Below are positions 1-64,000 of a DNA stretch of 64,000 nt, piece by piece. The notes beneath the pieces were generated by a model. That model did not search any database, was not told the origin of the DNA, and saw nothing but the letters and a program-made list of their open reading frames with translations. The translations under genes were made by a program, and so were the position numbers. How positions within the stretch are numbered: the first letter of the stretch is position 1; every line of letters begins with the position of its first letter. Origin of the DNA: Pseudomonas taiwanensis DSM 21245 (GTDB lineage: Bacteria; Pseudomonadota; Gammaproteobacteria; Pseudomonadales; Pseudomonadaceae); the NCBI RefSeq assembly GCF_000425785.1, contig NZ_KE384450.1:517873-581872 (forward strand). Reading direction: 5' to 3'.

Positions 1-585
1 CAAATGGATATTCACGCTATTTGAATGCCAGTACCAAGTATTCGCTTTGAGGTTTGAGGTTTGAAGTTTGGTATTTAGATTTATGAGCATATCCATTTGC
101 CAAGGCGACGCTCAATCACCTTTCCGCTCTTACAGCGGGTCACTTTTTGGCAGACGCCCCAAAAAGTAACCAAAAAAGTCTGGCTCCTATCATCCGGCCC
201 CTACGCTGCGCTCCGGGGTTCCCTCACTCCGGCCTTGCTCCGGGAGGACCGCGCTGAACGACCCATCCTGGGCCGCAGCGCTTGACGGGCATCCATGCCC
301 GTCACCTCCCTGCGCAAGGCCTGCGTTCGGCCTCCTGACGTCGCAATTCGTGGTGTCTGGACTATCGCGCACGAAAAGCCAGAGCAACAGCCAGAGCACA
401 AGCCACAGCACAGCCAGAGCACAAGCCACAGCACAGCCAGAGCACAAGCCACAGCGACAGCCAGAGCGACAGCCAAGCCACAGCGACAGCCAAGCCAGAG
501 CGAGATACTCCTGATCAATGGGGATGTAATTACCCGCGAAGGTAGGCAAGATGACTCCCATGCATGTCCAGACAGGAAGCCCAGT
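1..585. repeat. Non-coding repeat-rich leader upstream of amn
   Basis: No convincing gene lies here. An 11-bp inverted repeat (CAAATGGATAT at 1-11, ATATCCATTTG at 89-99) encloses short GAGGTTT-type direct repeats at 50-70. From about 100 to 330 runs a stretch with inverted pieces (ACTTTTTGG at 142-150 against CCAAAAAGT at 160-168). From memory it resembles a dispersed Pseudomonas repeat that attracts many spurious ORF calls. Positions 380-505 hold the AGCCACAGC tandem array described separately. The open frames across this stretch have low-complexity translations and no ribosome binding site. Confidence 0.6.
392..503. repeat. 23-bp tandem repeat and degenerate continuation
   Basis: Three consecutive copies of a 23-bp unit beginning CAGAGCACAAGCCACAGC start at 392, 415 and 438; the third drifts into ACAGCCAGAGCG and AGCCAAGCCACAGCG variants up to about 503. 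The array lies 80-190 bp ahead of the amn start chosen here. It is open in the amn frame, which artificially lengthens that ORF. Confidence 0.85.
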
Positions 586-2049
586 GTGAGCCAAGCTTTT
601 GTAGTCGTTGATACCCCCGAACAGGCCGTCGATCGTCTGGCGGCCTTGCATGAACAGGCCACCGGGGCCCTCAGCCAGGCCCTGAAGCTTTACCTGAAGG
701 ACCGTACCCAGCCCAATGACGACGAGCGGGCCTTGTTCCGCTACCCGGCCCTGCGCCTGACCTACTACAGCCATGGCGAAGTCGCCGCCACCACCCGGGC
801 CTACGCCAAAGTCCAGGTAGCCGGCACCTACAGCGTTACCGTCACCCAACCCGCCGCGTTCAGAAGCTACCTCCTGGAACAGCTGCGCCCGCTGATGAGC
901 GACTACACCGTAACGGTGGAAGTCGGTGTCAGCGAACAGAACATCCCATACCCCTACGTGGTCGACCAAGGCGACGAACTCGCCGGCAGCGGCATCACCG
1001 CCGCAGAACTCGCGCGGGTATTCCCCAGCACCGACCTGTCAGCCGCCACCGACAACATCGCTGACGGCCTGTGCGACTGGGGCAGCGCCGAAACCCTGCC
1101 GCTGGCGCTGTTCGACGCCGCCCGCGTCGACTTCTCGCTGCGCCGCCTGGTGCACTACACCGGCAGTGACTGGCGCCACATGCAGCCGTGGATCCTGCTG
1201 ACCAACTACCACCGCTATGTCGACCAGTTCATCAGCCACGGCCTGGAGCAATTGCGCGAGGACCCACGCTTCGTACGCATGGTGTTGCCAGGCAATGTAG
1301 TGATCGAGAAGGGCATGGACCACGGTGAGGCCCAAGCGCTGGTCGCCAGCGTCGTCTGGCACCGTTACCAGATGCCGGCCTACCACCTCATCGCCGGCGA
1401 TGGTGATGGCATCACCCTGGTCAACATCGGTGTCGGCCCGTCCAACGCCAAGAACATCACCGACCACCTGGCGGTGCTGCGCCCGCACTGCTGGCTGATG
1501 ATTGGCCACTGTGGCGGCCTGCGACAGTCGCAGACCATCGGCGATTACGTGCTGGCCCACGCCTACATGCGCCGCGACGGTATCCTCGACCGGGTCGTGC
1601 CGCCGAACATTCCGATTCCGGCCCTGGCGGAAGTGCAACTGGCACTGCAGGAAGCCGCGGCGCAGGTGACCGGCGAGCGTGGCGAGGCCTTGAAGAAGCG
1701 CCTGCGCACCGGCACCGTGCTGACCTACGACGACCGCAACTGGGAGCTGCGTTGGGCCCAGGAGCGTCCGCTGATCAACCTGTCCCGCGCCGTGGCGGTG
1801 GACATGGAAAGCGGCACCATCGCCGCCCAGGGCTACCGCCTGCGTGTGCCGTACGGCACCTTGCTGTGTGTTTCGGATAAGCCGCTGCACAGCGAGATCA
1901 AATTGCCTGGCTCGGCCAATGCCTTCTACAACCGCGCCGTCAGTCAGCACCTCAAAATCGGCATCGCTGCCCTCGATCTGTTGCGTACCGAGCTCAATTC
2001 GTTGCACTCGCGTAAACTGCGCAGCTTCGATGAGCCGCCGTTCCGCTGA
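586..2049 (+). CDS. amn: AMP nucleosidase
   Basis: Hydrolyses AMP to adenine and ribose 5-phosphate in the cytoplasm, for adenylate-pool control and purine salvage. The 487-aa product matches the usual length (E. coli Amn is about 484). An N-terminal AMP-binding domain is followed by a purine-nucleoside-phosphorylase fold: GPSNAKNITDHL near residue 285, AVDMESGTIAA near 404 and SDKPLHSEIK near 431. The GTG start at 586 is chosen because AGGAAG lies 7 bases upstream and homology begins there (SQAFVVVDTPEQAV). The frame is open back to ATG 295, but that extension is only Gln/His/Ala repeat. The gene is followed after 6 bp by rluE, so the two are probably co-transcribed. Function is near certain, start fairly sure. 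Confidence 0.93.
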   Translation: MSQAFVVVDTPEQAVDRLAALHEQATGALSQALKLYLKDRTQPNDDERALFRYPALRLTYYSHGEVAATTRAYAKVQVAGTYSVTVTQPAAFRSYLLEQLRPLMSDYTVTVEVGVSEQNIPYPYVVDQGDELAGSGITAAELARVFPSTDLSAATDNIADGLCDWGSAETLPLALFDAARVDFSLRRLVHYTGSDWRHMQPWILLTNYHRYVDQFISHGLEQLREDPRFVRMVLPGNVVIEKGMDHGEAQALVASVVWHRYQMPAYHLIAGDGDGITLVNIGVGPSNAKNITDHLAVLRPHCWLMIGHCGGLRQSQTIGDYVLAHAYMRRDGILDRVVPPNIPIPALAEVQLALQEAAAQVTGERGEALKKRLRTGTVLTYDDRNWELRWAQERPLINLSRAVAVDMESGTIAAQGYRLRVPYGTLLCVSDKPLHSEIKLPGSANAFYNRAVSQHLKIGIAALDLLRTELNSLHSRKLRSFDEPPFR

Positions 2050-2055
2050 GGATCC

Positions 2056-2691
2056 ATGCCCCTGCCACCCCGTTCCAAGCCGCGCCGCCCCTCGGCGCGG
2101 CCTGCCGGTCCCCGTCGCCAACCCAAGGCGCCGCCGGCCGAGCCCCGCCTGATCCTGTTCAACAAGCCGTTCGACGTGCTGACCCAGTTCAGTGACGGCG
2201 AAGGGCGTGCCACCCTCAAGGACTACATCGACATCCCGGGCGTCTATCCAGCCGGGCGGCTGGATCGTGACAGTGAAGGCCTGCTGCTGCTGACCAACGA
2301 CGGTGGACTGCAAGCGCGCATCGCCGATCCGAAGCACAAGTTGGCCAAAACCTATTGGGTGCAGGTCGAAGGCGAGCCGAGCGACGAGCAATTGCAGCGG
2401 CTGCGCGACGGCGTGGAACTCAACGACGGGCCCACCTTGCCAGCACAAGCGCGGCGCCTGGATGAGCCTGATCTGTGGCCGCGCAATCCGCCGGTGCGGT
2501 TTCGCAAGAGCGTGCCGACCAGTTGGCTGGAGCTGGTGATTCGCGAGGGGCGCAACCGCCAGGTGCGGCGGATGACGGCAGCGGTAGGGCTGCCTACCTT
2601 GCGTCTGGTGCGGGTACGTATTGGTGACTGGACCTTGGATGGCCTGGACCAGGGCTGCTGGCGCGAGGTGGCGCCAAAGCTCGTGCGCTAA
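2056..2691 (+). CDS. rluE: 23S rRNA pseudouridine synthase, RluE type
   Basis: Member of the RsuA/RluB/E/F family, which isomerises a uridine of 23S rRNA (U2457 in E. coli for RluE). The 211-aa product has the family signature [17 protein letters not shown] with the catalytic Asp at residue 70, and the C-terminal [11 protein letters not shown] motif near residue 164. No S4 domain precedes the catalytic domain; only a basic Pro/Arg-rich 30-residue tail does, which is why RluE is preferred over RsuA or RluB. It starts 6 bp after amn. Confidence 0.9.
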
Positions 2692-2763
2692 CCCAGCGCC
2701 GTCGGCAGGGGCAACACCGCCCCTGCAGGAGCTGGCTTGCCGGCGCTGAGCTCCGCCAAACCG

Positions 2764-2967
2764 CTAAACCCCCTCCAGAAACCCCACCACCACGCTCTTG
2801 ATGATGAAGGCCAGTACACCCAGGCCCAACACGAAGAACAGAATCAGCGTACCAAAACGCCCCGCCTTGGATTTCTTGGCCAGGTCCCAGACGATGAAGC
2901 CCATGAAACCGATCAGCACGGTCACCAGGACGATCATCATCCACTCTTCAAATACAGCCGGATCCAT
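2764..2967 (-). CDS. DUF2788 small membrane protein
   Basis: A 67-aa protein of unknown function matching the short DUF2788 family seen in Pseudomonas and relatives. It has two predicted membrane helices (about residues 10-28 and 42-62) joined by a basic loop, DLAKKSKAGRFG, so it should form a hairpin in the inner membrane. It lies 19 bp downstream of the Lrp-type regulator on the same strand and may share its transcript. The 3' side faces rluE across a GC-rich REP-like spacer (2692-2763). Confidence 0.8.
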   Translation of the reverse strand: MDPAVFEEWMMIVLVTVLIGFMGFIVWDLAKKSKAGRFGTLILFFVLGLGVLAFIIKSVVVGFLEGV

Positions 2968-2986
2968 CTGTTTTCTCCTGTTGCGA

Positions 2987-3463
2987 TCAGCGCAGGTGGG
3001 TCAGCGGCATTTCGGTGCTGGCCAGCACCTGGTTGAGCACGAAGCTCGAACGCACGCTGGTGACGCCTTCGATACGGGTCAGGCTGCCTAGGAGCAACTT
3101 CTGGTAATGGTCCATGTCGGGCACCACGACCTTCAGTTGATAGTCAGCGTCCATTCCCGTGACCAGGCTGCATTCCAGCACCTGGGGCAGGTTGCGGATG
3201 GCGGCTTCGAAGGTTTCGAAACGCTCCGGGGTGTGACGGTCCATGCCGATCAATACATAGGCAGTCAGGCTCAGGCCGAGTTTCTTGCGGTCGAGCAGGG
3301 CGACCTGGCGCGAGATATAGCCGTCGTCTTCCAGTTGCTTGACCCGACGCGAGCATGGGGAGGGCGAAAGACCGATACGTTCTGCCAGCTCCTGGTTGGA
3401 GATGCGTGCGTCACGCTGCAATTCGGCGAGGATGCTCAGGTCGTAGCGGTCAAGCTTGCTCAT
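2987..3463 (-). CDS. Lrp/AsnC family transcriptional regulator
   Basis: A 158-aa DNA-binding regulator. The N-terminal winged helix-turn-helix (LDRYDLSILAELQRDARIS, then NQELAERIGLSPSPCSRRV) covers about residues 3-45. The C-terminal RAM/AsnC ligand domain follows (VLECSLVTGMDADYQLKV near 95-115). The family senses amino acids or related metabolites and forms octamers. This is not the BkdR or Lrp sequence I remember, so the target is unknown; no catabolic operon adjoins it. The upstream 395-bp spacer probably holds its promoter. Confidence 0.9.
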   Translation of the reverse strand: MSKLDRYDLSILAELQRDARISNQELAERIGLSPSPCSRRVKQLEDDGYISRQVALLDRKKLGLSLTAYVLIGMDRHTPERFETFEAAIRNLPQVLECSLVTGMDADYQLKVVVPDMDHYQKLLLGSLTRIEGVTSVRSSFVLNQVLASTEMPLTHLR

Positions 3464-3858
3464 GGGAAAGGCCTTTTCTGTTCAGATTGCGATGAATTAT
3501 CAATCCAGGGTGAAAAATTGCGCAAGTGCTATTTATCCGAGCAATCTTCGCAATCATCTGCTGCACCGTCTCCCGTATCGTTACTCACAGAATCACTGCC
3601 CGGACATGAGTCCACGGCGACGCGCCCTAGGCGGGCGGTCGCGGCCAGCCATCCAACAGGATCCGCCAGGCCCCCGGGCTACACACCGTCCAGAAGACGA
3701 TGTGAGGTGAGCCGGTGCCACAAGCACCGAGCACGGACGACAATTCCCAAAGGGAGGCCCAGCGGCCTCCCTTTTTTCATGCCTGCGTTTTTCATCTGCC
3801 CTTGCCATGGGCGCGGTAGACTGGCGGCCAGTGCAGTGCATTCACCGAGAGGAACAAC
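3464..3858. other. Intergenic region with an orphan terminator; possible sRNA
   Basis: This 395-bp gap separates the divergent Lrp-type and DUF6515 genes. The first 100 bases are AT-rich and suit the regulator promoter. The rest is GC-rich and ends in a strong intrinsic terminator pointing along the plus strand (3749-3776), with no gene upstream of it on that strand. A non-coding transcript in roughly 3590-3776 is therefore possible. I do not recognise it as a known Pseudomonas sRNA. Confidence 0.4.
3749..3776 (+). terminator. Intrinsic terminator, no known upstream gene
   Basis: Perfect 11-bp stem AAAGGGAGGCC (3749-3759) and GGCCTCCCTTT (3764-3774) with loop CAGC, followed directly by a T-run. 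It precedes the DUF6515 start by about 80 bp and so cannot serve that gene. Confidence 0.85.
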
Positions 3859-4698
3859 ATGAAGTCGCGCATCTGGCAGTTGGCAGGTGTTGGTGTGTTG
3901 GGGCTGGGCATCAGCTTGGGCGCTTTGGCCCAAGGGCCGGGCGAGGGCTATGGCGGTCAGGGCGACACCCCCCAGCAAGGCGCCAATGGTGGCGCCCCAG
4001 GCCGTGCGCTCAACTCGCGCGACGAAGTGCGTCAAACTCAACCAGCGCGACAGGGTTACTACCAGGACATCCCGCGTCGCAATGGCGAGGTGCGTTCGTG
4101 GGAGGCGGGTGGCCCAGGTCAGCGGCCTGGGGGCGACTGGCATGGGCGTCCGGACGGGCATGGCAATGGCTGGGGGCCTGGGCCGCAGTACCGCCCTGGG
4201 CATACGGTAGACCGCTTCCCCGACCGTTACTGGAAGGTGCCCTACCGTGGGCAGGATTACTTCTACTCTGGCGGTTACTGGTATCGCCCTCATGGGGGCC
4301 GCTATATCGTGGTGACCCCGCCGTATGGTGTGCGGGTCGATTACCTGCCGCCTTACGCCCGCGAAGTATGGCTGGGCGGGGCGTTGTTCTTCCTGGTGGC
4401 CGATACCTATTACCAGTACCTGGCCGATAGCCGCGAATATGTAGTGGTCAACCCGCCTGTGGCCAGGCCTGCACCGGTAGTGCCCGCCGCCAACGGTTAT
4501 GACGTGGTGGCCTACCCGATGTATGGCCAGGGGCAGGAGCAGCAGGATCAGGATCGCTACCAGTGCCACCGCTGGGCCGTAAGCCAGTCGGGGTTCGACC
4601 CCGCGAACGCCAGCTATGCGCCCGCCGCCAACGTGGCGGACACCTACCGACGTGCGCTGGGCGCTTGTCTGAGTGGGCGGGGATACAGCATCAACTGA
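3859..4698 (+). CDS. Exported Tyr/Pro/Gly-rich protein, DUF6515-like
   Basis: A 279-aa exported protein of unknown function. A signal peptide is clear (MKSRIWQLAGVGVLGLGISL, cleavage after ALA near residue 25). A Gly/Gln/Arg-rich linker follows to about residue 115. A Tyr-rich block with YYSGGYWYRP-type motifs, a VVTPPYGVRVDYLPP segment and a second VVNPP motif is typical of DUF6515 proteins. The C-terminal part contains two cysteines (CHRWAV, LGACLSG) that could form a disulfide. AGAGGAAC lies just ahead of the start codon. An envelope role is inference. Confidence 0.75.
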   Translation: MKSRIWQLAGVGVLGLGISLGALAQGPGEGYGGQGDTPQQGANGGAPGRALNSRDEVRQTQPARQGYYQDIPRRNGEVRSWEAGGPGQRPGGDWHGRPDGHGNGWGPGPQYRPGHTVDRFPDRYWKVPYRGQDYFYSGGYWYRPHGGRYIVVTPPYGVRVDYLPPYAREVWLGGALFFLVADTYYQYLADSREYVVVNPPVARPAPVVPAANGYDVVAYPMYGQGQEQQDQDRYQCHRWAVSQSGFDPANASYAPAANVADTYRRALGACLSGRGYSIN

Positions 4699-4720
4699 GG
4701 CTGTGTGTCGCCTGGATAGA

Positions 4721-4764
4721 CCCTATCGCCGGCCAGCCGGCTGCCGCACCCGTTGGCGATAGGG
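4721..4764. repeat. REP-like inverted repeat between convergent genes
   Basis: CCCTATCGCC (4721-4730) pairs perfectly with GGCGATAGGG (4755-4764) around a GC-rich core. It lies between the ends of the DUF6515 and fieF genes and may act as a shared terminator or transcript stabiliser. No T-run follows. Confidence 0.6.
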
Positions 4765-4767
4765 GGC

Positions 4768-5637
4768 TCAGACAGGGTCCGCATGCACCATCACATCCGC
4801 CTTCGGATACCGCTGGCGGATCGCCGCAGATGCTGCCACGCACAATGCATGTGCCTCGTGCAGCGGCAGTTCCCCGGGCAGCTCCAGATGCAGTTGCACG
4901 AACCATTGGTTGCCTGACATACGCGTGCGCAGGTCATGCACGCCTTTTACCCCAGGCACCGCCAGCACTTGTTCGGCCATGCCTTCGGCGACATCCGCAG
5001 GCAGCTCCTGGTCCATGAGGATCGCCGTGCTCTCCCGGGCAATCTGCAGCGCGCTCCAAAGGATGTATACCGCGATGCCGAGGCCGAACAGCGCATCCAC
5101 TTGTGGCCAGCCGAAGCGGGCCAGCACCAGGGCCAGCAGGATGCTGCCATTGAGCAGCAGGTCAGAGCGGTAGTGCAGCGAATCGGCGCGTACGGCCGTG
5201 GAGCCGGTCAGGCGGATGACCTTGTGCTGCAAGGCCAGCAACGCCACGGTCAGTACCAGCGACAGCAACATCACGGCGATGCCGATGCTGGTGTCGCCCA
5301 GAGGCTGCGGTGTCTGCAGGCGCTCGACCGCTTGCACCGCGATCAGCACCGCGCTGCCACCGATGAACAATGCCTGGGCCATGCCGGCCAGGGCTTCGGC
5401 CTTGCCATGGCCGAAACGGTGGTCGTCATCGGCCGGGCGCAAAGCGTAGTGCACGGCCAGCAGGTTGAGGAACGAGGCGACGGCGTCCAGCGCCGAGTCG
5501 GTCAAGCCCGCCAGCAGGCTCACCGAGCCGCTGAGCCACCAGGCGACCGCCTTGCTCAGGACCAGGATGCTGGCCACGGCCAATGAGGCGCGGGTAGCCA
5601 GGCGCAGCAGGCGTTGGTGTTCAGCCGGGGTGATCAT
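4768..5637 (-). CDS. fieF: Cation-efflux pump of the CDF family, FieF type
   Basis: A 289-aa inner-membrane exporter of Fe(II)/Zn(II) and similar ions by proton antiport. Six membrane helices are followed by a cytoplasmic ferredoxin-like domain (VLAVPGVKGVHDLRTR onward). The metal site of E. coli FieF is conserved with a two-residue offset: D47 and D51 (LTDSALD), H155 and D159 (SLHYRSD). DDDHRFGHGKAEALA is the family's conserved cytoplasmic loop. The frame extends upstream to 5712, but that would overlap the lipoprotein gene; MITPAEHQ at 5637 gives the normal length. No clear ribosome binding site is seen, so coupling to the upstream lipoprotein gene is possible. Confidence 0.88.
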   Translation of the reverse strand: MITPAEHQRLLRLATRASLAVASILVLSKAVAWWLSGSVSLLAGLTDSALDAVASFLNLLAVHYALRPADDDHRFGHGKAEALAGMAQALFIGGSAVLIAVQAVERLQTPQPLGDTSIGIAVMLLSLVLTVALLALQHKVIRLTGSTAVRADSLHYRSDLLLNGSILLALVLARFGWPQVDALFGLGIAVYILWSALQIARESTAILMDQELPADVAEGMAEQVLAVPGVKGVHDLRTRMSGNQWFVQLHLELPGELPLHEAHALCVAASAAIRQRYPKADVMVHADPV

Positions 5638-5662
5638 GCCGGAGGCGATGTCCTTGTGTGGT

Positions 5663-6082
5663 TCAGGCGGCCGGGACCAGGCCGTAAGCGGCCAGTTGCT
5701 CGACGCTGCCACGGTGCTGGATCAAGCGCGGGTCGTTCAGCGGCAAGCGCTGGCCCAGCTCGCTTTCGAGAATGGCCTGCAGCTTGAGGTTGTCGACCTT
5801 GCCGTCGGGCGTAACGGCTTGGCGCAGTTTCTCCGGCGCGACCTGGGCCGTGGTGCCGCCGGGGTAATAGATGGCACCGGTGGCGAAGTCCACGCCGAAG
5901 GCGATCAGGCCAGGAATGACATAGAACAGGATACCGATGGCATCGAGCGCGGCGACCACAGGGTCGATCTTGCCTTCGATCTGGCCGCGACGGTCAGGGT
6001 AGAACAGCGTGCCACAGGCCGTCAGCTGGGTCAGCAGGGTGGCGATGAGTACGCTGCCAATGACGCGGGAAGGGATACGCAT
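5663..6082 (-). CDS. Small lipoprotein of unknown function
   Basis: A 139-aa protein with a lipoprotein signal: a positively charged start, a hydrophobic stretch and lipobox LTAC-G with Cys23. The mature part has a hydrophobic segment (IGILFYVIPGLIAFGVDFA, about residues 49-67) and a C-terminal region ESELGQRLPLNDPRLIQ. Similar Pseudomonas proteins are, as I recall, sometimes mislabelled polyribonucleotide nucleotidyltransferase; nothing here supports that. It is followed after 25 bp by fieF on the same strand. An outer-membrane location is inferred because no Asp follows the Cys. Confidence 0.75.
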   Translation of the reverse strand: MRIPSRVIGSVLIATLLTQLTACGTLFYPDRRGQIEGKIDPVVAALDAIGILFYVIPGLIAFGVDFATGAIYYPGGTTAQVAPEKLRQAVTPDGKVDNLKLQAILESELGQRLPLNDPRLIQHRGSVEQLAAYGLVPAA

Positions 6083-6200
6083 GTGAATCTCCGAAAAAGG
6101 TGTACTGCAAGGCTAGGCGTTACGCCAGCACCTGATGCTAAGACCATGATAGAGCAGGCTCGGTTCGCCGTTATACTCGGACGATTGTTCGAGGACCACC

Positions 6201-8729
6201 ATGATTTCATTACCAATCGATGCTGTCTTGCCCGCCCTGCGCCGGGCGCTGGAAAACCGTGACGAAGCGGTGCTCGAAGCGCCTCCCGGTGCGGGCAAGA
6301 CCACCCGGGTACCCTTGGCGTTGCTGGACGAACCTTGGCTGGCCGGCCAGACCATCCTCATGCTCGAACCCCGTCGCCTGGCCGCCCGTGCGGCGGCCGA
6401 GCGCCTGGCCAGCGAGCTGGGCGAGAAGGTCGGGGAAACCGTGGGCTATCGCATCCGGCTGGACAGCAAGGTGGGCCCCCATACCCGCATCGAAGTGGTC
6501 ACCGAAGGTATCCTCACGCGGCGCCTGCAGGCTGACCCGGCGCTGGACGGGGTGGGCTTGCTGATTTTCGACGAGTTCCACGAACGCAGCCTGGACGCCG
6601 ACCTGGCCCTGGCGCTGAGCCTCAGCGGCCGCGAACTGCTGCGCGACGAGCCGCCGCTGAAGATCCTGCTGATGTCCGCGACCTTGGAAGGCGAACGCTT
6701 GTCGCGGCTGCTGGACGATGCGCCGGTGGTCAGCAGCGAGGGTCGCATGCACCCTGTGGATATCCATTGGGGGCGCCCGTTCCAACCCGGTGAATTCATC
6801 GAGCCACGGGTTGTGGACAGTGTGCTCCAGGCCTTGGCGGACCAGACCGGCAGCCTGTTGGTGTTCCTGCCCGGTCAGGCCGAGATTCGACGTGTCAACC
6901 AGAGCCTTCGCGATGCCCTCGGCGAACGTCCCGAGATCCTGCTGTGCCCATTGCACGGCGAACTCGACCTCAACGCCCAGCGTGCGGCCATCGACCCTGC
7001 GCCCAAAGGCCAGCGCAAGGTGGTGCTGGCCACCAATATCGCTGAAACCAGTCTGACCATCGACGGTGTGCGCGTGGTCATCGACGCCGGCCTGGCACGC
7101 GTCCCGCGTTTCGACCCAGGCAGTGGCATGACGCGCCTGGACACGCAGCGCATCTCGCGGGCCAGTGCCACCCAACGTGCCGGGCGGGCTGGACGTCTGG
7201 AGCCGGGGGTGTGCTACCGACTGTGGTCCGAAGCCCAGCACGACCAGCTGGCGGCCCACGGCAGTGCCGAAATTCTTCAGGCCGACCTGGCAGGCCTGGC
7301 CCTGCAACTGGCGCGATGGGGGGTTGAACCAGGGCAACTGCGCTGGCTCGACCAGCCGCCGACTGCTGCGTTCGCTCAAGCCCGGGACCTGCTGGCACGG
7401 CTGGGCGCGTTCAAGCCGGGCAGCCGCGATCATCTCAGCGAGCACGGCCAGGCCATGGTCGAGCTGCCTGCCCACCCGCGCATTGCGCACCTGCTGTTGC
7501 GCGGGCAGAGCCTGGGGTTGGCCGACATGGCCTGCGATGTCGCCGCCTTGCTGGGCGAGCGCGATATCCAGCGCGGGGCTGGCGCCGACTTGCACAGCCG
7601 ACTGGCGCTGGTCAGCGGCGAGGCCAAGGCCGGTCGTGACAGCCAAGGGGGCGTGCAGCGTGCGCGCCAGCTGGCCCGTCAGTACCGGGGGCTGTTGCGC
7701 GGCAAGGCCGCAGCGGCGGTTACCGACCCTGATCATCCTCGTTGGCTCGGTGCGCTGTTGGCGCTGGCCTATCCCGATCGGGTCGCTCAGCAGCGCCGCG
7801 AGGGCGGTGCCGAGTATCGCCTGGCCAATGGCCGCGCAGCGCTGTTCGCCGAGGTCGATGCTCTGATGAAGTGTCCATGGCTGGTGATCGCCGACCTGGG
7901 CAGCCGTCAGGGGCAGCGGGAAGAGCGCATCTACCTGGCGGCCGAGTTCGACCCGGCGCTGTTGGACGGCGTGCTGGCCGAGCAGGTCGATGTCCTCGAT
8001 ATCCTTGACTGGGACGAGCGGGAGAACGTTTTGCGTGCCGAGCGTCAGCGCAAAGTGGGCGAACTGGTACTCAGTCGCGAACCCTTGCCTGGTTTGGATG
8101 AAGAGGCGCGAACCAAGGCCCTGCTCGGTTTGGTGCGACGCAAAGGCCTCAACCTGCTGACCTGGACGCCGGAACTGCGCCAGTGGCAGGCGCGTATTGC
8201 GTTGTTGCGCCAGCTCGATCTCGCGCAGGACGGCCAAAGCGAATGGCCTGATCTGAGCGACGAGGCATTGTTGGCGAGCCTCGATGTCTGGCTGCAGCCG
8301 TACCTGGGCAACGTGTCGCGGCTGAGCCATTTTGCCGCGCTGGATGTGTCCTCGATCCTGCGCAACCTGCTGCCCTGGCCGTTGCCGCAACGTCTGGATG
8401 AGCTGGCGCCGCAATCGCTGACAGTGCCTTCGGGTTCGAACATCAGGCTCGATTACAGCGAGTACCCGCCGATTCTCGCCGTGCGCCTGCAAGAGCTTTT
8501 TGGCTTGGCGGATACGCCACGTCTTGCGCAAGGACGCCTGCAGGTGAAGCTGCACTTGCTGTCACCCGCGCGCCGACCGGTGCAGGTCACTCAGGATCTG
8601 GCCAACTTCTGGCGCACGACCTATGCCGAAGTGAAGAAAGACTTGAAAGGACGTTACCCGAAGCACTACTGGCCGGATGACCCGCTGGTGGCCGAGGCCA
8701 CGGCGCGGGCCAAACCACGCGGCACGTGA
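6201..8729 (+). CDS. hrpB: ATP-dependent helicase HrpB
   Basis: An 842-aa DEAH-box RNA helicase of the HrpB family. Walker A is APPGAGKT (residues 27-34), and the DEAH-position motif reads DEFH (124-127), as usual for HrpB. SAT appears in LLMSATLEGERLSRLL, motif V/VI as LATNIAETSLTIDGV and SATQRAGRAGRL. The HA2 domain and the HrpB-specific C-terminal domain (PWPLPQRLDELAPQ to KGRYPKHYWPDDPL) close the protein. Length is normal (E. coli about 809-820). GAGGA precedes the ATG. Exact cellular substrates are not established for the family. Confidence 0.95.
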   Translation: MISLPIDAVLPALRRALENRDEAVLEAPPGAGKTTRVPLALLDEPWLAGQTILMLEPRRLAARAAAERLASELGEKVGETVGYRIRLDSKVGPHTRIEVVTEGILTRRLQADPALDGVGLLIFDEFHERSLDADLALALSLSGRELLRDEPPLKILLMSATLEGERLSRLLDDAPVVSSEGRMHPVDIHWGRPFQPGEFIEPRVVDSVLQALADQTGSLLVFLPGQAEIRRVNQSLRDALGERPEILLCPLHGELDLNAQRAAIDPAPKGQRKVVLATNIAETSLTIDGVRVVIDAGLARVPRFDPGSGMTRLDTQRISRASATQRAGRAGRLEPGVCYRLWSEAQHDQLAAHGSAEILQADLAGLALQLARWGVEPGQLRWLDQPPTAAFAQARDLLARLGAFKPGSRDHLSEHGQAMVELPAHPRIAHLLLRGQSLGLADMACDVAALLGERDIQRGAGADLHSRLALVSGEAKAGRDSQGGVQRARQLARQYRGLLRGKAAAAVTDPDHPRWLGALLALAYPDRVAQQRREGGAEYRLANGRAALFAEVDALMKCPWLVIADLGSRQGQREERIYLAAEFDPALLDGVLAEQVDVLDILDWDERENVLRAERQRKVGELVLSREPLPGLDEEARTKALLGLVRRKGLNLLTWTPELRQWQARIALLRQLDLAQDGQSEWPDLSDEALLASLDVWLQPYLGNVSRLSHFAALDVSSILRNLLPWPLPQRLDELAPQSLTVPSGSNIRLDYSEYPPILAVRLQELFGLADTPRLAQGRLQVKLHLLSPARRPVQVTQDLANFWRTTYAEVKKDLKGRYPKHYWPDDPLVAEATARAKPRGT

Positions 8730-8772
8730 CAGCGCCGGCACCGTTGCTGAAATGGGCGGTGCCGGTCAGGTA

Positions 8773-9429
8773 TCACACGCCAGCTTCGCCTTCGAGCAGC
8801 ATGAACAGGCGGTAGAGCACCACGGTGCTGAACAGTTGCAAGAACCCGCTGAGGCTGTCCATGGCCAGCTTGGCGGCCGGCGAAGGCTCTGCAATGGCCA
8901 TCAGCAGCGTGCCATCGATCAGCCAGATCGGCGCCAGCACGCCCACCACGCAGATCATGATGCGCATGAAATGGCCGGTGGTCATCCGCGCGCTTTCGCG
9001 CATCGCTTGCACCACTGGCAGGCCGCGCAGAACCAGCAGGTACTCGGCGAACACCAGGTTGATCATGATCCACACGCCCGGGAAGATGAACAGCGCCAGG
9101 CCCGCCATGATCAGCAGCGAGCTGATCAGGATCAGCAGCGCCAGTTGCGGCCACAGCTGCACGGCGCGGGCGAACAGGTTGCGCTTGGGGATGTCCTGGC
9201 CGTTGCTGCGGGTGTCCAGGTAGAGGATCAGCGCCGCGCTGTAGAGCGGGTAGAACAGAAGACTGACCAGCATGCCGTAGGCAGGTGAGGCCTGCTCGCC
9301 CATTTGCCGGTACAGCAGTTGAGTCAGCAGGGCTTCGAGCACCACCAGTGGCAGGCACAGCGCAATGATGCTCTGCAAGTGGCGGCGGAAGAAGTACAGG
9401 GAGTCGCGCAGAACGCTCAGCGGATTCAT
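8773..9429 (-). CDS. YciC-like inner-membrane protein
   Basis: A 218-aa polytopic protein resembling the YciC (UPF0259) family. About six hydrophobic segments are visible, among them IIALCLPLVVLEALL near 20-35, the LALLILISSLLIMAGLALF stretch and LFSTVVLYRLFMLL near the C-terminus. The family motif FPGVWIMINLVFAEYLLVL is near the centre, followed by RESARMTTGHF. Function is unknown; related proteins are described only as inner-membrane proteins. It is convergent with hrpB (43-bp gap). Confidence 0.75.
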   Translation of the reverse strand: MNPLSVLRDSLYFFRRHLQSIIALCLPLVVLEALLTQLLYRQMGEQASPAYGMLVSLLFYPLYSAALILYLDTRSNGQDIPKRNLFARAVQLWPQLALLILISSLLIMAGLALFIFPGVWIMINLVFAEYLLVLRGLPVVQAMRESARMTTGHFMRIMICVVGVLAPIWLIDGTLLMAIAEPSPAAKLAMDSLSGFLQLFSTVVLYRLFMLLEGEAGV

Positions 9430-9584
9430 CAGTCAACATCGCATGGCTGTAGAAGCAGGGGCCTTACTTTAGCCCAGAGCGGCCAGTTGCTAAAAAATGT
9501 TTCACCGTCTCGATGATTGAATCCTCTGGTTACGCGCCCCATCTTTGACACATCCGATGTCCTGCTCCCCCATGAGGTAGCTCC

Positions 9585-10328
9585 ATGAACACTGAAGAAC
9601 AAACCCTGATCGACGGCCTGTTCGGTCGCATCAAGCAAGCCGAGGACCCGAGCCAGCCTCGCGATGCCCAGGCCCAGGCGCGCATCGAGGACCACCTGCG
9701 ACAGCAACCGGCCGCGCCTTACTACATGGCCCAGGCCATTCTGGTCCAGGAGGCTGCGATCAAGCGCCTGGACGAGCAGAACAAACAGCTCGAAGCCGAA
9801 CTCAAGCAAGCCCGTGCCCAGCTTGAGGCAACCCGCAGCAGCAACAGCAGCAGCGGTGGTTTCCTGTCCAGCATCTTCGGCGCAGGCACACGCAACCCAG
9901 AGCCGGTTCAGCAACCTCAACGCCCAGCAGCGCCTGCTTCCGGTGGAGGCGGCTGGCGCGAGCCGTCCGCACCTGGGTTCTCCCAGCCCCCTGTGCAGCA
10001 GCCAGGTTTCGGTGCAGCCCCGGCCCGCAGTGGTGCCAGCAGCTTCCTCGGCGGTGCCATGCAGACCGCGGCCGGTGTGGCGGGCGGCGTCTTGCTGGCA
10101 CAGGGCATCAGCAGCCTGTTCAACCATCACTCGCAGCCGGATGAGGTGGTCGAGGTGATCAAGGAAGAACCGGCCCCGGCCAGCGACAACGGTGGTTGGA
10201 ACGACGCTTCCGAGCCTCGGCAGGTCGCCGACAACGGTGGCTGGGGCGCTGATCAGGGGGGGTATGCGGATACCGACTATGGCAGCGATGACGGCGGGTT
10301 CTTCTCCGACGACGACACCTTCGTCTGA
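9585..10328 (+). CDS. DUF2076 family protein
   Basis: A 247-aa protein beginning MNTEEQTLIDGLFGRIKQAE, the hallmark start of DUF2076. A predicted helical/coiled region (about residues 50-85, AIKRLDEQNKQLEAELKQAR) leads to a Ser/Gln/Pro-rich linker. A Gly/Ala hydrophobic patch (AMQTAAGVAGGVLLAQGIS) and a very acidic Gly/Asp/Asn-rich tail follow. Family members are annotated as predicted periplasmic ligand-binding sensors, but no signal peptide is visible here, so location is unclear. It is expressed alone or with the NYN gene 63 bp downstream. Confidence 0.8.
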   Translation: MNTEEQTLIDGLFGRIKQAEDPSQPRDAQAQARIEDHLRQQPAAPYYMAQAILVQEAAIKRLDEQNKQLEAELKQARAQLEATRSSNSSSGGFLSSIFGAGTRNPEPVQQPQRPAAPASGGGGWREPSAPGFSQPPVQQPGFGAAPARSGASSFLGGAMQTAAGVAGGVLLAQGISSLFNHHSQPDEVVEVIKEEPAPASDNGGWNDASEPRQVADNGGWGADQGGYADTDYGSDDGGFFSDDDTFV

Positions 10329-10391
10329 CCGGTCTGGCATACTGGCGGCATTTCAGGGGTGCGTTGCGCCCCTTCCTGCCGAGAGTGAGTC

Positions 10392-10871
10392 GTGAAGAAG
10401 ATCGCGCTGTTCGCCGATGTGCAGAACCTCTACTACACCGTGCGCCAGGCCTACGGTTGCCACTTCAATTACACCGCGCTATGGGCCGATGTGTGTCGCG
10501 AGGGCGAGATCGTCGAAGCTGTGGCGTACGCCATCGACCGTGGCGACACCAAACAACAGCAATTTCAGCAGATCCTGCGCAACCTCGGTTTCGATGTACG
10601 TCTCAAACCCTTCATCCAGCGCAGCGATGGCTCGGCCAAGGGCGACTGGGACGTGGGTATCACCCTGGATGTGATCGATGCCGCCAGCCGTGTCGACCAA
10701 GTGGTGCTGGCCTCAGGCGATGGCGATTTCGACCTGTTGCTCGAGCGCGTGATCCAGCGCCATGGCACCGAGGCGGTGGTCTATGGCGTGCCAGGGCTGA
10801 CCGCGTTGTCGCTGATTCGCGCCGCCAGCCGCTACGTACCTATCGAGGGGCGCCTGTTGCTGCGCCATTGA
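10392..10871 (+). CDS. NYN domain (LabA/DUF88-like) putative ribonuclease
   Basis: A 159-aa single-domain PIN-like nuclease of the NYN family. Acidic residues expected for metal binding are present: D9 (FADVQN), D85/D87/D93 (GDWDVGITLD) and D110/D112/D114 (SGDGDFD). Such proteins probably cleave RNA, but the substrate is not known. The start is GTG at 10392; GAG-rich sequence precedes it. The gene ends 2 bp before the end of the convergent Lrp-type regulator, so the two mRNAs must overlap at their 3' ends. Confidence 0.85.
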   Translation: MKKIALFADVQNLYYTVRQAYGCHFNYTALWADVCREGEIVEAVAYAIDRGDTKQQQFQQILRNLGFDVRLKPFIQRSDGSAKGDWDVGITLDVIDAASRVDQVVLASGDGDFDLLLERVIQRHGTEAVVYGVPGLTALSLIRAASRYVPIEGRLLLRH

Positions 10872-10873
10872 AC

Positions 10874-11332
10874 TCAGCTTTTCTTGCCATTGCTCTGCAG
10901 GTGATCCAGCGGCACCCGCCGTTCCACCGCGCTGGACAGAATGATCGAGGTCTTGCTGAAACCCAGCTGCGAAACGCGGTTGATCAACGCTTCCAGTTCA
11001 AGCATCGAACCCACGGCAGCCTGCATGATCACGCAAGGGTCGCCGGTCACCCGGTGGCACTCGGTCAGCTCGGGTATGCGGGCCAGCTCGTCGTAGCTCT
11101 GTTGATTGCCATGGCTGGCCAGCCGCAATTCGATCACGCACTGTATCGGCAGGCCGATCTTGGCCAGGTTGACCTTGGCCGTGTAGCCAGAGATGACCCC
11201 TGTGGCTTCAAGCTTGGCCACCCTTTCCGCGACCGCCGGCGCCGAAAGATTTACCTGGCGAGCCAGTTGTGCGTAGGTGGCCCGTCCGTTTTCGAGCAGG
11301 GCGGCGAGCAGCATGCGGTCGTATTTGTCCAT
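10874..11332 (-). CDS. Lrp/AsnC family transcriptional regulator
   Basis: A 152-aa regulator with N-terminal helix-turn-helix (MDKYDRMLLAALLENGRATY, then AQLARQVNLSAPAVAERV) and a C-terminal ligand-binding RAM domain (ECHRVTGDPCVIMQAAV). MDKYDR at 11332 is chosen because AGGAA lies upstream and homology starts there; the frame is open 17 codons further. It is divergent from the EamA exporter (151-bp spacer), an arrangement common for Lrp-type regulators controlling an amino-acid or metabolite exporter. Control of that exporter is inference. Confidence 0.88.
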   Translation of the reverse strand: MDKYDRMLLAALLENGRATYAQLARQVNLSAPAVAERVAKLEATGVISGYTAKVNLAKIGLPIQCVIELRLASHGNQQSYDELARIPELTECHRVTGDPCVIMQAAVGSMLELEALINRVSQLGFSKTSIILSSAVERRVPLDHLQSNGKKS

Positions 11333-11483
11333 CTGAGGTTCCTGCTTTGCATTCAACGGCAAAATGGCCGAACAAACGTTCATTGCAAAGTGTAAGGGCG
11401 TGTTAAACGTGTTTTGTAACTTAAGTTTGCACGGAAGCCTTTCTAAACTAAGTCACCCGTAAACGGATTTCGAGTCTTTTTCC

Positions 11484-12404
11484 ATGCCTGCCTCCCGTCG
11501 CCTTCCCTGGTTGCTCATTGGTGCCTTCCTGGCCTTGTATCTGGTCTGGGGTTCCACCTACCTGTTCATCCGCATCGGTGTCGAAACCTGGCCGCCGATG
11601 CTCATGGCCGGGGTGCGATTTTTGATTGCCGGTAGCCTGTTGTATGGCTTCCTGCGCTGGCGTGGGGTGCCGGCACCGAGCTGGACGCAGTGGCGTGCGG
11701 CAGGCGCCATCGGCTTTCTGTTGCTCAGTTGCGGCAATGGCGGTGTGACCCTGGCCGAGCATGCCGGGGTTGCATCGGGTGTGGCGGCCTTGGCGGTCGC
11801 CACCGTGCCCCTCTTCACCTTGCTGTTCGGGCTGCTGTTCGGTCACCGCAACTCGCGGTTGGAGTGGGCGGGGATCGTCCTTGGCCTGGTCGGTATCGGG
11901 CTGCTGAACCTGGGGTCGAACCTGCAAGCCAGCCCCATGGGCGCGGCACTCATCCTGTTCGCGGCGGCGGCCTGGGCGTTCGGCTCGGTGTGGAGCAAAA
12001 AACTGCCCTTGCCCCAGGGCGCGATGGCCAGTGCCGCCGAGATGCTGGTCGGCGGCGCGGTATTGCTGCTGGGCAGTGCCCTGAGCGGCGAGCGCTTGAC
12101 GCAGATGCCCACCGCAGCCGGTTGGGGCGCGCTTGCCTACCTGGTGTTCTTCGGCTCGATCCTGGCCTTCAGTGCCTACATGTACCTGCTCAAGCACGTA
12201 CGTCCGGCGGCAGCGACCAGCTATGCCTATGTCAATCCGGCAGTTGCGGTGTTGCTCGGCATCGTCTTTGCCGGTGAGACCATTGGCGCCGAAGAATGCC
12301 TGGCCATGGCGGTGATCATTGGCGCGGTAGTGCTGATCGGCCTGCCACAGTGGCGCAGGCCGCCGCAGCCCGTGCAGCCGTTGAAAGGCGAAATCTGCAA
12401 GTAG
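11484..12404 (+). CDS. EamA/DMT family exporter, YedA-like
   Basis: A 306-aa drug/metabolite transporter with ten membrane helices in two EamA halves. Markers are LVWGSTYLFIRIGVETWPP near the N-terminus and ATSYAYVNPAVAVLLG in the second half, as in YedA/RhaT-type exporters. The substrate is unknown; family members often export amino acids or their analogues. The divergent Lrp/AsnC regulator (10874-11332) is a plausible controller. The C-terminus ends in a basic cytoplasmic tail (PQWRRPPQPVQPLKG). Confidence 0.85.
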   Translation: MPASRRLPWLLIGAFLALYLVWGSTYLFIRIGVETWPPMLMAGVRFLIAGSLLYGFLRWRGVPAPSWTQWRAAGAIGFLLLSCGNGGVTLAEHAGVASGVAALAVATVPLFTLLFGLLFGHRNSRLEWAGIVLGLVGIGLLNLGSNLQASPMGAALILFAAAAWAFGSVWSKKLPLPQGAMASAAEMLVGGAVLLLGSALSGERLTQMPTAAGWGALAYLVFFGSILAFSAYMYLLKHVRPAAATSYAYVNPAVAVLLGIVFAGETIGAEECLAMAVIIGAVVLIGLPQWRRPPQPVQPLKGEICK

Positions 12405-12460
12405 GGTGGGGTGTTGCGGTAAACTTGCCGCCTTCGCTGAACCCCCCTGACGGTATTGCC

Positions 12461-13792
12461 ATGAATTTCGCCAAACTCGGCCTGATCGAACCCTTGCTGC
12501 GCACGTTGCAGCACCTGGACTACAACACTCCGACCCCAGTCCAGGCCAAGGCCATTCCCGCCGTGCTGGCCGGCCGCGACCTGATGGCCGCGGCCCAGAC
12601 CGGTACCGGCAAGACCGCGGGTTTTGCCCTGCCGGTGTTGCAGCGCCTGGCCCTCGAAGGGGAAAAAGTCGCCAGCAACTCGATCCGAGCGCTGGTGCTG
12701 GTGCCGACCCGTGAACTGGCCGAGCAGGTGCATGCCAATATCCGTGAGTATGCCGAAAACCTGCCGCTGAGCACCTATGCGGTGTATGGCGGTGTCAGCA
12801 TCAACCCGCAGATGATGCGCCTGCGCCGGGGTGTCGACCTGTTGGTGGCAACCCCAGGGCGACTGCTGGACCTGTTCCGTCAGAATGCGGTGAAGTTCGC
12901 ACAAGTGCAGACCCTGGTGCTCGACGAAGCCGACCGAATGCTCGACCTGGGGTTCGCCGAGGAACTGCAGGCGGTGTATGCCGCCTTGCCGCGCAAGCGC
13001 CAGACCCTGCTGTTTTCCGCCACCTTCTCCGACCAGATCCGCATGTTGGCGGGCCTGGCCCTGAACGATCCGCTGAGCATCGAGGTCAGCCCGCGCAACA
13101 CCACGGCTTCGACGGTCAAGCAGTGGCTGGTGCCGGTGGACAAGAAGCGCAAGGCCGACCTGTTCTGCCATCTGCTGCGCAAGCAACGCTGGAAGCAAGT
13201 GCTGGTGTTCGCCAAGACCCGTAACGGTGTCGACCAATTGGTGGAGCGTCTGATGGGCGAGGGCGTGAACGCCGATGGCATTCATGGTGACCGGCCACAA
13301 GCCACGCGCCAGCGTGCGCTGGACAGTTTCAAGGCCCGCGAGATTCAGGTGCTGGTGGCCACCGATGTGGCGGCGCGCGGCCTCGACATCGACGACCTGC
13401 CACTGGTGGTCAACCTGGACCTGCCGATCGTGGCCGAAGACTATGTGCACCGCATCGGCCGCACCGGCCGGGCGGGCAACAAGGGCGAGGCCATTTCGCT
13501 GGTGTGTGCCGACGAAGTGCAACTGCTGGCCAGCATTGAAACCTTGATCCGCCAGACCCTACCGCGTCATGAAGAGCCGGACTTCATCCCCGATCACCGG
13601 GTGCCGATGACCGATGCCAGCGGCCAGGTGATCAAGAAGCCGAAGAAGCCCAAGAAGCCGAAAGAGAACAGCGCCAAGCGTGGGTTGGGACGGTGGATGG
13701 ACAGTGCCGAGTCTGGCGCCTCGGAAGCCCCGGTCAAGGCAGTACGCAAGGTGCCGAGTTTCAACAGTGGGCCGCGTAAGCGTAAGCCTTGA
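12461..13792 (+). CDS. rhlE: DEAD-box RNA helicase, RhlE subfamily
   Basis: A 443-aa ATP-dependent RNA helicase. All motifs are readable: Q motif (YNTPTPVQAKAIP), Walker A AAQTGTGKT, DEAD (LVLDEADRMLDLGF), SAT (LLFSATFS), RGLD (DVAARGLDIDDLP) and HRIGRTGRAG. A Lys/Pro-rich tail (KKPKKPKKPKEN) probably binds RNA non-specifically. RhlE proteins act in ribosome maturation and RNA turnover. The start is set at ATG 12461 by homology (MNFAKLGLIEPLLRTL); the frame is open further upstream. No strong ribosome binding site is present. Paralogues in the genome could share the symbol. Confidence 0.88.
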   Translation: MNFAKLGLIEPLLRTLQHLDYNTPTPVQAKAIPAVLAGRDLMAAAQTGTGKTAGFALPVLQRLALEGEKVASNSIRALVLVPTRELAEQVHANIREYAENLPLSTYAVYGGVSINPQMMRLRRGVDLLVATPGRLLDLFRQNAVKFAQVQTLVLDEADRMLDLGFAEELQAVYAALPRKRQTLLFSATFSDQIRMLAGLALNDPLSIEVSPRNTTASTVKQWLVPVDKKRKADLFCHLLRKQRWKQVLVFAKTRNGVDQLVERLMGEGVNADGIHGDRPQATRQRALDSFKAREIQVLVATDVAARGLDIDDLPLVVNLDLPIVAEDYVHRIGRTGRAGNKGEAISLVCADEVQLLASIETLIRQTLPRHEEPDFIPDHRVPMTDASGQVIKKPKKPKKPKENSAKRGLGRWMDSAESGASEAPVKAVRKVPSFNSGPRKRKP

Positions 13793-13800
13793 GGTGGTCG

Positions 13801-13837
13801 GGGCCGCATTGCGGCCCAATCGCCGGTGAGCCGGCGC
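13801..13837. terminator. Hairpin between convergent genes
   Basis: GGGCCGC (13801-13807) and GCGGCCC (13811-13817) form a tight stem with loop ATT just after the rhlE stop. A second GCCGGT/GCCGGC motif follows. No T-run is present, so this is REP-like or a weak shared terminator. Confidence 0.45.
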
Positions 13838-15088
13838 CTACCGTGCGGGTTTGGGATGGGCCAACCACTGTGCCGCAGCGCGCCCCGCTCGCAGCCCGCT
13901 GGCAAAGCACGCCGTCAACAGGTAGCCCCCGGTCGGGGCCTCCCAGTCCAGCATCTCTCCGGCACAAAACACGCCGGGTAGTTGCTTGATCATCAACCCC
14001 TCATCCAGCCCCTCGAAGCGCACGCCGCCGGCGCTGCTGATCGCTTCATCCAGCGGCCGTGGACGCAGCAACTCGATGGGCAATGCCTTGATCGCCTGTG
14101 CCAACGCTTGTGGGTCGGCAAAGGTGGCCTGGTCGGTCAGTTCGCGCAGCAAGGCGGCTTTCACGCCGTCGAGCCCCAATTGGCTGTGCAAGTGCTTGGC
14201 CATGGAACGCGAGCCTCGTGGCTTGGCCAGGGCAAAAGCGATTTTATCCACAGGCCGGTCGGGCAGCAGGTCGAGTCGCAACGTTGCTCGGCCATCACGG
14301 TTGATCGCCTCGCGAACCGGCGCCGACCAGGCATACACCAGGCTGCCCTCGACACCCTGGGCGGTAAGAATGAATTCGCCCTTGCGCGGCGCACTGCCAG
14401 GCACGCTGAGGGCGATGTTCTTCAGTGGTGCGCCGGCGAACTTGTCCTTGAGCAATGCACTCCAGCCTGCGACTTCAAAGCCACAGTTGCTCGGTTGCAG
14501 CGGCGAGATATCCACACCCCGGGCGGCCAGCAGCGGCTGCCAGCTGCCATCCGAGCCCAGGCGTGCCCAGCTACCACCACCCAACGCCAAGACTACCGCA
14601 CTGGCGCGTACACTCAGTTCGCCCTGTGGATAAGCAATCCGCAGGCTGCCGTCATCGTTCCAGCCCAGCCAGCGATGGCGGGTGTGGATAACCACGCCAC
14701 TGTCGCGCAGGCGCTTGAGCCAGGCACGCAGCAGTGGCGCGGCTTTCATGTCGCGGGGGAAGACACGGCCCGACGTGCCGACGAAGGTCTCGATGCCCAG
14801 GCCGTGGATCCACTGGCGCAAAGCATCGGCATCGAAGTCGTGCAGCAGGGCGTCGACCTCACCCTGGCGTTCGGCGTAGCGCGAAACGAAGGCCGGGTAA
14901 GCCTCGGAATGGGTGATGTTCATGCCACCCACGCCCGCCAGCAGGAACTTGCGACCCACCGAAGGCATGGCGTCGAACACCTCCACGGCGAGGCCGGCCT
15001 GGGCCAGGGCTTCGGCGGCCATCAAGCCAGCGGGGCCGGCGCCAATGACGGCGACCAGGGGAGGGGAGGCAGGGTGTAGATCGGGCAT
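13838..15088 (-). CDS. FAD-dependent oxidoreductase, TIGR03862/YhiN-like
   Basis: A 416-aa flavoprotein of the HI0933/BaiN-like family (TIGR03862, named for aminoacetone oxidase). The N-terminal Rossmann FAD motif is VAVIGAGPAGLMAAEALA, followed by GRKFLLAGVGGMNITHSE, which is typical of the family. The C-terminal FAD segment ends PTGGYLLTACFASGLRAGRAA. The physiological reaction is uncertain. MPDLHPAS at 15088 is preferred: the alternative ATG at 15121 overlaps a good -10 element, TAGAAT (complement of 15120-15125), placing transcription initiation within the longer version. Confidence 0.83.
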   Translation of the reverse strand: MPDLHPASPPLVAVIGAGPAGLMAAEALAQAGLAVEVFDAMPSVGRKFLLAGVGGMNITHSEAYPAFVSRYAERQGEVDALLHDFDADALRQWIHGLGIETFVGTSGRVFPRDMKAAPLLRAWLKRLRDSGVVIHTRHRWLGWNDDGSLRIAYPQGELSVRASAVVLALGGGSWARLGSDGSWQPLLAARGVDISPLQPSNCGFEVAGWSALLKDKFAGAPLKNIALSVPGSAPRKGEFILTAQGVEGSLVYAWSAPVREAINRDGRATLRLDLLPDRPVDKIAFALAKPRGSRSMAKHLHSQLGLDGVKAALLRELTDQATFADPQALAQAIKALPIELLRPRPLDEAISSAGGVRFEGLDEGLMIKQLPGVFCAGEMLDWEAPTGGYLLTACFASGLRAGRAAAQWLAHPKPAR

Positions 15089-15237
15089 GGTGGGGGGCAG
15101 GCTGTGGAAAAGAGCGCGCATTCTACCGCAGGCAGGCCTGTGGCGGCACTGAACAAAAAATGATCAGTACCTTGTACGCCAGGTGTTCAGAGGGCTGCAG
15201 CCGCTTTCCCGCAGGTTATCCACAAGCGGTTCCACAG

Positions 15238-16152
15238 TCATTGTGAACAACCGATGACTTTCGCAGCGCTGTGGTGAAGGATCCCGTGGCGCTTGGCCAG
15301 GGCCAGACGGTCCTTGCTGTAGCCGCCACCGATGACGCCCACCACCGGGATATCGCGGCCCAGGCAATGGCGCAGGACCTGTTCGTCACGCGCAGCCAGG
15401 CCCTCATCGGTCAGTTGCAGGTAACCCAAGGCATCGTCCTTGTGCACATCCACCCCAGCGTCGTACAGCACGAGGTCGGGCTGGTACAGCGGTAACAGGT
15501 AGTTGAGGGCATCGTCCACCACCTTCAGGTACGCAGCGTCGCCCATGCCTCGGGGCAACGGGATGTCCCAGTCGCTTTGCGCCTTGCGGGCCGGGAAGTT
15601 CTGTTCACAGTGCAGCGACACGGTGATGGCATCGGGGGTGTCATGGAGAATGCGCGCGGTGCCGTCGCCCTGATGCACGTCGCAGTCGAAGATCAGGACC
15701 CGGTGCACGCGCCCAGCCTCCAGCAGGTAACGGCTGATCACCGCCAGGTCGTTGAAAATGCAGAAGCCGGCGGGGTGGTCATAGTGGGCATGGTGGGTGC
15801 CGCCGGCCAGGTGACAGGCCACCCCATGGCGCAGCGCCATTTCGGCGGTGAGCAGCGACCCGCCGACGGCGCGCACGGTCCGCCGAGCCAGGGCCTCGCT
15901 CCATGGCAAGCCAAGACGGCGCTGGTCTTCGCGAGACAGTTCGCCACTCATGTAGCGCTCGATGTAGCCCCTGTCATGGGCCAGGGCGAGGACGTCGTTC
16001 GGGCAGATTTCCGGACGCAGCAGCGCCTGGTCGGTGGTCAGTCCGCTGTCGATCAGGTGATCGTGCAACAGGCGGAACTTGTCCATCGGGAAGCGGTGCT
16101 CGGGGGGAAATTCCGGGCTGTAGTCTTCGTGGTAGATCAACGGCAACGGCAT
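15238..16152 (-). CDS. Histone deacetylase family (acetylpolyamine amidohydrolase-like) hydrolase
   Basis: A 304-aa arginase-deacetylase fold hydrolase. Zinc/catalytic elements are visible: GGTHHAHYDHPAGF with His120-His121, the metal motif FDCDVHQGDGT with D156, D158 and H160, LYDAGVDVHKDD later, and GGGYS supplying the catalytic Tyr. It resembles bacterial class of histone-deacetylase-like amidohydrolases; the bacterial substrate is not established and is probably a small acetylated amine or a protein lysine. The start MPLPLIYHEDYSP at 16152 is chosen by homology; the frame is open 10 codons further. Confidence 0.87.
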   Translation of the reverse strand: MPLPLIYHEDYSPEFPPEHRFPMDKFRLLHDHLIDSGLTTDQALLRPEICPNDVLALAHDRGYIERYMSGELSREDQRRLGLPWSEALARRTVRAVGGSLLTAEMALRHGVACHLAGGTHHAHYDHPAGFCIFNDLAVISRYLLEAGRVHRVLIFDCDVHQGDGTARILHDTPDAITVSLHCEQNFPARKAQSDWDIPLPRGMGDAAYLKVVDDALNYLLPLYQPDLVLYDAGVDVHKDDALGYLQLTDEGLAARDEQVLRHCLGRDIPVVGVIGGGYSKDRLALAKRHGILHHSAAKVIGCSQ

Positions 16153-16227
16153 GGCAGGTTCGCATTCAGGGCCAGCGGCCATCTTGCCAGCAGTTGCCGT
16201 GTCGTTGCCAATGCCAGCGTTGCAAGG

Positions 16228-16917
16228 CTACCGCTCGGTCGTGGCCAGTACCCGCTGCCAGTCCGGCGCGTTCATGCGCCCCAGGATCCTTGCCTTGCCG
16301 GTGCTGTCCACCGAAACGAACAGGGCGCTGGCGTATCCGCTGTCACGCTCGCCGCCAGCCACCTTCTGCGCGCGCTGGAAATGGTCGATGCAACCATTGT
16401 GGGTGACCAGCACCAGGTTGTGGCCTGGGCGCTTGCGAGCCAGCGCATCGTCGACGAACGAGCGGTCGCAGCGCTCCAGCCAATCTTCGCTGGGCACGGC
16501 TTGGCCAAGAATGAAATGAGCCGTCTGGCGTGTGCGCAGCTTGGGGCTGCTGAGCATGTCAGCGTTGGCCAGCCCCAGGTGTTGCAAGCCCTGGCCGACG
16601 CGGGTGGCGGCCTCACTGCCGGCCACGGTGATGCCGGTGGGGTCGTCCAGGCACGGGCCGGGGGCGCTGTCGCAGCGTTCGGCATGGCGGACCATGACGA
16701 TCACCGCACCCTCGGCCCAGTCCTGCAGTAGGCCGCTGTCACTTAACTGTTGTTCGTTGCCAAGGTCCACGATATGCGTCCTCGTTGCCAGCCAGGTGCT
16801 CAACGCCGCCAGTATCAGGCACAGGCCGAAGGCGGCACCGAGAAGCGTGCGCAGGCGTCCACTTCGCTTGCGTTGGGTGTGGGCGATAGGGGCTTCCAGT
16901 GTGTTGCTCGACTGCAT
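16228..16917 (-). CDS. Membrane-anchored histidine phosphatase family protein
   Basis: A 229-aa protein with a short basic cytoplasmic N-terminus and one membrane helix (TLLGAAFGLCLILAALSTWL, about residues 24-43). A periplasmic histidine-phosphatase domain follows. The catalytic RHG-type motif reads MVRHAERCD, where the phospho-accepting His follows Arg; the second catalytic His lies in VLVTHNGCID near the C-terminus. The domain is like SixA/Ais-type phosphatases; a role on envelope phosphates such as LPS is possible but unproven. It is followed on the same strand by the deacetylase gene (75-bp gap). Confidence 0.8.
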   Translation of the reverse strand: MQSSNTLEAPIAHTQRKRSGRLRTLLGAAFGLCLILAALSTWLATRTHIVDLGNEQQLSDSGLLQDWAEGAVIVMVRHAERCDSAPGPCLDDPTGITVAGSEAATRVGQGLQHLGLANADMLSSPKLRTRQTAHFILGQAVPSEDWLERCDRSFVDDALARKRPGHNLVLVTHNGCIDHFQRAQKVAGGERDSGYASALFVSVDSTGKARILGRMNAPDWQRVLATTER

Positions 16918-17080
16918 GCGTCACTCCGATGGCATGACCGCGCCAGGCGCGGCGTTGGATGCCGGCATTCTGGAAAGCGTGCTGTCGGGAGGCGGTGAAG
17001 GGGTTGTGAAAATTGCATTCAAGGCGCCCTGGCCGCGCCTACGCTTTAAACTGCAAGACCGTGAAACCGGAGCCTCATCG

Positions 17081-17650
17081 ATGACCCCTATCCTGCATCT
17101 GGAAAGCGCACGTCTGGTGCTGCGTCAATGGCACGACGACGACTTGCGTGAGTTCGCCGCCCTGTGCGCGGACCCGCAGGTGATGCGTTATTTCCCTGCC
17201 CCCATGACGCGCCTGGAAGCGGCAGCCTTGATCGGACGGATCCGTGGTCACTTCAACGAATACGGCTTTGGCCTGTGGGCGCTCGAGCGCAAGGACAGTG
17301 GTGCCTTCATCGGCATGACTGGCCTACTCAACGTCAATTTCGACGCCCCCTTCGCCCCGGCCGTCGAGATAAGCTGGCGCCTGGCGCGGCGGCACTGGGG
17401 GTTGGGTTTCGCCAGCGAGGCGGCCTGGACGTGCCTGCGTTGTGCTTTCGCCCAATTGCGCCTGGATGAAGTGGTGTCGTTCACTACCGAGGGCAACCTG
17501 CCGTCGCAGAAAGTCATGCAGGCCATTGGCATGGTGCAGGACGTTTCTGGCAGTTTCGAACACCCCCGCCTACCCGCAGGTCACCCTTTGCGCCCCCATG
17601 TGCTGTATCGCATCGACCGAGCGCACTGGGAGCAGACCCTGCGCGGCTGA
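17081..17650 (+). CDS. GNAT family N-acetyltransferase, RimJ-like
   Basis: A 189-aa acetyl-CoA-dependent N-acetyltransferase of the RimJ/RimL-like Acetyltransf_3 type. It begins with the typical LESARLVLRQWHDDD strand-helix, with acetyl-CoA-binding core WGLGFASEAAWTCLRCAF near residues 103-120. The motif NLPSQKVMQAIGMV follows near residue 145. The substrate is unknown; relatives acetylate ribosomal protein N-termini, amino acids or antibiotics. ATG 17081 has GGAG 8 bases upstream; a longer open frame upstream overlaps the phosphatase gene and is rejected. Confidence 0.85.
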   Translation: MTPILHLESARLVLRQWHDDDLREFAALCADPQVMRYFPAPMTRLEAAALIGRIRGHFNEYGFGLWALERKDSGAFIGMTGLLNVNFDAPFAPAVEISWRLARRHWGLGFASEAAWTCLRCAFAQLRLDEVVSFTTEGNLPSQKVMQAIGMVQDVSGSFEHPRLPAGHPLRPHVLYRIDRAHWEQTLRG

Positions 17651-17745
17651 ATGGTTGGCCATGCGCGGTGCCGATGACAAACCCTGTATCATTTACCCCG
17701 ATGAGCGCGCCGAAGAGCTGTGATGCCTTGCTAGGAGAACCCCCG

Positions 17746-18615
17746 ATGAGCCATGTGTTGGACGACCTGGTCGACCTGTTGAGCCTCGAGTCGATCGAGG
17801 AAAACCTGTTCCGCGGACGCAGCCAGGACCTGGGCTTCCGCCAGCTGTACGGTGGTCAGGTACTGGGCCAGTCGTTGTCGGCGGCCAGCCAGACGGTCGA
17901 GGATGCGCGCCATGTGCATTCGCTGCATGGCTACTTCCTGCGGCCGGGCGATGCCAGCCTGCCGGTGGTCTATTCGGTCGACCGCGTGCGCGACGGCGGC
18001 AGCTTCAGCACGCGCCGGGTGACGGCGATCCAGAAGGGCCAGACCATCTTTACCTGCAGTGCCTCGTTCCAGTACGACGAGGAGGGCTTCGAGCACCAGG
18101 CACAGATGCCTGATGTGGTGGGCCCCGAGAATCTGCCCAGTGAAGTCGAGCTGGCGCGCACCATGGCCGATCACCTGCCCGAGCGCATTCGCGAGAAGGT
18201 GCTGTGTGCCAAACCGATCGAAATCCGCCCGGTCACCGAGCGCGACCCGTTCAATCCCAAGGCTGGCGACCCGGTCAAGTACGCCTGGTTCCGCGCCGAC
18301 GGCAGCCTTCCGGACACCCCGGCGCTGCACAAGTACCTGCTGGCCTATGCCTCGGACTTCGGCCTGCTGACCACCTCGCTGCAGCCCCATGGCAAGTCGG
18401 TGTGGCAGAAGGATATGCAGATCGCCAGCCTCGACCACGCGCTGTGGTTCCACCGTAACCTGCGCGCCGATGAATGGCTGCTGTACGCCACCGACAGCCC
18501 GTGGGCTGGTAACTCCCGTGGTTTCTGCCGTGGCAGCATCTACAACCGCGCCGGTCAGTTGGTGGCGTCCTCCACCCAGGAAGGTCTGATTCGTCACCGC
18601 AAGGACTGGGCATGA
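17746..18615 (+). CDS. tesB: Acyl-CoA thioesterase II
   Basis: A 289-aa double-hotdog thioesterase hydrolysing medium- and long-chain acyl-CoA to free fatty acid and CoA. E. coli TesB has 286 aa. Both hotdog halves are seen: YGGQVLGQSLSAA near 30 and HSLHGYFLRPGD near 60 in the first; LDHALWFHRN, TDSPWAGNSRGF and SSTQEGLIR in the second. The catalytic Asp, Thr and Gln of the family fall in ASDFGLL, the TDSPW region and TQEGLIR. AGGAG stands 10 bases ahead of ATG 17746. The stop overlaps the start of the HAD gene (ATGA), implying translational coupling. Confidence 0.93.
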   Translation: MSHVLDDLVDLLSLESIEENLFRGRSQDLGFRQLYGGQVLGQSLSAASQTVEDARHVHSLHGYFLRPGDASLPVVYSVDRVRDGGSFSTRRVTAIQKGQTIFTCSASFQYDEEGFEHQAQMPDVVGPENLPSEVELARTMADHLPERIREKVLCAKPIEIRPVTERDPFNPKAGDPVKYAWFRADGSLPDTPALHKYLLAYASDFGLLTTSLQPHGKSVWQKDMQIASLDHALWFHRNLRADEWLLYATDSPWAGNSRGFCRGSIYNRAGQLVASSTQEGLIRHRKDWA

Positions 18616-19202
18616 GCCTCGCCGAGATTCGCAACTGGGTGTTCGACATGGACGGCACGCTCACCGTGGCGGTGCACGATTTCGCGGCCATCCGCGAGGC
18701 GTTGGAGATTCCTGCCGAGCATGACATCCTCACCCATCTGGCGGCGTTGCCAGCAGCGGAGGCGGCAGCCAAGCATGCCTGGCTGCTGGAGCACGAGCGT
18801 GACCTGGCCATTGCCTCCACGGCCGCGAGCGGCGCGGTGGAGCTGGTGCGTGAGCTGGCCGCGCGTGGCTGCCGGCTGGGTATTCTGACCCGTAATGCCC
18901 GGGAGCTGGCGCATGTGACCCTGGAAGCGATCGGTTTGGCGGACTGCTTTGCAGTCGAGCACATCCTCGGGCGTGACGAGGCCGCGCCCAAGCCCAGCCC
19001 AGATGGCTTGTTGAAGATCGCTGATGCGTGGGGCGTGGCCCCGGGCGAGCTGGTGATGGTCGGGGACTATCGTTTCGACCTCGATTGCGGGCGCGCAGCG
19101 GGCGCGCGAACGGTGTTGGTGAACCTGCCGGACAACCCCTGGCCTGAGCTTGCCGACTGGCATGCCGCCGACTGCCACGCGTTGCGCAGCCTGTTGGGCT
19201 GA
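18612..19202 (+). CDS. HAD family hydrolase
   Basis: A 196-aa phosphatase of the haloacid dehalogenase superfamily, close to the phosphoglycolate-phosphatase/YjjG-like group. Motif I is FDMDGT (nucleophile D12, acid D14), motif II is ILTRN with the Thr, the motif III Lys lies in AAPKPSPDGLL and motif IV is VGDYRFDLDCG. A small helical cap sits after motif I. The substrate is unknown. The ATG overlaps the tesB stop by four bases, so the two are co-expressed; a functional link with acyl-CoA turnover is inference. Confidence 0.88.
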   Translation: MSLAEIRNWVFDMDGTLTVAVHDFAAIREALEIPAEHDILTHLAALPAAEAAAKHAWLLEHERDLAIASTAASGAVELVRELAARGCRLGILTRNARELAHVTLEAIGLADCFAVEHILGRDEAAPKPSPDGLLKIADAWGVAPGELVMVGDYRFDLDCGRAAGARTVLVNLPDNPWPELADWHAADCHALRSLLG

Positions 19203-19330
19203 AGGGCCTGTCGCCAACGGACAATCCGCCTGGGGCTGCGCGGCGTCCGCCGGCGATGGGGCCATTACAGACACCGCCGCCATTGCTGGCTAAGCTCCTG
19301 TTCTGCTTCCCCATCCAAGGAGTTCCAGCC

Positions 19331-20341
19331 ATGAGCAGCAAGGCCATCTACGTCCAACCCGGCGGCGGCTACGACAAGGTCCAGGTCGGCACCTGCGAGG
19401 CCCCGGCACCAAAGGCCGGCGAGATCACCGTGCGCCTGCACGCCAGCTCCCTCAACTACCATGACTTCGCCGTGGTCAGCGGCATGTGGGGGCCGAGCGA
19501 GCGGCGTATTCCCATGGCCGATGGCGCGGGCGACGTGGTTGCGGTCGGCGCGGGTGTCGATGAATTCAAGGTCGGCGATGCTGTGGTCAGCACCTTCTTC
19601 CCAGGCTGGCTCGACGGCCAGGCCCAGGTCGAAGGCTTCGCCAGCGTCCCCGGTGATGGCATCGACGGTTACGCCCGCGAACACGTGACCGCCCGTGCCA
19701 CCGCCTTCACCCTGGCCCCCAAAGGCTACAGCCATGCCGAAGCCGCCACGCTGACCACCGCCGGCCTCACCGCCTGGCGTGCGCTGATGAGCGATGACCA
19801 CCTCAAGCCCGGTGACACGGTGCTGGTGCAAGGCACCGGTGGGGTGTCGATCTTCGCCCTGCAATTCGCCAAGTTGGCCGGCGCGACGGTCATCGCCACC
19901 TCATCCAGCGACGCCAAGCTCGAACGCCTCAAGTCGCTGGGCGCCAACCACCTGATCAACTACCGCACCACCCCCGCCTGGGGCGAGCAGGTGCGCCAGC
20001 TCACCGACAACCGGGGTGTCGATCACGTCATCGAAGTGGGCGGCCCTGCGACCCTGGAGCAGTCGATGATCGCCGCACGGATCGGCGGGCATATCTCGCT
20101 GATCGGCATCCTCACCGGTGTGGCAGGGCAGTTGCCGCTGGTGCAGGCGCTGGTACGGCAGATCCGCCTGCAGGGCGTGCTGGTGGGCAGCCGGGCGCAG
20201 CAACAGGCGATGGTCCGGGCGATCGATGCCAATGGCCTGCGGCCTGTGGTAGACAAGCACTTCGAACTGGAGCAGATCGTCGATGCGTTTCGCTACCAGG
20301 AGAGCAATCGCCATTTCGGCAAGATCTGCCTGACCTGGTAA
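19331..20341 (+). CDS. Zinc-independent alcohol dehydrogenase / quinone oxidoreductase family (MDR)
   Basis: A 336-aa medium-chain dehydrogenase/reductase. The GroES-like N-terminal domain contains LHASSLNYHDFAVV, where zinc enzymes have Cys, and no structural zinc cysteines are visible; this favours a quinone-reductase-like subgroup. The cofactor-binding Rossmann motif is VLVQGTGGVSIFALQFAK near residue 165, with SSSDAKLERLKSLGANH after it. The substrate is unknown. AAGGAG precedes ATG 19331. It is convergent with the GntR regulator, 9 bp away. Confidence 0.82.
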   Translation: MSSKAIYVQPGGGYDKVQVGTCEAPAPKAGEITVRLHASSLNYHDFAVVSGMWGPSERRIPMADGAGDVVAVGAGVDEFKVGDAVVSTFFPGWLDGQAQVEGFASVPGDGIDGYAREHVTARATAFTLAPKGYSHAEAATLTTAGLTAWRALMSDDHLKPGDTVLVQGTGGVSIFALQFAKLAGATVIATSSSDAKLERLKSLGANHLINYRTTPAWGEQVRQLTDNRGVDHVIEVGGPATLEQSMIAARIGGHISLIGILTGVAGQLPLVQALVRQIRLQGVLVGSRAQQQAMVRAIDANGLRPVVDKHFELEQIVDAFRYQESNRHFGKICLTW

Positions 20342-20350
20342 CCCGTTCGG

Positions 20351-21043
20351 TCAGTCCGGCAACAAACGGTCCCGGCTGTTGGACAGGTGCAAGCAGATCG
20401 CCGCCCGCGCCGCATCCGGGTCCTTGCGCCGAATGGCATTGAGGATGGCCTCGTGTTCGAGGTTGGCCAGGTAGGCATGGCGAGCCAGGTTGGCGCCCGA
20501 ACGCTCGTTCAGGGCCATGCGGTTGCGCGGGATCATGCCATTGCCCAACTGCATCATCATCTCGGTGAAGTACAGGTTGCCAGTGGCTTCGGCAATCAGC
20601 AGGTGGAAACGCCGGTCGGGCTCGATGCAGCTGTCGCCGGCCGCTGCCAAGTCCTGGTAGTCGTCCAGCGCCTGGCGCATGCGCTTCAGGTGCTCGTCGC
20701 TGCGGCGCAGGGCGGCGAGGGCGGCGGCCTGGCCTTCCAGGCCGATTCTCAACTCCAACAGGTCGCGCACACTGGCGGCGTTCTCTGCCGCCACCCGCAA
20801 GCCCGCCTGGGCCTGGCGCTCGATCACGAAGGTGCCGATCCCGTGGCGTGGCTCCACCAGTCCCGACGCCTGTAGCTTCGACAAAGCCTCGCGTACCACC
20901 GTGCGGCTGACGCCATGCTCGCGCACGAGCGTGTTTTCTGAGGGCAGCTTGTCACCGGGCTGGAAGGTGCCCAGCAGAATGTGTTGGGTCAGGCTCGAAA
21001 CCAGGTCGTGGGCGCGGCTGTGGCCACGGGAGTGGGTGTCCAT
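20351..21043 (-). CDS. GntR-family regulator (FadR/FCD subgroup), probably of the glucarate genes
   Basis: A 230-aa repressor-type regulator with N-terminal winged helix (LGTFQPGDKLPSENTLVREH then GVSRTVVREALSKLQ, residues 25-62). The C-terminal all-helical FCD domain (residues about 90-220) usually binds a carboxylate through metal-coordinating Asp/His (DRRFHLLIAEATGN, NLEHEAIL). It is divergent from the MFS transporter and glucarate dehydratase genes. Two TTGT-N3-ACAA palindromes in the shared spacer are its probable operators. Response to glucarate or galactarate is inference from that context. Confidence 0.88.
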   Translation of the reverse strand: MDTHSRGHSRAHDLVSSLTQHILLGTFQPGDKLPSENTLVREHGVSRTVVREALSKLQASGLVEPRHGIGTFVIERQAQAGLRVAAENAASVRDLLELRIGLEGQAAALAALRRSDEHLKRMRQALDDYQDLAAAGDSCIEPDRRFHLLIAEATGNLYFTEMMMQLGNGMIPRNRMALNERSGANLARHAYLANLEHEAILNAIRRKDPDAARAAICLHLSNSRDRLLPD

Positions 21044-21065
21044 GGGTTTTCCTGGTAGCCGTTAA

Positions 21066-21078
21066 CTTGTATGACAAG
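21066..21078. promoter_or_regulatory. Putative GntR/FadR operator, proximal to the regulator
   Basis: Perfect palindrome CTTGT-ATG-ACAAG, 22 bp upstream of the regulator start. The TTGTNNNACAA pattern is typical of FadR-subgroup GntR operators, suggesting autoregulation. Confidence 0.65.
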
Positions 21079-21209
21079 ATAATGCATCGAAATATTTTTT
21101 GCAGATTTTTTGTATCGAAGACGGAGTGGTCTTGCCGCTGTTTTAACGAATATCGCGCAATTTAGGCTTTTTGCAGCTTGTATTTTGCCATTTAGACGGT
21201 TTTTCACGT

Positions 21210-21222
21210 CTTGTCGTACAAC
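21210..21222. promoter_or_regulatory. Putative GntR/FadR operator, proximal to the transporter
   Basis: CTTGT-CGT-ACAAC, a second TTGT-N3-ACAA palindrome 144 bp from the first and about 110 bp before the transporter start. The pair could control both divergent directions. Confidence 0.6.
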
Positions 21223-21333
21223 TGCCCGGCGAATATGCTCGTTCCCACTGGCCTGTCAGACAACCCCGGCGGACTGCCTCCCGCCAACGACAGCCTCTCG
21301 ACCCGCACAAAAACAATTAGTGGGAGATTTCAC

Positions 21334-22683
21334 GTGAACGACACCCTCGATCCGTCCGCCCGAAGCGGTGGCGACGCGTTGGCCAGTGCCGTGGCCAAGG
21401 TCAAGCGCCATGTCCTGCCGCTGTTCGTCATCATGTTCATCGTCAACTACCTCGACCGCGTCAACATCGGTTTCGTGCGCCCGCACCTGGAAAGCGACCT
21501 TGGTATCAGCGCGGCGGCCTACGGTTTCGGCGCAGGGCTTTTCTTCATTGGCTACGCCCTGTTCGAAGTGCCGTCGAACATGCTGTTGCAGCGTGTCGGT
21601 GCACGCCTGTGGCTGACCCGCATCATGTTCACCTGGGGGCTGGTCGCTACGGCCATGGCGTTCGTGCAGAACGAAACCCAGTTCTATGTACTGCGCTTCC
21701 TGCTGGGGGTGGCCGAGGCCGGTTTCTTCCCAGGGGTCATCTATTACTTCACCCGTTGGTTGCCAGCTGCTGAGCGCGGCAAGGCCATTGCCATCTTCCT
21801 CAGCGGTTCGGCAGTGGCATCGCTGATTTCCGGGCCCCTGGCCGGCGCCTTGATGCAGATTCAGGGCATGGGCCTGCACGGCTGGCAGTGGATGCTGTTC
21901 ATCGAAGGCATGGCCTCGGTGGTGCTGTGCTTCTTCGTGTTCTTCTGGCTCGACTCCAAACCACAGGACGCCAAGTGGCTGAGCAAGGCCGAGCAGGATG
22001 CCCTGGTCGAAACCATCGACCGCGAGCAGCGTGAGCGCGAGGCGGGCGGGGTGGTGAAGGTGTCGGCCTGGCGACTGCTCAAGGACCGTCAGATCGTGCT
22101 GTTCTGTGTGATCTACTTCTGCATCCAGCTGACCATCTACGCAGCGACCTTCTGGCTGCCGAGCATCATCAAGCGCATGGGCGAGCTGTCCGACATTCAG
22201 GTGGGCTTCTTCAACTCCATCCCCTGGCTGATCTCGATCCTGGCGATGTATGCCTTCGCGGCAGGCTCGGCGCGCTGGAAGTTCCAGCAGGCCTGGGTGG
22301 CCGCCGCGCTGGTGGTCGCGGCCATCGGCATGTTCATGTCCACCACGGGCGGGCCGGTCTTCGCATTCGTCGCCGTGTGTTTCGCCGCCATCGGTTTCAA
22401 ATCGGCCTCGTCGTTGTTCTGGCCAATCCCCCAGGGGTACCTGGATGCGCGGATCGCTGCGGCGGTGATCGCCCTGATCAACTCCGTCGGCAACCTCGGT
22501 GGCTTTGTCGCTCCCACCACCTTCGGCCTGCTCGAGCAGCAGACCGGCTCGATCCAGGGTGGCCTGTATGGCCTGGCGGTGACCTCGGTACTGGCAGCGA
22601 TCCTGGTGTTCTTCGTCCGCACCCGCCCCAACACCTCCTCGAACAGCCTCAAGCCGCAGTCGGCGTTGAGCCAGACCCACTGA
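21334..22683 (+). CDS. gudP: MFS transporter of the ACS family, glucarate/galactarate type
   Basis: A 449-aa permease of the anion:cation symporter family with twelve membrane helices. It takes up hexarates such as glucarate. The N-terminal FVIMFIVNYLDRVNIGFVRP signature and the loop RWLPAAERGKAIAIFLSGSA are characteristic. The start is GTG 21334 with GGGAG 8 bases upstream; the product begins NDTLDPSARSG. The frame is open to 21211, but that extension lacks homology and contains the operator palindrome. gudD follows after 18 bp, which supports a hexarate substrate. The exact sugar acid is inferred from context. Confidence 0.87.
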   Translation: MNDTLDPSARSGGDALASAVAKVKRHVLPLFVIMFIVNYLDRVNIGFVRPHLESDLGISAAAYGFGAGLFFIGYALFEVPSNMLLQRVGARLWLTRIMFTWGLVATAMAFVQNETQFYVLRFLLGVAEAGFFPGVIYYFTRWLPAAERGKAIAIFLSGSAVASLISGPLAGALMQIQGMGLHGWQWMLFIEGMASVVLCFFVFFWLDSKPQDAKWLSKAEQDALVETIDREQREREAGGVVKVSAWRLLKDRQIVLFCVIYFCIQLTIYAATFWLPSIIKRMGELSDIQVGFFNSIPWLISILAMYAFAAGSARWKFQQAWVAAALVVAAIGMFMSTTGGPVFAFVAVCFAAIGFKSASSLFWPIPQGYLDARIAAAVIALINSVGNLGGFVAPTTFGLLEQQTGSIQGGLYGLAVTSVLAAILVFFVRTRPNTSSNSLKPQSALSQTH

Positions 22684-22701
22684 ACCTGCAGGAAACCCTA
22701 C

Positions 22702-24075
22702 ATGAACATGCAGAGCACTCCAGAATCCTTCAGCGGCTCCCCGGTACACACCGCCACCCCAGTGGTCACCGACCTGCGCGTGATCCCGGTGGCCGGCCAC
22801 GACAGCATGCTGCTCAACCTCAGCGGTGCCCATGGCCCGTACTTCACCCGCAACGTTGTGGTGCTGCGTGACAGTGCTGGCAATACCGGCCTGGGTGAAG
22901 TGCCTGGCGGCGAGAGCATTCGCCAGACCCTGGAGGACGCCCGCAGCCTGGTGGTCGGCCAGCCCATCGGCCACTACCAGCGCGTGCTCAACGCCATGCG
23001 CCAGACGTTCGGCAACCGCGACGCTGCTGGTCGTGGCCTGCAGACCTTCGACCTGCGCATCACCGTGCACGCGGTGACGGCCATCGAGTCGGCCTTGCTC
23101 GACCTGCTTGGCCAACACCTGGGGGTGCCGATGGCAGCACTGCTGGGTGAAGGCCAGCAGCGCGAAGCAGTCAAGATGCTGGGTTACCTGTTCTACATCG
23201 GTGACCGTCAGCAGACCAGCCTGGCCTACCGCAACGAAGCCGACGCCGATAACGACTGGTTCCGCCTACGCCACGAAAAAGCCCTGACCCCTGAGGCCGT
23301 GGTGCGCCTGGCGGAAGCTGCGAAGGCGCGTTATGGCTTTGGCGACTTCAAGCTCAAGGGCGGCGTGCTGCGTGGCGAGGAGGAGATGGAAGCGGTCACC
23401 GCCCTGGCCGAGCGCTTCCCTGAGGCACGCATCACCCTGGACCCCAACGGTGCATGGTCACTCAAGCAAGCCATCGCCCTGTGCCGCGACAAGCACGCTG
23501 TGCTGGCTTACGCCGAAGACCCATGCGGTGCCGAAAATGGCTACTCGGGCCGTGAAGTGATGGCGGAATTCCGTCGTGCGACCGGGCTGCCGACCGCCAC
23601 CAACATGATCGCCACCGACTGGCGGCAGATGGGCCACGCGATTCAGTTGCAGTCGGTGGACATTCCGCTGGCCGACCCACACTTCTGGACCCTGCAGGGT
23701 TCGGTGCGTGTAGCGCAGATGTGCAACGACTGGGGGCTGACCTGGGGCTCGCACTCCAACAACCACTTCGATATTTCCCTGGCCATGTTCACCCAGGTGG
23801 CGGCCGCGGCGCCGGGCGAGATCACCGCGATCGACACCCACTGGATCTGGCAGGACGGCCAGCGCCTGACGCGCGAGCCGCTGCGCATCGTCGACGGCCA
23901 TGTGCGCGTGCCGCAGCGCCCCGGGCTGGGCGTGGAGCTCGATGAAGACCAACTGGCCAAGGCCCATGAGTGCTACCGCAACATGGGGCTCGGCGCACGG
24001 GATGACAGCGTGGCGATGCAATTTCTGATTCCGGGCTGGACGTTCGATCACAAGCGGCCCTGCCTGGTGCGCTGA
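22702..24075 (+). CDS. gudD: Glucarate dehydratase
   Basis: Dehydrates D-glucarate (and L-idarate) to 5-keto-4-deoxyglucarate; enolase superfamily, Mg-dependent. The 457-aa product is collinear with E. coli GudD with a 12-residue offset: the KLK base pair at 217-219, metal ligand D247 in LDPNGAW, AEDPCG, then catalytic H351 in [13 protein letters not shown] precedes the ATG. It is second in the operon after the hexarate transporter. The remaining pathway enzymes (kdgD-type dehydratase, semialdehyde dehydrogenase) are not in this window. Confidence 0.95.
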
Positions 24076-24157
24076 TTCCAATCTGCTCGCGAAAGCCCTT
24101 TCGCGGATAAACCGCTCTTGCAGGCACGGCGCCGTCCCCAAAAACCGCTGGGATCCT

Positions 24158-24200
24158 GTAGGAGCGCGTTTCACTCGCGAACACCGGCGAAGCCGGTGCC
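24158..24200. repeat. REP-type element
   Basis: The core TGTAGGAGCGCG followed by an imperfect CGCG arm and an ACCGGCG/CGCCGGT-like stem matches the Pseudomonas putida REP family that occurs in intergenic regions. Confidence 0.65.
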
Positions 24201-24403
24201 ATCCTCCCGGAAACGTCTACTCCGCCCTTAACCCCGCCCCGCAGGCTCACGCCGCCCCAGCACATCCGCATGAAAAACGAAACCTCCAATCCGCCAGCAG
24301 GCGCGTTCAGACACGCCATCTGCAACTTGTGACGCAATCGGAAAACCCTTGTCGTGATCGCGCACCTACGGGACGTTCTCGTGTAATTTCCTACAGCCTC
24401 ACG

Positions 24404-24420
24404 GGGCTTAAATGAAGCCC
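24404..24420 (+). promoter_or_regulatory. Small leader hairpin upstream of the permease
   Basis: GGGCTT (24404-24409) and AAGCCC (24415-24420) with loop AAATG, about 150 bp upstream of the permease start. No T-run follows, so it is not an intrinsic terminator. It may stabilise the 5' leader or be incidental. Confidence 0.3.
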
Positions 24421-24567
24421 GAATTCCGCTGGCGCGTTGCTCTGTAAAGCGTGCAAAAGGCCTACAACAGAGCGCGAGTGACGTGCCCCTTACGTTCTTC
24501 CCAAGGAGATTTTTTCGCTTACGTCTGCCCGTCCTTTCCTTGTGTCAGCAAAAAGAGAACAACATCA

Positions 24568-25959
24568 ATGAGCACCGTGGGATCTGATGGCAACCTTGCA
24601 CAAGGTTTCAAGCCACGTCACGTAACGATGCTGTCCATCGCGGGCATCATCGGCGCCGGACTTTTCGTGGGTTCCGGGCACGCCATCGCGGCGGCCGGGC
24701 CAGCAACCATTCTTTCTTACTTCGTGGCCGGAACCCTGGTGGTGCTGGTCATGCGCATGCTCGGCGAAATGGCCGTAGCGCACCCCGATACGGGTTCATT
24801 CTCCACCTACGCCGACCAGGCCATAGGCCGCTGGGCCGGCTACACCATCGGCTGGTTGTACTGGTGGTTCTGGGTCCTGGTGATTCCCATCGAAGCACTT
24901 GCCGCCGGGCACGTGCTCAACGCCTGGTTCCCGCAGGTGGACAGCTGGATCTTCGCCCTCGCGTCAGTCCTGCTGCTGGCCAGCACCAACCTGTTCAGCG
25001 TGGCCAAGTACGGTGAGTTCGAGTTCTGGTTCGCCATCCTTAAGGTCACGGCGATTCTGGGCTTCATCGGCCTAGGTTTCGCCGCGCTGATGGGCTGGCT
25101 GCCCAACCGCGAAGTCAGCGGCCTGAGCACCCTGATGGCCGAGTACGGCGGCTTCGCCCCCAAAGGCTGGTCGGCGGTGGTCGGTGCCTTCATCACCGTG
25201 ATGTTCAGCTTCATTGGCACCGAGGCGGTGACCATCGCCGCATCCGAGTCCAGCGACCCCTCGCGCAACATCGCCAAGGCCACCCGCTCGGTGATCTGGC
25301 GCATCAGCACCTTCTACATCCTGTCGATCTTCGTGATCATCTCGGTGGTGCCGTGGAACGATCCACAGCTTGCGGTGGTGGGTTCGTACCAGCGCGCGCT
25401 GGAGATCATGAACATCCCCAATGCCGCACTGATGGTGGATTTCGTGGTGCTGATCGCCGTCACCAGTTGCATGAACTCGTCGATCTACATCGCCTCGCGG
25501 ATGATGTACTCCTTGGCCAAGCGCGGTGATGCCCCAGCCTTCCTCAACAAGACCTCCAAGGTCGGCGTGCCGCGTGCGGCCGTGTTCGGCAGCACCCTGA
25601 TCGGCGCGGCCATCGCCGTCCTCAATTACTTCGCGCCCAAGGGCGTTTTCGAGTTCCTGCTCGCAAGCTCCGGCGCCATCGCTTTGCTGGTGTACCTGGT
25701 GATCGCCATTTCCCAGCTGCGCATGCGCCGTCGCCTGGAGCGGGAAAATGCCGAGCTGAAGTTCCGCATGTGGCTGTTCCCATGGCTGACCTGGGCGGTG
25801 ATTGCCTTCATCAGCGGTGCGCTGGCGGTGATGATGTATACCCCGGAGCACCGGGCTGAGGTGACGGCGACCTTGAGCCTGGCGATCGTGATTTCCTTCC
25901 TAGGGATCGTGACCTCGCGTGGGCATGCGCGGGCAGTGGCGGTGCGGTCGGTGGGCTGA
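24568..25959 (+). CDS. gabP: GABA permease-like amino-acid transporter (APC/AAT family)
   Basis: A 463-aa proton-coupled amino-acid permease with twelve membrane helices. The AAT signature FKPRHVTMLSIAGIIGAGLF and VGSGHAIAAAGPA at the N-terminus, PDTGSFSTYADQAIGRWAG and the conserved FIGTEAVTIAASES in helix 6 are all present. Close similarity to Pseudomonas GabP as remembered suggests uptake of 4-aminobutyrate, but AAT permeases are hard to assign by sequence alone. ATG 24568 is chosen by homology. A strong terminator follows 25 bp after the stop. Several gabP paralogues are usual in this group. Confidence 0.82.
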   Translation: MSTVGSDGNLAQGFKPRHVTMLSIAGIIGAGLFVGSGHAIAAAGPATILSYFVAGTLVVLVMRMLGEMAVAHPDTGSFSTYADQAIGRWAGYTIGWLYWWFWVLVIPIEALAAGHVLNAWFPQVDSWIFALASVLLLASTNLFSVAKYGEFEFWFAILKVTAILGFIGLGFAALMGWLPNREVSGLSTLMAEYGGFAPKGWSAVVGAFITVMFSFIGTEAVTIAASESSDPSRNIAKATRSVIWRISTFYILSIFVIISVVPWNDPQLAVVGSYQRALEIMNIPNAALMVDFVVLIAVTSCMNSSIYIASRMMYSLAKRGDAPAFLNKTSKVGVPRAAVFGSTLIGAAIAVLNYFAPKGVFEFLLASSGAIALLVYLVIAISQLRMRRRLERENAELKFRMWLFPWLTWAVIAFISGALAVMMYTPEHRAEVTATLSLAIVISFLGIVTSRGHARAVAVRSVG

Positions 25960-25983
25960 TGGGGTTCACTGATTGAAGGTGAA

Positions 25984-26012
25984 AAGAGCACCCTGGGATG
26001 GGTGCTCTTTTT
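25984..26012 (+). terminator. Intrinsic terminator of the permease gene
   Basis: Perfect 10-bp stem AAGAGCACCC (25984-25993) and GGGTGCTCTT (26000-26009) with loop TGGGAT and a T-run. Confidence 0.92.
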
Positions 26013-26030
26013 GTTTGGGGGCGACTTGCT

Positions 26031-26294
26031 TCAACGCAGCAGGCCCAATTCAGCATCATCCAGCAGGGCTTTGCCCAGCGCGCAGAGGTAATGCTCAGCC
26101 CATATCAGGCTGGGTTTGTCCTCCATCAACCCGTCGATGGTCAGGTCTCGTGCATAGCCCATCAGTTCCGAGGCCTGTTCGCGGGCGTTTTGGCAGGGGA
26201 TGCCGGCTTCGATGCGAAACAGGGGGTGGGTCTGGTTTTCACCTTGGTAGAAGATGGTTTTGCCCACTGTGCATTTGATGTCTTCGGTGGCCAT
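26031..26294 (-). CDS. DUF3077 family small protein
   Basis: An 87-aa protein of unknown function. The pattern THPLFRIEAGIPCQNAREQASELMGYARDLT in the middle third fits DUF3077, a small family largely confined to Pseudomonas; I assign it from memory of that pattern. No signal peptide or membrane helix is visible, so it is probably cytoplasmic. A DUF6124 gene lies 132 bp upstream on the same strand, a pairing often seen for these two families. A GGGAG stretch lies ahead of the ATG. Confidence 0.7.
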   Translation of the reverse strand: MATEDIKCTVGKTIFYQGENQTHPLFRIEAGIPCQNAREQASELMGYARDLTIDGLMEDKPSLIWAEHYLCALGKALLDDAELGLLR

Positions 26295-26426
26295 TGAGGA
26301 GTCTCCCTGGGGTGGGACGGTGCCTGGGCTGGCCCTATTGCCGGCAAGCCGAGCTCGTACAGGTTCAGCGCTCGACGAGGCGGGGCTGAGTGGGGGGAAA
26401 AGGGCCAGGCAGGTCGTGATGGCGGG

Positions 26427-26669
26427 TCAATGCAGCGTTTGCGGGTCCGCTGGTTTTTGGACCTGGGCCAGTGCGGTTTCGAGTAACCTTCGCAGGGTTT
26501 CGAGCTCGTGCATCGACGCCATGAGCAGCAACGATGCGGGCGATTTGGGCTGCATCAGCATCGCTTGATGCGCGACGGCTTCGGCACAGACTGCGTAGTC
26601 CGAGGCCAGGATGAGCGTGTCTTCCAGGGAATGGAGGTGGTGGGGTGGATCCGGCACTATCTTCAACAT
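26427..26669 (-). CDS. DUF6124 family small protein
   Basis: An 80-aa helical protein of unknown function: MLKIVPDPPHHLHSLEDTLI, then an Ala/Leu-rich helical segment (ASDYAVCAEAVAHQAML) and a second helix (LLMASMHELETLRRLLETAL). This layout matches DUF6124, which in Pseudomonas often neighbours DUF3077 genes. ATG 26669 is chosen because GGAAG lies 5 bases upstream; a longer open frame to 26900 has no family resemblance. Moderately sure of the family. Confidence 0.65.
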   Translation of the reverse strand: MLKIVPDPPHHLHSLEDTLILASDYAVCAEAVAHQAMLMQPKSPASLLLMASMHELETLRRLLETALAQVQKPADPQTLH

Positions 26670-26998
26670 GATTGCTTCCATATCAGGGCTCTCACTCCCT
26701 GCTGTCAAACAGAGGGTGGCAGCTGTACGCGGGTTGACAGACCGGCGGAAACAACAAAGTTCCGGCGCACGCAAGCGTGCCCGCACGTACAGCTGCCATA
26801 GAGGCGAGCCGTGCTGTTGTTTACCGTCGCGACCTGTCAAAGTCATGCCGTTGATGAGCAACGACCGCCCGAGACTAAGACCCTGAATAGACGTCTGCAA
26901 CGGAAAACAGGCGCGGGGAGTATCTTTGGGAAACGTCCTACATGAAAGGGGTTAAATCTGATTTTCCTGGTTCGCGTACCCAAAATGCCAGGCGCAAA

Positions 26999-27025
26999 AA
27001 GACGCACGAAGGCGTCTTCTTTTTT
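26999..27025. terminator. Bidirectional hairpin terminator, possibly the ancestral ssrA terminator
   Basis: AAGACGC (26999-27005) and GCGTCTT (27012-27018), loop ACGAAG. A T-run follows on the plus strand and a short one on the minus strand. No plus-strand gene ends here. It stands immediately beyond the degenerate tmRNA-end copy, where the chromosomal terminator of ssrA would lie if the island were removed (inference). Confidence 0.7.
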
Positions 27026-27030
27026 GGAAT

Positions 27031-27056
27031 GTTTGGTGGGCCGGGGTAATCTGAAA
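27031..27056. repeat. Putative attachment-site remnant, copy of the tmRNA 3' end
   Basis: TTTGGTGG-GCCGGGG-TAATCTGAA matches the end of the tmRNA gene at 36948-36972 (TTTGGTGG-A-GCCGGGG-GGATTTGAA) apart from one missing base and a few changes. It is too degenerate to be a working tRNA-like end. Together with the truncated integrase next to ssrA it marks the likely left border of the island. The similarity is visible by eye; significance was not computed. Confidence 0.55.
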
Positions 27057-27262
27057 CAAGTCGGTATCTATTTGTTTTGGCTGGTGGACAAAAGTGCTTG
27101 GAATACCAGTTGGAACGCTGCGTGGTCTGGATTCCGATGGACGGTGCGTTTTGAGAACCGCCCCCAAAAACGAATCGGGTCGAATTTATCAAGCAAATGG
27201 TCGCACTGTTGATCGTTACCCCTGCGCTCGCCGGTACAGGGGCTTTCTAGCAAACGATATCT

Positions 27263-29131
27263 TCAATGATTGCCGTGTTGGCTAAGCCGACTCTCGAAGT
27301 ATTGCGCCGTCTCTTTGTCGGTGCAGTACAGGTAGCAACCCTTCATCCCGCGTGTCATCAGGGTTCGGTACGTATTTTTGATGATCAGGTCTGTTTCACT
27401 TTTCGCGAGGGTAGGTTGCTCTTTCATCATTTTTTTCCAGCCGCGAATCGATTTATCGTGCTTGTCGCGCTCATCCGGGGATGTCACTACCTGACCGTCA
27501 CGTACGACTAGATCTGGCCCGATAATCACGCCGATGTAGTCGACTTCCAAACCTTGGCAGGTATGAATGCAGCCAACCTGCTCGATGGAGTTCTCAGCGA
27601 TGATCCATAGGCTGCCATCTTGATCCAGGTTCCATTGGCGTTTGTAGTCACCAATGACGATATCAGCAGCGGTGGGGTCTTTCTTGCTCAACCAAGGCCA
27701 GCAATAGCCCGCGACCACACGAGCTTTGTTTCCGTGGTTTTTCTCGTTGATTGCGTCATGCATCGCCTGAGGTGAGTCGAACACCTTAAACTCGTACTCT
27801 TGGGTCTCAAGCGTCGGATTTGCCGTCGAGCGAATGCCTAGCGTGTCATCCAGCCATGCCAGGTAACCGTCAGAACCACTGCAGCGAAACTGCGAAGACA
27901 GCACGTGTTCTTCAACCACAGCACCCTTGGCTTCTGCAAAGGCGCGTATCGCCTGCTTGCTGCCGATATCGCTCAAGGTTACACGCTGGTCCTCATCAAT
28001 AAAGAAAATGGAGCATTTCGTTGAGTCAATCAGCTCCTTGATCTGGTTCTCCCCAAGGTTTCCATACAGCCCGCTTTTCTCATTCAGTCGGTGAGCTTCG
28101 TCCACGATGAGCGCATCGAATGTGTTGGGCTCAGTGTCGATGAATGCCCCAGAGCCTGAAAAGAAATTCGAGAAATGGCTGCGCTTGATGGTGCCAACCA
28201 GTTTGCTTTCGTAGACCTTGCGAGGGGCGGCATTCTTGGAGACGTATTTGCTCATCAGCTTCAATTCGGTGAGCTTCACCAGCAGATTGATAGCCAGAAC
28301 AGTTTTTCCGGTGCCCGGTCCACCTTCGATGATCATCACCTTGGGTGCTTGGTCCGAAGCCTCGCTTGCCGCCGCAAGCGCCGACTCAAAAATTGCTTTC
28401 TGATCGTCAATCAATACGAACTCGGGTTTGCCTTTCATCAACCCCGCGAGGGCTTCGGCTAGCGCCTTGGATGGGCGAATTTTTCCTTCGGACAGCTCGT
28501 AAAGAACCTCTTTGTTGTCGCCATGACTTATATGCTTTTTCAGAAAGGTTCTGAGTTTACTGAGCTCTTCCGGGCCTTTCAGAAACAGCGGAGCCTTGCT
28601 GATGTGGGGCTCATAGTGGGCTGAATCTATGACACCGTCGCTGACGTAGTTATGGAGGTAGGCGCACGGACGGATTTCGATGCTTTTATTATACACCGCC
28701 TCGTTGAAGCCTTCCAGCAGCGCTGCATAGGACCATACCTGATAGGACGGGTGAATGGTCTCAATGAGGCCGCCACCCAACGCCGTTTTGACGATGGCGT
28801 CTTTGGTTGTGGCGTTGGCCTTGCTCCATTGCTTCAGCTCGATGAGTACGGCCTTCTTGGCCTGGTTTTCGTCGCGACCGGTGAGTAGAAAGTCGATTCG
28901 TTTCGACGACTGTGGAATGTGCAATTCAATGGCCAGACCTGCATCGCTCGGGAGACCCTCATCTCTAAGGACCTTGGCCATGTACGTCAGAGACCCTTGC
29001 CACGATCTGATTTCCGAGGAGCCAACGTTCTTGCCGGTAGCTTCCTTGTAATGCCTGAGGATCACCTCCTCAATGTCATCGTTATCGTTGTCTTTAAGAA
29101 ATTGCTGTTTGGTCGCAGCGTAAACGATCAC
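27263..29131 (-). CDS. DUF2075 (Schlafen-like) helicase with nuclease-like N-terminus
   Basis: A 622-aa protein of the DUF2075 superfamily-1-type helicase group. The helicase core begins with Walker A EGGPGTGKTVLAINLL near residue 271, then ALIVDEAHRL near 342, FFIDEDQRV near 378, SSQFRCSGSDGYLAWL, CQGLEVDYIGVIIG and LMTRGMKGCYLY. The N-terminal 200 residues contain RIDFLLTG and, about 18 residues later, LIELKQW, the D...ExK spacing of PD-(D/E)XK nucleases. It is probably a nucleic-acid-processing enzyme. The MazG-like gene ends 24 bp upstream on the same strand, so the two form an operon. Such pairs recur in accessory regions; a defence role is inferred. Confidence 0.85.
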   Translation of the reverse strand: MIVYAATKQQFLKDNDNDDIEEVILRHYKEATGKNVGSSEIRSWQGSLTYMAKVLRDEGLPSDAGLAIELHIPQSSKRIDFLLTGRDENQAKKAVLIELKQWSKANATTKDAIVKTALGGGLIETIHPSYQVWSYAALLEGFNEAVYNKSIEIRPCAYLHNYVSDGVIDSAHYEPHISKAPLFLKGPEELSKLRTFLKKHISHGDNKEVLYELSEGKIRPSKALAEALAGLMKGKPEFVLIDDQKAIFESALAAASEASDQAPKVMIIEGGPGTGKTVLAINLLVKLTELKLMSKYVSKNAAPRKVYESKLVGTIKRSHFSNFFSGSGAFIDTEPNTFDALIVDEAHRLNEKSGLYGNLGENQIKELIDSTKCSIFFIDEDQRVTLSDIGSKQAIRAFAEAKGAVVEEHVLSSQFRCSGSDGYLAWLDDTLGIRSTANPTLETQEYEFKVFDSPQAMHDAINEKNHGNKARVVAGYCWPWLSKKDPTAADIVIGDYKRQWNLDQDGSLWIIAENSIEQVGCIHTCQGLEVDYIGVIIGPDLVVRDGQVVTSPDERDKHDKSIRGWKKMMKEQPTLAKSETDLIIKNTYRTLMTRGMKGCYLYCTDKETAQYFESRLSQHGNH

Positions 29132-29155
29132 GGGTTGTCCTTAGGTGCGTGTGGG

Positions 29156-29539
29156 TCAGAGTCGGTCGTACTTTTTGCTGCTGCTTCTGGCTTTATCTAC
29201 GGGGTACTTCTGACCATTCGAGGCGAGTTTCTGTGTCACCGCCTCGTTGAGGTCAATGCCAAGTACGCTGCTCAGGCGAACCAGGTACATCAATACGTCC
29301 GCCAATTCGTCCTTAACGGCTTGGCCGATTTCGGGATCTGTTGCGGCGGAGATCGAATCGGCATCGCTCATCCATTGGAAAATCTCGCACAGCTCGCCTA
29401 CCTCGCCAGTGAGAGCCAGGATGAGATTTTTGGGGGAGTGGAATTGCTGCCAGTCGCGATCATCTGCGAACCGCTGGAGGGATGCGGCGAGCTTCACTAC
29501 GTCAACCATGGGTGTGGATGAGCTGTCTGAGTCACTCAC
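29156..29539 (-). CDS. MazG-like nucleotide pyrophosphohydrolase
   Basis: A 127-aa all-helical NTP pyrophosphatase of the MazG/RS21-C6 type, hydrolysing (d)NTPs to (d)NMP and PPi. The Mg-binding signature is complete: EVGE at 46-49 and ExxD at 78-81 (KDELADVLMYLVRLS). NLILALTGEVGELCEIFQW is typical of the short dCTPase-like group. The start is taken as GTG 29539 with AAGAGA 8 bases upstream; the open frame extends to 29731 without homology. It is first gene of the operon with the DUF2075 helicase. Nucleotide depletion or sanitation during infection is a possible role, not shown. Confidence 0.83.
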   Translation of the reverse strand: MSDSDSSSTPMVDVVKLAASLQRFADDRDWQQFHSPKNLILALTGEVGELCEIFQWMSDADSISAATDPEIGQAVKDELADVLMYLVRLSSVLGIDLNEAVTQKLASNGQKYPVDKARSSSKKYDRL

Positions 29540-29934
29540 GGGGCTATCTCTTGGGCATCGTTGAGAAAATGTGTAGGAAATACGCCTGAGATTGTAAGAG
29601 TTTTTGCTGCTTTCGCATTTTTTTTGTGTCTTGTCTCGCCTGTTTGCTGTTAGCAAGACTGCTAGCCATAGTTCGCTATCCGCATCGAGCGAGGCGGCCA
29701 TTCGTCCTCGCGAGATGGATGGATGAGCCAATCAAACTGATCGGCAGCAAACGCCCCAAATTTATGGTTGGTAGCGGGATGCTTTCGGCCCTCACCGGCC
29801 CATGTCGAAGGGCCGCTGACGGCCAAAAGCGGACGATTGAAGCGCCACCGGTTCAGCAGCCGTTTGGAATGTCTGCTTTAGCTAGATCTCTGTGCTCTGC
29901 GAAAGGCAGCTTGGGTCGTCTGCTGCCCTCCAGT
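29540..29934. other. Intergenic region inside the island
   Basis: This 395-bp gap lies between the start of the MazG-like gene and the end of the membrane-protein gene. The part near 29570-29640 is A/T-rich with T-runs and probably holds the MazG promoter and a terminator for the gene upstream. 29740-29900 is a GC-richer patch with GGCCGCTGACGGCCAAAAGC, which looks like decayed mobile-element sequence. The plus-strand open frame across it has no recognisable content. Confidence 0.45.
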
Positions 29935-31104
29935 TCAAGTTGCAGATTTTCGAGATTCGGTTTTAGTTAAAATTTTTGCTGCCTTCATCTGAGATTTTCG
30001 TGGCATCTGAAGCGTTTTGCTACTTTTCGTTAAAACACAATAAGCCGATTTGTTGGGCCAATCTTTAAGCTCGGTTTTTACCAGTTTTGCCGGGCAAAGC
30101 AGTAGCACCTCCCCAAAAGAAAAAAGTGGAAATGCGGAGACCAGAGGATGTGTGCGTAATGTCTCTACTGAATCCCAAACCTCAGTATCGAAGTCTTCTG
30201 TAGCGTAATTCTCGGTCAGCAAGAATTTGGCTACCATTGGGTCGCGGACCTTCATCAGGGAAGCCGCTGAGTACACAATGGTCAGAGTGCCTCCCGGTGC
30301 CCCCCCAATGATGACTACCGAGACCACGGATGCCGTCGCTAAGCATAGTGATATTCGTTTAAAAAGATCGGCTTTACTGGTATAGAATACGACTACTGGA
30401 ATCAGCGTCATACTGGCGAAAATAATAGATATCAGCATCAACTTAGTAATGGCCTCAGGCGTATCTTCACCTGAGTAGGCCTTAAGAATGAGGCTCACGG
30501 GTAGCACCGTCGAAATAACCGTGCCGATCAGGCTTAATGCCAAGATAATCAAAAAGAAGACGCGAGTCACCTTGCTTTTTAAGCTTCCCGCTAGGTCTAT
30601 GGTTGTGCAATAGTCCACAGCTTCTCTGAACGTCTGGCTTTTCCGAAGAGCCAAAATTGTTAAACACCCATACAAGACTACGCAAATTAGTTTATAACCG
30701 TCAGCGATCGTTACGCCTTTGAAAATCATTACCATCAGCGCTGCAATTCCAAACAGTACTGGGAAAACTAGAACTATTACCAAGTCGGCTTGAAGATTAG
30801 GACTGTCATTGAAGAGCGAGACAGATAGCCCAAATAACATGCTCGTTGTCATGAGCACAAGAAAATAGACCGCAACCAATAGCGAGATTACTGAAAGCCA
30901 AAGTACCAATGCTGACTTAGCTTCAATTGCTGAAGCCATCAAATCCGGACGACCGATGGCTGTCGTATAGGCCGACAGTGTATAGAATCCCAAAGTCGTC
31001 CCAATACCACCTATAATCATACTGAGTGGTGCCCAATATGTAAAAATCCGTTTAAATGTCCTTTTTATTTCCTCTTGAAAGGTTAAAGGCTTCTTTAGGT
31101 TCAT
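29935..31104 (-). CDS. Polytopic membrane protein of unknown function
   Basis: A 389-aa hydrophobic protein that I do not recognise. About eight membrane segments can be read, among them WAPLSMIIGGIGTTLGFYTL, LWLSVISLLVAVYFLVLM, LVIVLVFPVLFGIAALMVMI, the FFLIILALSLIGTVISTVL stretch and LMLISIIFASMTLIPVVVFY. The C-terminal 100 residues are soluble and end in a Lys/Ser-rich tail. AAGGAA lies 7 bases before ATG 31104. Base composition and codon use are clearly more AT-rich than the chromosome, so it was acquired. It could be an effector, an immunity protein or a transporter; there is no evidence to choose. Confidence 0.75.
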   Translation of the reverse strand: MNLKKPLTFQEEIKRTFKRIFTYWAPLSMIIGGIGTTLGFYTLSAYTTAIGRPDLMASAIEAKSALVLWLSVISLLVAVYFLVLMTTSMLFGLSVSLFNDSPNLQADLVIVLVFPVLFGIAALMVMIFKGVTIADGYKLICVVLYGCLTILALRKSQTFREAVDYCTTIDLAGSLKSKVTRVFFLIILALSLIGTVISTVLPVSLILKAYSGEDTPEAITKLMLISIIFASMTLIPVVVFYTSKADLFKRISLCLATASVVSVVIIGGAPGGTLTIVYSAASLMKVRDPMVAKFLLTENYATEDFDTEVWDSVETLRTHPLVSAFPLFSFGEVLLLCPAKLVKTELKDWPNKSAYCVLTKSSKTLQMPRKSQMKAAKILTKTESRKSAT

Positions 31105-31389
31105 GCATTAATTCCTTGGCATAATTTAAATACAGGGCGATCGTGCGCGAAGCTTTTGTCGCGAACTTCCCAGCCAGTCCTGTTTTCTGTGTCTGCGTCA
31201 TCACCCGCGCGCCGGAGGACAAGGCCGCGGGCGCCAACTTTATGAGTATCAAAGTTCTAAGTTGTGGCTGTGTGGTGCTTCCGTCCGCTAGGGCTGGATT
31301 GATTGGCTTGTGATCAGGCCACAGTACGGGCATTAATCAGGCGGACTCCCTCGTAAATCTGTAGCAGAGAGTTTCATTCCTTGAATCGC

Positions 31390-32880
31390 TCATACGCTCG
31401 CCGCAAGTCGCTCGTATTCACCATCCAGGTAAGTGTCGACGGCTTTGATGTCGAGCCTTCCGTCCTGGTACCAGGAGTTGAGTTCCTTGAGTGCAAGGGT
31501 ACCGAAGCGCGCCCAGGCAATAAGATTCGAGCGCAACATGAACTGGATCATGTCGCCGCCCGATCGAATCGCCGCATCGGCGCCATCCACTACGCAAAGC
31601 GTGCCGTGCGCCACCAGTAACATCCGCTGAAGTTCGGGGTTGGTGGACGATGGAATGCACTGAGCCCATTCCTTCTCGTGATAGAAGCGCTGTTTCACGA
31701 TCCACATCACTCGGGTCAACATTTCGCTAAGCATCACCGGAATAGCCATTGCTAGGCCATGACGTAGGTCGTAGCCCTTTTCGAATACTTGGACGGCGAT
31801 CGTGGCGAAGGTTTGCCGATGTTGCCCAAACTCGCCAACGTTGATGAATTGCAATAGCGAGTAGAACGGAATCGGAATACCCGCCCCCCGTGTCTTCGCG
31901 CCAGAGGAACCGGCCACATCCGAGAACAAGTGCCCCAGCCAGTTCATGAAACCGCAGAACAGCTTGGCCACCAGGTTCGATCCCTTGAGTTCGAAGGTAT
32001 CGGTATTGACACTGATGATTCGGCCGCCATCGACGAAATGTGCGGTACTGATGAATTGATCGAGTATCGAGAAGAACAACCCGACAAGGTCCGGAGAATG
32101 CGCCAGGCTCTTGATGTGGTGGTTGCGTGTACTCATCTTGAACAGGCCGCTGACATCGCCCCCGTGCCGATGGTCGTAGTTGACCTTGTACTGCCTTTCA
32201 AGGAATCCAATGGCACTGGTTACCGGGTCACTGTCTTTGTTGGGACCTTGCCAACCGTTCCAAGAAGCAAACTTATGCACCGCTTTATCGGTCATGTCGT
32301 CCGTAAAGTGGGTGAGCGCCCCCTTGCCGGGGAGGCCGACGAATAGAACGTCCACTAGGCCGCCGATCAAGCCGCAGGTGCCGGCGATCATGTAGTCGTA
32401 TTTGTCGCAGTGAGCGCCCTTGTACGAGAACTCGTCGCGTATGCGCTTTTCCAGCGCAATGCGTTGGCTTGCGCTCATCAGGTCGCGGAACGGATCGTGG
32501 CCAAACTCGATCCGCTGCCGCTGGGCATAGGCAGTGACTTTGTCGAGGTAACCACTCCAGCCGCTGTTGCCATTCATGTCGATGAAGTCGAGGCTTGGCA
32601 ACGGCGTGGCGACGCTCACGATGTTTTCCTGTACGACATAGCTGCTCTCGACAAGCACCGCATCGTCGTCATCCACCTCGAAAATCACCTGGTTCCTTTC
32701 GACCAGCGTTTGAGCTTCGAACAGCATCAGTTCGAGCTGCTTGCGCCTCTGTGACTGCGTAACCTGCAGGTTTTGCAGTACACCATCGACCAGTCCCAAG
32801 TGGTTTTGCGCGGAGTTCAACTGGTGCTTTTGCACCAGCATCGCCTGGGCCTGTTCGGTCAACGCATCCTTCTTGCTCAT
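31390..32880 (-). CDS. Island protein with YdjM-like His/Asp motifs, function unknown
   Basis: A 496-aa protein without a family I can name with confidence. Residues 1-70 are helical and Gln-rich (coiled coil). A hydrophobic Gly-rich segment IAGTCGLIGGLVDVLFVGLP lies at about 160-185. Later come RNHHIKSLAHSPDLVGLFFS (about 250-270) and NWLGHLFSDVAGSSGAKTRG (about 310-330). The order HH...H...D / GHxxxD after a G-rich helix is reminiscent of YdjM-type membrane-bound metal-dependent hydrolases; this is pattern resemblance only. Its ATG overlaps the stop of the 558-aa gene by four bases, so the two are translationally coupled and probably act together. Confidence 0.7.
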   Translation of the reverse strand: MSKKDALTEQAQAMLVQKHQLNSAQNHLGLVDGVLQNLQVTQSQRRKQLELMLFEAQTLVERNQVIFEVDDDDAVLVESSYVVQENIVSVATPLPSLDFIDMNGNSGWSGYLDKVTAYAQRQRIEFGHDPFRDLMSASQRIALEKRIRDEFSYKGAHCDKYDYMIAGTCGLIGGLVDVLFVGLPGKGALTHFTDDMTDKAVHKFASWNGWQGPNKDSDPVTSAIGFLERQYKVNYDHRHGGDVSGLFKMSTRNHHIKSLAHSPDLVGLFFSILDQFISTAHFVDGGRIISVNTDTFELKGSNLVAKLFCGFMNWLGHLFSDVAGSSGAKTRGAGIPIPFYSLLQFINVGEFGQHRQTFATIAVQVFEKGYDLRHGLAMAIPVMLSEMLTRVMWIVKQRFYHEKEWAQCIPSSTNPELQRMLLVAHGTLCVVDGADAAIRSGGDMIQFMLRSNLIAWARFGTLALKELNSWYQDGRLDIKAVDTYLDGEYERLAASV

Positions 32881-34553
32881 GAGAACAGGCCAAGCAGCTT
32901 GCCCTTGGCCTTGTCTGCGATATCGGCGGCGCCGCCGACAAGTACATCGCTGACGTTGAAATAACCGACCGCTTCGAAAGCTCGGGCAAGGTTCTCCAGT
33001 GCCTTCGGCGAAACGCCTGGTTTGATCGCGAGCTTGAACGTCTCGATCTGCTGGCCATCTTTCTCCTGGGAGAACGAACGCTCTTCGTAGAACGACCTGA
33101 TGAAGTCGTAGAGCTCTGCCTTAGTAGGCTCTTTGATGAGCGTCTTTAGCTTGGCGTCGTCGAGGAAACGAGCGCAGCGCAGTTTGGTCGCGCTGCTTTG
33201 GGTCGCTTCGCACTTGTTGGTCAGCACTGTACCGGCGCCGGTCATCTGCCCCATCATGGCGGTAAGGCGCTGAATCATTTGACCTTGCTCGCCATGCTCG
33301 GCCAGGGCCTGGTTCAGCCGATCGGTGATGTGGTTGAGGTCTTGCATCAGCAGCGAGATGGTGGCCTGGGTCTGCTTGATGACCTCGATCAGCATCAGTT
33401 CGCGTCGCTTCGAGCGCGTGAGCTCATCTGCACCCGTCAGTTTGCGCATGCCTGCGTATGCGCCCACACCGAGCAACACGGCGACACCAATTCCCGTGGT
33501 CATGCCGGACAGGCCGAGTATACCGCCCATGCCCAGAGTCGCTAGGCCGGACGTAAGCCCGGCCGCGGACATGCCCACCACCGAACCCGAGAGATACACC
33601 GCGGCCAATGGAGTGCCGACAGCCGCGGCCTTCGCCGAAAGAAGTTTCAGTGCGCTGACGATTTGGTCATCGGTGACGTCATCCTTCAGCATGCTGTGGT
33701 CGTTACGGATGGCGGTGACAGCGAGATCGATCTCGTCATCGGTGACCTGCAAGAGCGCGCGATTTTTTTGCAGGAAGCCGAAGGTCTCCAGCGAGCTGCC
33801 GCCAGTGGAGAAGTACAGGTTGATCAAGTCTTTGGTCAGCGAGATGTGCAGCGGCCTGATCTGCCCCCGTGGGCAATGCCTGTCCAGCTCCGCGAGCAGC
33901 GTTTCTAGCGGTGCCACCTGGTTGAAACCGGTCATGTAGGAGCGCATAGTGAGGCGCGACTCGGGTTCCAACTCCAGCCGCGTCATCAACAGCAGGATCT
34001 CCGCGAACTCTTTTTCATCGATGACCTCGTCGTTGTCGTAGGCCATGTTCACGATGACTTTGAGGTAAGCCACCTTGACCGCTTCGTCCATCTCTTCGAG
34101 CGGGATGAGCTGCTTTTCGTCCTGGAAATCGGTGAAGTTTTCGATCACGCCCTGCAGTACGGATGCGAGCGCCGCATAGTCGCAATCACTCAGGTCCTTG
34201 ATGACCAGTTGGCTATTGTCCTTGCGCTCGATGATCAGGGCGTGTTCGAGCTTGTCCATGCTTCCGGTGTGCATCTGGGTGTACTTGGCGCTGCGGATCC
34301 CCTCGTAGGGGAAATGGATCGGGTCGGCAAATCCGGAGCGGTAGATCACTTGCTCGCCAGTGAACAACAGGCCGTCCTTTGCAGTGCCGAACAGGGTGTT
34401 GTCGAACAACGCCACGACATTTCCAGGCAACCCGTTGTATGCGAATGCCTTGAGTGCGTTGTTCAGCTTTTTTTCGTCGATCCCCGGAGCAACGGAAACA
34501 TTCTTGGAAGAGATAGAGCCGAGGTTTTCGCGGAGATAGGCGCTAACGCTCAT
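32877..34553 (-). CDS. PH-like / TerB-like / glycine-zipper protein, function unknown
   Basis: A 558-aa multidomain protein. Residues about 48-90 (FDNTLFGTAKDGLLFTGEQV, then IHFPYEGIRSAKY) look like a bacterial PH-like domain. Residues about 155-250 resemble a TerB-like helical domain (NMAYDNDEVIDEKEFAEILL). A long Ala/Gly-rich hydrophobic stretch at about 311-375 (SGLATLGMGGILGLSGMTTG) suggests a membrane-inserting glycine zipper, followed by a coiled coil (about 385-440). The N- and C-termini carry related segments: APGIDEKKLNNALKAF and KPGVSPKALENLARAF. Residues 1-3 of the next gene overlap its stop. An effector or sensor role is inference. Confidence 0.72.
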   Translation of the reverse strand: MSVSAYLRENLGSISSKNVSVAPGIDEKKLNNALKAFAYNGLPGNVVALFDNTLFGTAKDGLLFTGEQVIYRSGFADPIHFPYEGIRSAKYTQMHTGSMDKLEHALIIERKDNSQLVIKDLSDCDYAALASVLQGVIENFTDFQDEKQLIPLEEMDEAVKVAYLKVIVNMAYDNDEVIDEKEFAEILLLMTRLELEPESRLTMRSYMTGFNQVAPLETLLAELDRHCPRGQIRPLHISLTKDLINLYFSTGGSSLETFGFLQKNRALLQVTDDEIDLAVTAIRNDHSMLKDDVTDDQIVSALKLLSAKAAAVGTPLAAVYLSGSVVGMSAAGLTSGLATLGMGGILGLSGMTTGIGVAVLLGVGAYAGMRKLTGADELTRSKRRELMLIEVIKQTQATISLLMQDLNHITDRLNQALAEHGEQGQMIQRLTAMMGQMTGAGTVLTNKCEATQSSATKLRCARFLDDAKLKTLIKEPTKAELYDFIRSFYEERSFSQEKDGQQIETFKLAIKPGVSPKALENLARAFEAVGYFNVSDVLVGGAADIADKAKGKLLGLFS

Positions 34554-34653
34554 GAAAGATCCTTTTCTAGGTTAAGCGAGTCGCGACATGCTAACTCGGA
34601 TGATGGCGCAATGCCATTTTGACTTTAGGCGATAGCGGCTAAGCGCAGGCCGT

Positions 34654-34773
34654 TCACGATTGGGCCTCCTTGCGTGCCGAATGGGCGCGCTTTAGCTCAG
34701 AATATTCGCGGTACAACTCGTAGCTCTTCTTGATCAGCACCACGAGCCCAATGGCTGCCAAGAGATTTTTCAT
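34654..34773 (-). CDS. 39-residue single-pass membrane peptide
   Basis: A short reading frame translating to MKNLLAAIGLVVLIKKSYEL, then a charged helical tail ending KRAHSARKEAQS. The first 14 residues are hydrophobic, followed by KK, as in small membrane-anchored peptides. The start has a strong ribosome binding site, AAAGGAA, 6 bases before the ATG. It lies 100 bp upstream of the 558-aa gene and about 105 bp downstream of a promoter overlapping a WYL-type operator, so it is the first gene of that operon. No homologue comes to mind. It could be a toxin-like peptide, a membrane adaptor or a regulator. Confidence 0.7.
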   Translation of the reverse strand: MKNLLAAIGLVVLIKKSYELYREYSELKRAHSARKEAQS

Positions 34774-35168
34774 GGCTTGTTCCTTTCGGGATTTGATTTG
34801 TTGGATTTGACGCAGCGCCCTGACTCGATGAGGAAAACTGTGTCAGGACAGGGGCACGATATGTAGGCTTCCAGCGCGTATCTAGAGTGTTTACATGTAC
34901 AGGTAAACAATCCATGCAGGTTGTGGGGGCTGAGGCACGGGTGCATACCTGGGGTAGTTGGAAAGGGGCTGGTAGTTCGATAGGGGATATTCGAGCCTGG
35001 GGCCGGGAGGGAAGGGCGCTTGCCCGTGGACTACTCGATGTGGAGCTTCGACAAGTGAGTCAACGGGTGTCGAAGCGCCGCACATCTCTAGCACCATGGT
35101 GCGTCGCAAACTTTATATACGCCTGCACACTGGCCGCGATTCAACAGTCGTATCTCCTGCGACAGGGC
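34774..35168. other. Regulatory region of the island operon
   Basis: This 395-bp gap lies between the 39-residue gene and the end of the WYL regulator gene. It holds the operator-promoter at 34879-34910 and a leader of about 100 nt with a CCTGAC/GTCAGG stem. 34916-35168 has no recognisable gene; it contains a T/A-rich patch near 35108-35180 just beyond the regulator stop. Confidence 0.55.
34879..34910 (-). promoter_or_regulatory. Operator 1 and promoter of the 39-aa/558-aa/496-aa operon
   Basis: On the minus strand: operator TTGTTTACCTGTACATGTAA with arms TTGTTTAC (complement of 34903-34910) and a 7/8-matching partner (34887-34894). Inside it lies a -35-like TTTACC (34902-34907), then exactly 17 bases, then a -10-like TAGATA (34879-34884). 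Operator 2 upstream of the WYL regulator has the same first 15 bases and the same geometry. Confidence 0.7.
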
Positions 35169-36041
35169 TTATATATAGAGCCAAGGGGTCAATGTCTCCA
35201 GGTTCTTTACGACGATCTGCTGCGCTGAAGCCTTGGGCTCTAATTTTTTCGGATCGATTTGGTAGCGCTGAAGCACGTAACCCACGAGCGCGCACCGCGT
35301 CGAAATGACCAGTTCGCCATCGTCCATACCGAAGTCGACTTCGATGATCGCCTTCTGGTCAGGCTTCAGTCGCGAATCTGGCTCGATGATCACATCGATG
35401 AAGGTGTTCCATTCCTCGTCATCGCTGATCAGCTTCTCGCTCATACGCTCGAATTCCGGTTCCCCGCGGAATCTGCTCAACACGAAATCCCGATACTTGC
35501 GGTTCTTCTCGCAGTAGGCCCGTACATGCCAGCGCATGCCTGTGTAGATCAAGGTATGCGGCGAGATTAGTCGCGTCTCCGGAACCGGGTTTGCCAACGA
35601 CACGTATTCAACGGCAATCACCTCTCCATTACGGCATGCCTTAAGCAGCGGTCTCAGCACCTCTGGACGAATTGTACGGTCCGGTACCTCCAGCACCTTG
35701 GTGTGTGCATAGGCCAGCGCCAGTCCCTCCACATGCGGTGCTCGCGAGTGGGTCTGGTTCAGCAGTTGTAGGTAAGCATTGGCACTGTCGTCGATGAACA
35801 GCGGCTTGAAGTGCTTACTCGGCACATAGCCCTTCAGTTGCTTGTCATATGTAAGGTTTTGAGGCGCATGTTCGGCGATGTAGGTATTGATGTCCTTGGA
35901 CGCCTGCTGGCGGCTGATGCCGAAGCTCTGCATCAGATGGCCTGTGGTCAGGCGGCCTTCCCACCAAGCCACGGTCTCGATCAAACGATAGCGAAGTGCC
36001 AGGTCCCAGCGGATCTGATTGATCTCTTGAGTGCGTTTCAT
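35169..36041 (-). CDS. WYL-domain transcriptional regulator (BrxR/CapW-like)
   Basis: A 290-aa regulator with N-terminal winged helix-turn-helix (WEGRLTTGHLMQSFGISRQQ, residues 28-47, then ASKDINTYI). The WYL domain is central (RNGEVIAVEYVSLANP, ISPHTLIYTGMRWHVRAYCE, FVLSRFRG; residues about 135-195) and a C-terminal WCX-like region follows. Size and layout match BrxR and CapW, repressors of BREX and CBASS defence loci whose WYL domain may sense a nucleic-acid or nucleotide signal. Two matching operators (34887-34910 and 36062-36085) flank the gene; the second begins 21 bp from its start, implying autoregulation. The ligand is unknown. Confidence 0.87.
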   Translation of the reverse strand: MKRTQEINQIRWDLALRYRLIETVAWWEGRLTTGHLMQSFGISRQQASKDINTYIAEHAPQNLTYDKQLKGYVPSKHFKPLFIDDSANAYLQLLNQTHSRAPHVEGLALAYAHTKVLEVPDRTIRPEVLRPLLKACRNGEVIAVEYVSLANPVPETRLISPHTLIYTGMRWHVRAYCEKNRKYRDFVLSRFRGEPEFERMSEKLISDDEEWNTFIDVIIEPDSRLKPDQKAIIEVDFGMDDGELVISTRCALVGYVLQRYQIDPKKLEPKASAQQIVVKNLETLTPWLYI

Positions 36042-36061
36042 GGGCCGTCCATGTGCGTGAT

Positions 36062-36093
36062 TTGTTTACCTGTACAAGTCTACAATCTATACG
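36062..36093 (+). promoter_or_regulatory. Operator 2 and promoter between the WYL regulator and the 85-aa gene
   Basis: TTGTTTAC (36062-36069), 8-base spacer CTGTACAA, GTCTACAA (36078-36085): 6 of 8 arm positions pair. The first 15 bases equal those of operator 1. On the plus strand TTTACC (36065-36070) stands 17 bases before TATACG (36088-36093), the same promoter geometry as operator 1, here pointing at the 85-aa gene. Confidence 0.68.
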
Positions 36094-36157
36094 TGTAAAA
36101 AATCACTACATATCCTCTGGCTGTCTTCGGAACAAATTACCTAGCGAAAGGATGAGC

Positions 36158-36415
36158 ATGACTACGATGGATGTGATTTCGATAGCGGCGCTGGTGATGA
36201 TGGTGGTGATTGCTGTACTGCTGTTGGCCCACTACCTGAAGCTGCAGAAGATGTGGGCGGTGATCGTCAATTGTCGTACGAGCCTGCGTTGGGCGCGTAT
36301 TCATGAGGCGGAGAATAGGGAACTGCGTTCGGCGTTGCGGGCGGAGAAAGCGCATGTGGATCAGTTGCAGAGGAAGGTAGCTTTAATGAACGCGGTAGGG
36401 CCAGAGGGCAAATGA
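36158..36415 (+). CDS. Small membrane/coiled-coil protein divergent from the WYL regulator
   Basis: An 85-aa protein starting MTTMDVISIAALVMMVVIAV, one membrane helix of about 22 residues. A basic segment (HYLKLQKMWAVIVNCRTSLR) and a predicted coiled coil (RIHEAENRELRSALRAEKAH) follow. ATG 36158 has AAAGG 6 bases upstream; ATG 36152 would leave no spacing. The promoter overlapping operator 2 points at it, so it should be co-controlled with the 39-aa/558-aa/496-aa operon. No homologue recognised; a membrane-tethered partner of that system is inference. Confidence 0.65.
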   Translation: MTTMDVISIAALVMMVVIAVLLLAHYLKLQKMWAVIVNCRTSLRWARIHEAENRELRSALRAEKAHVDQLQRKVALMNAVGPEGK

Positions 36416-36472
36416 ATAGCGCCTCTGGGGCGAGCTGACCATCCTTGTCCTCCCTCACATGGAGGACAAGCC

Positions 36473-36802
36473 ATGAAAACCACTTCGACCAGCAGCCATC
36501 AGACTTGGAACAAAGGAAAATTGGTCGGGCGAAAAGCACCGCTCCGACTGAAAGACAGCTGGGCCATTCCGGTAAGGCTTCAAATCGCGGAGGAAACTCG
36601 AGATTTAGCTCTTTTCTATCTGGCCATCGACAGCAAGCTACGAGCATGTGATCTGACCAAGCTTCGCGTACGCGACGTTGCTCATGGGGAGCACGTGTCA
36701 TCGCTAGCGATAGTGATGCAGCAGAAAACCCAGCGGCCTGTGCAGTTTGCCAGACCGCTGTGGCTTGATTTCAAACCGAAAAATCGTCGGAAAACGCACT
36801 GA
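36473..36802 (+). pseudogene. Truncated tyrosine-type integrase
   Basis: A 109-aa fragment whose first 90 residues (WNKGKLVGRKAPLRLKDSWA, LALFYLAIDSKLRACDLTKL, MQQKTQRPVQF) match, from memory, the start of a roughly 200-aa tyrosine recombinase common in Pseudomonas. After PVQF the sequence changes to an unrelated 19-residue tail and stops. The catalytic C-terminal half, with the HxxR and Tyr motifs, is missing. A good GGAGGA precedes the ATG. It lies 150 bp from the ssrA end, where an island integrase is expected, so it is probably the decayed integrase of this island. Confidence 0.8.
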
Positions 36803-36897
36803 CGGTTGATGCGATGGGGGCTTAGCCGCAGATGTGGAATGGGCTAGGAAGGCTGTCATAAAGCTGGCATTACCGAGCCAAAACAACCCATTTAGGC

Positions 36898-36932
36898 ACA
36901 AAAAAGGCACTTGCGAGGTTCGCTAAGTGCCT
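36898..36932 (-). terminator. Terminator of ssrA (island-borne)
   Basis: On the minus strand AGGCACTT (complement of 36925-36932) pairs with AAGTGCCT (complement of 36905-36912), extended by an inner TCGC/GCGA-like stem, and is followed by a run of T (36898-36905). It lies 18 nt beyond the mature tmRNA end. Confidence 0.9.
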
Positions 36933-36949
36933 GATTTGTAAGGATTATT

Positions 36950-37341
36950 TGGTGGAGCCGGGGGGATTTGAACCCCCGTCCGCCAGTACTCCGCTGTCGG
37001 TACTACATGCTTAGCCGTGTCTACTGAGTTAATCCGCAGCCGCCCGACGGGCAGGGTGCTTTGGACGAGTTGGGTAAGTTTTAGTCGCTTTGCCCCCAAC
37101 GTGCTACACGACGATCCTGTTCTGTATGACAATCATTTCGGGTTTACAGGCATCCCCTGATGATTGCTGGAGCCGAAGCTACCAGGAGAGCGGGCTCAGC
37201 TGCTTACGCAGCGAGAGCGTAGCCCTCGTAGTTTTCGTCATTGGCAACTATAGAAAGTTGCAACAGTGGATTTACGAGTTCTGTTACCAACTCGGCATGC
37301 ACCTAGAGTTTCGCTACCGGCGTCGAATCCTGATCGGCCCC
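36950..37341 (-). ncRNA. ssrA: Transfer-messenger RNA (tmRNA)
   Basis: The 392-nt gene for the ribosome-rescue RNA that works with SmpB. The 5' end GGGGCCGATCAGGATTCGAC and the 3' end TTCAAATCCCCCCGGCTCCA-CCA form the Ala-tRNA-like acceptor and T arm, with CCA encoded. The tag frame (complement of 37204-37245) reads ANDENYEGYALAA then TAA, beginning at the resume codon GCC. Pseudoknot-rich G/C stretches lie between. It is the integration target of the island to its 3' side; the end is intact. Confidence 0.97.
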
Positions 37342-37444
37342 ACGCTACAGCTCTCTAGCTGGCTTACCTTTCGGTACGCACGATGGAGTATACGCGTTTG
37401 CGCGGGCGACGTCGACTGTCCGTCCTGTCGCCCGCCCCTTGGGG

Positions 37445-37732
37445 TCACGCTCCGCTCGGGGAGCCACTGCTCTTGTCGGTTTTCTCCAGACGCTCAAGCA
37501 CTTTGGTGGTGATGGCGATGCACTCTTTGGTATCGCCTGAGGCTTGTGCTGCCTTGGCTTTGTCGACGTGCTCGGTGATGGCTTTGTCCAGGCCTTCGGA
37601 GGTGGCGCCGGCGGTGGCCATGCTGTCGTCGATTTTCTGCAGGTTGGCCGTGCAAAGGTCTTCGGCGGCGAACGCTGGGGCAGCCAGGAGGGTGGCCGCG
37701 GCGAAGAGGGCGGAAAGCGCAGTACCTTTCAT
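37445..37732 (-). CDS. Small exported protein of unknown function
   Basis: A 95-aa protein with a clean signal peptide (MKGTALSALFAAATLLAAPA, cleavage after AFA at about residue 22). The mature part of about 73 residues is helical with two cysteines (EDLCTANLQ, DTKECIAIT) that could form a disulfide in the periplasm. The tail is Ser/Gly/Lys-rich. Similar short proteins occur in other Pseudomonas. It ends about 100 bp upstream of the tmRNA 5' end on the same strand. Confidence 0.75.
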   Translation of the reverse strand: MKGTALSALFAAATLLAAPAFAAEDLCTANLQKIDDSMATAGATSEGLDKAITEHVDKAKAAQASGDTKECIAITTKVLERLEKTDKSSGSPSGA

Positions 37733-38407
37733 GGGTGTCTCCTTTGAGGGCCTCTGGAAGGTGGGCCTGTTAGGTGGACTGTGGGGAGGTGCCGAGGGTT
37801 CAATCGGGGTGGTGGTGGGGGGGAGGGCTTGGGTTGTTAGGGGGATTGGGCGCGGCGCATCGCGAGCAAGGCTCGCTCCTACACTGGTTGGGGGCCGTTT
37901 TTGCCGATGCGATATGCGTGCGAGCGCTTGGGTGCCTAGCGCGATACCGGGTCGTACATACCAGGCGGTCGCGCGGATCTGTCACTGGCGTTATTGGCCC
38001 GAAACAGACGTAGGGAGCCAACTGTCTTTGCGCTTACGCCCGACCAACGCACCTATTAGGGCGTGCAGGCGCTAATTCTGCCTCCAGGGTACACGTTCGA
38101 ACTGGCTGATCACCCCCAAGGCATCGCCCATGGGGGCCTGGGAGATCGAGCGCCGCCTGCGCGGCGCATCGCGAGCAAGGCTCGCTCCTACGATTCCTGC
38201 GGGATTCGCGCGCGAACGCCTGGGTGCATGGCACCATATCGTGTCGTACAAACCAGGCGGTCGCGCGCACCTGTCACTGTCGTGACTGGCCCGAAACAGA
38301 CGTAGGCGCGAGCCTTGCTCGCGATGCGCCGCGCGGGCGGCGCTCGATCTCCCACCCCCTGAACACCTCAAGGCGATCACCTCTCGAGACCACCCACCGC
38401 CCTCAAC
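37733..38407. repeat. Intergenic REP cluster with a duplicated block
   Basis: No gene in 675 bp. A REP unit (GCGCATCGCGAGCAAGGCTC then GCTCCTAC) occurs at about 37853-37882 and 38158-38190. An inverted copy lies at about 38305-38333 (GGCGCGAGCCTTGCTCGCGA). Between the REPs a block with CGTACA(T/A)ACCAGGCGGTCGC and GCCCGAAACAGACGTAGG is present twice (about 37935-38013 and 38223-38308). The whole unit of REP plus block is thus duplicated with a period of about 305 bp. Confidence 0.8.
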
Positions 38408-41218
<2,811 letters not shown>

Positions 41219-41277
41219 GCAGTCTCCTCGCGGGGCCGGGCGTCTGTCGCGCCGCGTGCCCCGGGTTTATCAGGCAG

Positions 41278-42453
41278 TCAGGCGGGGATGGCTTCGTGGG
41301 AGCGGCTCAGCGCGCCCAGTTCGCGAACCAGCGAATCGCGGGTGATTTCGCTGATCGACTTGGCACCGGTCAGCACCATCGCCACGCGCATTTCCTTCTC
41401 GAACAGTTCGAGCAGGTTCTTCACCCCAGCCTGGCCGTGGACGGCGAGGGCATAGAGGAAGGCGCGGCCGATCAGGACGGTGTCGGCACCCAGGGCGATC
41501 ATGCGCACCACGTCCAGGCCACTGCGAATGCCGGAGTCGGCGAGAATCTTCAGGTCGCCTTTCACCGCGTCGGCAATCGCCGGCAGGGCGCGGGCGCTGG
41601 ACAGCACGCCGTCGAGCTGGCGGCCGCCGTGGTTGGACACCACGATGCCGTCGGCGCCGAACTTGACCGCGTCGCGGGCGTCGTCGGCGTCGAGGATGCC
41701 CTTGATGATCATCGGGCCGTCCCAGAATTCACGAATCCATTCCAGGTCTTTCCATGAGATCGACGGGTCGAAGTTGTTGCCCAGCCAGCCGATGTAGTCG
41801 GCCAGGCCGGTGGGGTTGCCCCGGTACTTGGAGATGTTGCCCAGGTCGTGCGGGCGGCCCATCACGCCAACGTCCCACGCCCATTCAGGGTGGGTCATGG
41901 CTTGCAGCACGCGGCGCAGCGGGCCGTTCTTGCCGCTCATGCCGGAGTGGGCATCGCGGTAGCGGGCACCCGGCACTGGCATGTCGACGGTGAACACCAG
42001 CGTCTTCACGCCGGCGGCCTTGGCGCGCTCCAGGGCGTTGCGCATGAAGCCGCGGTCTTTGAGGACATACAGCTGGAACCACATGGGCCGGTCGATGGCC
42101 GGAGCCACTTCTTCGATCGGGCACACCGACACCGTGGACAGGGTGAACGGAATGCCATGGGCAGCGGCTGCGCGCGCCGCCTGCACTTCACCACGGCGCG
42201 CGTACATGCCGGTCAGGCCAACGGGCGCCAGGGCCACGGGCATGCTCAGGGTTTCATCGAACAGCTGGGTCTTCAGGCTCAGCTCGGACATGTTCTTCAG
42301 TACGCGCTGGCGCAGGGCGATGCTGGCCAGGTCCGAGACGTTGTGACGCAAGGTGTGCTCGGCGTACGCGCCGCCGTCGGCGTAGTGGAAGAGGAAAGGG
42401 GGCAGCTTGCGTTGGGCCGCGGCGCGATAGTCGGTGGAGGCGGAAATGATCAT
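41278..42453 (-). CDS. lldD: L-lactate dehydrogenase (quinone, FMN-dependent)
   Basis: A 391-aa FMN enzyme of the alpha-hydroxy-acid oxidase family, feeding electrons from L-lactate to the respiratory chain. Family motifs are visible: [48 protein letters not shown], the catalytic-loop [13 protein letters not shown] with the active-site His, and [20 protein letters not shown] binding FMN. It associates peripherally with the inner membrane. It lies between lldP (63-bp gap) and dld. Confidence 0.95.
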
Positions 42454-42516
42454 GGATTCTCGCAGCGTGGGTTGAGGAAGTTACCGGGCGCGCCATGGCG
42501 CCCGGCCCCTTTCACT

Positions 42517-44187
42517 TTAGTGATGAACCAGCATGCCGGTCAGCCAGTAAGCCTGGATCAGGGTGATCAGGCCGACGATGGTGGCGAAGAACAGGCTGTG
42601 CTTGACGGTGAAGCGGAACAGGTCGGATTCCTTGCCGACCAGGCCGGTCGCGGCGCAGGCCACGGCGATCGACTGCGGCGAGATCATCTTGCCGGTCACG
42701 CCGCCGCTGGTGTTGGCAGCCACCAACAGGGTGTCGTTGACCCCGATCTGGTGCGCGGTGGTGGCCTGCAGCGAGCTGAACAGCGCGTTGGACGAGGTGT
42801 CGGAACCGGTCAGGAACACGCCCAGCCAGCCGAGGAACGGCGAGAAGAACGGGAACGCAGCGCCAGTACCAGCCAGCACCAGTGCCAGGGTCGACGACAT
42901 GCCCGAGTAGTTGGTGACGAAGGCGAAGGCCAGCACCATGCCAATCGAGAGAATGGGCCAGCGCAGCTCCCAGAGGGTTTCCTTGAAAGTGGTCAGACCA
43001 GTTTTGACGTTGATCTTGAGCACTGCCATGGAGATCAGCGCCGACAGGAAGATCGCGGTGCCGGTGGCGGAGATTGGGTCGAGCTTGAACACGGCCGGCA
43101 TCGCGGTGGCGGTGGTGACGATCGGCGCGGTCTTGATCACCAGCTGGTCAAGGTGCGGGATGGCGAAGTTGAACACGAAGTTGTACATCGATCCGCCAGC
43201 GGCGAAGGCGGCTTTGAACGGCTTCAGGGTCCAGAGGGTGACCAGCACGGTGAGGATCAGGAACGGCGACCAGGCCTTGAAGATCTCGCCCAGGCTGTAG
43301 GGCGAAGGCTGGCTGCCACCGCTGCTGACCACGGCGGCGCCGACACTGCCCTTGGCTTCTGCGAACGAACGCTTGGGTTGCCACACTTTCAGGAACAGGG
43401 TCAGGGCGATCAGGCTGGCCAGTGCCGAGGTGATGTCCGGCAGTTCTGGGCCGATGAAGTTCGAGGTGAAGTACTGGGTGACGGCGAAGCTCAGGCCTGC
43501 GACCAGGGCTGCTGGCCAGGTTTCTTTCACGCCGCGCAGGCCGTCCATCATGAACACCAGCCAGAACGGTACGAACAGCGACAGCAGCGGCAGTTGACGA
43601 CCGGTCATGGCGCCAATGTGGAAGGCGTCGATACCGGTGACCTGGCCCGCAACGATGATCGGGATACCCAGGGCGCCGAAGGCCACGGGCGCGGTGTTGG
43701 CGATCAGGCACAGGCCGGCGGCGTACAGCGGGTTGAAGCCCAGGCCGACCAGCAGCGCGGCCGTGATGGCCACCGGTGCGCCGAAGCCGGCCGCGCCTTC
43801 GAGGAAGGCACCGAAGCAGAAGCCGATCAGCAGCACCTGCAGGCGCTGGTCATCGGTGATCGACAGCACCGAGCTGCGGATGACTTCGAACTGGCCGCTC
43901 TTGACCGTGAGTTTGTAGAGGAACACCGCGGCAACGATGATCCAGGCAATTGGCCAGAGGCCGTAGAGGAAGCCATAACCGGCGGCGGCGAAGGCCATGT
44001 CGGCAGGCATCTGGAAGGCGAAGATCGCCACCAGGATCGACAGTGCAAGGGTGATGCTGCCGGCGACGTGGCCTTTGAGGCGGAACACGGCGAGCGCGAG
44101 GAAGAAGAACACGATAGGGATGACCGCCGCCAGTGCGGACAGGCCGAGACTACCAAGCGGGGTATAGAGTTGTTGCCAGGTTTGCAT
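42517..44187 (-). CDS. lldP: L-lactate permease
   Basis: A 556-aa lactate:proton symporter of the LctP family with about twelve to fourteen membrane helices. Recognisable segments are [40 protein letters not shown] (the family's glycine-rich signature) and [20 protein letters not shown]. First gene of the lactate operon. The promoter region holds the palindrome AATTGGT-AAG-ACCAATT about 46-62 bp upstream of the start, the presumed LldR operator, and lldR is divergent. Confidence 0.95.
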
Positions 44188-44232
44188 ATGGGGTGGCCCC
44201 TAATTGTTGTTGGTCAGGCACTGGCATTGGAT

Positions 44233-44249
44233 AATTGGTAAGACCAATT
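44233..44249. promoter_or_regulatory. LldR operator
   Basis: Perfect 7-bp inverted repeat AATTGGT-AAG-ACCAATT between lldP and lldR. It agrees with the AATTGGTnnnACCAATT type reported for LldR in enterobacteria and Pseudomonas. Confidence 0.85.
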
Positions 44250-44443
44250 TACAATGGCTGGACGCTAGGTTAAAAGCGCTGTCGTGGGTGTGTCAATTTG
44301 TCCGAGGCAAAACTTTGGTCGCGTGCCGATGAGTGGCCAGCTGATTGGCTGGCAAAATCCATAGCTGATGGGTGTCTGCGCGGCGCGGATCGGCGAGAAT
44401 AGACGCCCCCCGAAACAAGCAGGGGGTTCGTGGAGAGCATGTG

Positions 44444-45211
44444 ATGGTTTTTGATCAGGTCCGCCAACGGCGTCTGTCCGACGACATCGTCGATCGGTTG
44501 GAAGGGATGATTCTCGAGGGTACCTTGACCTCCGGGCAGCGGCTTCCTGCGGAGCGCGTGCTGGCCGAGCAGTTCGGGGTGTCCCGTCCGTCGCTGCGCG
44601 AGGCCATCCAGAAGCTGGTGGCCAAAGGGTTGCTGGTCAGCCGTCAGGGTGGCGGCAACTATGTCGCGCAGAGCCTCGGTTCGACCTTCAGTGACCCTCT
44701 GCTCCAGCTGCTCGAGCACAGCGCCGAGGCGCAGCGCGATTTGCTCGAGTTTCGCCATACCCTGGAGGCGTCCTGCGCCTATTACGCGGCGCAGCGTGCC
44801 ACCGAGCCTGATCGCGTGCGCCTGAAGGCGGCATTCGACACCTTGCAGGACTGCTATACCCGGGTCGATGAAGTCACCCGGGCGGAGGAGGGCGCAGCCG
44901 ATGCGCGTTTCCACTTGGCCATTGCCGAGGCCAGCCACAATGCGGTGCTGCTGCACACCATCCGTGGGTTGTTCGACCTGCTCAAGCGTAACGTGGTGAC
45001 CAATATCGGCGGCATGTACCAGCAGCGCTCAGAAACCCGGGACATGCTGATCAGTCAGCACCGGGAGCTGTACCTGGCGATTGTCGAGGGCAGGGCTGAC
45101 GATGCGCGGGAGGTGTCCAGCCGGCACATTCTGTATGTGCAGGAGGTGCTGGAGGAGGCGCATGAAGAGGCGCAGCGGGTCGCGCGGGCGGAGCGGCGTA
45201 GCGGGCGTTGA
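44444..45211 (+). CDS. lldR: Lactate-responsive repressor LldR (GntR/FadR family)
   Basis: A 255-aa regulator with N-terminal winged helix-turn-helix (EGTLTSGQRLPAERVLAEQF, then GVSRPSLREAIQKL, about residues 24-58) and a C-terminal FCD ligand domain. Represses lldPD-dld until lactate binds. It is divergent from lldP over a 256-bp spacer with one clear operator. ATG 44444 has GGAG 8 bases upstream; an in-frame GTG directly before it is an alternative. The 3' end faces smpB over a REP hairpin. Confidence 0.92.
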   Translation: MVFDQVRQRRLSDDIVDRLEGMILEGTLTSGQRLPAERVLAEQFGVSRPSLREAIQKLVAKGLLVSRQGGGNYVAQSLGSTFSDPLLQLLEHSAEAQRDLLEFRHTLEASCAYYAAQRATEPDRVRLKAAFDTLQDCYTRVDEVTRAEEGAADARFHLAIAEASHNAVLLHTIRGLFDLLKRNVVTNIGGMYQQRSETRDMLISQHRELYLAIVEGRADDAREVSSRHILYVQEVLEEAHEEAQRVARAERRSGR

Positions 45212-45220
45212 GTACGCTGG

Positions 45221-45247
45221 CCTTTTCGCGGGTTTGCCCGCGAAAGG
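45221..45247. repeat. REP hairpin between lldR and smpB
   Basis: TTTCGCGGG (45224-45232) pairs with CCCGCGAAA (45237-45245) around TTTG. This REP-type palindrome sits between two convergent genes and probably protects both 3' ends. Confidence 0.75.
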
Positions 45248-45268
45248 GCCAGCACAGGCCGAAGCGTA

Positions 45269-45751
45269 TTACTCTTCCTTGCCCTTGTTGCGCACCGCAC
45301 GCTGCAGCTCGCGGTTGGAGTCGCGTTCGCGCATGGTATCGCGCTTGTCGAACTCCTTCTTGCCCTTGCCAAGCGCGATTTCGCACTTGATCAGGTGCTT
45401 GCTCCAGTACAGCGACAGCGCCACGCAGGTGTAGCCTTTTTGCGCCACGGAGGCTTCCACGCGCTCGAGCTCGCGCTTGTTCAGCAGCAGCTTGCGGGTG
45501 CGGGTGGGGTCGGCGATGACATGCGTGCTGGCGGTGGTCAGCGGGGTGATGTGACTGCCGAACAGCCAGGCCTCGCCATCCTTGAGCAGCACATAGCTGT
45601 CGGTCAGGTGTGCCTTGCCGGCCCGCAGGCTCTTTACTTCCCAACCGGACAGGACCAGTCCGGCCTCGAACTTGTGTTCGATGAAGTAATCGTGTCGCGC
45701 CTTCTTGTTCTGCGCGATGGTCCCGGTCGGATGTTTCTTTTGTTTAGCCAT
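45269..45751 (-). CDS. smpB: SsrA-binding protein SmpB
   Basis: A 160-aa RNA-binding protein that delivers tmRNA to stalled ribosomes. The oligonucleotide-binding fold is readable: [40 protein letters not shown] (with the conserved GWEVKSLR) and the C-terminal basic [18 protein letters not shown] tail, which occupies the decoding centre. Its RNA partner ssrA is encoded 8 kb away. It is divergent from ratA; the promoters share 45752-45913. Confidence 0.95.
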
Positions 45752-45913
45752 AGGGGCGGCATTATAGGCAGTCGCTGCGTCGTCGGCTACGGGATTTCAG
45801 TGTGCTTGAGCCAGTGGAATGAATACCGGACAATACGGGCCCTGTCTTTTGCACAGAACCTGTTTTCGGCACGCTGCGAAGCGCCGCCACCCAGCCTTGG
45901 AAGTGACGCCTGG

Positions 45914-46348
45914 ATGACTACCCATATTCAACGCTCCGCCCTGCTGCCGTATCCCGCCCAGGCGCTGTACGATCTGGTCAACGACGTAGCCAGCTACCCG
46001 AAGTTCCTGCCCTGGTGCTCGGCATCGACCGTGATCGAAGCCAGCGATACGCACATGCGCGCGAAGCTGGAAGTGGCCAAGGGTGGCATGAGCCAGCAGT
46101 TTGTAACGAGCAATGTGCTGGTGCCAGGCCAGTCCATCGAGATGAATCTCGAAGAAGGGCCGTTCACCCAGTTGCATGGTGTATGGGTGTTCAAGCCGCT
46201 GGGTGAAAAGGCCTGCAAGATCAGCCTGGACCTGTCCTTCGACTATGCCGGGCCTATCGTGCGGGCAACCCTGGGGCCGTTGTTCAACCAGGCGGCGAAT
46301 ACCCTGGTAGATGCGTTCTGCCAGCGCGCCAAGCAGCTCAATGGTTGA
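45914..46348 (+). CDS. ratA: RatA/COQ10-like START-domain protein
   Basis: A 144-aa protein of the polyketide-cyclase/SRPBCC fold. It starts MTTHIQRSALLPYPAQALYD and contains LVNDVASYPKFLPWCSAS, the family hallmark. E. coli RatA was described as inhibiting 70S assembly, but homologues also include the ubiquinone-binding COQ10 proteins; the second role is as likely. ATG 45914 is chosen because homology starts there; upstream codons are open but unrelated. It overlaps rnfH by 8 nt, as in many proteobacteria. Confidence 0.88.
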   Translation: MTTHIQRSALLPYPAQALYDLVNDVASYPKFLPWCSASTVIEASDTHMRAKLEVAKGGMSQQFVTSNVLVPGQSIEMNLEEGPFTQLHGVWVFKPLGEKACKISLDLSFDYAGPIVRATLGPLFNQAANTLVDAFCQRAKQLNG

Positions 46349-46643
46349 GCGCTCGCTGAAAATCGAAGTGGTCTACGCCACGCCCGAGCGCCAGTGGTTG
46401 CTTGCCTGCGAAGTGCCCCGTGGTACGACCGTACGCGAGGCGTTGCGTGTTTCGGGGATTGCGGGGCAGGTGGCCGGTCTGGATGTCGAAGGTTGCCCTG
46501 TGGGCATTTTCGGCAAAGTTGTCAGTGACCCGGCGGTGCGCCAGGTAGAGGAGGGCGATCGCCTGGAGATCTATCGGCCCCTGCTGGTCGACCCTCTGGA
46601 GGCGCGCAAGCAGCGCGCCGCCAAGGCCAGGGCCAAGCGCTAG
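46341..46643 (+). CDS. rnfH: RnfH family ubiquitin-fold protein
   Basis: A 100-aa protein of the RnfH/UPF0125 family: VERSLKIEVVYATPERQWLL at the start, then VEGCPVGIFGKVV and the terminal beta-grasp strand DRLEIYRPLLVDPLEARKQR. The fold is ubiquitin-like; its role is not settled. Translationally coupled to ratA (ATG inside the ratA 3' end). A terminator follows 16 bp after the stop. Confidence 0.9.
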   Translation: MVERSLKIEVVYATPERQWLLACEVPRGTTVREALRVSGIAGQVAGLDVEGCPVGIFGKVVSDPAVRQVEEGDRLEIYRPLLVDPLEARKQRAAKARAKR

Positions 46644-46659
46644 TCGCCTGGGGTGCACA

Positions 46660-46688
46660 AAAAAGCCCGGATGCGATCCGGGCTTTTT
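46660..46688. terminator. Bidirectional terminator between rnfH and bamE
   Basis: Perfect 13-bp stem AAAAAGCCCGGAT (46660-46672) and ATCCGGGCTTTTT (46676-46688), loop GCG. T-runs on both strands serve the convergent rnfH and bamE transcripts. Confidence 0.95.
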
Positions 46689-46701
46689 GTTGTCCGCAAT
46701 A

Positions 46702-47232
46702 TTACTGCGGCGAGGTTTCCAGCGGTGCTGGGGTCGGGACCGGGGTGGTCTCGATGGTGTCGATTTCGCGCTGGATGGATTCTTCCACCGAACCGGGTTT
46801 GGCAGGTTTTTCTTCCGGCTGCGGCGTCGGTTGGCCTTCGCCGGCTGGGCTGACGGTGGTGTCGCCGCTGCCGCCGAGAATTTCCTGGTCCTTGCTCACG
46901 CCGGGCATGAAGTCGCCGGACAGGCTGACCAGTTGGTCGCTTTCGTTGAAGAAGACGCTCATGCGCTCCTGCTGGCGCTGCCCGCCACCAGGCTGCAGAC
47001 TGTACAGGTAGTCCCAGCGGTTGGTGTTGAACGTGTCCTGAATCAGCGGGTTGCCCATGATAAACCTTACTTGCCGGCGGGTCATTCCGGGACGTAATTG
47101 GTCTATCATGTCTTGCGTAACGACATTGCCCTGCTGGATGTCGATTTTGTAAACCCCGGGAAACGAGCAACCGGCGAGTGCGAGCAGTCCCACAAAGGTG
47201 AGGCTGGTTAGCAAGAGCTTGGTGTTTTGCAT
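46702..47232 (-). CDS. bamE: Outer-membrane assembly lipoprotein BamE
   Basis: A 176-aa lipoprotein of the BAM complex that folds beta-barrel proteins into the outer membrane (OmlA in Pseudomonas). The signal and lipobox LLALAGC give a lipidated Cys at residue 22. The SmpA/OmlA domain contains [20 protein letters not shown], the [17 protein letters not shown] motif and a [10 protein letters not shown] strand. A Pro/Glu/Thr-rich tail is longer than in E. coli BamE (113 aa). The start is MQNTKLLL at 47232. Divergent from fur with a 97-bp shared promoter region. Confidence 0.92.
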
Positions 47233-47329
47233 CGGTGGGCGACTTCCACTATCTTGGCTGGACAACGTAAACCCCGATCATACCCGTATTAAGAGAAGCT
47301 GCGAAGCAGCATCGGCGAGAAAGCTGACC

Positions 47330-47734
47330 ATGGTTGAAAATAGCGAATTGCGCAAAGCCGGTCTCAAGGTGACCCTGCCTCGAGTCAAGATCCTTCAAAT
47401 GCTGGACTCGACCGAGCAGCGTCACATGAGTGCCGAGGATGTCTACAAGGCGCTGATGGAGGCGGGCGAGGACGTCGGTCTGGCTACTGTTTATCGCGTA
47501 CTGACCCAGTTCGAAGCAGCGGGTCTGGTGGTTCGCCACAACTTCGACGGCGGTCATGCAGTGTTCGAGCTGGCGGACGGCGGTCACCACGACCATATGG
47601 TCAACGTGGACACCAGCGAAGTCATCGAATTCATGGATGCCGAGATCGAAAAACGTCAGAAAGAGATCGTCGCCGAGCATGGCTACGAGCTCGTGGACCA
47701 CAATCTGGTCCTGTATGTACGTAAGAAGAAGTAA
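47330..47734 (+). CDS. fur: Ferric uptake regulator Fur
   Basis: A 134-aa iron-responsive repressor of normal Pseudomonas length. The winged helix (RKAGLKVTLPRVKILQML to GLATVYRVLTQFEAAGLV) is followed by the metal-binding dimer domain with HAVFELADGGHHDHMVNVDT. The protein contains no cysteine at all, so the structural CxxC zinc site of E. coli Fur is absent, as usual in Pseudomonas. Start ATG 47330 by homology. Divergent from bamE, a common pairing. A terminator follows. Confidence 0.96.
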   Translation: MVENSELRKAGLKVTLPRVKILQMLDSTEQRHMSAEDVYKALMEAGEDVGLATVYRVLTQFEAAGLVVRHNFDGGHAVFELADGGHHDHMVNVDTSEVIEFMDAEIEKRQKEIVAEHGYELVDHNLVLYVRKKK

Positions 47735-47757
47735 CGATTTTTATCGTTGTTCATGAC

Positions 47758-47783
47758 AAAGGCGACCTCAGGGTCGCCTTTGT
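47758..47783 (+). terminator. Terminator of fur
   Basis: Perfect 10-bp stem AAAGGCGACC (47758-47767) and GGTCGCCTTT (47772-47781), loop TCAG; only a broken T tract follows. Confidence 0.85.
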
Positions 47784-47862
47784 ACTTTAGGGCTCGGGTG
47801 ATTCATGTCTGCCCAATCGCCAGCGCGCCGGCTCGGACACGGCTCCGGTGGGCCCGAAGATC

Positions 47863-49536
47863 TCAAGCCTTCCCGCTGACCACCATCTTGCGCGCATGCG
47901 CCAGGGATTCCTTGGTCAAGTCGATACCGCCGAGCATCCGCGCCACTTCCTCGACCCGCTCGCGCTTGGCCAGGCTGGTCACTGCGGTGTGAGTGGTGTC
48001 GCTGTTGCGCACCTTGTGCACGAACAAATGGTGATGCCCTTGTGCGGCGACTTGCGGTAGGTGGGTCACGGTCAGGACCTGGCCGCGTTCACCCAATCGG
48101 CGCAGCAACTGGCCGACGATTTCGGCGGTGGGGCCGCCGATGCCGACGTCGACTTCGTCGAACACCAGCGTCGGGATGCGGGAGGTTTGAGCAGTGATCA
48201 CCTGGATCGCCAGGCTGATGCGTGACAGTTCACCGCCCGAGGCCACCTTGGCCAGGCCCTTGAGGGGTTGCCCAGGGTTGGCGCTGACCAGCAGTTCGAT
48301 CTGCTCAAGGCCGTGGGGCGACAGTTCCTGGCCGTCGTTTGGTGTCAGTTCGATGCAGAAACGCCCGCCGGGCATGCCCAGGCGCTGGATCTCCTGCTCG
48401 ACGGCAGTTGCCAGCTGGCTGGCGGCCTGCCGACGCAGTGCGCTCAGTTCGCTGGCCTTCTCTTTATAGTGGTGGGCGTAGGCGGTCAGCTCATCGCCCA
48501 GGCGTTCGATGGATTCGTCACTGGCATTGAGCCCTTCCAGCTCTTCCATCAGCTGTTGTTGCAGGTGCGGTAGCTCGGTCGGGTGCACGCGGTGCTTGCG
48601 TGCCAGGGTGTAGAGGGTGTCGAGGCGTTCTTCCAGGGCTTGCAGGCGCATGGGGTCGGCATCGAAGTTGTCCAAGAAGCGGTTGAGTTCGCCCACGGCC
48701 TCTTCGACCTGGATCTGCGCGCTGGCGATCAGGTTGGCGGCCTCTGCCAGTGCCTTGGGGGCATGGTTGGCGGCGCCCAGCCGGTTGAGGCTGGAGGTGA
48801 GGGCGCTCAGCACATTGCCCGAGTCGCTCTCGCTGCACTGGTCGATGACCTGGCGGCAAATGCCGAACAGCGCCTCGGCACTGGTCAGGTTCTTGTGTTC
48901 CTGTTCGAGTTGTTCGAGTTCGTTTTCGCCCAGGCCCAGGTTGTCGAGTTCTTCCAGTTGATAGCTGAGCAGCTGATGGCGAGCGCGTTGCTCGTCGCTC
49001 GAGTTGGTCAGGCGCTCCAGTTCGAGGCGGGTCTGGTTCCAGCGTTTGGCGGCCAATTGCACCTGGCGCGCCAGGTCGATGGCACCGGCATATTCGTCCA
49101 GCAGGCGGCGATGGGTGTCGGTCTTGAGCAGCGACTGGTGTTCGTGCTGGCTGTGAATGTCGATCAGCAGTTCGCCCAGCGCCTTCAGGTCGCCCAGCGG
49201 GCAGGGTGTGCCGTTGATGTAGCCGCGGCTTCGGCCCTCGGCGGTGATGACCCGGCGCAGGATGCACGGCCCGTCGATGTCCAGGTCGCGTTCGGCCAAC
49301 CAGGCGCGTGCCTCGGGGATGTCCACCAGGTCGAAGGTGGCGAGGATGTCCGCCTTGTCTGCGCCGGGACGCACAACGCCGCTGTCGGCACGGTCACCCA
49401 AGGTGAGGCCGAGGGCGTCGAGCATGATCGACTTGCCTGCGCCGGTCTCACCGGTGATGACGGACATGCCACGGGCCAGTTCGAGGTCGAGGTGCTCGAC
49501 GATGGCGTAGTTGTGAATGGACAGGTGCACCAGCAT
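47863..49536 (-). CDS. recN: DNA repair protein RecN
   Basis: A 557-aa SMC-like ATPase in double-strand-break repair. Walker A GETGAGKS is near residue 30, followed by IMLDALGLTLGDRAD. Long coiled-coil arms occupy about 150-370; the C-terminal signature (KVASGGELSRISLAIQV) and Walker B (PTLVFDEVDVGIGG) complete the ABC head. A LexA-type box lies 26 bp upstream of the start, consistent with SOS induction. It is divergent from grpE. Confidence 0.95.
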   Translation of the reverse strand: MLVHLSIHNYAIVEHLDLELARGMSVITGETGAGKSIMLDALGLTLGDRADSGVVRPGADKADILATFDLVDIPEARAWLAERDLDIDGPCILRRVITAEGRSRGYINGTPCPLGDLKALGELLIDIHSQHEHQSLLKTDTHRRLLDEYAGAIDLARQVQLAAKRWNQTRLELERLTNSSDEQRARHQLLSYQLEELDNLGLGENELEQLEQEHKNLTSAEALFGICRQVIDQCSESDSGNVLSALTSSLNRLGAANHAPKALAEAANLIASAQIQVEEAVGELNRFLDNFDADPMRLQALEERLDTLYTLARKHRVHPTELPHLQQQLMEELEGLNASDESIERLGDELTAYAHHYKEKASELSALRRQAASQLATAVEQEIQRLGMPGGRFCIELTPNDGQELSPHGLEQIELLVSANPGQPLKGLAKVASGGELSRISLAIQVITAQTSRIPTLVFDEVDVGIGGPTAEIVGQLLRRLGERGQVLTVTHLPQVAAQGHHHLFVHKVRNSDTTHTAVTSLAKRERVEEVARMLGGIDLTKESLAHARKMVVSGKA

Positions 49537-49561
49537 GAGGGCGGCTCCCGAAGCGGTTGGT

Positions 49562-49577
49562 CTGGTTATTTATACAG
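49562..49577 (-). promoter_or_regulatory. LexA (SOS) box of recN
   Basis: On the minus strand CTGTATAAATAACCAG fits the CTGT-N8-ACAG LexA consensus with one mismatch, 26 bp before the recN ATG, a classic SOS gene. Confidence 0.75.
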
Positions 49578-49642
49578 TAGTTTTTTCGAGACTGACAATG
49601 CCCGTTGGCAGATTCTTGCGTTGCCTGAAAACCACATTGCCC

Positions 49643-49670
49643 CTTGAAGCCTGTTTTTCCGGCCCCATAT
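49643..49670 (+). promoter_or_regulatory. Sigma-32 type heat-shock promoter of grpE
   Basis: CTTGAAG (49643-49649), a 13-base spacer and CCCCATAT (49663-49670) match the RpoH consensus CTTGAAA-N13-CCCCATNT. It lies 59 bp upstream of the grpE ATG. Confidence 0.87.
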
Positions 49671-49728
49671 AGCCGACAAACAAGGCGAGCCAGGCTCGCA
49701 GACCAGAAATTTGCGGAGGAGAACACCC

Positions 49729-50283
49729 ATGGCTGACGAACAGCTGGATGAAAACACCCTTAATACCGAAGAGGCTGGTGCGACGTCCGTCGATGCCCGC
49801 GTCCAGGAGCTAGAGGAGCAGCTGGCCGCCGCCAAGGATCAGTCCCTGCGCACCGCCGCCGAACTGCAGAACATTCGCCGTCGTGCCGAGCAGGACGTCG
49901 AGAAGGCGCACAAGTTCGCCCTTGAGAAATTCGCCGGCGACCTGCTGCCGGTCATCGACAGCCTGGAACTCGCCCTGACGCACTCCAGTGCCGAAGACGA
50001 GCACGTCAAGCAGATTCGCGAAGGCGTCGAGCTGACCCTGAAGATGTTCCAGGACACCCTCAAGCGCTATAACCTCGAAGCCATCGACCCGCACGGCCAG
50101 CCGTTCAATGCCGAGCACCATCAGGCGATGGCCATGCAGGAAAGCGCCACTGTCGAGCCCAACAGCGTGCTGAACGTGTTCCAGAAGGGCTACCTGCTCA
50201 ATGGCCGCCTGCTGCGCCCCGCCATGGTGGTGGTCAGCAAGGCGCCAGCAGCGCCACAACCTTCTATCGATGAAAAGGCTTGA
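49729..50283 (+). CDS. grpE: Nucleotide exchange factor GrpE
   Basis: A 184-aa cochaperone that releases ADP from DnaK. The acidic N-terminus leads into a long dimerising coiled coil ([39 protein letters not shown]) and the beta-wing with the GrpE signature ([20 protein letters not shown]). GGAGGAG precedes ATG 49729. Heat-shock promoter upstream. The dnaK promoter begins inside its last codons. Confidence 0.96.
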
Positions 50284-50306
50284 AATCCGTCAGGGCATCC
50301 CCATCT
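50279..50306 (+). promoter_or_regulatory. Sigma-32 type heat-shock promoter of dnaK
   Basis: CTTGAAA (50279-50285), 13 bases, CCCCATCT (50299-50306): a perfect RpoH-type promoter overlapping the grpE stop codon and ending 80 bp before the dnaK ATG. Confidence 0.92.
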
Positions 50307-50385
50307 AGGTGTCAAGCCTTCAAGTATTACCGCAGTTGGCTGAATGAAGTCGCTGCTACCAAATTCAAGTTTCGGGAGATTCAAC

Positions 50386-52308
50386 ATGGGTAAAATCATC
50401 GGTATCGACCTGGGGACCACCAACTCGTGCGTCTCCATTCTGGAAAACGGTAACGTCAAAGTCATCGAGAACGCCGAGGGCGCGCGTACTACCCCTTCGA
50501 TCGTGGCTTACGCCAACGATGGCGAAATCCTGGTTGGCCAGTCGGCCAAGCGCCAGGCCGTCACCAACCCGCACAACACCCTGTTCGCCGTGAAGCGTCT
50601 GATTGGCCGTCGCTTCGAAGAAGACGTCGTGCAGAAAGACATCAAGCTGGTGCCGTACAAGATCGTCAAAGCCAACAATGGTGACGCTTGGGTCGAGGCC
50701 GGCGGCAAGGAAATGGCTCCGCCGCAAATCAGCGCCGAAGTCCTGAAGAAAATGAAGAAGACCGCCGAAGACTACCTCGGCGAGCCGGTCACCGAAGCGG
50801 TCATCACCGTTCCGGCCTACTTCAACGACAGCCAGCGTCAGGCCACCAAGGACGCCGGCCGCATCGCGGGTCTGGACGTAAAACGCATCATCAACGAACC
50901 GACCGCTGCTGCCCTGGCCTACGGCATGGACAAAGCGAAGGGCGACCACACCGTGATCGTCTATGACCTCGGTGGTGGTACCTTCGACGTTTCCGTGATC
51001 GAGATCGCTGAAGTCGACGGCGAGCACCAGTTCGAAGTACTGGCCACCAACGGTGACACCTTCCTGGGTGGTGAAGACTTCGACATGCGCCTGATCGACT
51101 ACCTCGTCGACGAATTCAAGAAAGAGTCGGGCATGGATCTGAAGAACGATCCGCTGGCCCTGCAACGTCTGAAAGAAGCGGCTGAAAAGGCCAAGATCGA
51201 GCTGTCCTCGTCTCAGTCGACCGACGTCAACCTGCCGTACATCACTGCGGACGCTACCGGTCCTAAGCACCTGAACGTGAAGATTTCCCGCGCCAAGCTG
51301 GAATCGCTGGTCGAAGACCTGGTCAACCGTACCATCGAGCCTTGCCGCATCGCGCTGAAAGACGCGGGTATCGATGCAAGCAAGATCGACGACGTGATCC
51401 TGGTCGGTGGCCAGACCCGTATGCCGATGGTGCAGAAAGCCGTTGCCGACTTCTTCGGTAAAGAAGCACGTAAGGACGTCAACCCGGACGAAGCCGTTGC
51501 CATGGGCGCAGCCATTCAAGGCGCGGTACTGGCCGGTGACGTGAAGGACGTACTGCTGCTGGACGTCAGCCCGCTGACCCTGGGTATCGAAACCATGGGC
51601 GGCGTGATGACTCCGCTGATCGAGAAGAACACCACCATCCCGACCAAGAAGTCGCAGGTGTTCTCGACTGCCGATGACAACCAGGGCGCCGTGACCATCC
51701 ACGTTCTGCAGGGTGAGCGTAAGCAGGCTGCTCAGAACAAGTCGCTGGGCAAGTTCGACCTGGCCGACATTCCGCCGGCCCCGCGCGGTGTGCCGCAGAT
51801 CGAAGTGACCTTCGACATCGACGCCAACGGCATCCTGCACGTCAGCGCCAAAGACAAGGCCACCGGCAAGTCGCAGTCGATCGTGATCAAGGCCAACTCC
51901 GGTCTGTCGGACGAAGAAATCGAGCGCATGGTGCGTGACGCCGAGGCCAACGCCGAGGAAGACCGCAAGTTCGAAGAGCTGGCCGCTGCCCGTAACCAGG
52001 GTGACGCGCTGGTTCACTCGACTCGTAAGATGGTCGCTGACGCCGGTGACAAGGTTACCGCCGAAGAAAAAACCGCCATCGAAGCTGCGGTCGTTGCCCT
52101 GGAAGCCGCCGTCAAAGGCGACGACAAGGCTGCCATTGATGCCAAGGTCGAGGAGCTGTCGAAAGTCTCCGCGCCAGTGGCTCAGAAGATGTACGCCGAA
52201 CAGGCTCAGCAGCCGCAGGGCGGTGCCCAGCAGGCTGAGCCGGAAGCCAAGCACGATGACGTGGTTGACGCCGAGTTCGAAGAAGTGAAAGACAACAACA
52301 AGCAGTAA
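50386..52308 (+). CDS. dnaK: Chaperone DnaK (Hsp70)
   Basis: A 640-aa ATP-dependent chaperone. The N-terminal ATPase domain starts [20 protein letters not shown] and holds the other two Hsp70 signatures ([15 protein letters not shown] and [18 protein letters not shown]). The substrate domain follows the linker [18 protein letters not shown]. The lid ends in a Gln/Ala-rich tail and the acidic [13 protein letters not shown] terminus. Own heat-shock promoter upstream; GGGAG before ATG 50386. Works with GrpE and DnaJ encoded beside it. Confidence 0.98.
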
Positions 52309-52504
52309 TCCCTGCATGTTGTCGGCCAGTTGAGCGTCATTTGACGATGAACTGGTAGGATGTCGCCGCGCGGGGGCTTGCTCCCGCGTTGGTGTGTCTG
52401 GAATACGAGAATTTTTACAGCATCTGTCAGGGCGCTTTGGGCGTGTAGCGGCAGGTGCTGACGGCATGGAGCATGCCGAACGCCCTCAAGAGTGCAAATG
52501 ACCT

Positions 52505-54453
<1,949 letters not shown>

Positions 54454-54539
54454 GCAGGTCGAGCGGCGGTGGCTTCATCGCGGTAAGCCTGCTCCCGCTC
54501 CCGCATGGAATGGCGTTGCTCCGAGGTTTGGCGCGGTGT

Positions 54540-54566
54540 CTGTAGGAGCGGGTTTACCCGCGAAGG
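54540..54566. repeat. REP element
   Basis: TGTAGGAGCGGGTTTACCCG then CGAAGG is the canonical Pseudomonas putida REP core with the GCGGGTTTACCCGC palindrome. Confidence 0.85.
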
Positions 54567-54661
54567 TGTTTTCAGGGATGTCAGTCTGTCGCAATCATGT
54601 GTTTTAGAGACACATATGCGGTAGACCTAAAACGCACTTTTCTGTAAGCTACAGCTTTAGT

Positions 54662-54703
54662 GTGTCCACTAAAAGCGCGCAGCGAATTGAATTCAGCACA
54701 TGA
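54662..54703 (+). other. Possible leader peptide of carAB
   Basis: A GTG-initiated frame of 13 codons (MSTKSAQRIEFST) stops exactly where the attenuator stem begins. No clear ribosome binding site is visible, so this is tentative. It overlaps an imperfect TTTAGTG/CACTAAA stem. Confidence 0.3.
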
Positions 54704-54741
54704 AAGCGGGGTGACGTGTCCATACGTCACTCCGCTTTTTT
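54703..54741 (+). promoter_or_regulatory. Terminator/attenuator ahead of carA
   Basis: AAAGCGG-G-GTGACG (54703-54716) pairs with CGTCAC-T-CCGCTTT (54725-54738), with one G-T wobble, followed by a T-run to 54741. It lies 46 bp before carA and more than 240 bp after dapB, so it would terminate the carAB leader itself. Attenuation by pyrimidines has been described, as I recall, for carAB of P. aeruginosa. Confidence 0.75.
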
Positions 54742-54786
54742 GCAACCTGCGATCGCCCTTTCATGCTTGATTAACGGGAGGTCTTC

Positions 54787-55923
54787 TTGACAAAGCCAGC
54801 CATACTCGCCCTTGCCGATGGCAGTATTTTCCGCGGTGAAGCCATCGGAGCCGACGGTCAGACCGTTGGTGAGGTGGTGTTCAACACTGCTATGACCGGC
54901 TACCAGGAAATCCTTACTGATCCTTCCTACGCGCAGCAAATCGTTACCCTGACCTACCCGCACATCGGTAATACCGGCACCACCCCGGAAGATGCCGAGT
55001 CGAACCGCGTCTGGTCCGCTGGCCTGGTCATCCGTGACCTGCCGCTGCTGGCCAGCAACTGGCGTAACACCCAGTCGCTGCCTGAGTACCTGAAGGCCAA
55101 CAACGTCGTCGCCATCGCCGGTATCGACACCCGTCGCCTGACCCGCATCCTGCGTGAGAAGGGCGCCCAGAACGGTTGCATCCTGGCCGGTGACAACATC
55201 AGCGAAGAAGCCGCCATCGCCGCTGCCCGCGCCTTCCCGGGCCTCAAGGGCATGGACCTGGCCAAGGTCGTTTCCACCAAAGAGCGCTACGAGTGGCGTT
55301 CCAGCGTGTGGGAGCTGAAAACCGACAGCCACCCGACCATTGACGCTGCCGACCTGCCTTACCACGTGGTGGCCTTCGACTACGGCGTCAAGCTGAACAT
55401 CCTGCGCATGCTGGTCGCCCGCGGCTGCCGCGTGACCGTGGTGCCTGCCCAGACCCCGGCGAGCGAAGTCCTGGCAATGAATCCAGATGGCGTGTTCCTG
55501 TCCAACGGCCCTGGTGACCCCGAGCCTTGCGACTACGCGATCCAGGCGATCAAGGAAATTCTGGAAACCGAGATCCCGGTCTTCGGTATCTGCCTCGGCC
55601 ACCAGCTGCTGGCCCTGGCCTCCGGCGCCAAGACCGTCAAGATGGGTCATGGCCACCACGGTGCCAACCACCCGGTCCAGGACCTGGACACCGGCGTGGT
55701 GATGATCACCAGCCAGAACCACGGTTTCGCCGTCGACGAAGCCACCCTGCCGGGCAATGTCCGCGCGATCCACAAGTCGCTGTTCGACGGCACCCTGCAG
55801 GGTATCGAGCGCACCGACAAGAGCGCGTTCAGCTTCCAGGGCCACCCTGAAGCGAGCCCAGGCCCGACCGACGTCGCGCCACTGTTCGATCGTTTCATCG
55901 ATGCCATGGCCAAGCGCCGCTGA
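54787..55923 (+). CDS. carA: Carbamoyl-phosphate synthase small subunit
   Basis: A 378-aa glutaminase subunit that supplies ammonia to CarB for carbamoyl phosphate (arginine and pyrimidine routes). The N-terminal CPSase_sm domain is followed by a class I glutamine amidotransferase with nucleophile C269 in [13 protein letters not shown] and the HPEASPGP segment carrying the catalytic His and Glu. The start is TTG 54787 with GGGAGG 6 bases upstream; a UUG start is, as I recall, known for P. aeruginosa carA. Attenuator upstream. Confidence 0.96.
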
Positions 55924-56031
55924 GCATCCTGCTTCAAGGCCCCGGGCCGGCTCGTGCCGCGCCCGGAAGCGCCTGACCCAGATTGTTCAAGACGGCTTGC
56001 CGACTGACCCGCGGATTTGAGTGACAACCCA

Positions 56032-59249
<3,218 letters not shown>

Positions 59250-59253
<4 letters not shown>

Positions 59254-59732
59254 GCATTACCAAGTACCCGATGACCGTCCAGGGCGCTCGCGCCCTGGAA
59301 GAGGAACTGACCTTCCTGAGCAAGACCGAGCGCCCGCGCCTGAGCCAGGCGATCGGTGAAGCGCGTGAGCTGGGCGACCTCAAGGAAAACGCCGAGTACC
59401 ATGCTGCCCGCGAAGAGCAGGGCATGGTCGAGGCGCGTATCCGTGACATCGAAGGCCGTCTGCAGAACTCGGTGGTGATCGATGTCACCACCATCGCGCA
59501 CACCGGCAAGGTGATCTTCGGTACCACCGTGGACCTGGAGAACACCGAGACCGGCGATCAGGTGACCTACCAGATCGTGGGCGAGGACGAAGCCGACGTG
59601 AAGAAAGGCAAGCTGTCGAACAGTGCGCCGATCGCCCGTGCCATCATCGGCAAGGAAGAAGGTGACACCGTTGTCGTCAAGACGCCAAACGGTACGGTCG
59701 AGTACGAGATTGTCGAAGTCAAGCACATCTGA
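59250..59732 (+). CDS. greA: Transcription elongation factor GreA
   Basis: A 160-aa factor that rescues backtracked RNA polymerase by stimulating transcript cleavage. The N-terminal coiled coil ([20 protein letters not shown] to [20 protein letters not shown]) carries the acidic tip residues (D, E in [17 protein letters not shown]). The C-terminal FKBP-like domain ends [11 protein letters not shown]. Its ATG overlaps the carB TGA (ATGA), so translation is coupled. Confidence 0.96.
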
Positions 59733-60159
59733 CCGGCGCCTTCGGGCGCCCTCCCTCGAGGGAATCCTCTGGCAGCTGGCCCAGGTCTTCTGGGTTGGCG
59801 GCCTCTGGGTGTTCCATGTGGGTTTGGTGCCTGCGCTCAAGGTCAGTGGCCTGGCGCCATTGCTGGTGCAGGATATCGCTGGGCAGATTGACCGCTGGTT
59901 GATCGGCGTGGCGTTGCTTGGGCTGTTGACCCAGCTGGCGGTGCTGGCGAGGGTGGAGGGCCTGGCGGCCTGGTGGCGGCAGTTTCGCGGCCAGATGCTG
60001 TTGCTCGGCTTCGGTGCTTGCGTGGGGTACTACACCCTGCGCTATGGCATCTCGGTAGGCGAGCGCTGGCAGATGTTCTGTTTTCTGGTGCTGGGCTTCT
60101 CCGGCATCGTGCTGGTAGCCCAGCCTGTCCCGGTCAAGACGCGTTCACCGCGCCACTGA
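59710..60159 (+). CDS. DUF4149-like membrane protein, start unresolved
   Basis: A hydrophobic protein of about 130-149 aa: [20 protein letters not shown], a second helix ([20 protein letters not shown]), a third ([20 protein letters not shown]) and a fourth ([19 protein letters not shown]), matching DUF4149. The conserved part begins at about 59764, but no ATG, GTG or TTG lies between the greA stop and there. TTG 59710 inside greA, an ATC/CTC near 59764 with GAGGGA before it, or GTG 59809 (which loses half of helix 1) are the choices. A start-codon mutation is possible. Function unknown. Confidence 0.6.
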
Positions 60160-60194
60160 CAGGGAAGGCGCCGAGGCCTCGACGCTGGCAAGCC

Positions 60195-60227
60195 GGCCCC
60201 CACAGGGTGAATACCTGCGGGGGCCTT
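60195..60227 (+). terminator. Hairpin terminator after the greA operon
   Basis: GGCCCCC-A-CAGG pairs with CCTG-C-GGGGGCC across GTGAATA (60195-60224), followed by a short TTT. It lies between convergent DUF4149 and yhbY. Confidence 0.65.
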
Positions 60228-60231
60228 TCCG

Positions 60232-60540
60232 TTACTTGTAACGGTGGATGTTGGACAGCTGCTTGTTCGGCTGCGGGTTCTTGCGGTAGATCAGCGCTTT
60301 CTTGCCGATGGTCTGCACCAGCTCCGCGCGGCCAGCCTTGCACAGCTCGGCGATGGCGGCGGCACGTTCTTCACGATCTTCGGAGCGAATCTCGACCTTG
60401 ATCAGTTCGTGGTCGGTGAGTGCACGTTCCAGTTCGGCGATGACGCCTTCGTTCAAGCCGTTGCCAGCCACGATCAAGACCGGCTTCAGGTCATGACCAA
60501 TGGATTTGTACTGTTTCTTCTGCTCGTTATTGAGCGGCAT
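60232..60540 (-). CDS. yhbY: YhbY family RNA-binding protein
   Basis: A 102-aa CRM-domain protein associated with 50S ribosome assembly. It starts MPLNNEQKKQYKSIGHDLKP with the family motif VLIVAGNGLNEGVIAELERA, then HELIKVEIRSEDREERAA and GKKALIYRKNPQPN. MPLNNEQ at 60540 is chosen by homology. It is divergent from rlmE (102-bp spacer), the usual order in gammaproteobacteria. Confidence 0.93.
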   Translation of the reverse strand: MPLNNEQKKQYKSIGHDLKPVLIVAGNGLNEGVIAELERALTDHELIKVEIRSEDREERAAAIAELCKAGRAELVQTIGKKALIYRKNPQPNKQLSNIHRYK

Positions 60541-60642
60541 AATCTGACCCTTTTCGTCTGATTCTGTAAAATTGACGGGCATTTTACCCGAGGGCCCGTG
60601 GCTCCGCCCAGTCAAACACGACGCATATCATCGAGGTGCCCC

Positions 60643-61269
60643 GTGGCGCAACGTTCCAAAAGCAGCCATAACTGGCTGAGAGAGCATTTCAACGATCCTT
60701 TCGTCAAGCAGGCGCAAAAGGATGGCTACCGCTCGCGCGCGAGCTACAAGCTGCTTGAGATCCAGGAAAAGGACCGACTGATCCGTCCTGGCATGAGCGT
60801 GATCGACCTGGGCGCCGCCCCGGGAGGCTGGTCGCAGGTGACCAGTCGTCTGATTGGTGGGCAGGGTCGCTTGATCGCATCCGACATCCTGGAAATGGAC
60901 GCGATCCCCGACGTTACCTTCATTCAGGGCGATTTCACCCAGGATGAAGTCCTCGCCAGCATTCTGCAGGCAGTCGGCGATTCGCACGTGGACCTTGTGA
61001 TTTCCGACATGGCCCCCAATATGAGTGGTACGCCTGCGGTGGACATGCCGCGCGCCATGTTCCTGTGTGAGCTGGCCCTCGATCTGGCCACCCGCGTCCT
61101 CAAGCCGGGCGGCGATTTCCTGATCAAGATTTTCCAGGGCGAAGGTTTTGACGTGTACCTCAAGGACGTGCGCAGCAAGTTCGACAAGGTACAGATGCGC
61201 AAGCCGTCGTCCTCGCGGGATCGCTCGCGTGAGCAATACCTGCTGGCCAGGGGCTTCAAAGGGGTGTGA
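60643..61269 (+). CDS. rlmE: 23S rRNA 2'-O-ribose U2552 methyltransferase RlmE
   Basis: A 208-aa SAM-dependent enzyme (RrmJ/FtsJ) completing the 50S A-loop. SAM motif [17 protein letters not shown] near residue 49; the catalytic K-D-K-E set falls in [15 protein letters not shown] (K), [11 protein letters not shown] (D) and [13 protein letters not shown] (K, E). The start is GTG 60643 with GAGGT 6 bases upstream. It precedes ftsH with a 195-bp gap, the usual rlmE-ftsH pairing. Confidence 0.95.
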
Positions 61270-61464
61270 AAAGGCGGGTTGGGGGGTGGTCGATAGTTAT
61301 TTCCAATCGCCCGCCCCCTCAGGATCGTCCGAACTTCGTGTAGTCTAGGTTTCACAAAGGGTTACAGACGGTGCCTGCGGATGCGTAGGTAATGTAGTAA
61401 GTTAGGGCGACGAATATCATGCGAGGCACGGCTGCGTCGTGCGCCGGCCTCAGAGGGTAGCGAA

Positions 61465-63378
<1,914 letters not shown>

Positions 63379-63386
63379 GGGCACTT

Positions 63387-64000
63387 ATGAGCTCACAGCA
63401 GTACCCGACCCGGTTGCCTTGCGGCAACCGGGTTCTTGATTTGTCCCGTACCCATGTCATGGGTATTCTCAATGTCACCCCCGACTCCTTCTCCGACGGC
63501 GGGCGCTTCAATCAGCGCGACGAAGCGCTTCGGCATGCCGAGGCGATGGTCGCTGCAGGCGCCACGCTGATCGACATCGGTGGCGAGTCGACCCGGCCTG
63601 GCGCGCGGGCAGTATCGGTTACTGAAGAGCTCGAGCGCGTGGCGCCGATGGTCGAGGCGATCAACAGTCGCCTGGATGTGGTGATTTCCGTGGATACGTC
63701 CACCCCGGCCGTGATCCGCGAGTCGGCGCGCCTGGGGGCCGGCCTGATCAACGACGTGCGCGCGCTGGAGCGCGACGGTGCACTGGATGCCGCTGCCGAT
63801 ACCGGCCTGCCGGTCTGCCTCATGCACATGCGTGGCGAGCCGGGCAATATGCAGGATGATCCACATTACGACGATGTGACCGCCGACGTTGCGCGCTATC
63901 TTGAACAGCGGATGGCGGCCTGCGCAGCGGCCGGTATCGACGCTGACCGAATCATTCTTGATCCTGGCTTCGGTTTCGCCAAGACCCTGGCGCATAACCT
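63387..64000 (+). CDS. folP: Dihydropteroate synthase, 5' part
   Basis: Partial gene cut by the end of the window; 204 codons are visible. Condenses dihydropterin pyrophosphate with p-aminobenzoate in folate synthesis; target of sulfonamides. It begins MSSQQYPTRLPCGNRVLDLS. The DHPS signatures are present: VMGILNVTPDSFSDGG, LIDIGGESTRPGA, INDVRALERDGAL and ILDPGFGFAKT near the cut. It starts 8 bp after ftsH, so the two are co-transcribed. Confidence 0.96.
   Translation, partial: MSSQQYPTRLPCGNRVLDLSRTHVMGILNVTPDSFSDGGRFNQRDEALRHAEAMVAAGATLIDIGGESTRPGARAVSVTEELERVAPMVEAINSRLDVVISVDTSTPAVIRESARLGAGLINDVRALERDGALDAAADTGLPVCLMHMRGEPGNMQDDPHYDDVTADVARYLEQRMAACAAAGIDADRIILDPGFGFAKTLAHN

Follow-up and report, generated by a model that had tools for sequence, protein, structure and literature searches.

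Two palindromic sites most likely place a BrxR-type WYL regulator in control of itself, a small membrane protein and a Bunzi operon in Pseudomonas taiwanensis

Results

Two putative operator sites flank a WYL regulator gene

In a 64,000-nucleotide stretch of the Pseudomonas taiwanensis DSM 21245 genome (the window), a palindromic site occurs twice, and the two copies most likely let a WYL regulator encoded between them control itself, a small membrane protein and a Bunzi operon. Bunzi is an anti-phage system. The exact 15-mer TTGTTTACCTGTACA has two copies in the window, at 34896-34910 (minus strand) and 36062-36076 (plus strand). With up to three mismatches, five matches were found in the window against 0.37 expected, and 0 of 100 shuffles reached five; four of the five represent both strands of the two palindromes. 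Operator 1 (TGTTTACCTGTACATGTAAACA; 34909-34888, minus strand), a near-perfect palindrome of 22 bp, lies upstream of the Bunzi operon, and operator 2 (TGTTTACCTGTACAAGTCTACA; 36063-36084, plus strand), an imperfect one of the same length, lies between the WYL gene and the gene that we call D85. The initial annotation had described the 15-mer as present twice, in opposite orientation, 1.15 kb apart and within palindromes, as the pattern scan of the window bears out. It had also called for a scan of the rest of the genome. The symmetric pattern GTTTACNTGTACANGTAAAC, with up to three mismatches, matched these two places only in the whole 5.4-Mb assembly, and the same pattern written backwards, our control, gave one match per strand. 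The 17-base spacing from TTTACC to TAGATA or TATACG was likewise found as described at both sites, and the gap between site 2 and the WYL start (36041), about 20 bp, agrees with the earlier figure. A third element common to both sites, CTACATATC, had been overlooked; it lies 17 bases beyond TAGATA or TATACG and includes TATCGT (34861-34856, minus strand) at site 1 and TATCCT (36111-36116, plus strand) at site 2.

The gene between the sites (35169-36041, minus strand) encodes a WYL protein of 290 residues (Pfam WYL, E 5.8e-13). Its best solved relative is BrxR (PDB 7t8k, E 1.5e-64), aligned over residues 12-267 of 290, and the CapW structures 7tb6 and 7tb5 rank next (E 4e-39 to 1.8e-40). The homology extends over the wHTH, the WYL domain and most of the C-terminal part, as is expected of a BrxR/CapW-type protein. 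Two DNA-contact motifs of the Acinetobacter type are present, SRQQ (FGISRQQASKDI) and KGY (LKGYVPSKHF); both make DNA contacts in the Acinetobacter BrxR crystal, according to the available part of that report (PMC9122589). Also as in regulators of this type, a palindromic site is found upstream of the window's own wyl gene and a second one before defence genes, site 1 preceding S39-bnzAB; 11 such cargo sites were found overall.

The genes downstream of site 1 comprise S39, bnzA and bnzB. S39 (34654-34773, minus strand), an ORF of 39 residues with one membrane helix predicted by eye, directly precedes bnzA in five genomes. It had no meaningful match in Pfam, PHROGs or NCBIfam, and its codon changes are synonymous-biased in the two homologues compared (13 versus 7 and 15 versus 6 codons). 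The products of bnzA (558 residues; 32877-34553, minus strand) and bnzB (496 residues; 31390-32880, minus strand) match the PADLOC Bunzi profiles PDLC03833 (E 9.6e-203) and PDLC03834 (E 5.1e-209) over their full length, and the two genes are adjacent, as in Bunzi.

Other genes were noted on both sides of the locus. Beyond bnzB (27263-31104, minus strand) lie genes for a 389-residue membrane protein (29935-31104), a MazG-like protein (29156-29731, minus strand) and a Schlafen group 3 helicase-type protein (27263-29131, minus strand). Since distant relatives of the 389-residue protein (25-26%) adjoin WYL at four other loci (L107, L120, L188 and L189), it may be further cargo. On the opposite side, a tmRNA gene (36950-37341) and an integrase-like remnant (36473-36802; phrog_216, E 5e-4) lie beside the locus, which suggests that an island was inserted beside this tmRNA gene long ago.

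The site is conserved at WYL loci

Across 398 genomes of the genus, 129 had a WYL match at E 1e-20. From the table of these matches we picked by hand 92 genomes with a close WYL, excluding 37 with only weak matches, and neighbourhoods were counted at 100 of 101 selected loci; the locus outside the counts (G389) has the same register as those counted. At 88 of the 100 loci, at least 13 of 20 consensus positions were matched at -42 to -45 of the WYL ATG, and the same consensus test at seven other offsets gave 0, 0, 0, 0, 2, 0 and 0 loci of 100. A matrix search that included displaced sites detected the site at 97 of the 100 loci, 87 near WYL and 10 displaced. At nine of the displaced loci the site lies 91-97 bp from the D85 start and WYL is 245-1,120 bp away; the tenth call (L063) is weak, 90 bp from WYL and without D85. 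As the distance to D85 is kept while WYL has shifted, the site is conserved as a partner of D85 and not of wyl. Furthermore, with 10 of 97 sites displaced from WYL, autoregulation is not universal.

The half-operator TTTACCTGTAYAN5ACA occurs in 60 of the 398 genomes, and its backwards control occurs in none among the matches listed. Of these 60 genomes, 58 fall within the close-WYL set of 92 (Fisher p 8e-43, kinship ignored); the other 34 of that set contain no exact half-operator. The two remaining motif genomes (G076 and G250) and one extra site in G226 show a different element, without the -35/-10 register, that adjoins a common gene cluster. Among viral contigs only two WYL loci were found, both truncated at the WYL gene, with the upstream side absent. 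The earlier prediction of one regulator tied to both arms and to itself is upheld by the site before WYL at 88 or 97 of the 100 loci, by the 58 of 60 co-occurrences and by the sites before Bunzi in other genomes that are described below.

The operator stands in a fixed register with a putative promoter

Offsets were counted from the first T of TTTACC at 104 distinct sites, 83 adjoining WYL, 10 displaced and 11 at cargo. Only matrix matches above 14 were kept; the opposite-strand palindrome partners at L033, L109, L114, L122 and L102 (the last also below 14) were left out, as were the weaker matches L041, L089 and L094 (+8448). TANNNT was found at +46 in 103 of the 104 sites (83/83 adjoining WYL, 10/10 displaced and 10/11 cargo), and at +47 in the eleventh cargo site. 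T.GA.. was found at +23 in 93 sites (73/83, 9/10 and 11/11, respectively). In contrast, TANNNT at +23, where the initial annotation had placed the -10, was found in 0 of 104, and in diverged loci the +23 hexamer is TCGACA, a good -35. At eight loci (L098, L099, L102, L109, L114, L119, L122 and L125) the cargo site precedes a RecB-like nuclease-helicase operon; these eight have the same register with an unrelated spacer sequence (TGGACG-N17-TAGGGT). The distance from the operator to the putative -10 is constant while the distance to the D85 start varies. The 104 sites are not independent, since they represent roughly three promoter lineages, and the register is partly common ancestry.

The initial annotation had read TTTACC as a -35 inside the operator and TAGATA or TATACG as the -10, which would have implied plain steric repression of both promoters. 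This assignment, which the 17-bp spacing at both sites and the agreement of TTTACC with TTGACA at 4/6 positions had recommended, is probably wrong, and we consider the simple steric scheme built on it very unlikely. The pair was rejected on register, and its mean promoter pair score (5.81) equals the mean of column-shuffled alignments (5.80). The +23/+46 pair scores 6.60, but the shuffles reach a maximum of 6.73, so this pair is not outstanding and the score alone proves nothing for it. On register, we re-read TAGATA (34879-34884, minus strand; +23) as the -35 of the Bunzi promoter and propose TATCGT (34856-34861, minus strand; +46), 17 bp past it, as the -10. For the D85 promoter, TATACG (36088-36093, plus strand; +23), a copy that itself misfits T.GA.., is re-read as the -35, and TATCCT (+46) is the proposed -10. 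A -35 at +23 and a -10 at +46 would put the operator directly upstream of the -35. If +46 is the -10, the operator would adjoin the -35 in a fixed register, spanning about -60 to -39 and centred at about -49.5. TAGATT (36084-36089, minus strand; -48 to -43 from the ATG; consensus TAGAAT) is a weak candidate for the -10 of the WYL gene itself. This hexamer abuts operator 2, which would then lie over the WYL start point, an arrangement that suggests autorepression of wyl.

Such a constant register is seen more typically with activators. The same regulon could have the opposite sign, WYL activating D85 and the cargo from just upstream of the -35 and repressing its own gene, a scheme like that of the WYL activator DriD, whose own gene has a bidirectional promoter; we regard this as a serious possibility, somewhat short of an even one. 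The conserved hexamers at +46 and +23 would suit it, the 11 cargo sites (eight with the unrelated spacer) included, as would the constancy of the operator-to-(-10) distance while the D85 start moves. Nevertheless, most of the 104 sites are homologous and their register is partly ancestral, and DriD is centred on the -35 whereas the window operator would be centred at -49.5. Moreover, in the portions of the literature available, the BrxR/CapW-family members of tested sign all repress, and Shield II remains functional from its native promoter when its WYL is missing (PMC10270631).

The site precedes Bunzi and unrelated cargo in other genomes

BnzA is present in 3 of the 398 genomes (the window genome, G064 and G166), all with WYL and the motif. 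In G064 the site lies before S39-bnzA, next to a WYL remnant of 71 residues; about 12 kb away there is an intact WYL, likewise with a site of its own. In G166 an RmuC gene is followed by S39-bnzA; the RmuC gene is divergent from WYL, and the site lies between the two. A wider scan of genome contigs for Bunzi gave six loci (L173-L178). At L174 the entire arrangement is repeated (D85, WYL at 95%, both sites, S39, bnzA and bnzB). In L173, a metagenome bin, one contig carries the site, S39 and bnzAB and another carries a WYL at 72% together with a site of its own, which suggests that the regulator acts in trans, if the bin is pure. At L175 and L176 BnzA is at 63-64% and S39 is missing; the motif is absent genome-wide, and one genome has a 36% WYL and the other no WYL. 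No such operator was found near bnz at L177 and L178, which are contig pieces with a distant Bunzi. The motif had been expected upstream of orthologous operons, and it is present for 5 of 5 Bunzi operons with S39 (in G166, upstream of the RmuC gene at the head of the operon); it is absent in L175 and L176, where Bunzi is more distant and has neither S39 nor a close WYL. A search of the open, non-subscription literature gave no paper on WYL together with Bunzi.

These arrangements bear on whether the motif belongs to the WYL protein at all. It might be bound by another protein, or be the relic of a duplication, the WYL gene merely travelling along. The long composite element common to both window sites is as in a duplicated promoter, and the operator of the Acinetobacter BREX relative has a different arm arrangement. 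We nonetheless hold this explanation to be highly improbable: the motif is confined to WYL genomes, and it is kept before unrelated cargo and where Bunzi and WYL occupy different contigs.

Further copies of the operator-promoter cassette were noted. At L184 (about 18028) a second, broken WYL copy lies behind an intact-looking cassette; its genome, G057, has two complete copies besides. A plasmid of Pseudomonas veronii (L163) carries a second cassette about 3 kb from WYL (at 5943, minus strand), directed at an unnamed gene. At L098, -1829 from WYL, a cassette lies 90 bp before an S39-like ORF (57%), and no bnzA follows this ORF in the stretch examined.

D85 resembles the N-terminal part of RmuC/Shield-like proteins

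D85 (36158-36415, plus strand), divergent from WYL, encodes a single-TM coiled-coil protein of 85 residues with no meaningful match in Pfam, PHROGs, NCBIfam or PADLOC; a match to Hsp33 was rejected (18.2 bits versus a cut-off of 244). At 97 loci, the divergent position is occupied by small single-TM proteins with the motif ENRELRSALRAEKAHVEQLQRKL (the D85 family) in 74 cases, RmuC in 3 (L053, L071 and L078), an ADP-ribosylglycohydrolase directly in 3, a zinc-ribbon membrane protein in 8 and other genes in 9. An ADP-ribosylglycohydrolase gene was also found on the D85 side of the D85 locus at 22 loci. Over their first 86 residues, the RmuC proteins are matched by the D85 profile (E 6e-10 to 1.4e-14; hhalign probability 99.1). 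A generic TM/coiled-coil likeness was discarded as the source of this match, since shuffled decoys gave at most 15.7 bits versus 31.5 to 46.4 bits for the three RmuC proteins. The RmuC nuclease domain of the Shield protein ShdA is missing from D85, which stops after the coiled coil and has no RmuC match; sharing only the N-terminal module, D85 is therefore not classed as ShdA. A plasmid search with the RmuC protein returned mostly RmuC-annotated entries that match the conserved region, none covering 80% of the query, and no Shield neighbour was found in the annotation of the P. aeruginosa and P. luteola plasmid loci.

D85 was found in 77 of the 398 genomes, and a close WYL was present in 73 of these. 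In the other four, D85 lies beside a different WYL protein (L202 and L207), beside a WYL remnant (L208), or is found in G238. Among nine additional D85 regions, five without a nearby WYL carry the cassette (L203, L204, L206, L209 and L210) and four are without it. D85-type genes at L202, L205 and L207 adjoin another WYL protein (cluster 5), without the cassette; thus, D85 may accompany WYL regulators more widely.

Discussion

We propose that the BrxR-type WYL protein, whose gene lies between the two sites, uses both of them as operators. Each site would form a composite promoter, in which the operator, with its TTTACC half, is followed after 17 bp by a weak -35 (T.GAC) and after a further 17 bp by a -10 (TAnnnT). 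By analogy with BrxR and CapW, a WYL dimer would bind both operators. At site 2 it would overlap or adjoin the start of wyl and thereby limit its own synthesis, a position that fits autorepression, and it would also control the divergent D85; at site 1 it would control S39-bnzA-bnzB. In related genomes this site is also found upstream of other genes, which points to a small regulon, possibly acting in trans, into which cargo is exchanged. Finally, the cargo would be repressed in the uninfected cell, and an infection-made signal bound in the WYL pocket would lift the repression.

To this last reading, a WYL regulon with its cargo repressed, we give about an even chance. The palindromes are unique in the genome by pattern, the site has a fixed place at WYL and co-occurs with it, and the protein has the SRQQ and KGY motifs. 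Precedents for repression, as far as the available text of each report goes, are the R-BOXes of BrxR (PMC9122601), CapW (PMC9122588) and the BrxR homologue of Shield II (PMC10270631). Against it, the operator would lie upstream of the -35 and not, as in CapW and E. fergusonii BrxR, on the -10 or the start. We divide our confidence between repression and, to a lesser degree, activation because family members repress whereas the DriD-like fixed geometry suits activation. A bolder proposal, which we advance tentatively and think rather doubtful, is that this WYL clade forms a plug-in regulon: a rigid operator-promoter cassette would recruit unrelated island cargo (Bunzi, RmuC/Shield-like, RecB-like operon), the regulator would activate the cargo and repress itself, and D85, a dedicated small membrane protein, would be co-expressed, being either a derivative or an ancestor of the Shield nuclease membrane anchor.

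BrxR/CapW regulators are known as guards of single defence systems. Here, one clade appears to share a rigid cassette among cargo genes that are not homologous and, in one genome bin, among genes on separate contigs. The cassette can serve as a search string for co-regulated, perhaps uncharacterised, defence genes, and the sign of WYL control becomes directly testable at promoters of known geometry. Two unlisted families of small membrane proteins, D85 and S39, travel with the regulon.

One of the closest parallels is BrxR of the BREX islands of Acinetobacter and E. fergusonii, a WYL protein with SRQQ and KGY, a palindrome before its own gene and a second site before the defence operon. These two sites, R-BOX1 and R-BOX2, precede the regulator and the defence genes in the accessible part of one account (PMC9122601). 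The cargo of BrxR is BREX, whereas in the window it is Bunzi, with a divergent D85 gene in addition. The operators also differ: that of the window is an even palindrome of 22 bp with the TTTACC arms inward, whereas the Acinetobacter BREX relative has ATACCGTAAA-N5-TTTACTGTAT, with ATACCGTAAAAAATGTTTACTGTAT at -74 from its start, similar words with the arms turned the other way. Plain equivalence with the Acinetobacter operator was therefore rejected: the half-site words are alike but the arm arrangement is different. In the text available on that protein (PMC9122589), the site spans -51 to -27, so that its centre is at -39 and that of the window operator at about -49.5, and loss of BrxR has little effect on restriction.

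CapW of CBASS is likewise a self-controlling WYL repressor at a divergent promoter; it represses in both directions from sites on the -10 (PMC9122588), whereas the window operator would lie upstream of the -35 of the cargo promoter. The WYL protein of Shield II resembles ours in genus and defence cargo, and RmuC is divergent in three of our loci, a likeness drawn from the published description. The excerpt of that description states that the upstream BrxR homologue of the P. aeruginosa system "appeared to repress" protection and that Shield II is active from its native promoter in its absence (PMC10270631); the window locus differs in its cargo, Bunzi. DriD of Caulobacter has, in the available portion of its report, one fixed site-to-(-10) distance, a weak -35 and a bidirectional promoter at its own gene (PMC12340889). 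The same operator-to-(-10) distance recurs here in 103 of 104 distinct sites. DriD is centred on the -35, as the window operator would not be if +46 is the -10, and it controls DNA-damage genes; its closeness to the window WYL is one of promoter layout and is not known by sequence. BrxR/CapW-type WYL regulators with operators at their own and at defence genes are thus of a known kind, and the new features here are the Bunzi cargo, the rigid cassette common to cargo of unrelated types, and the D85 family with its link to RmuC/Shield-like proteins.
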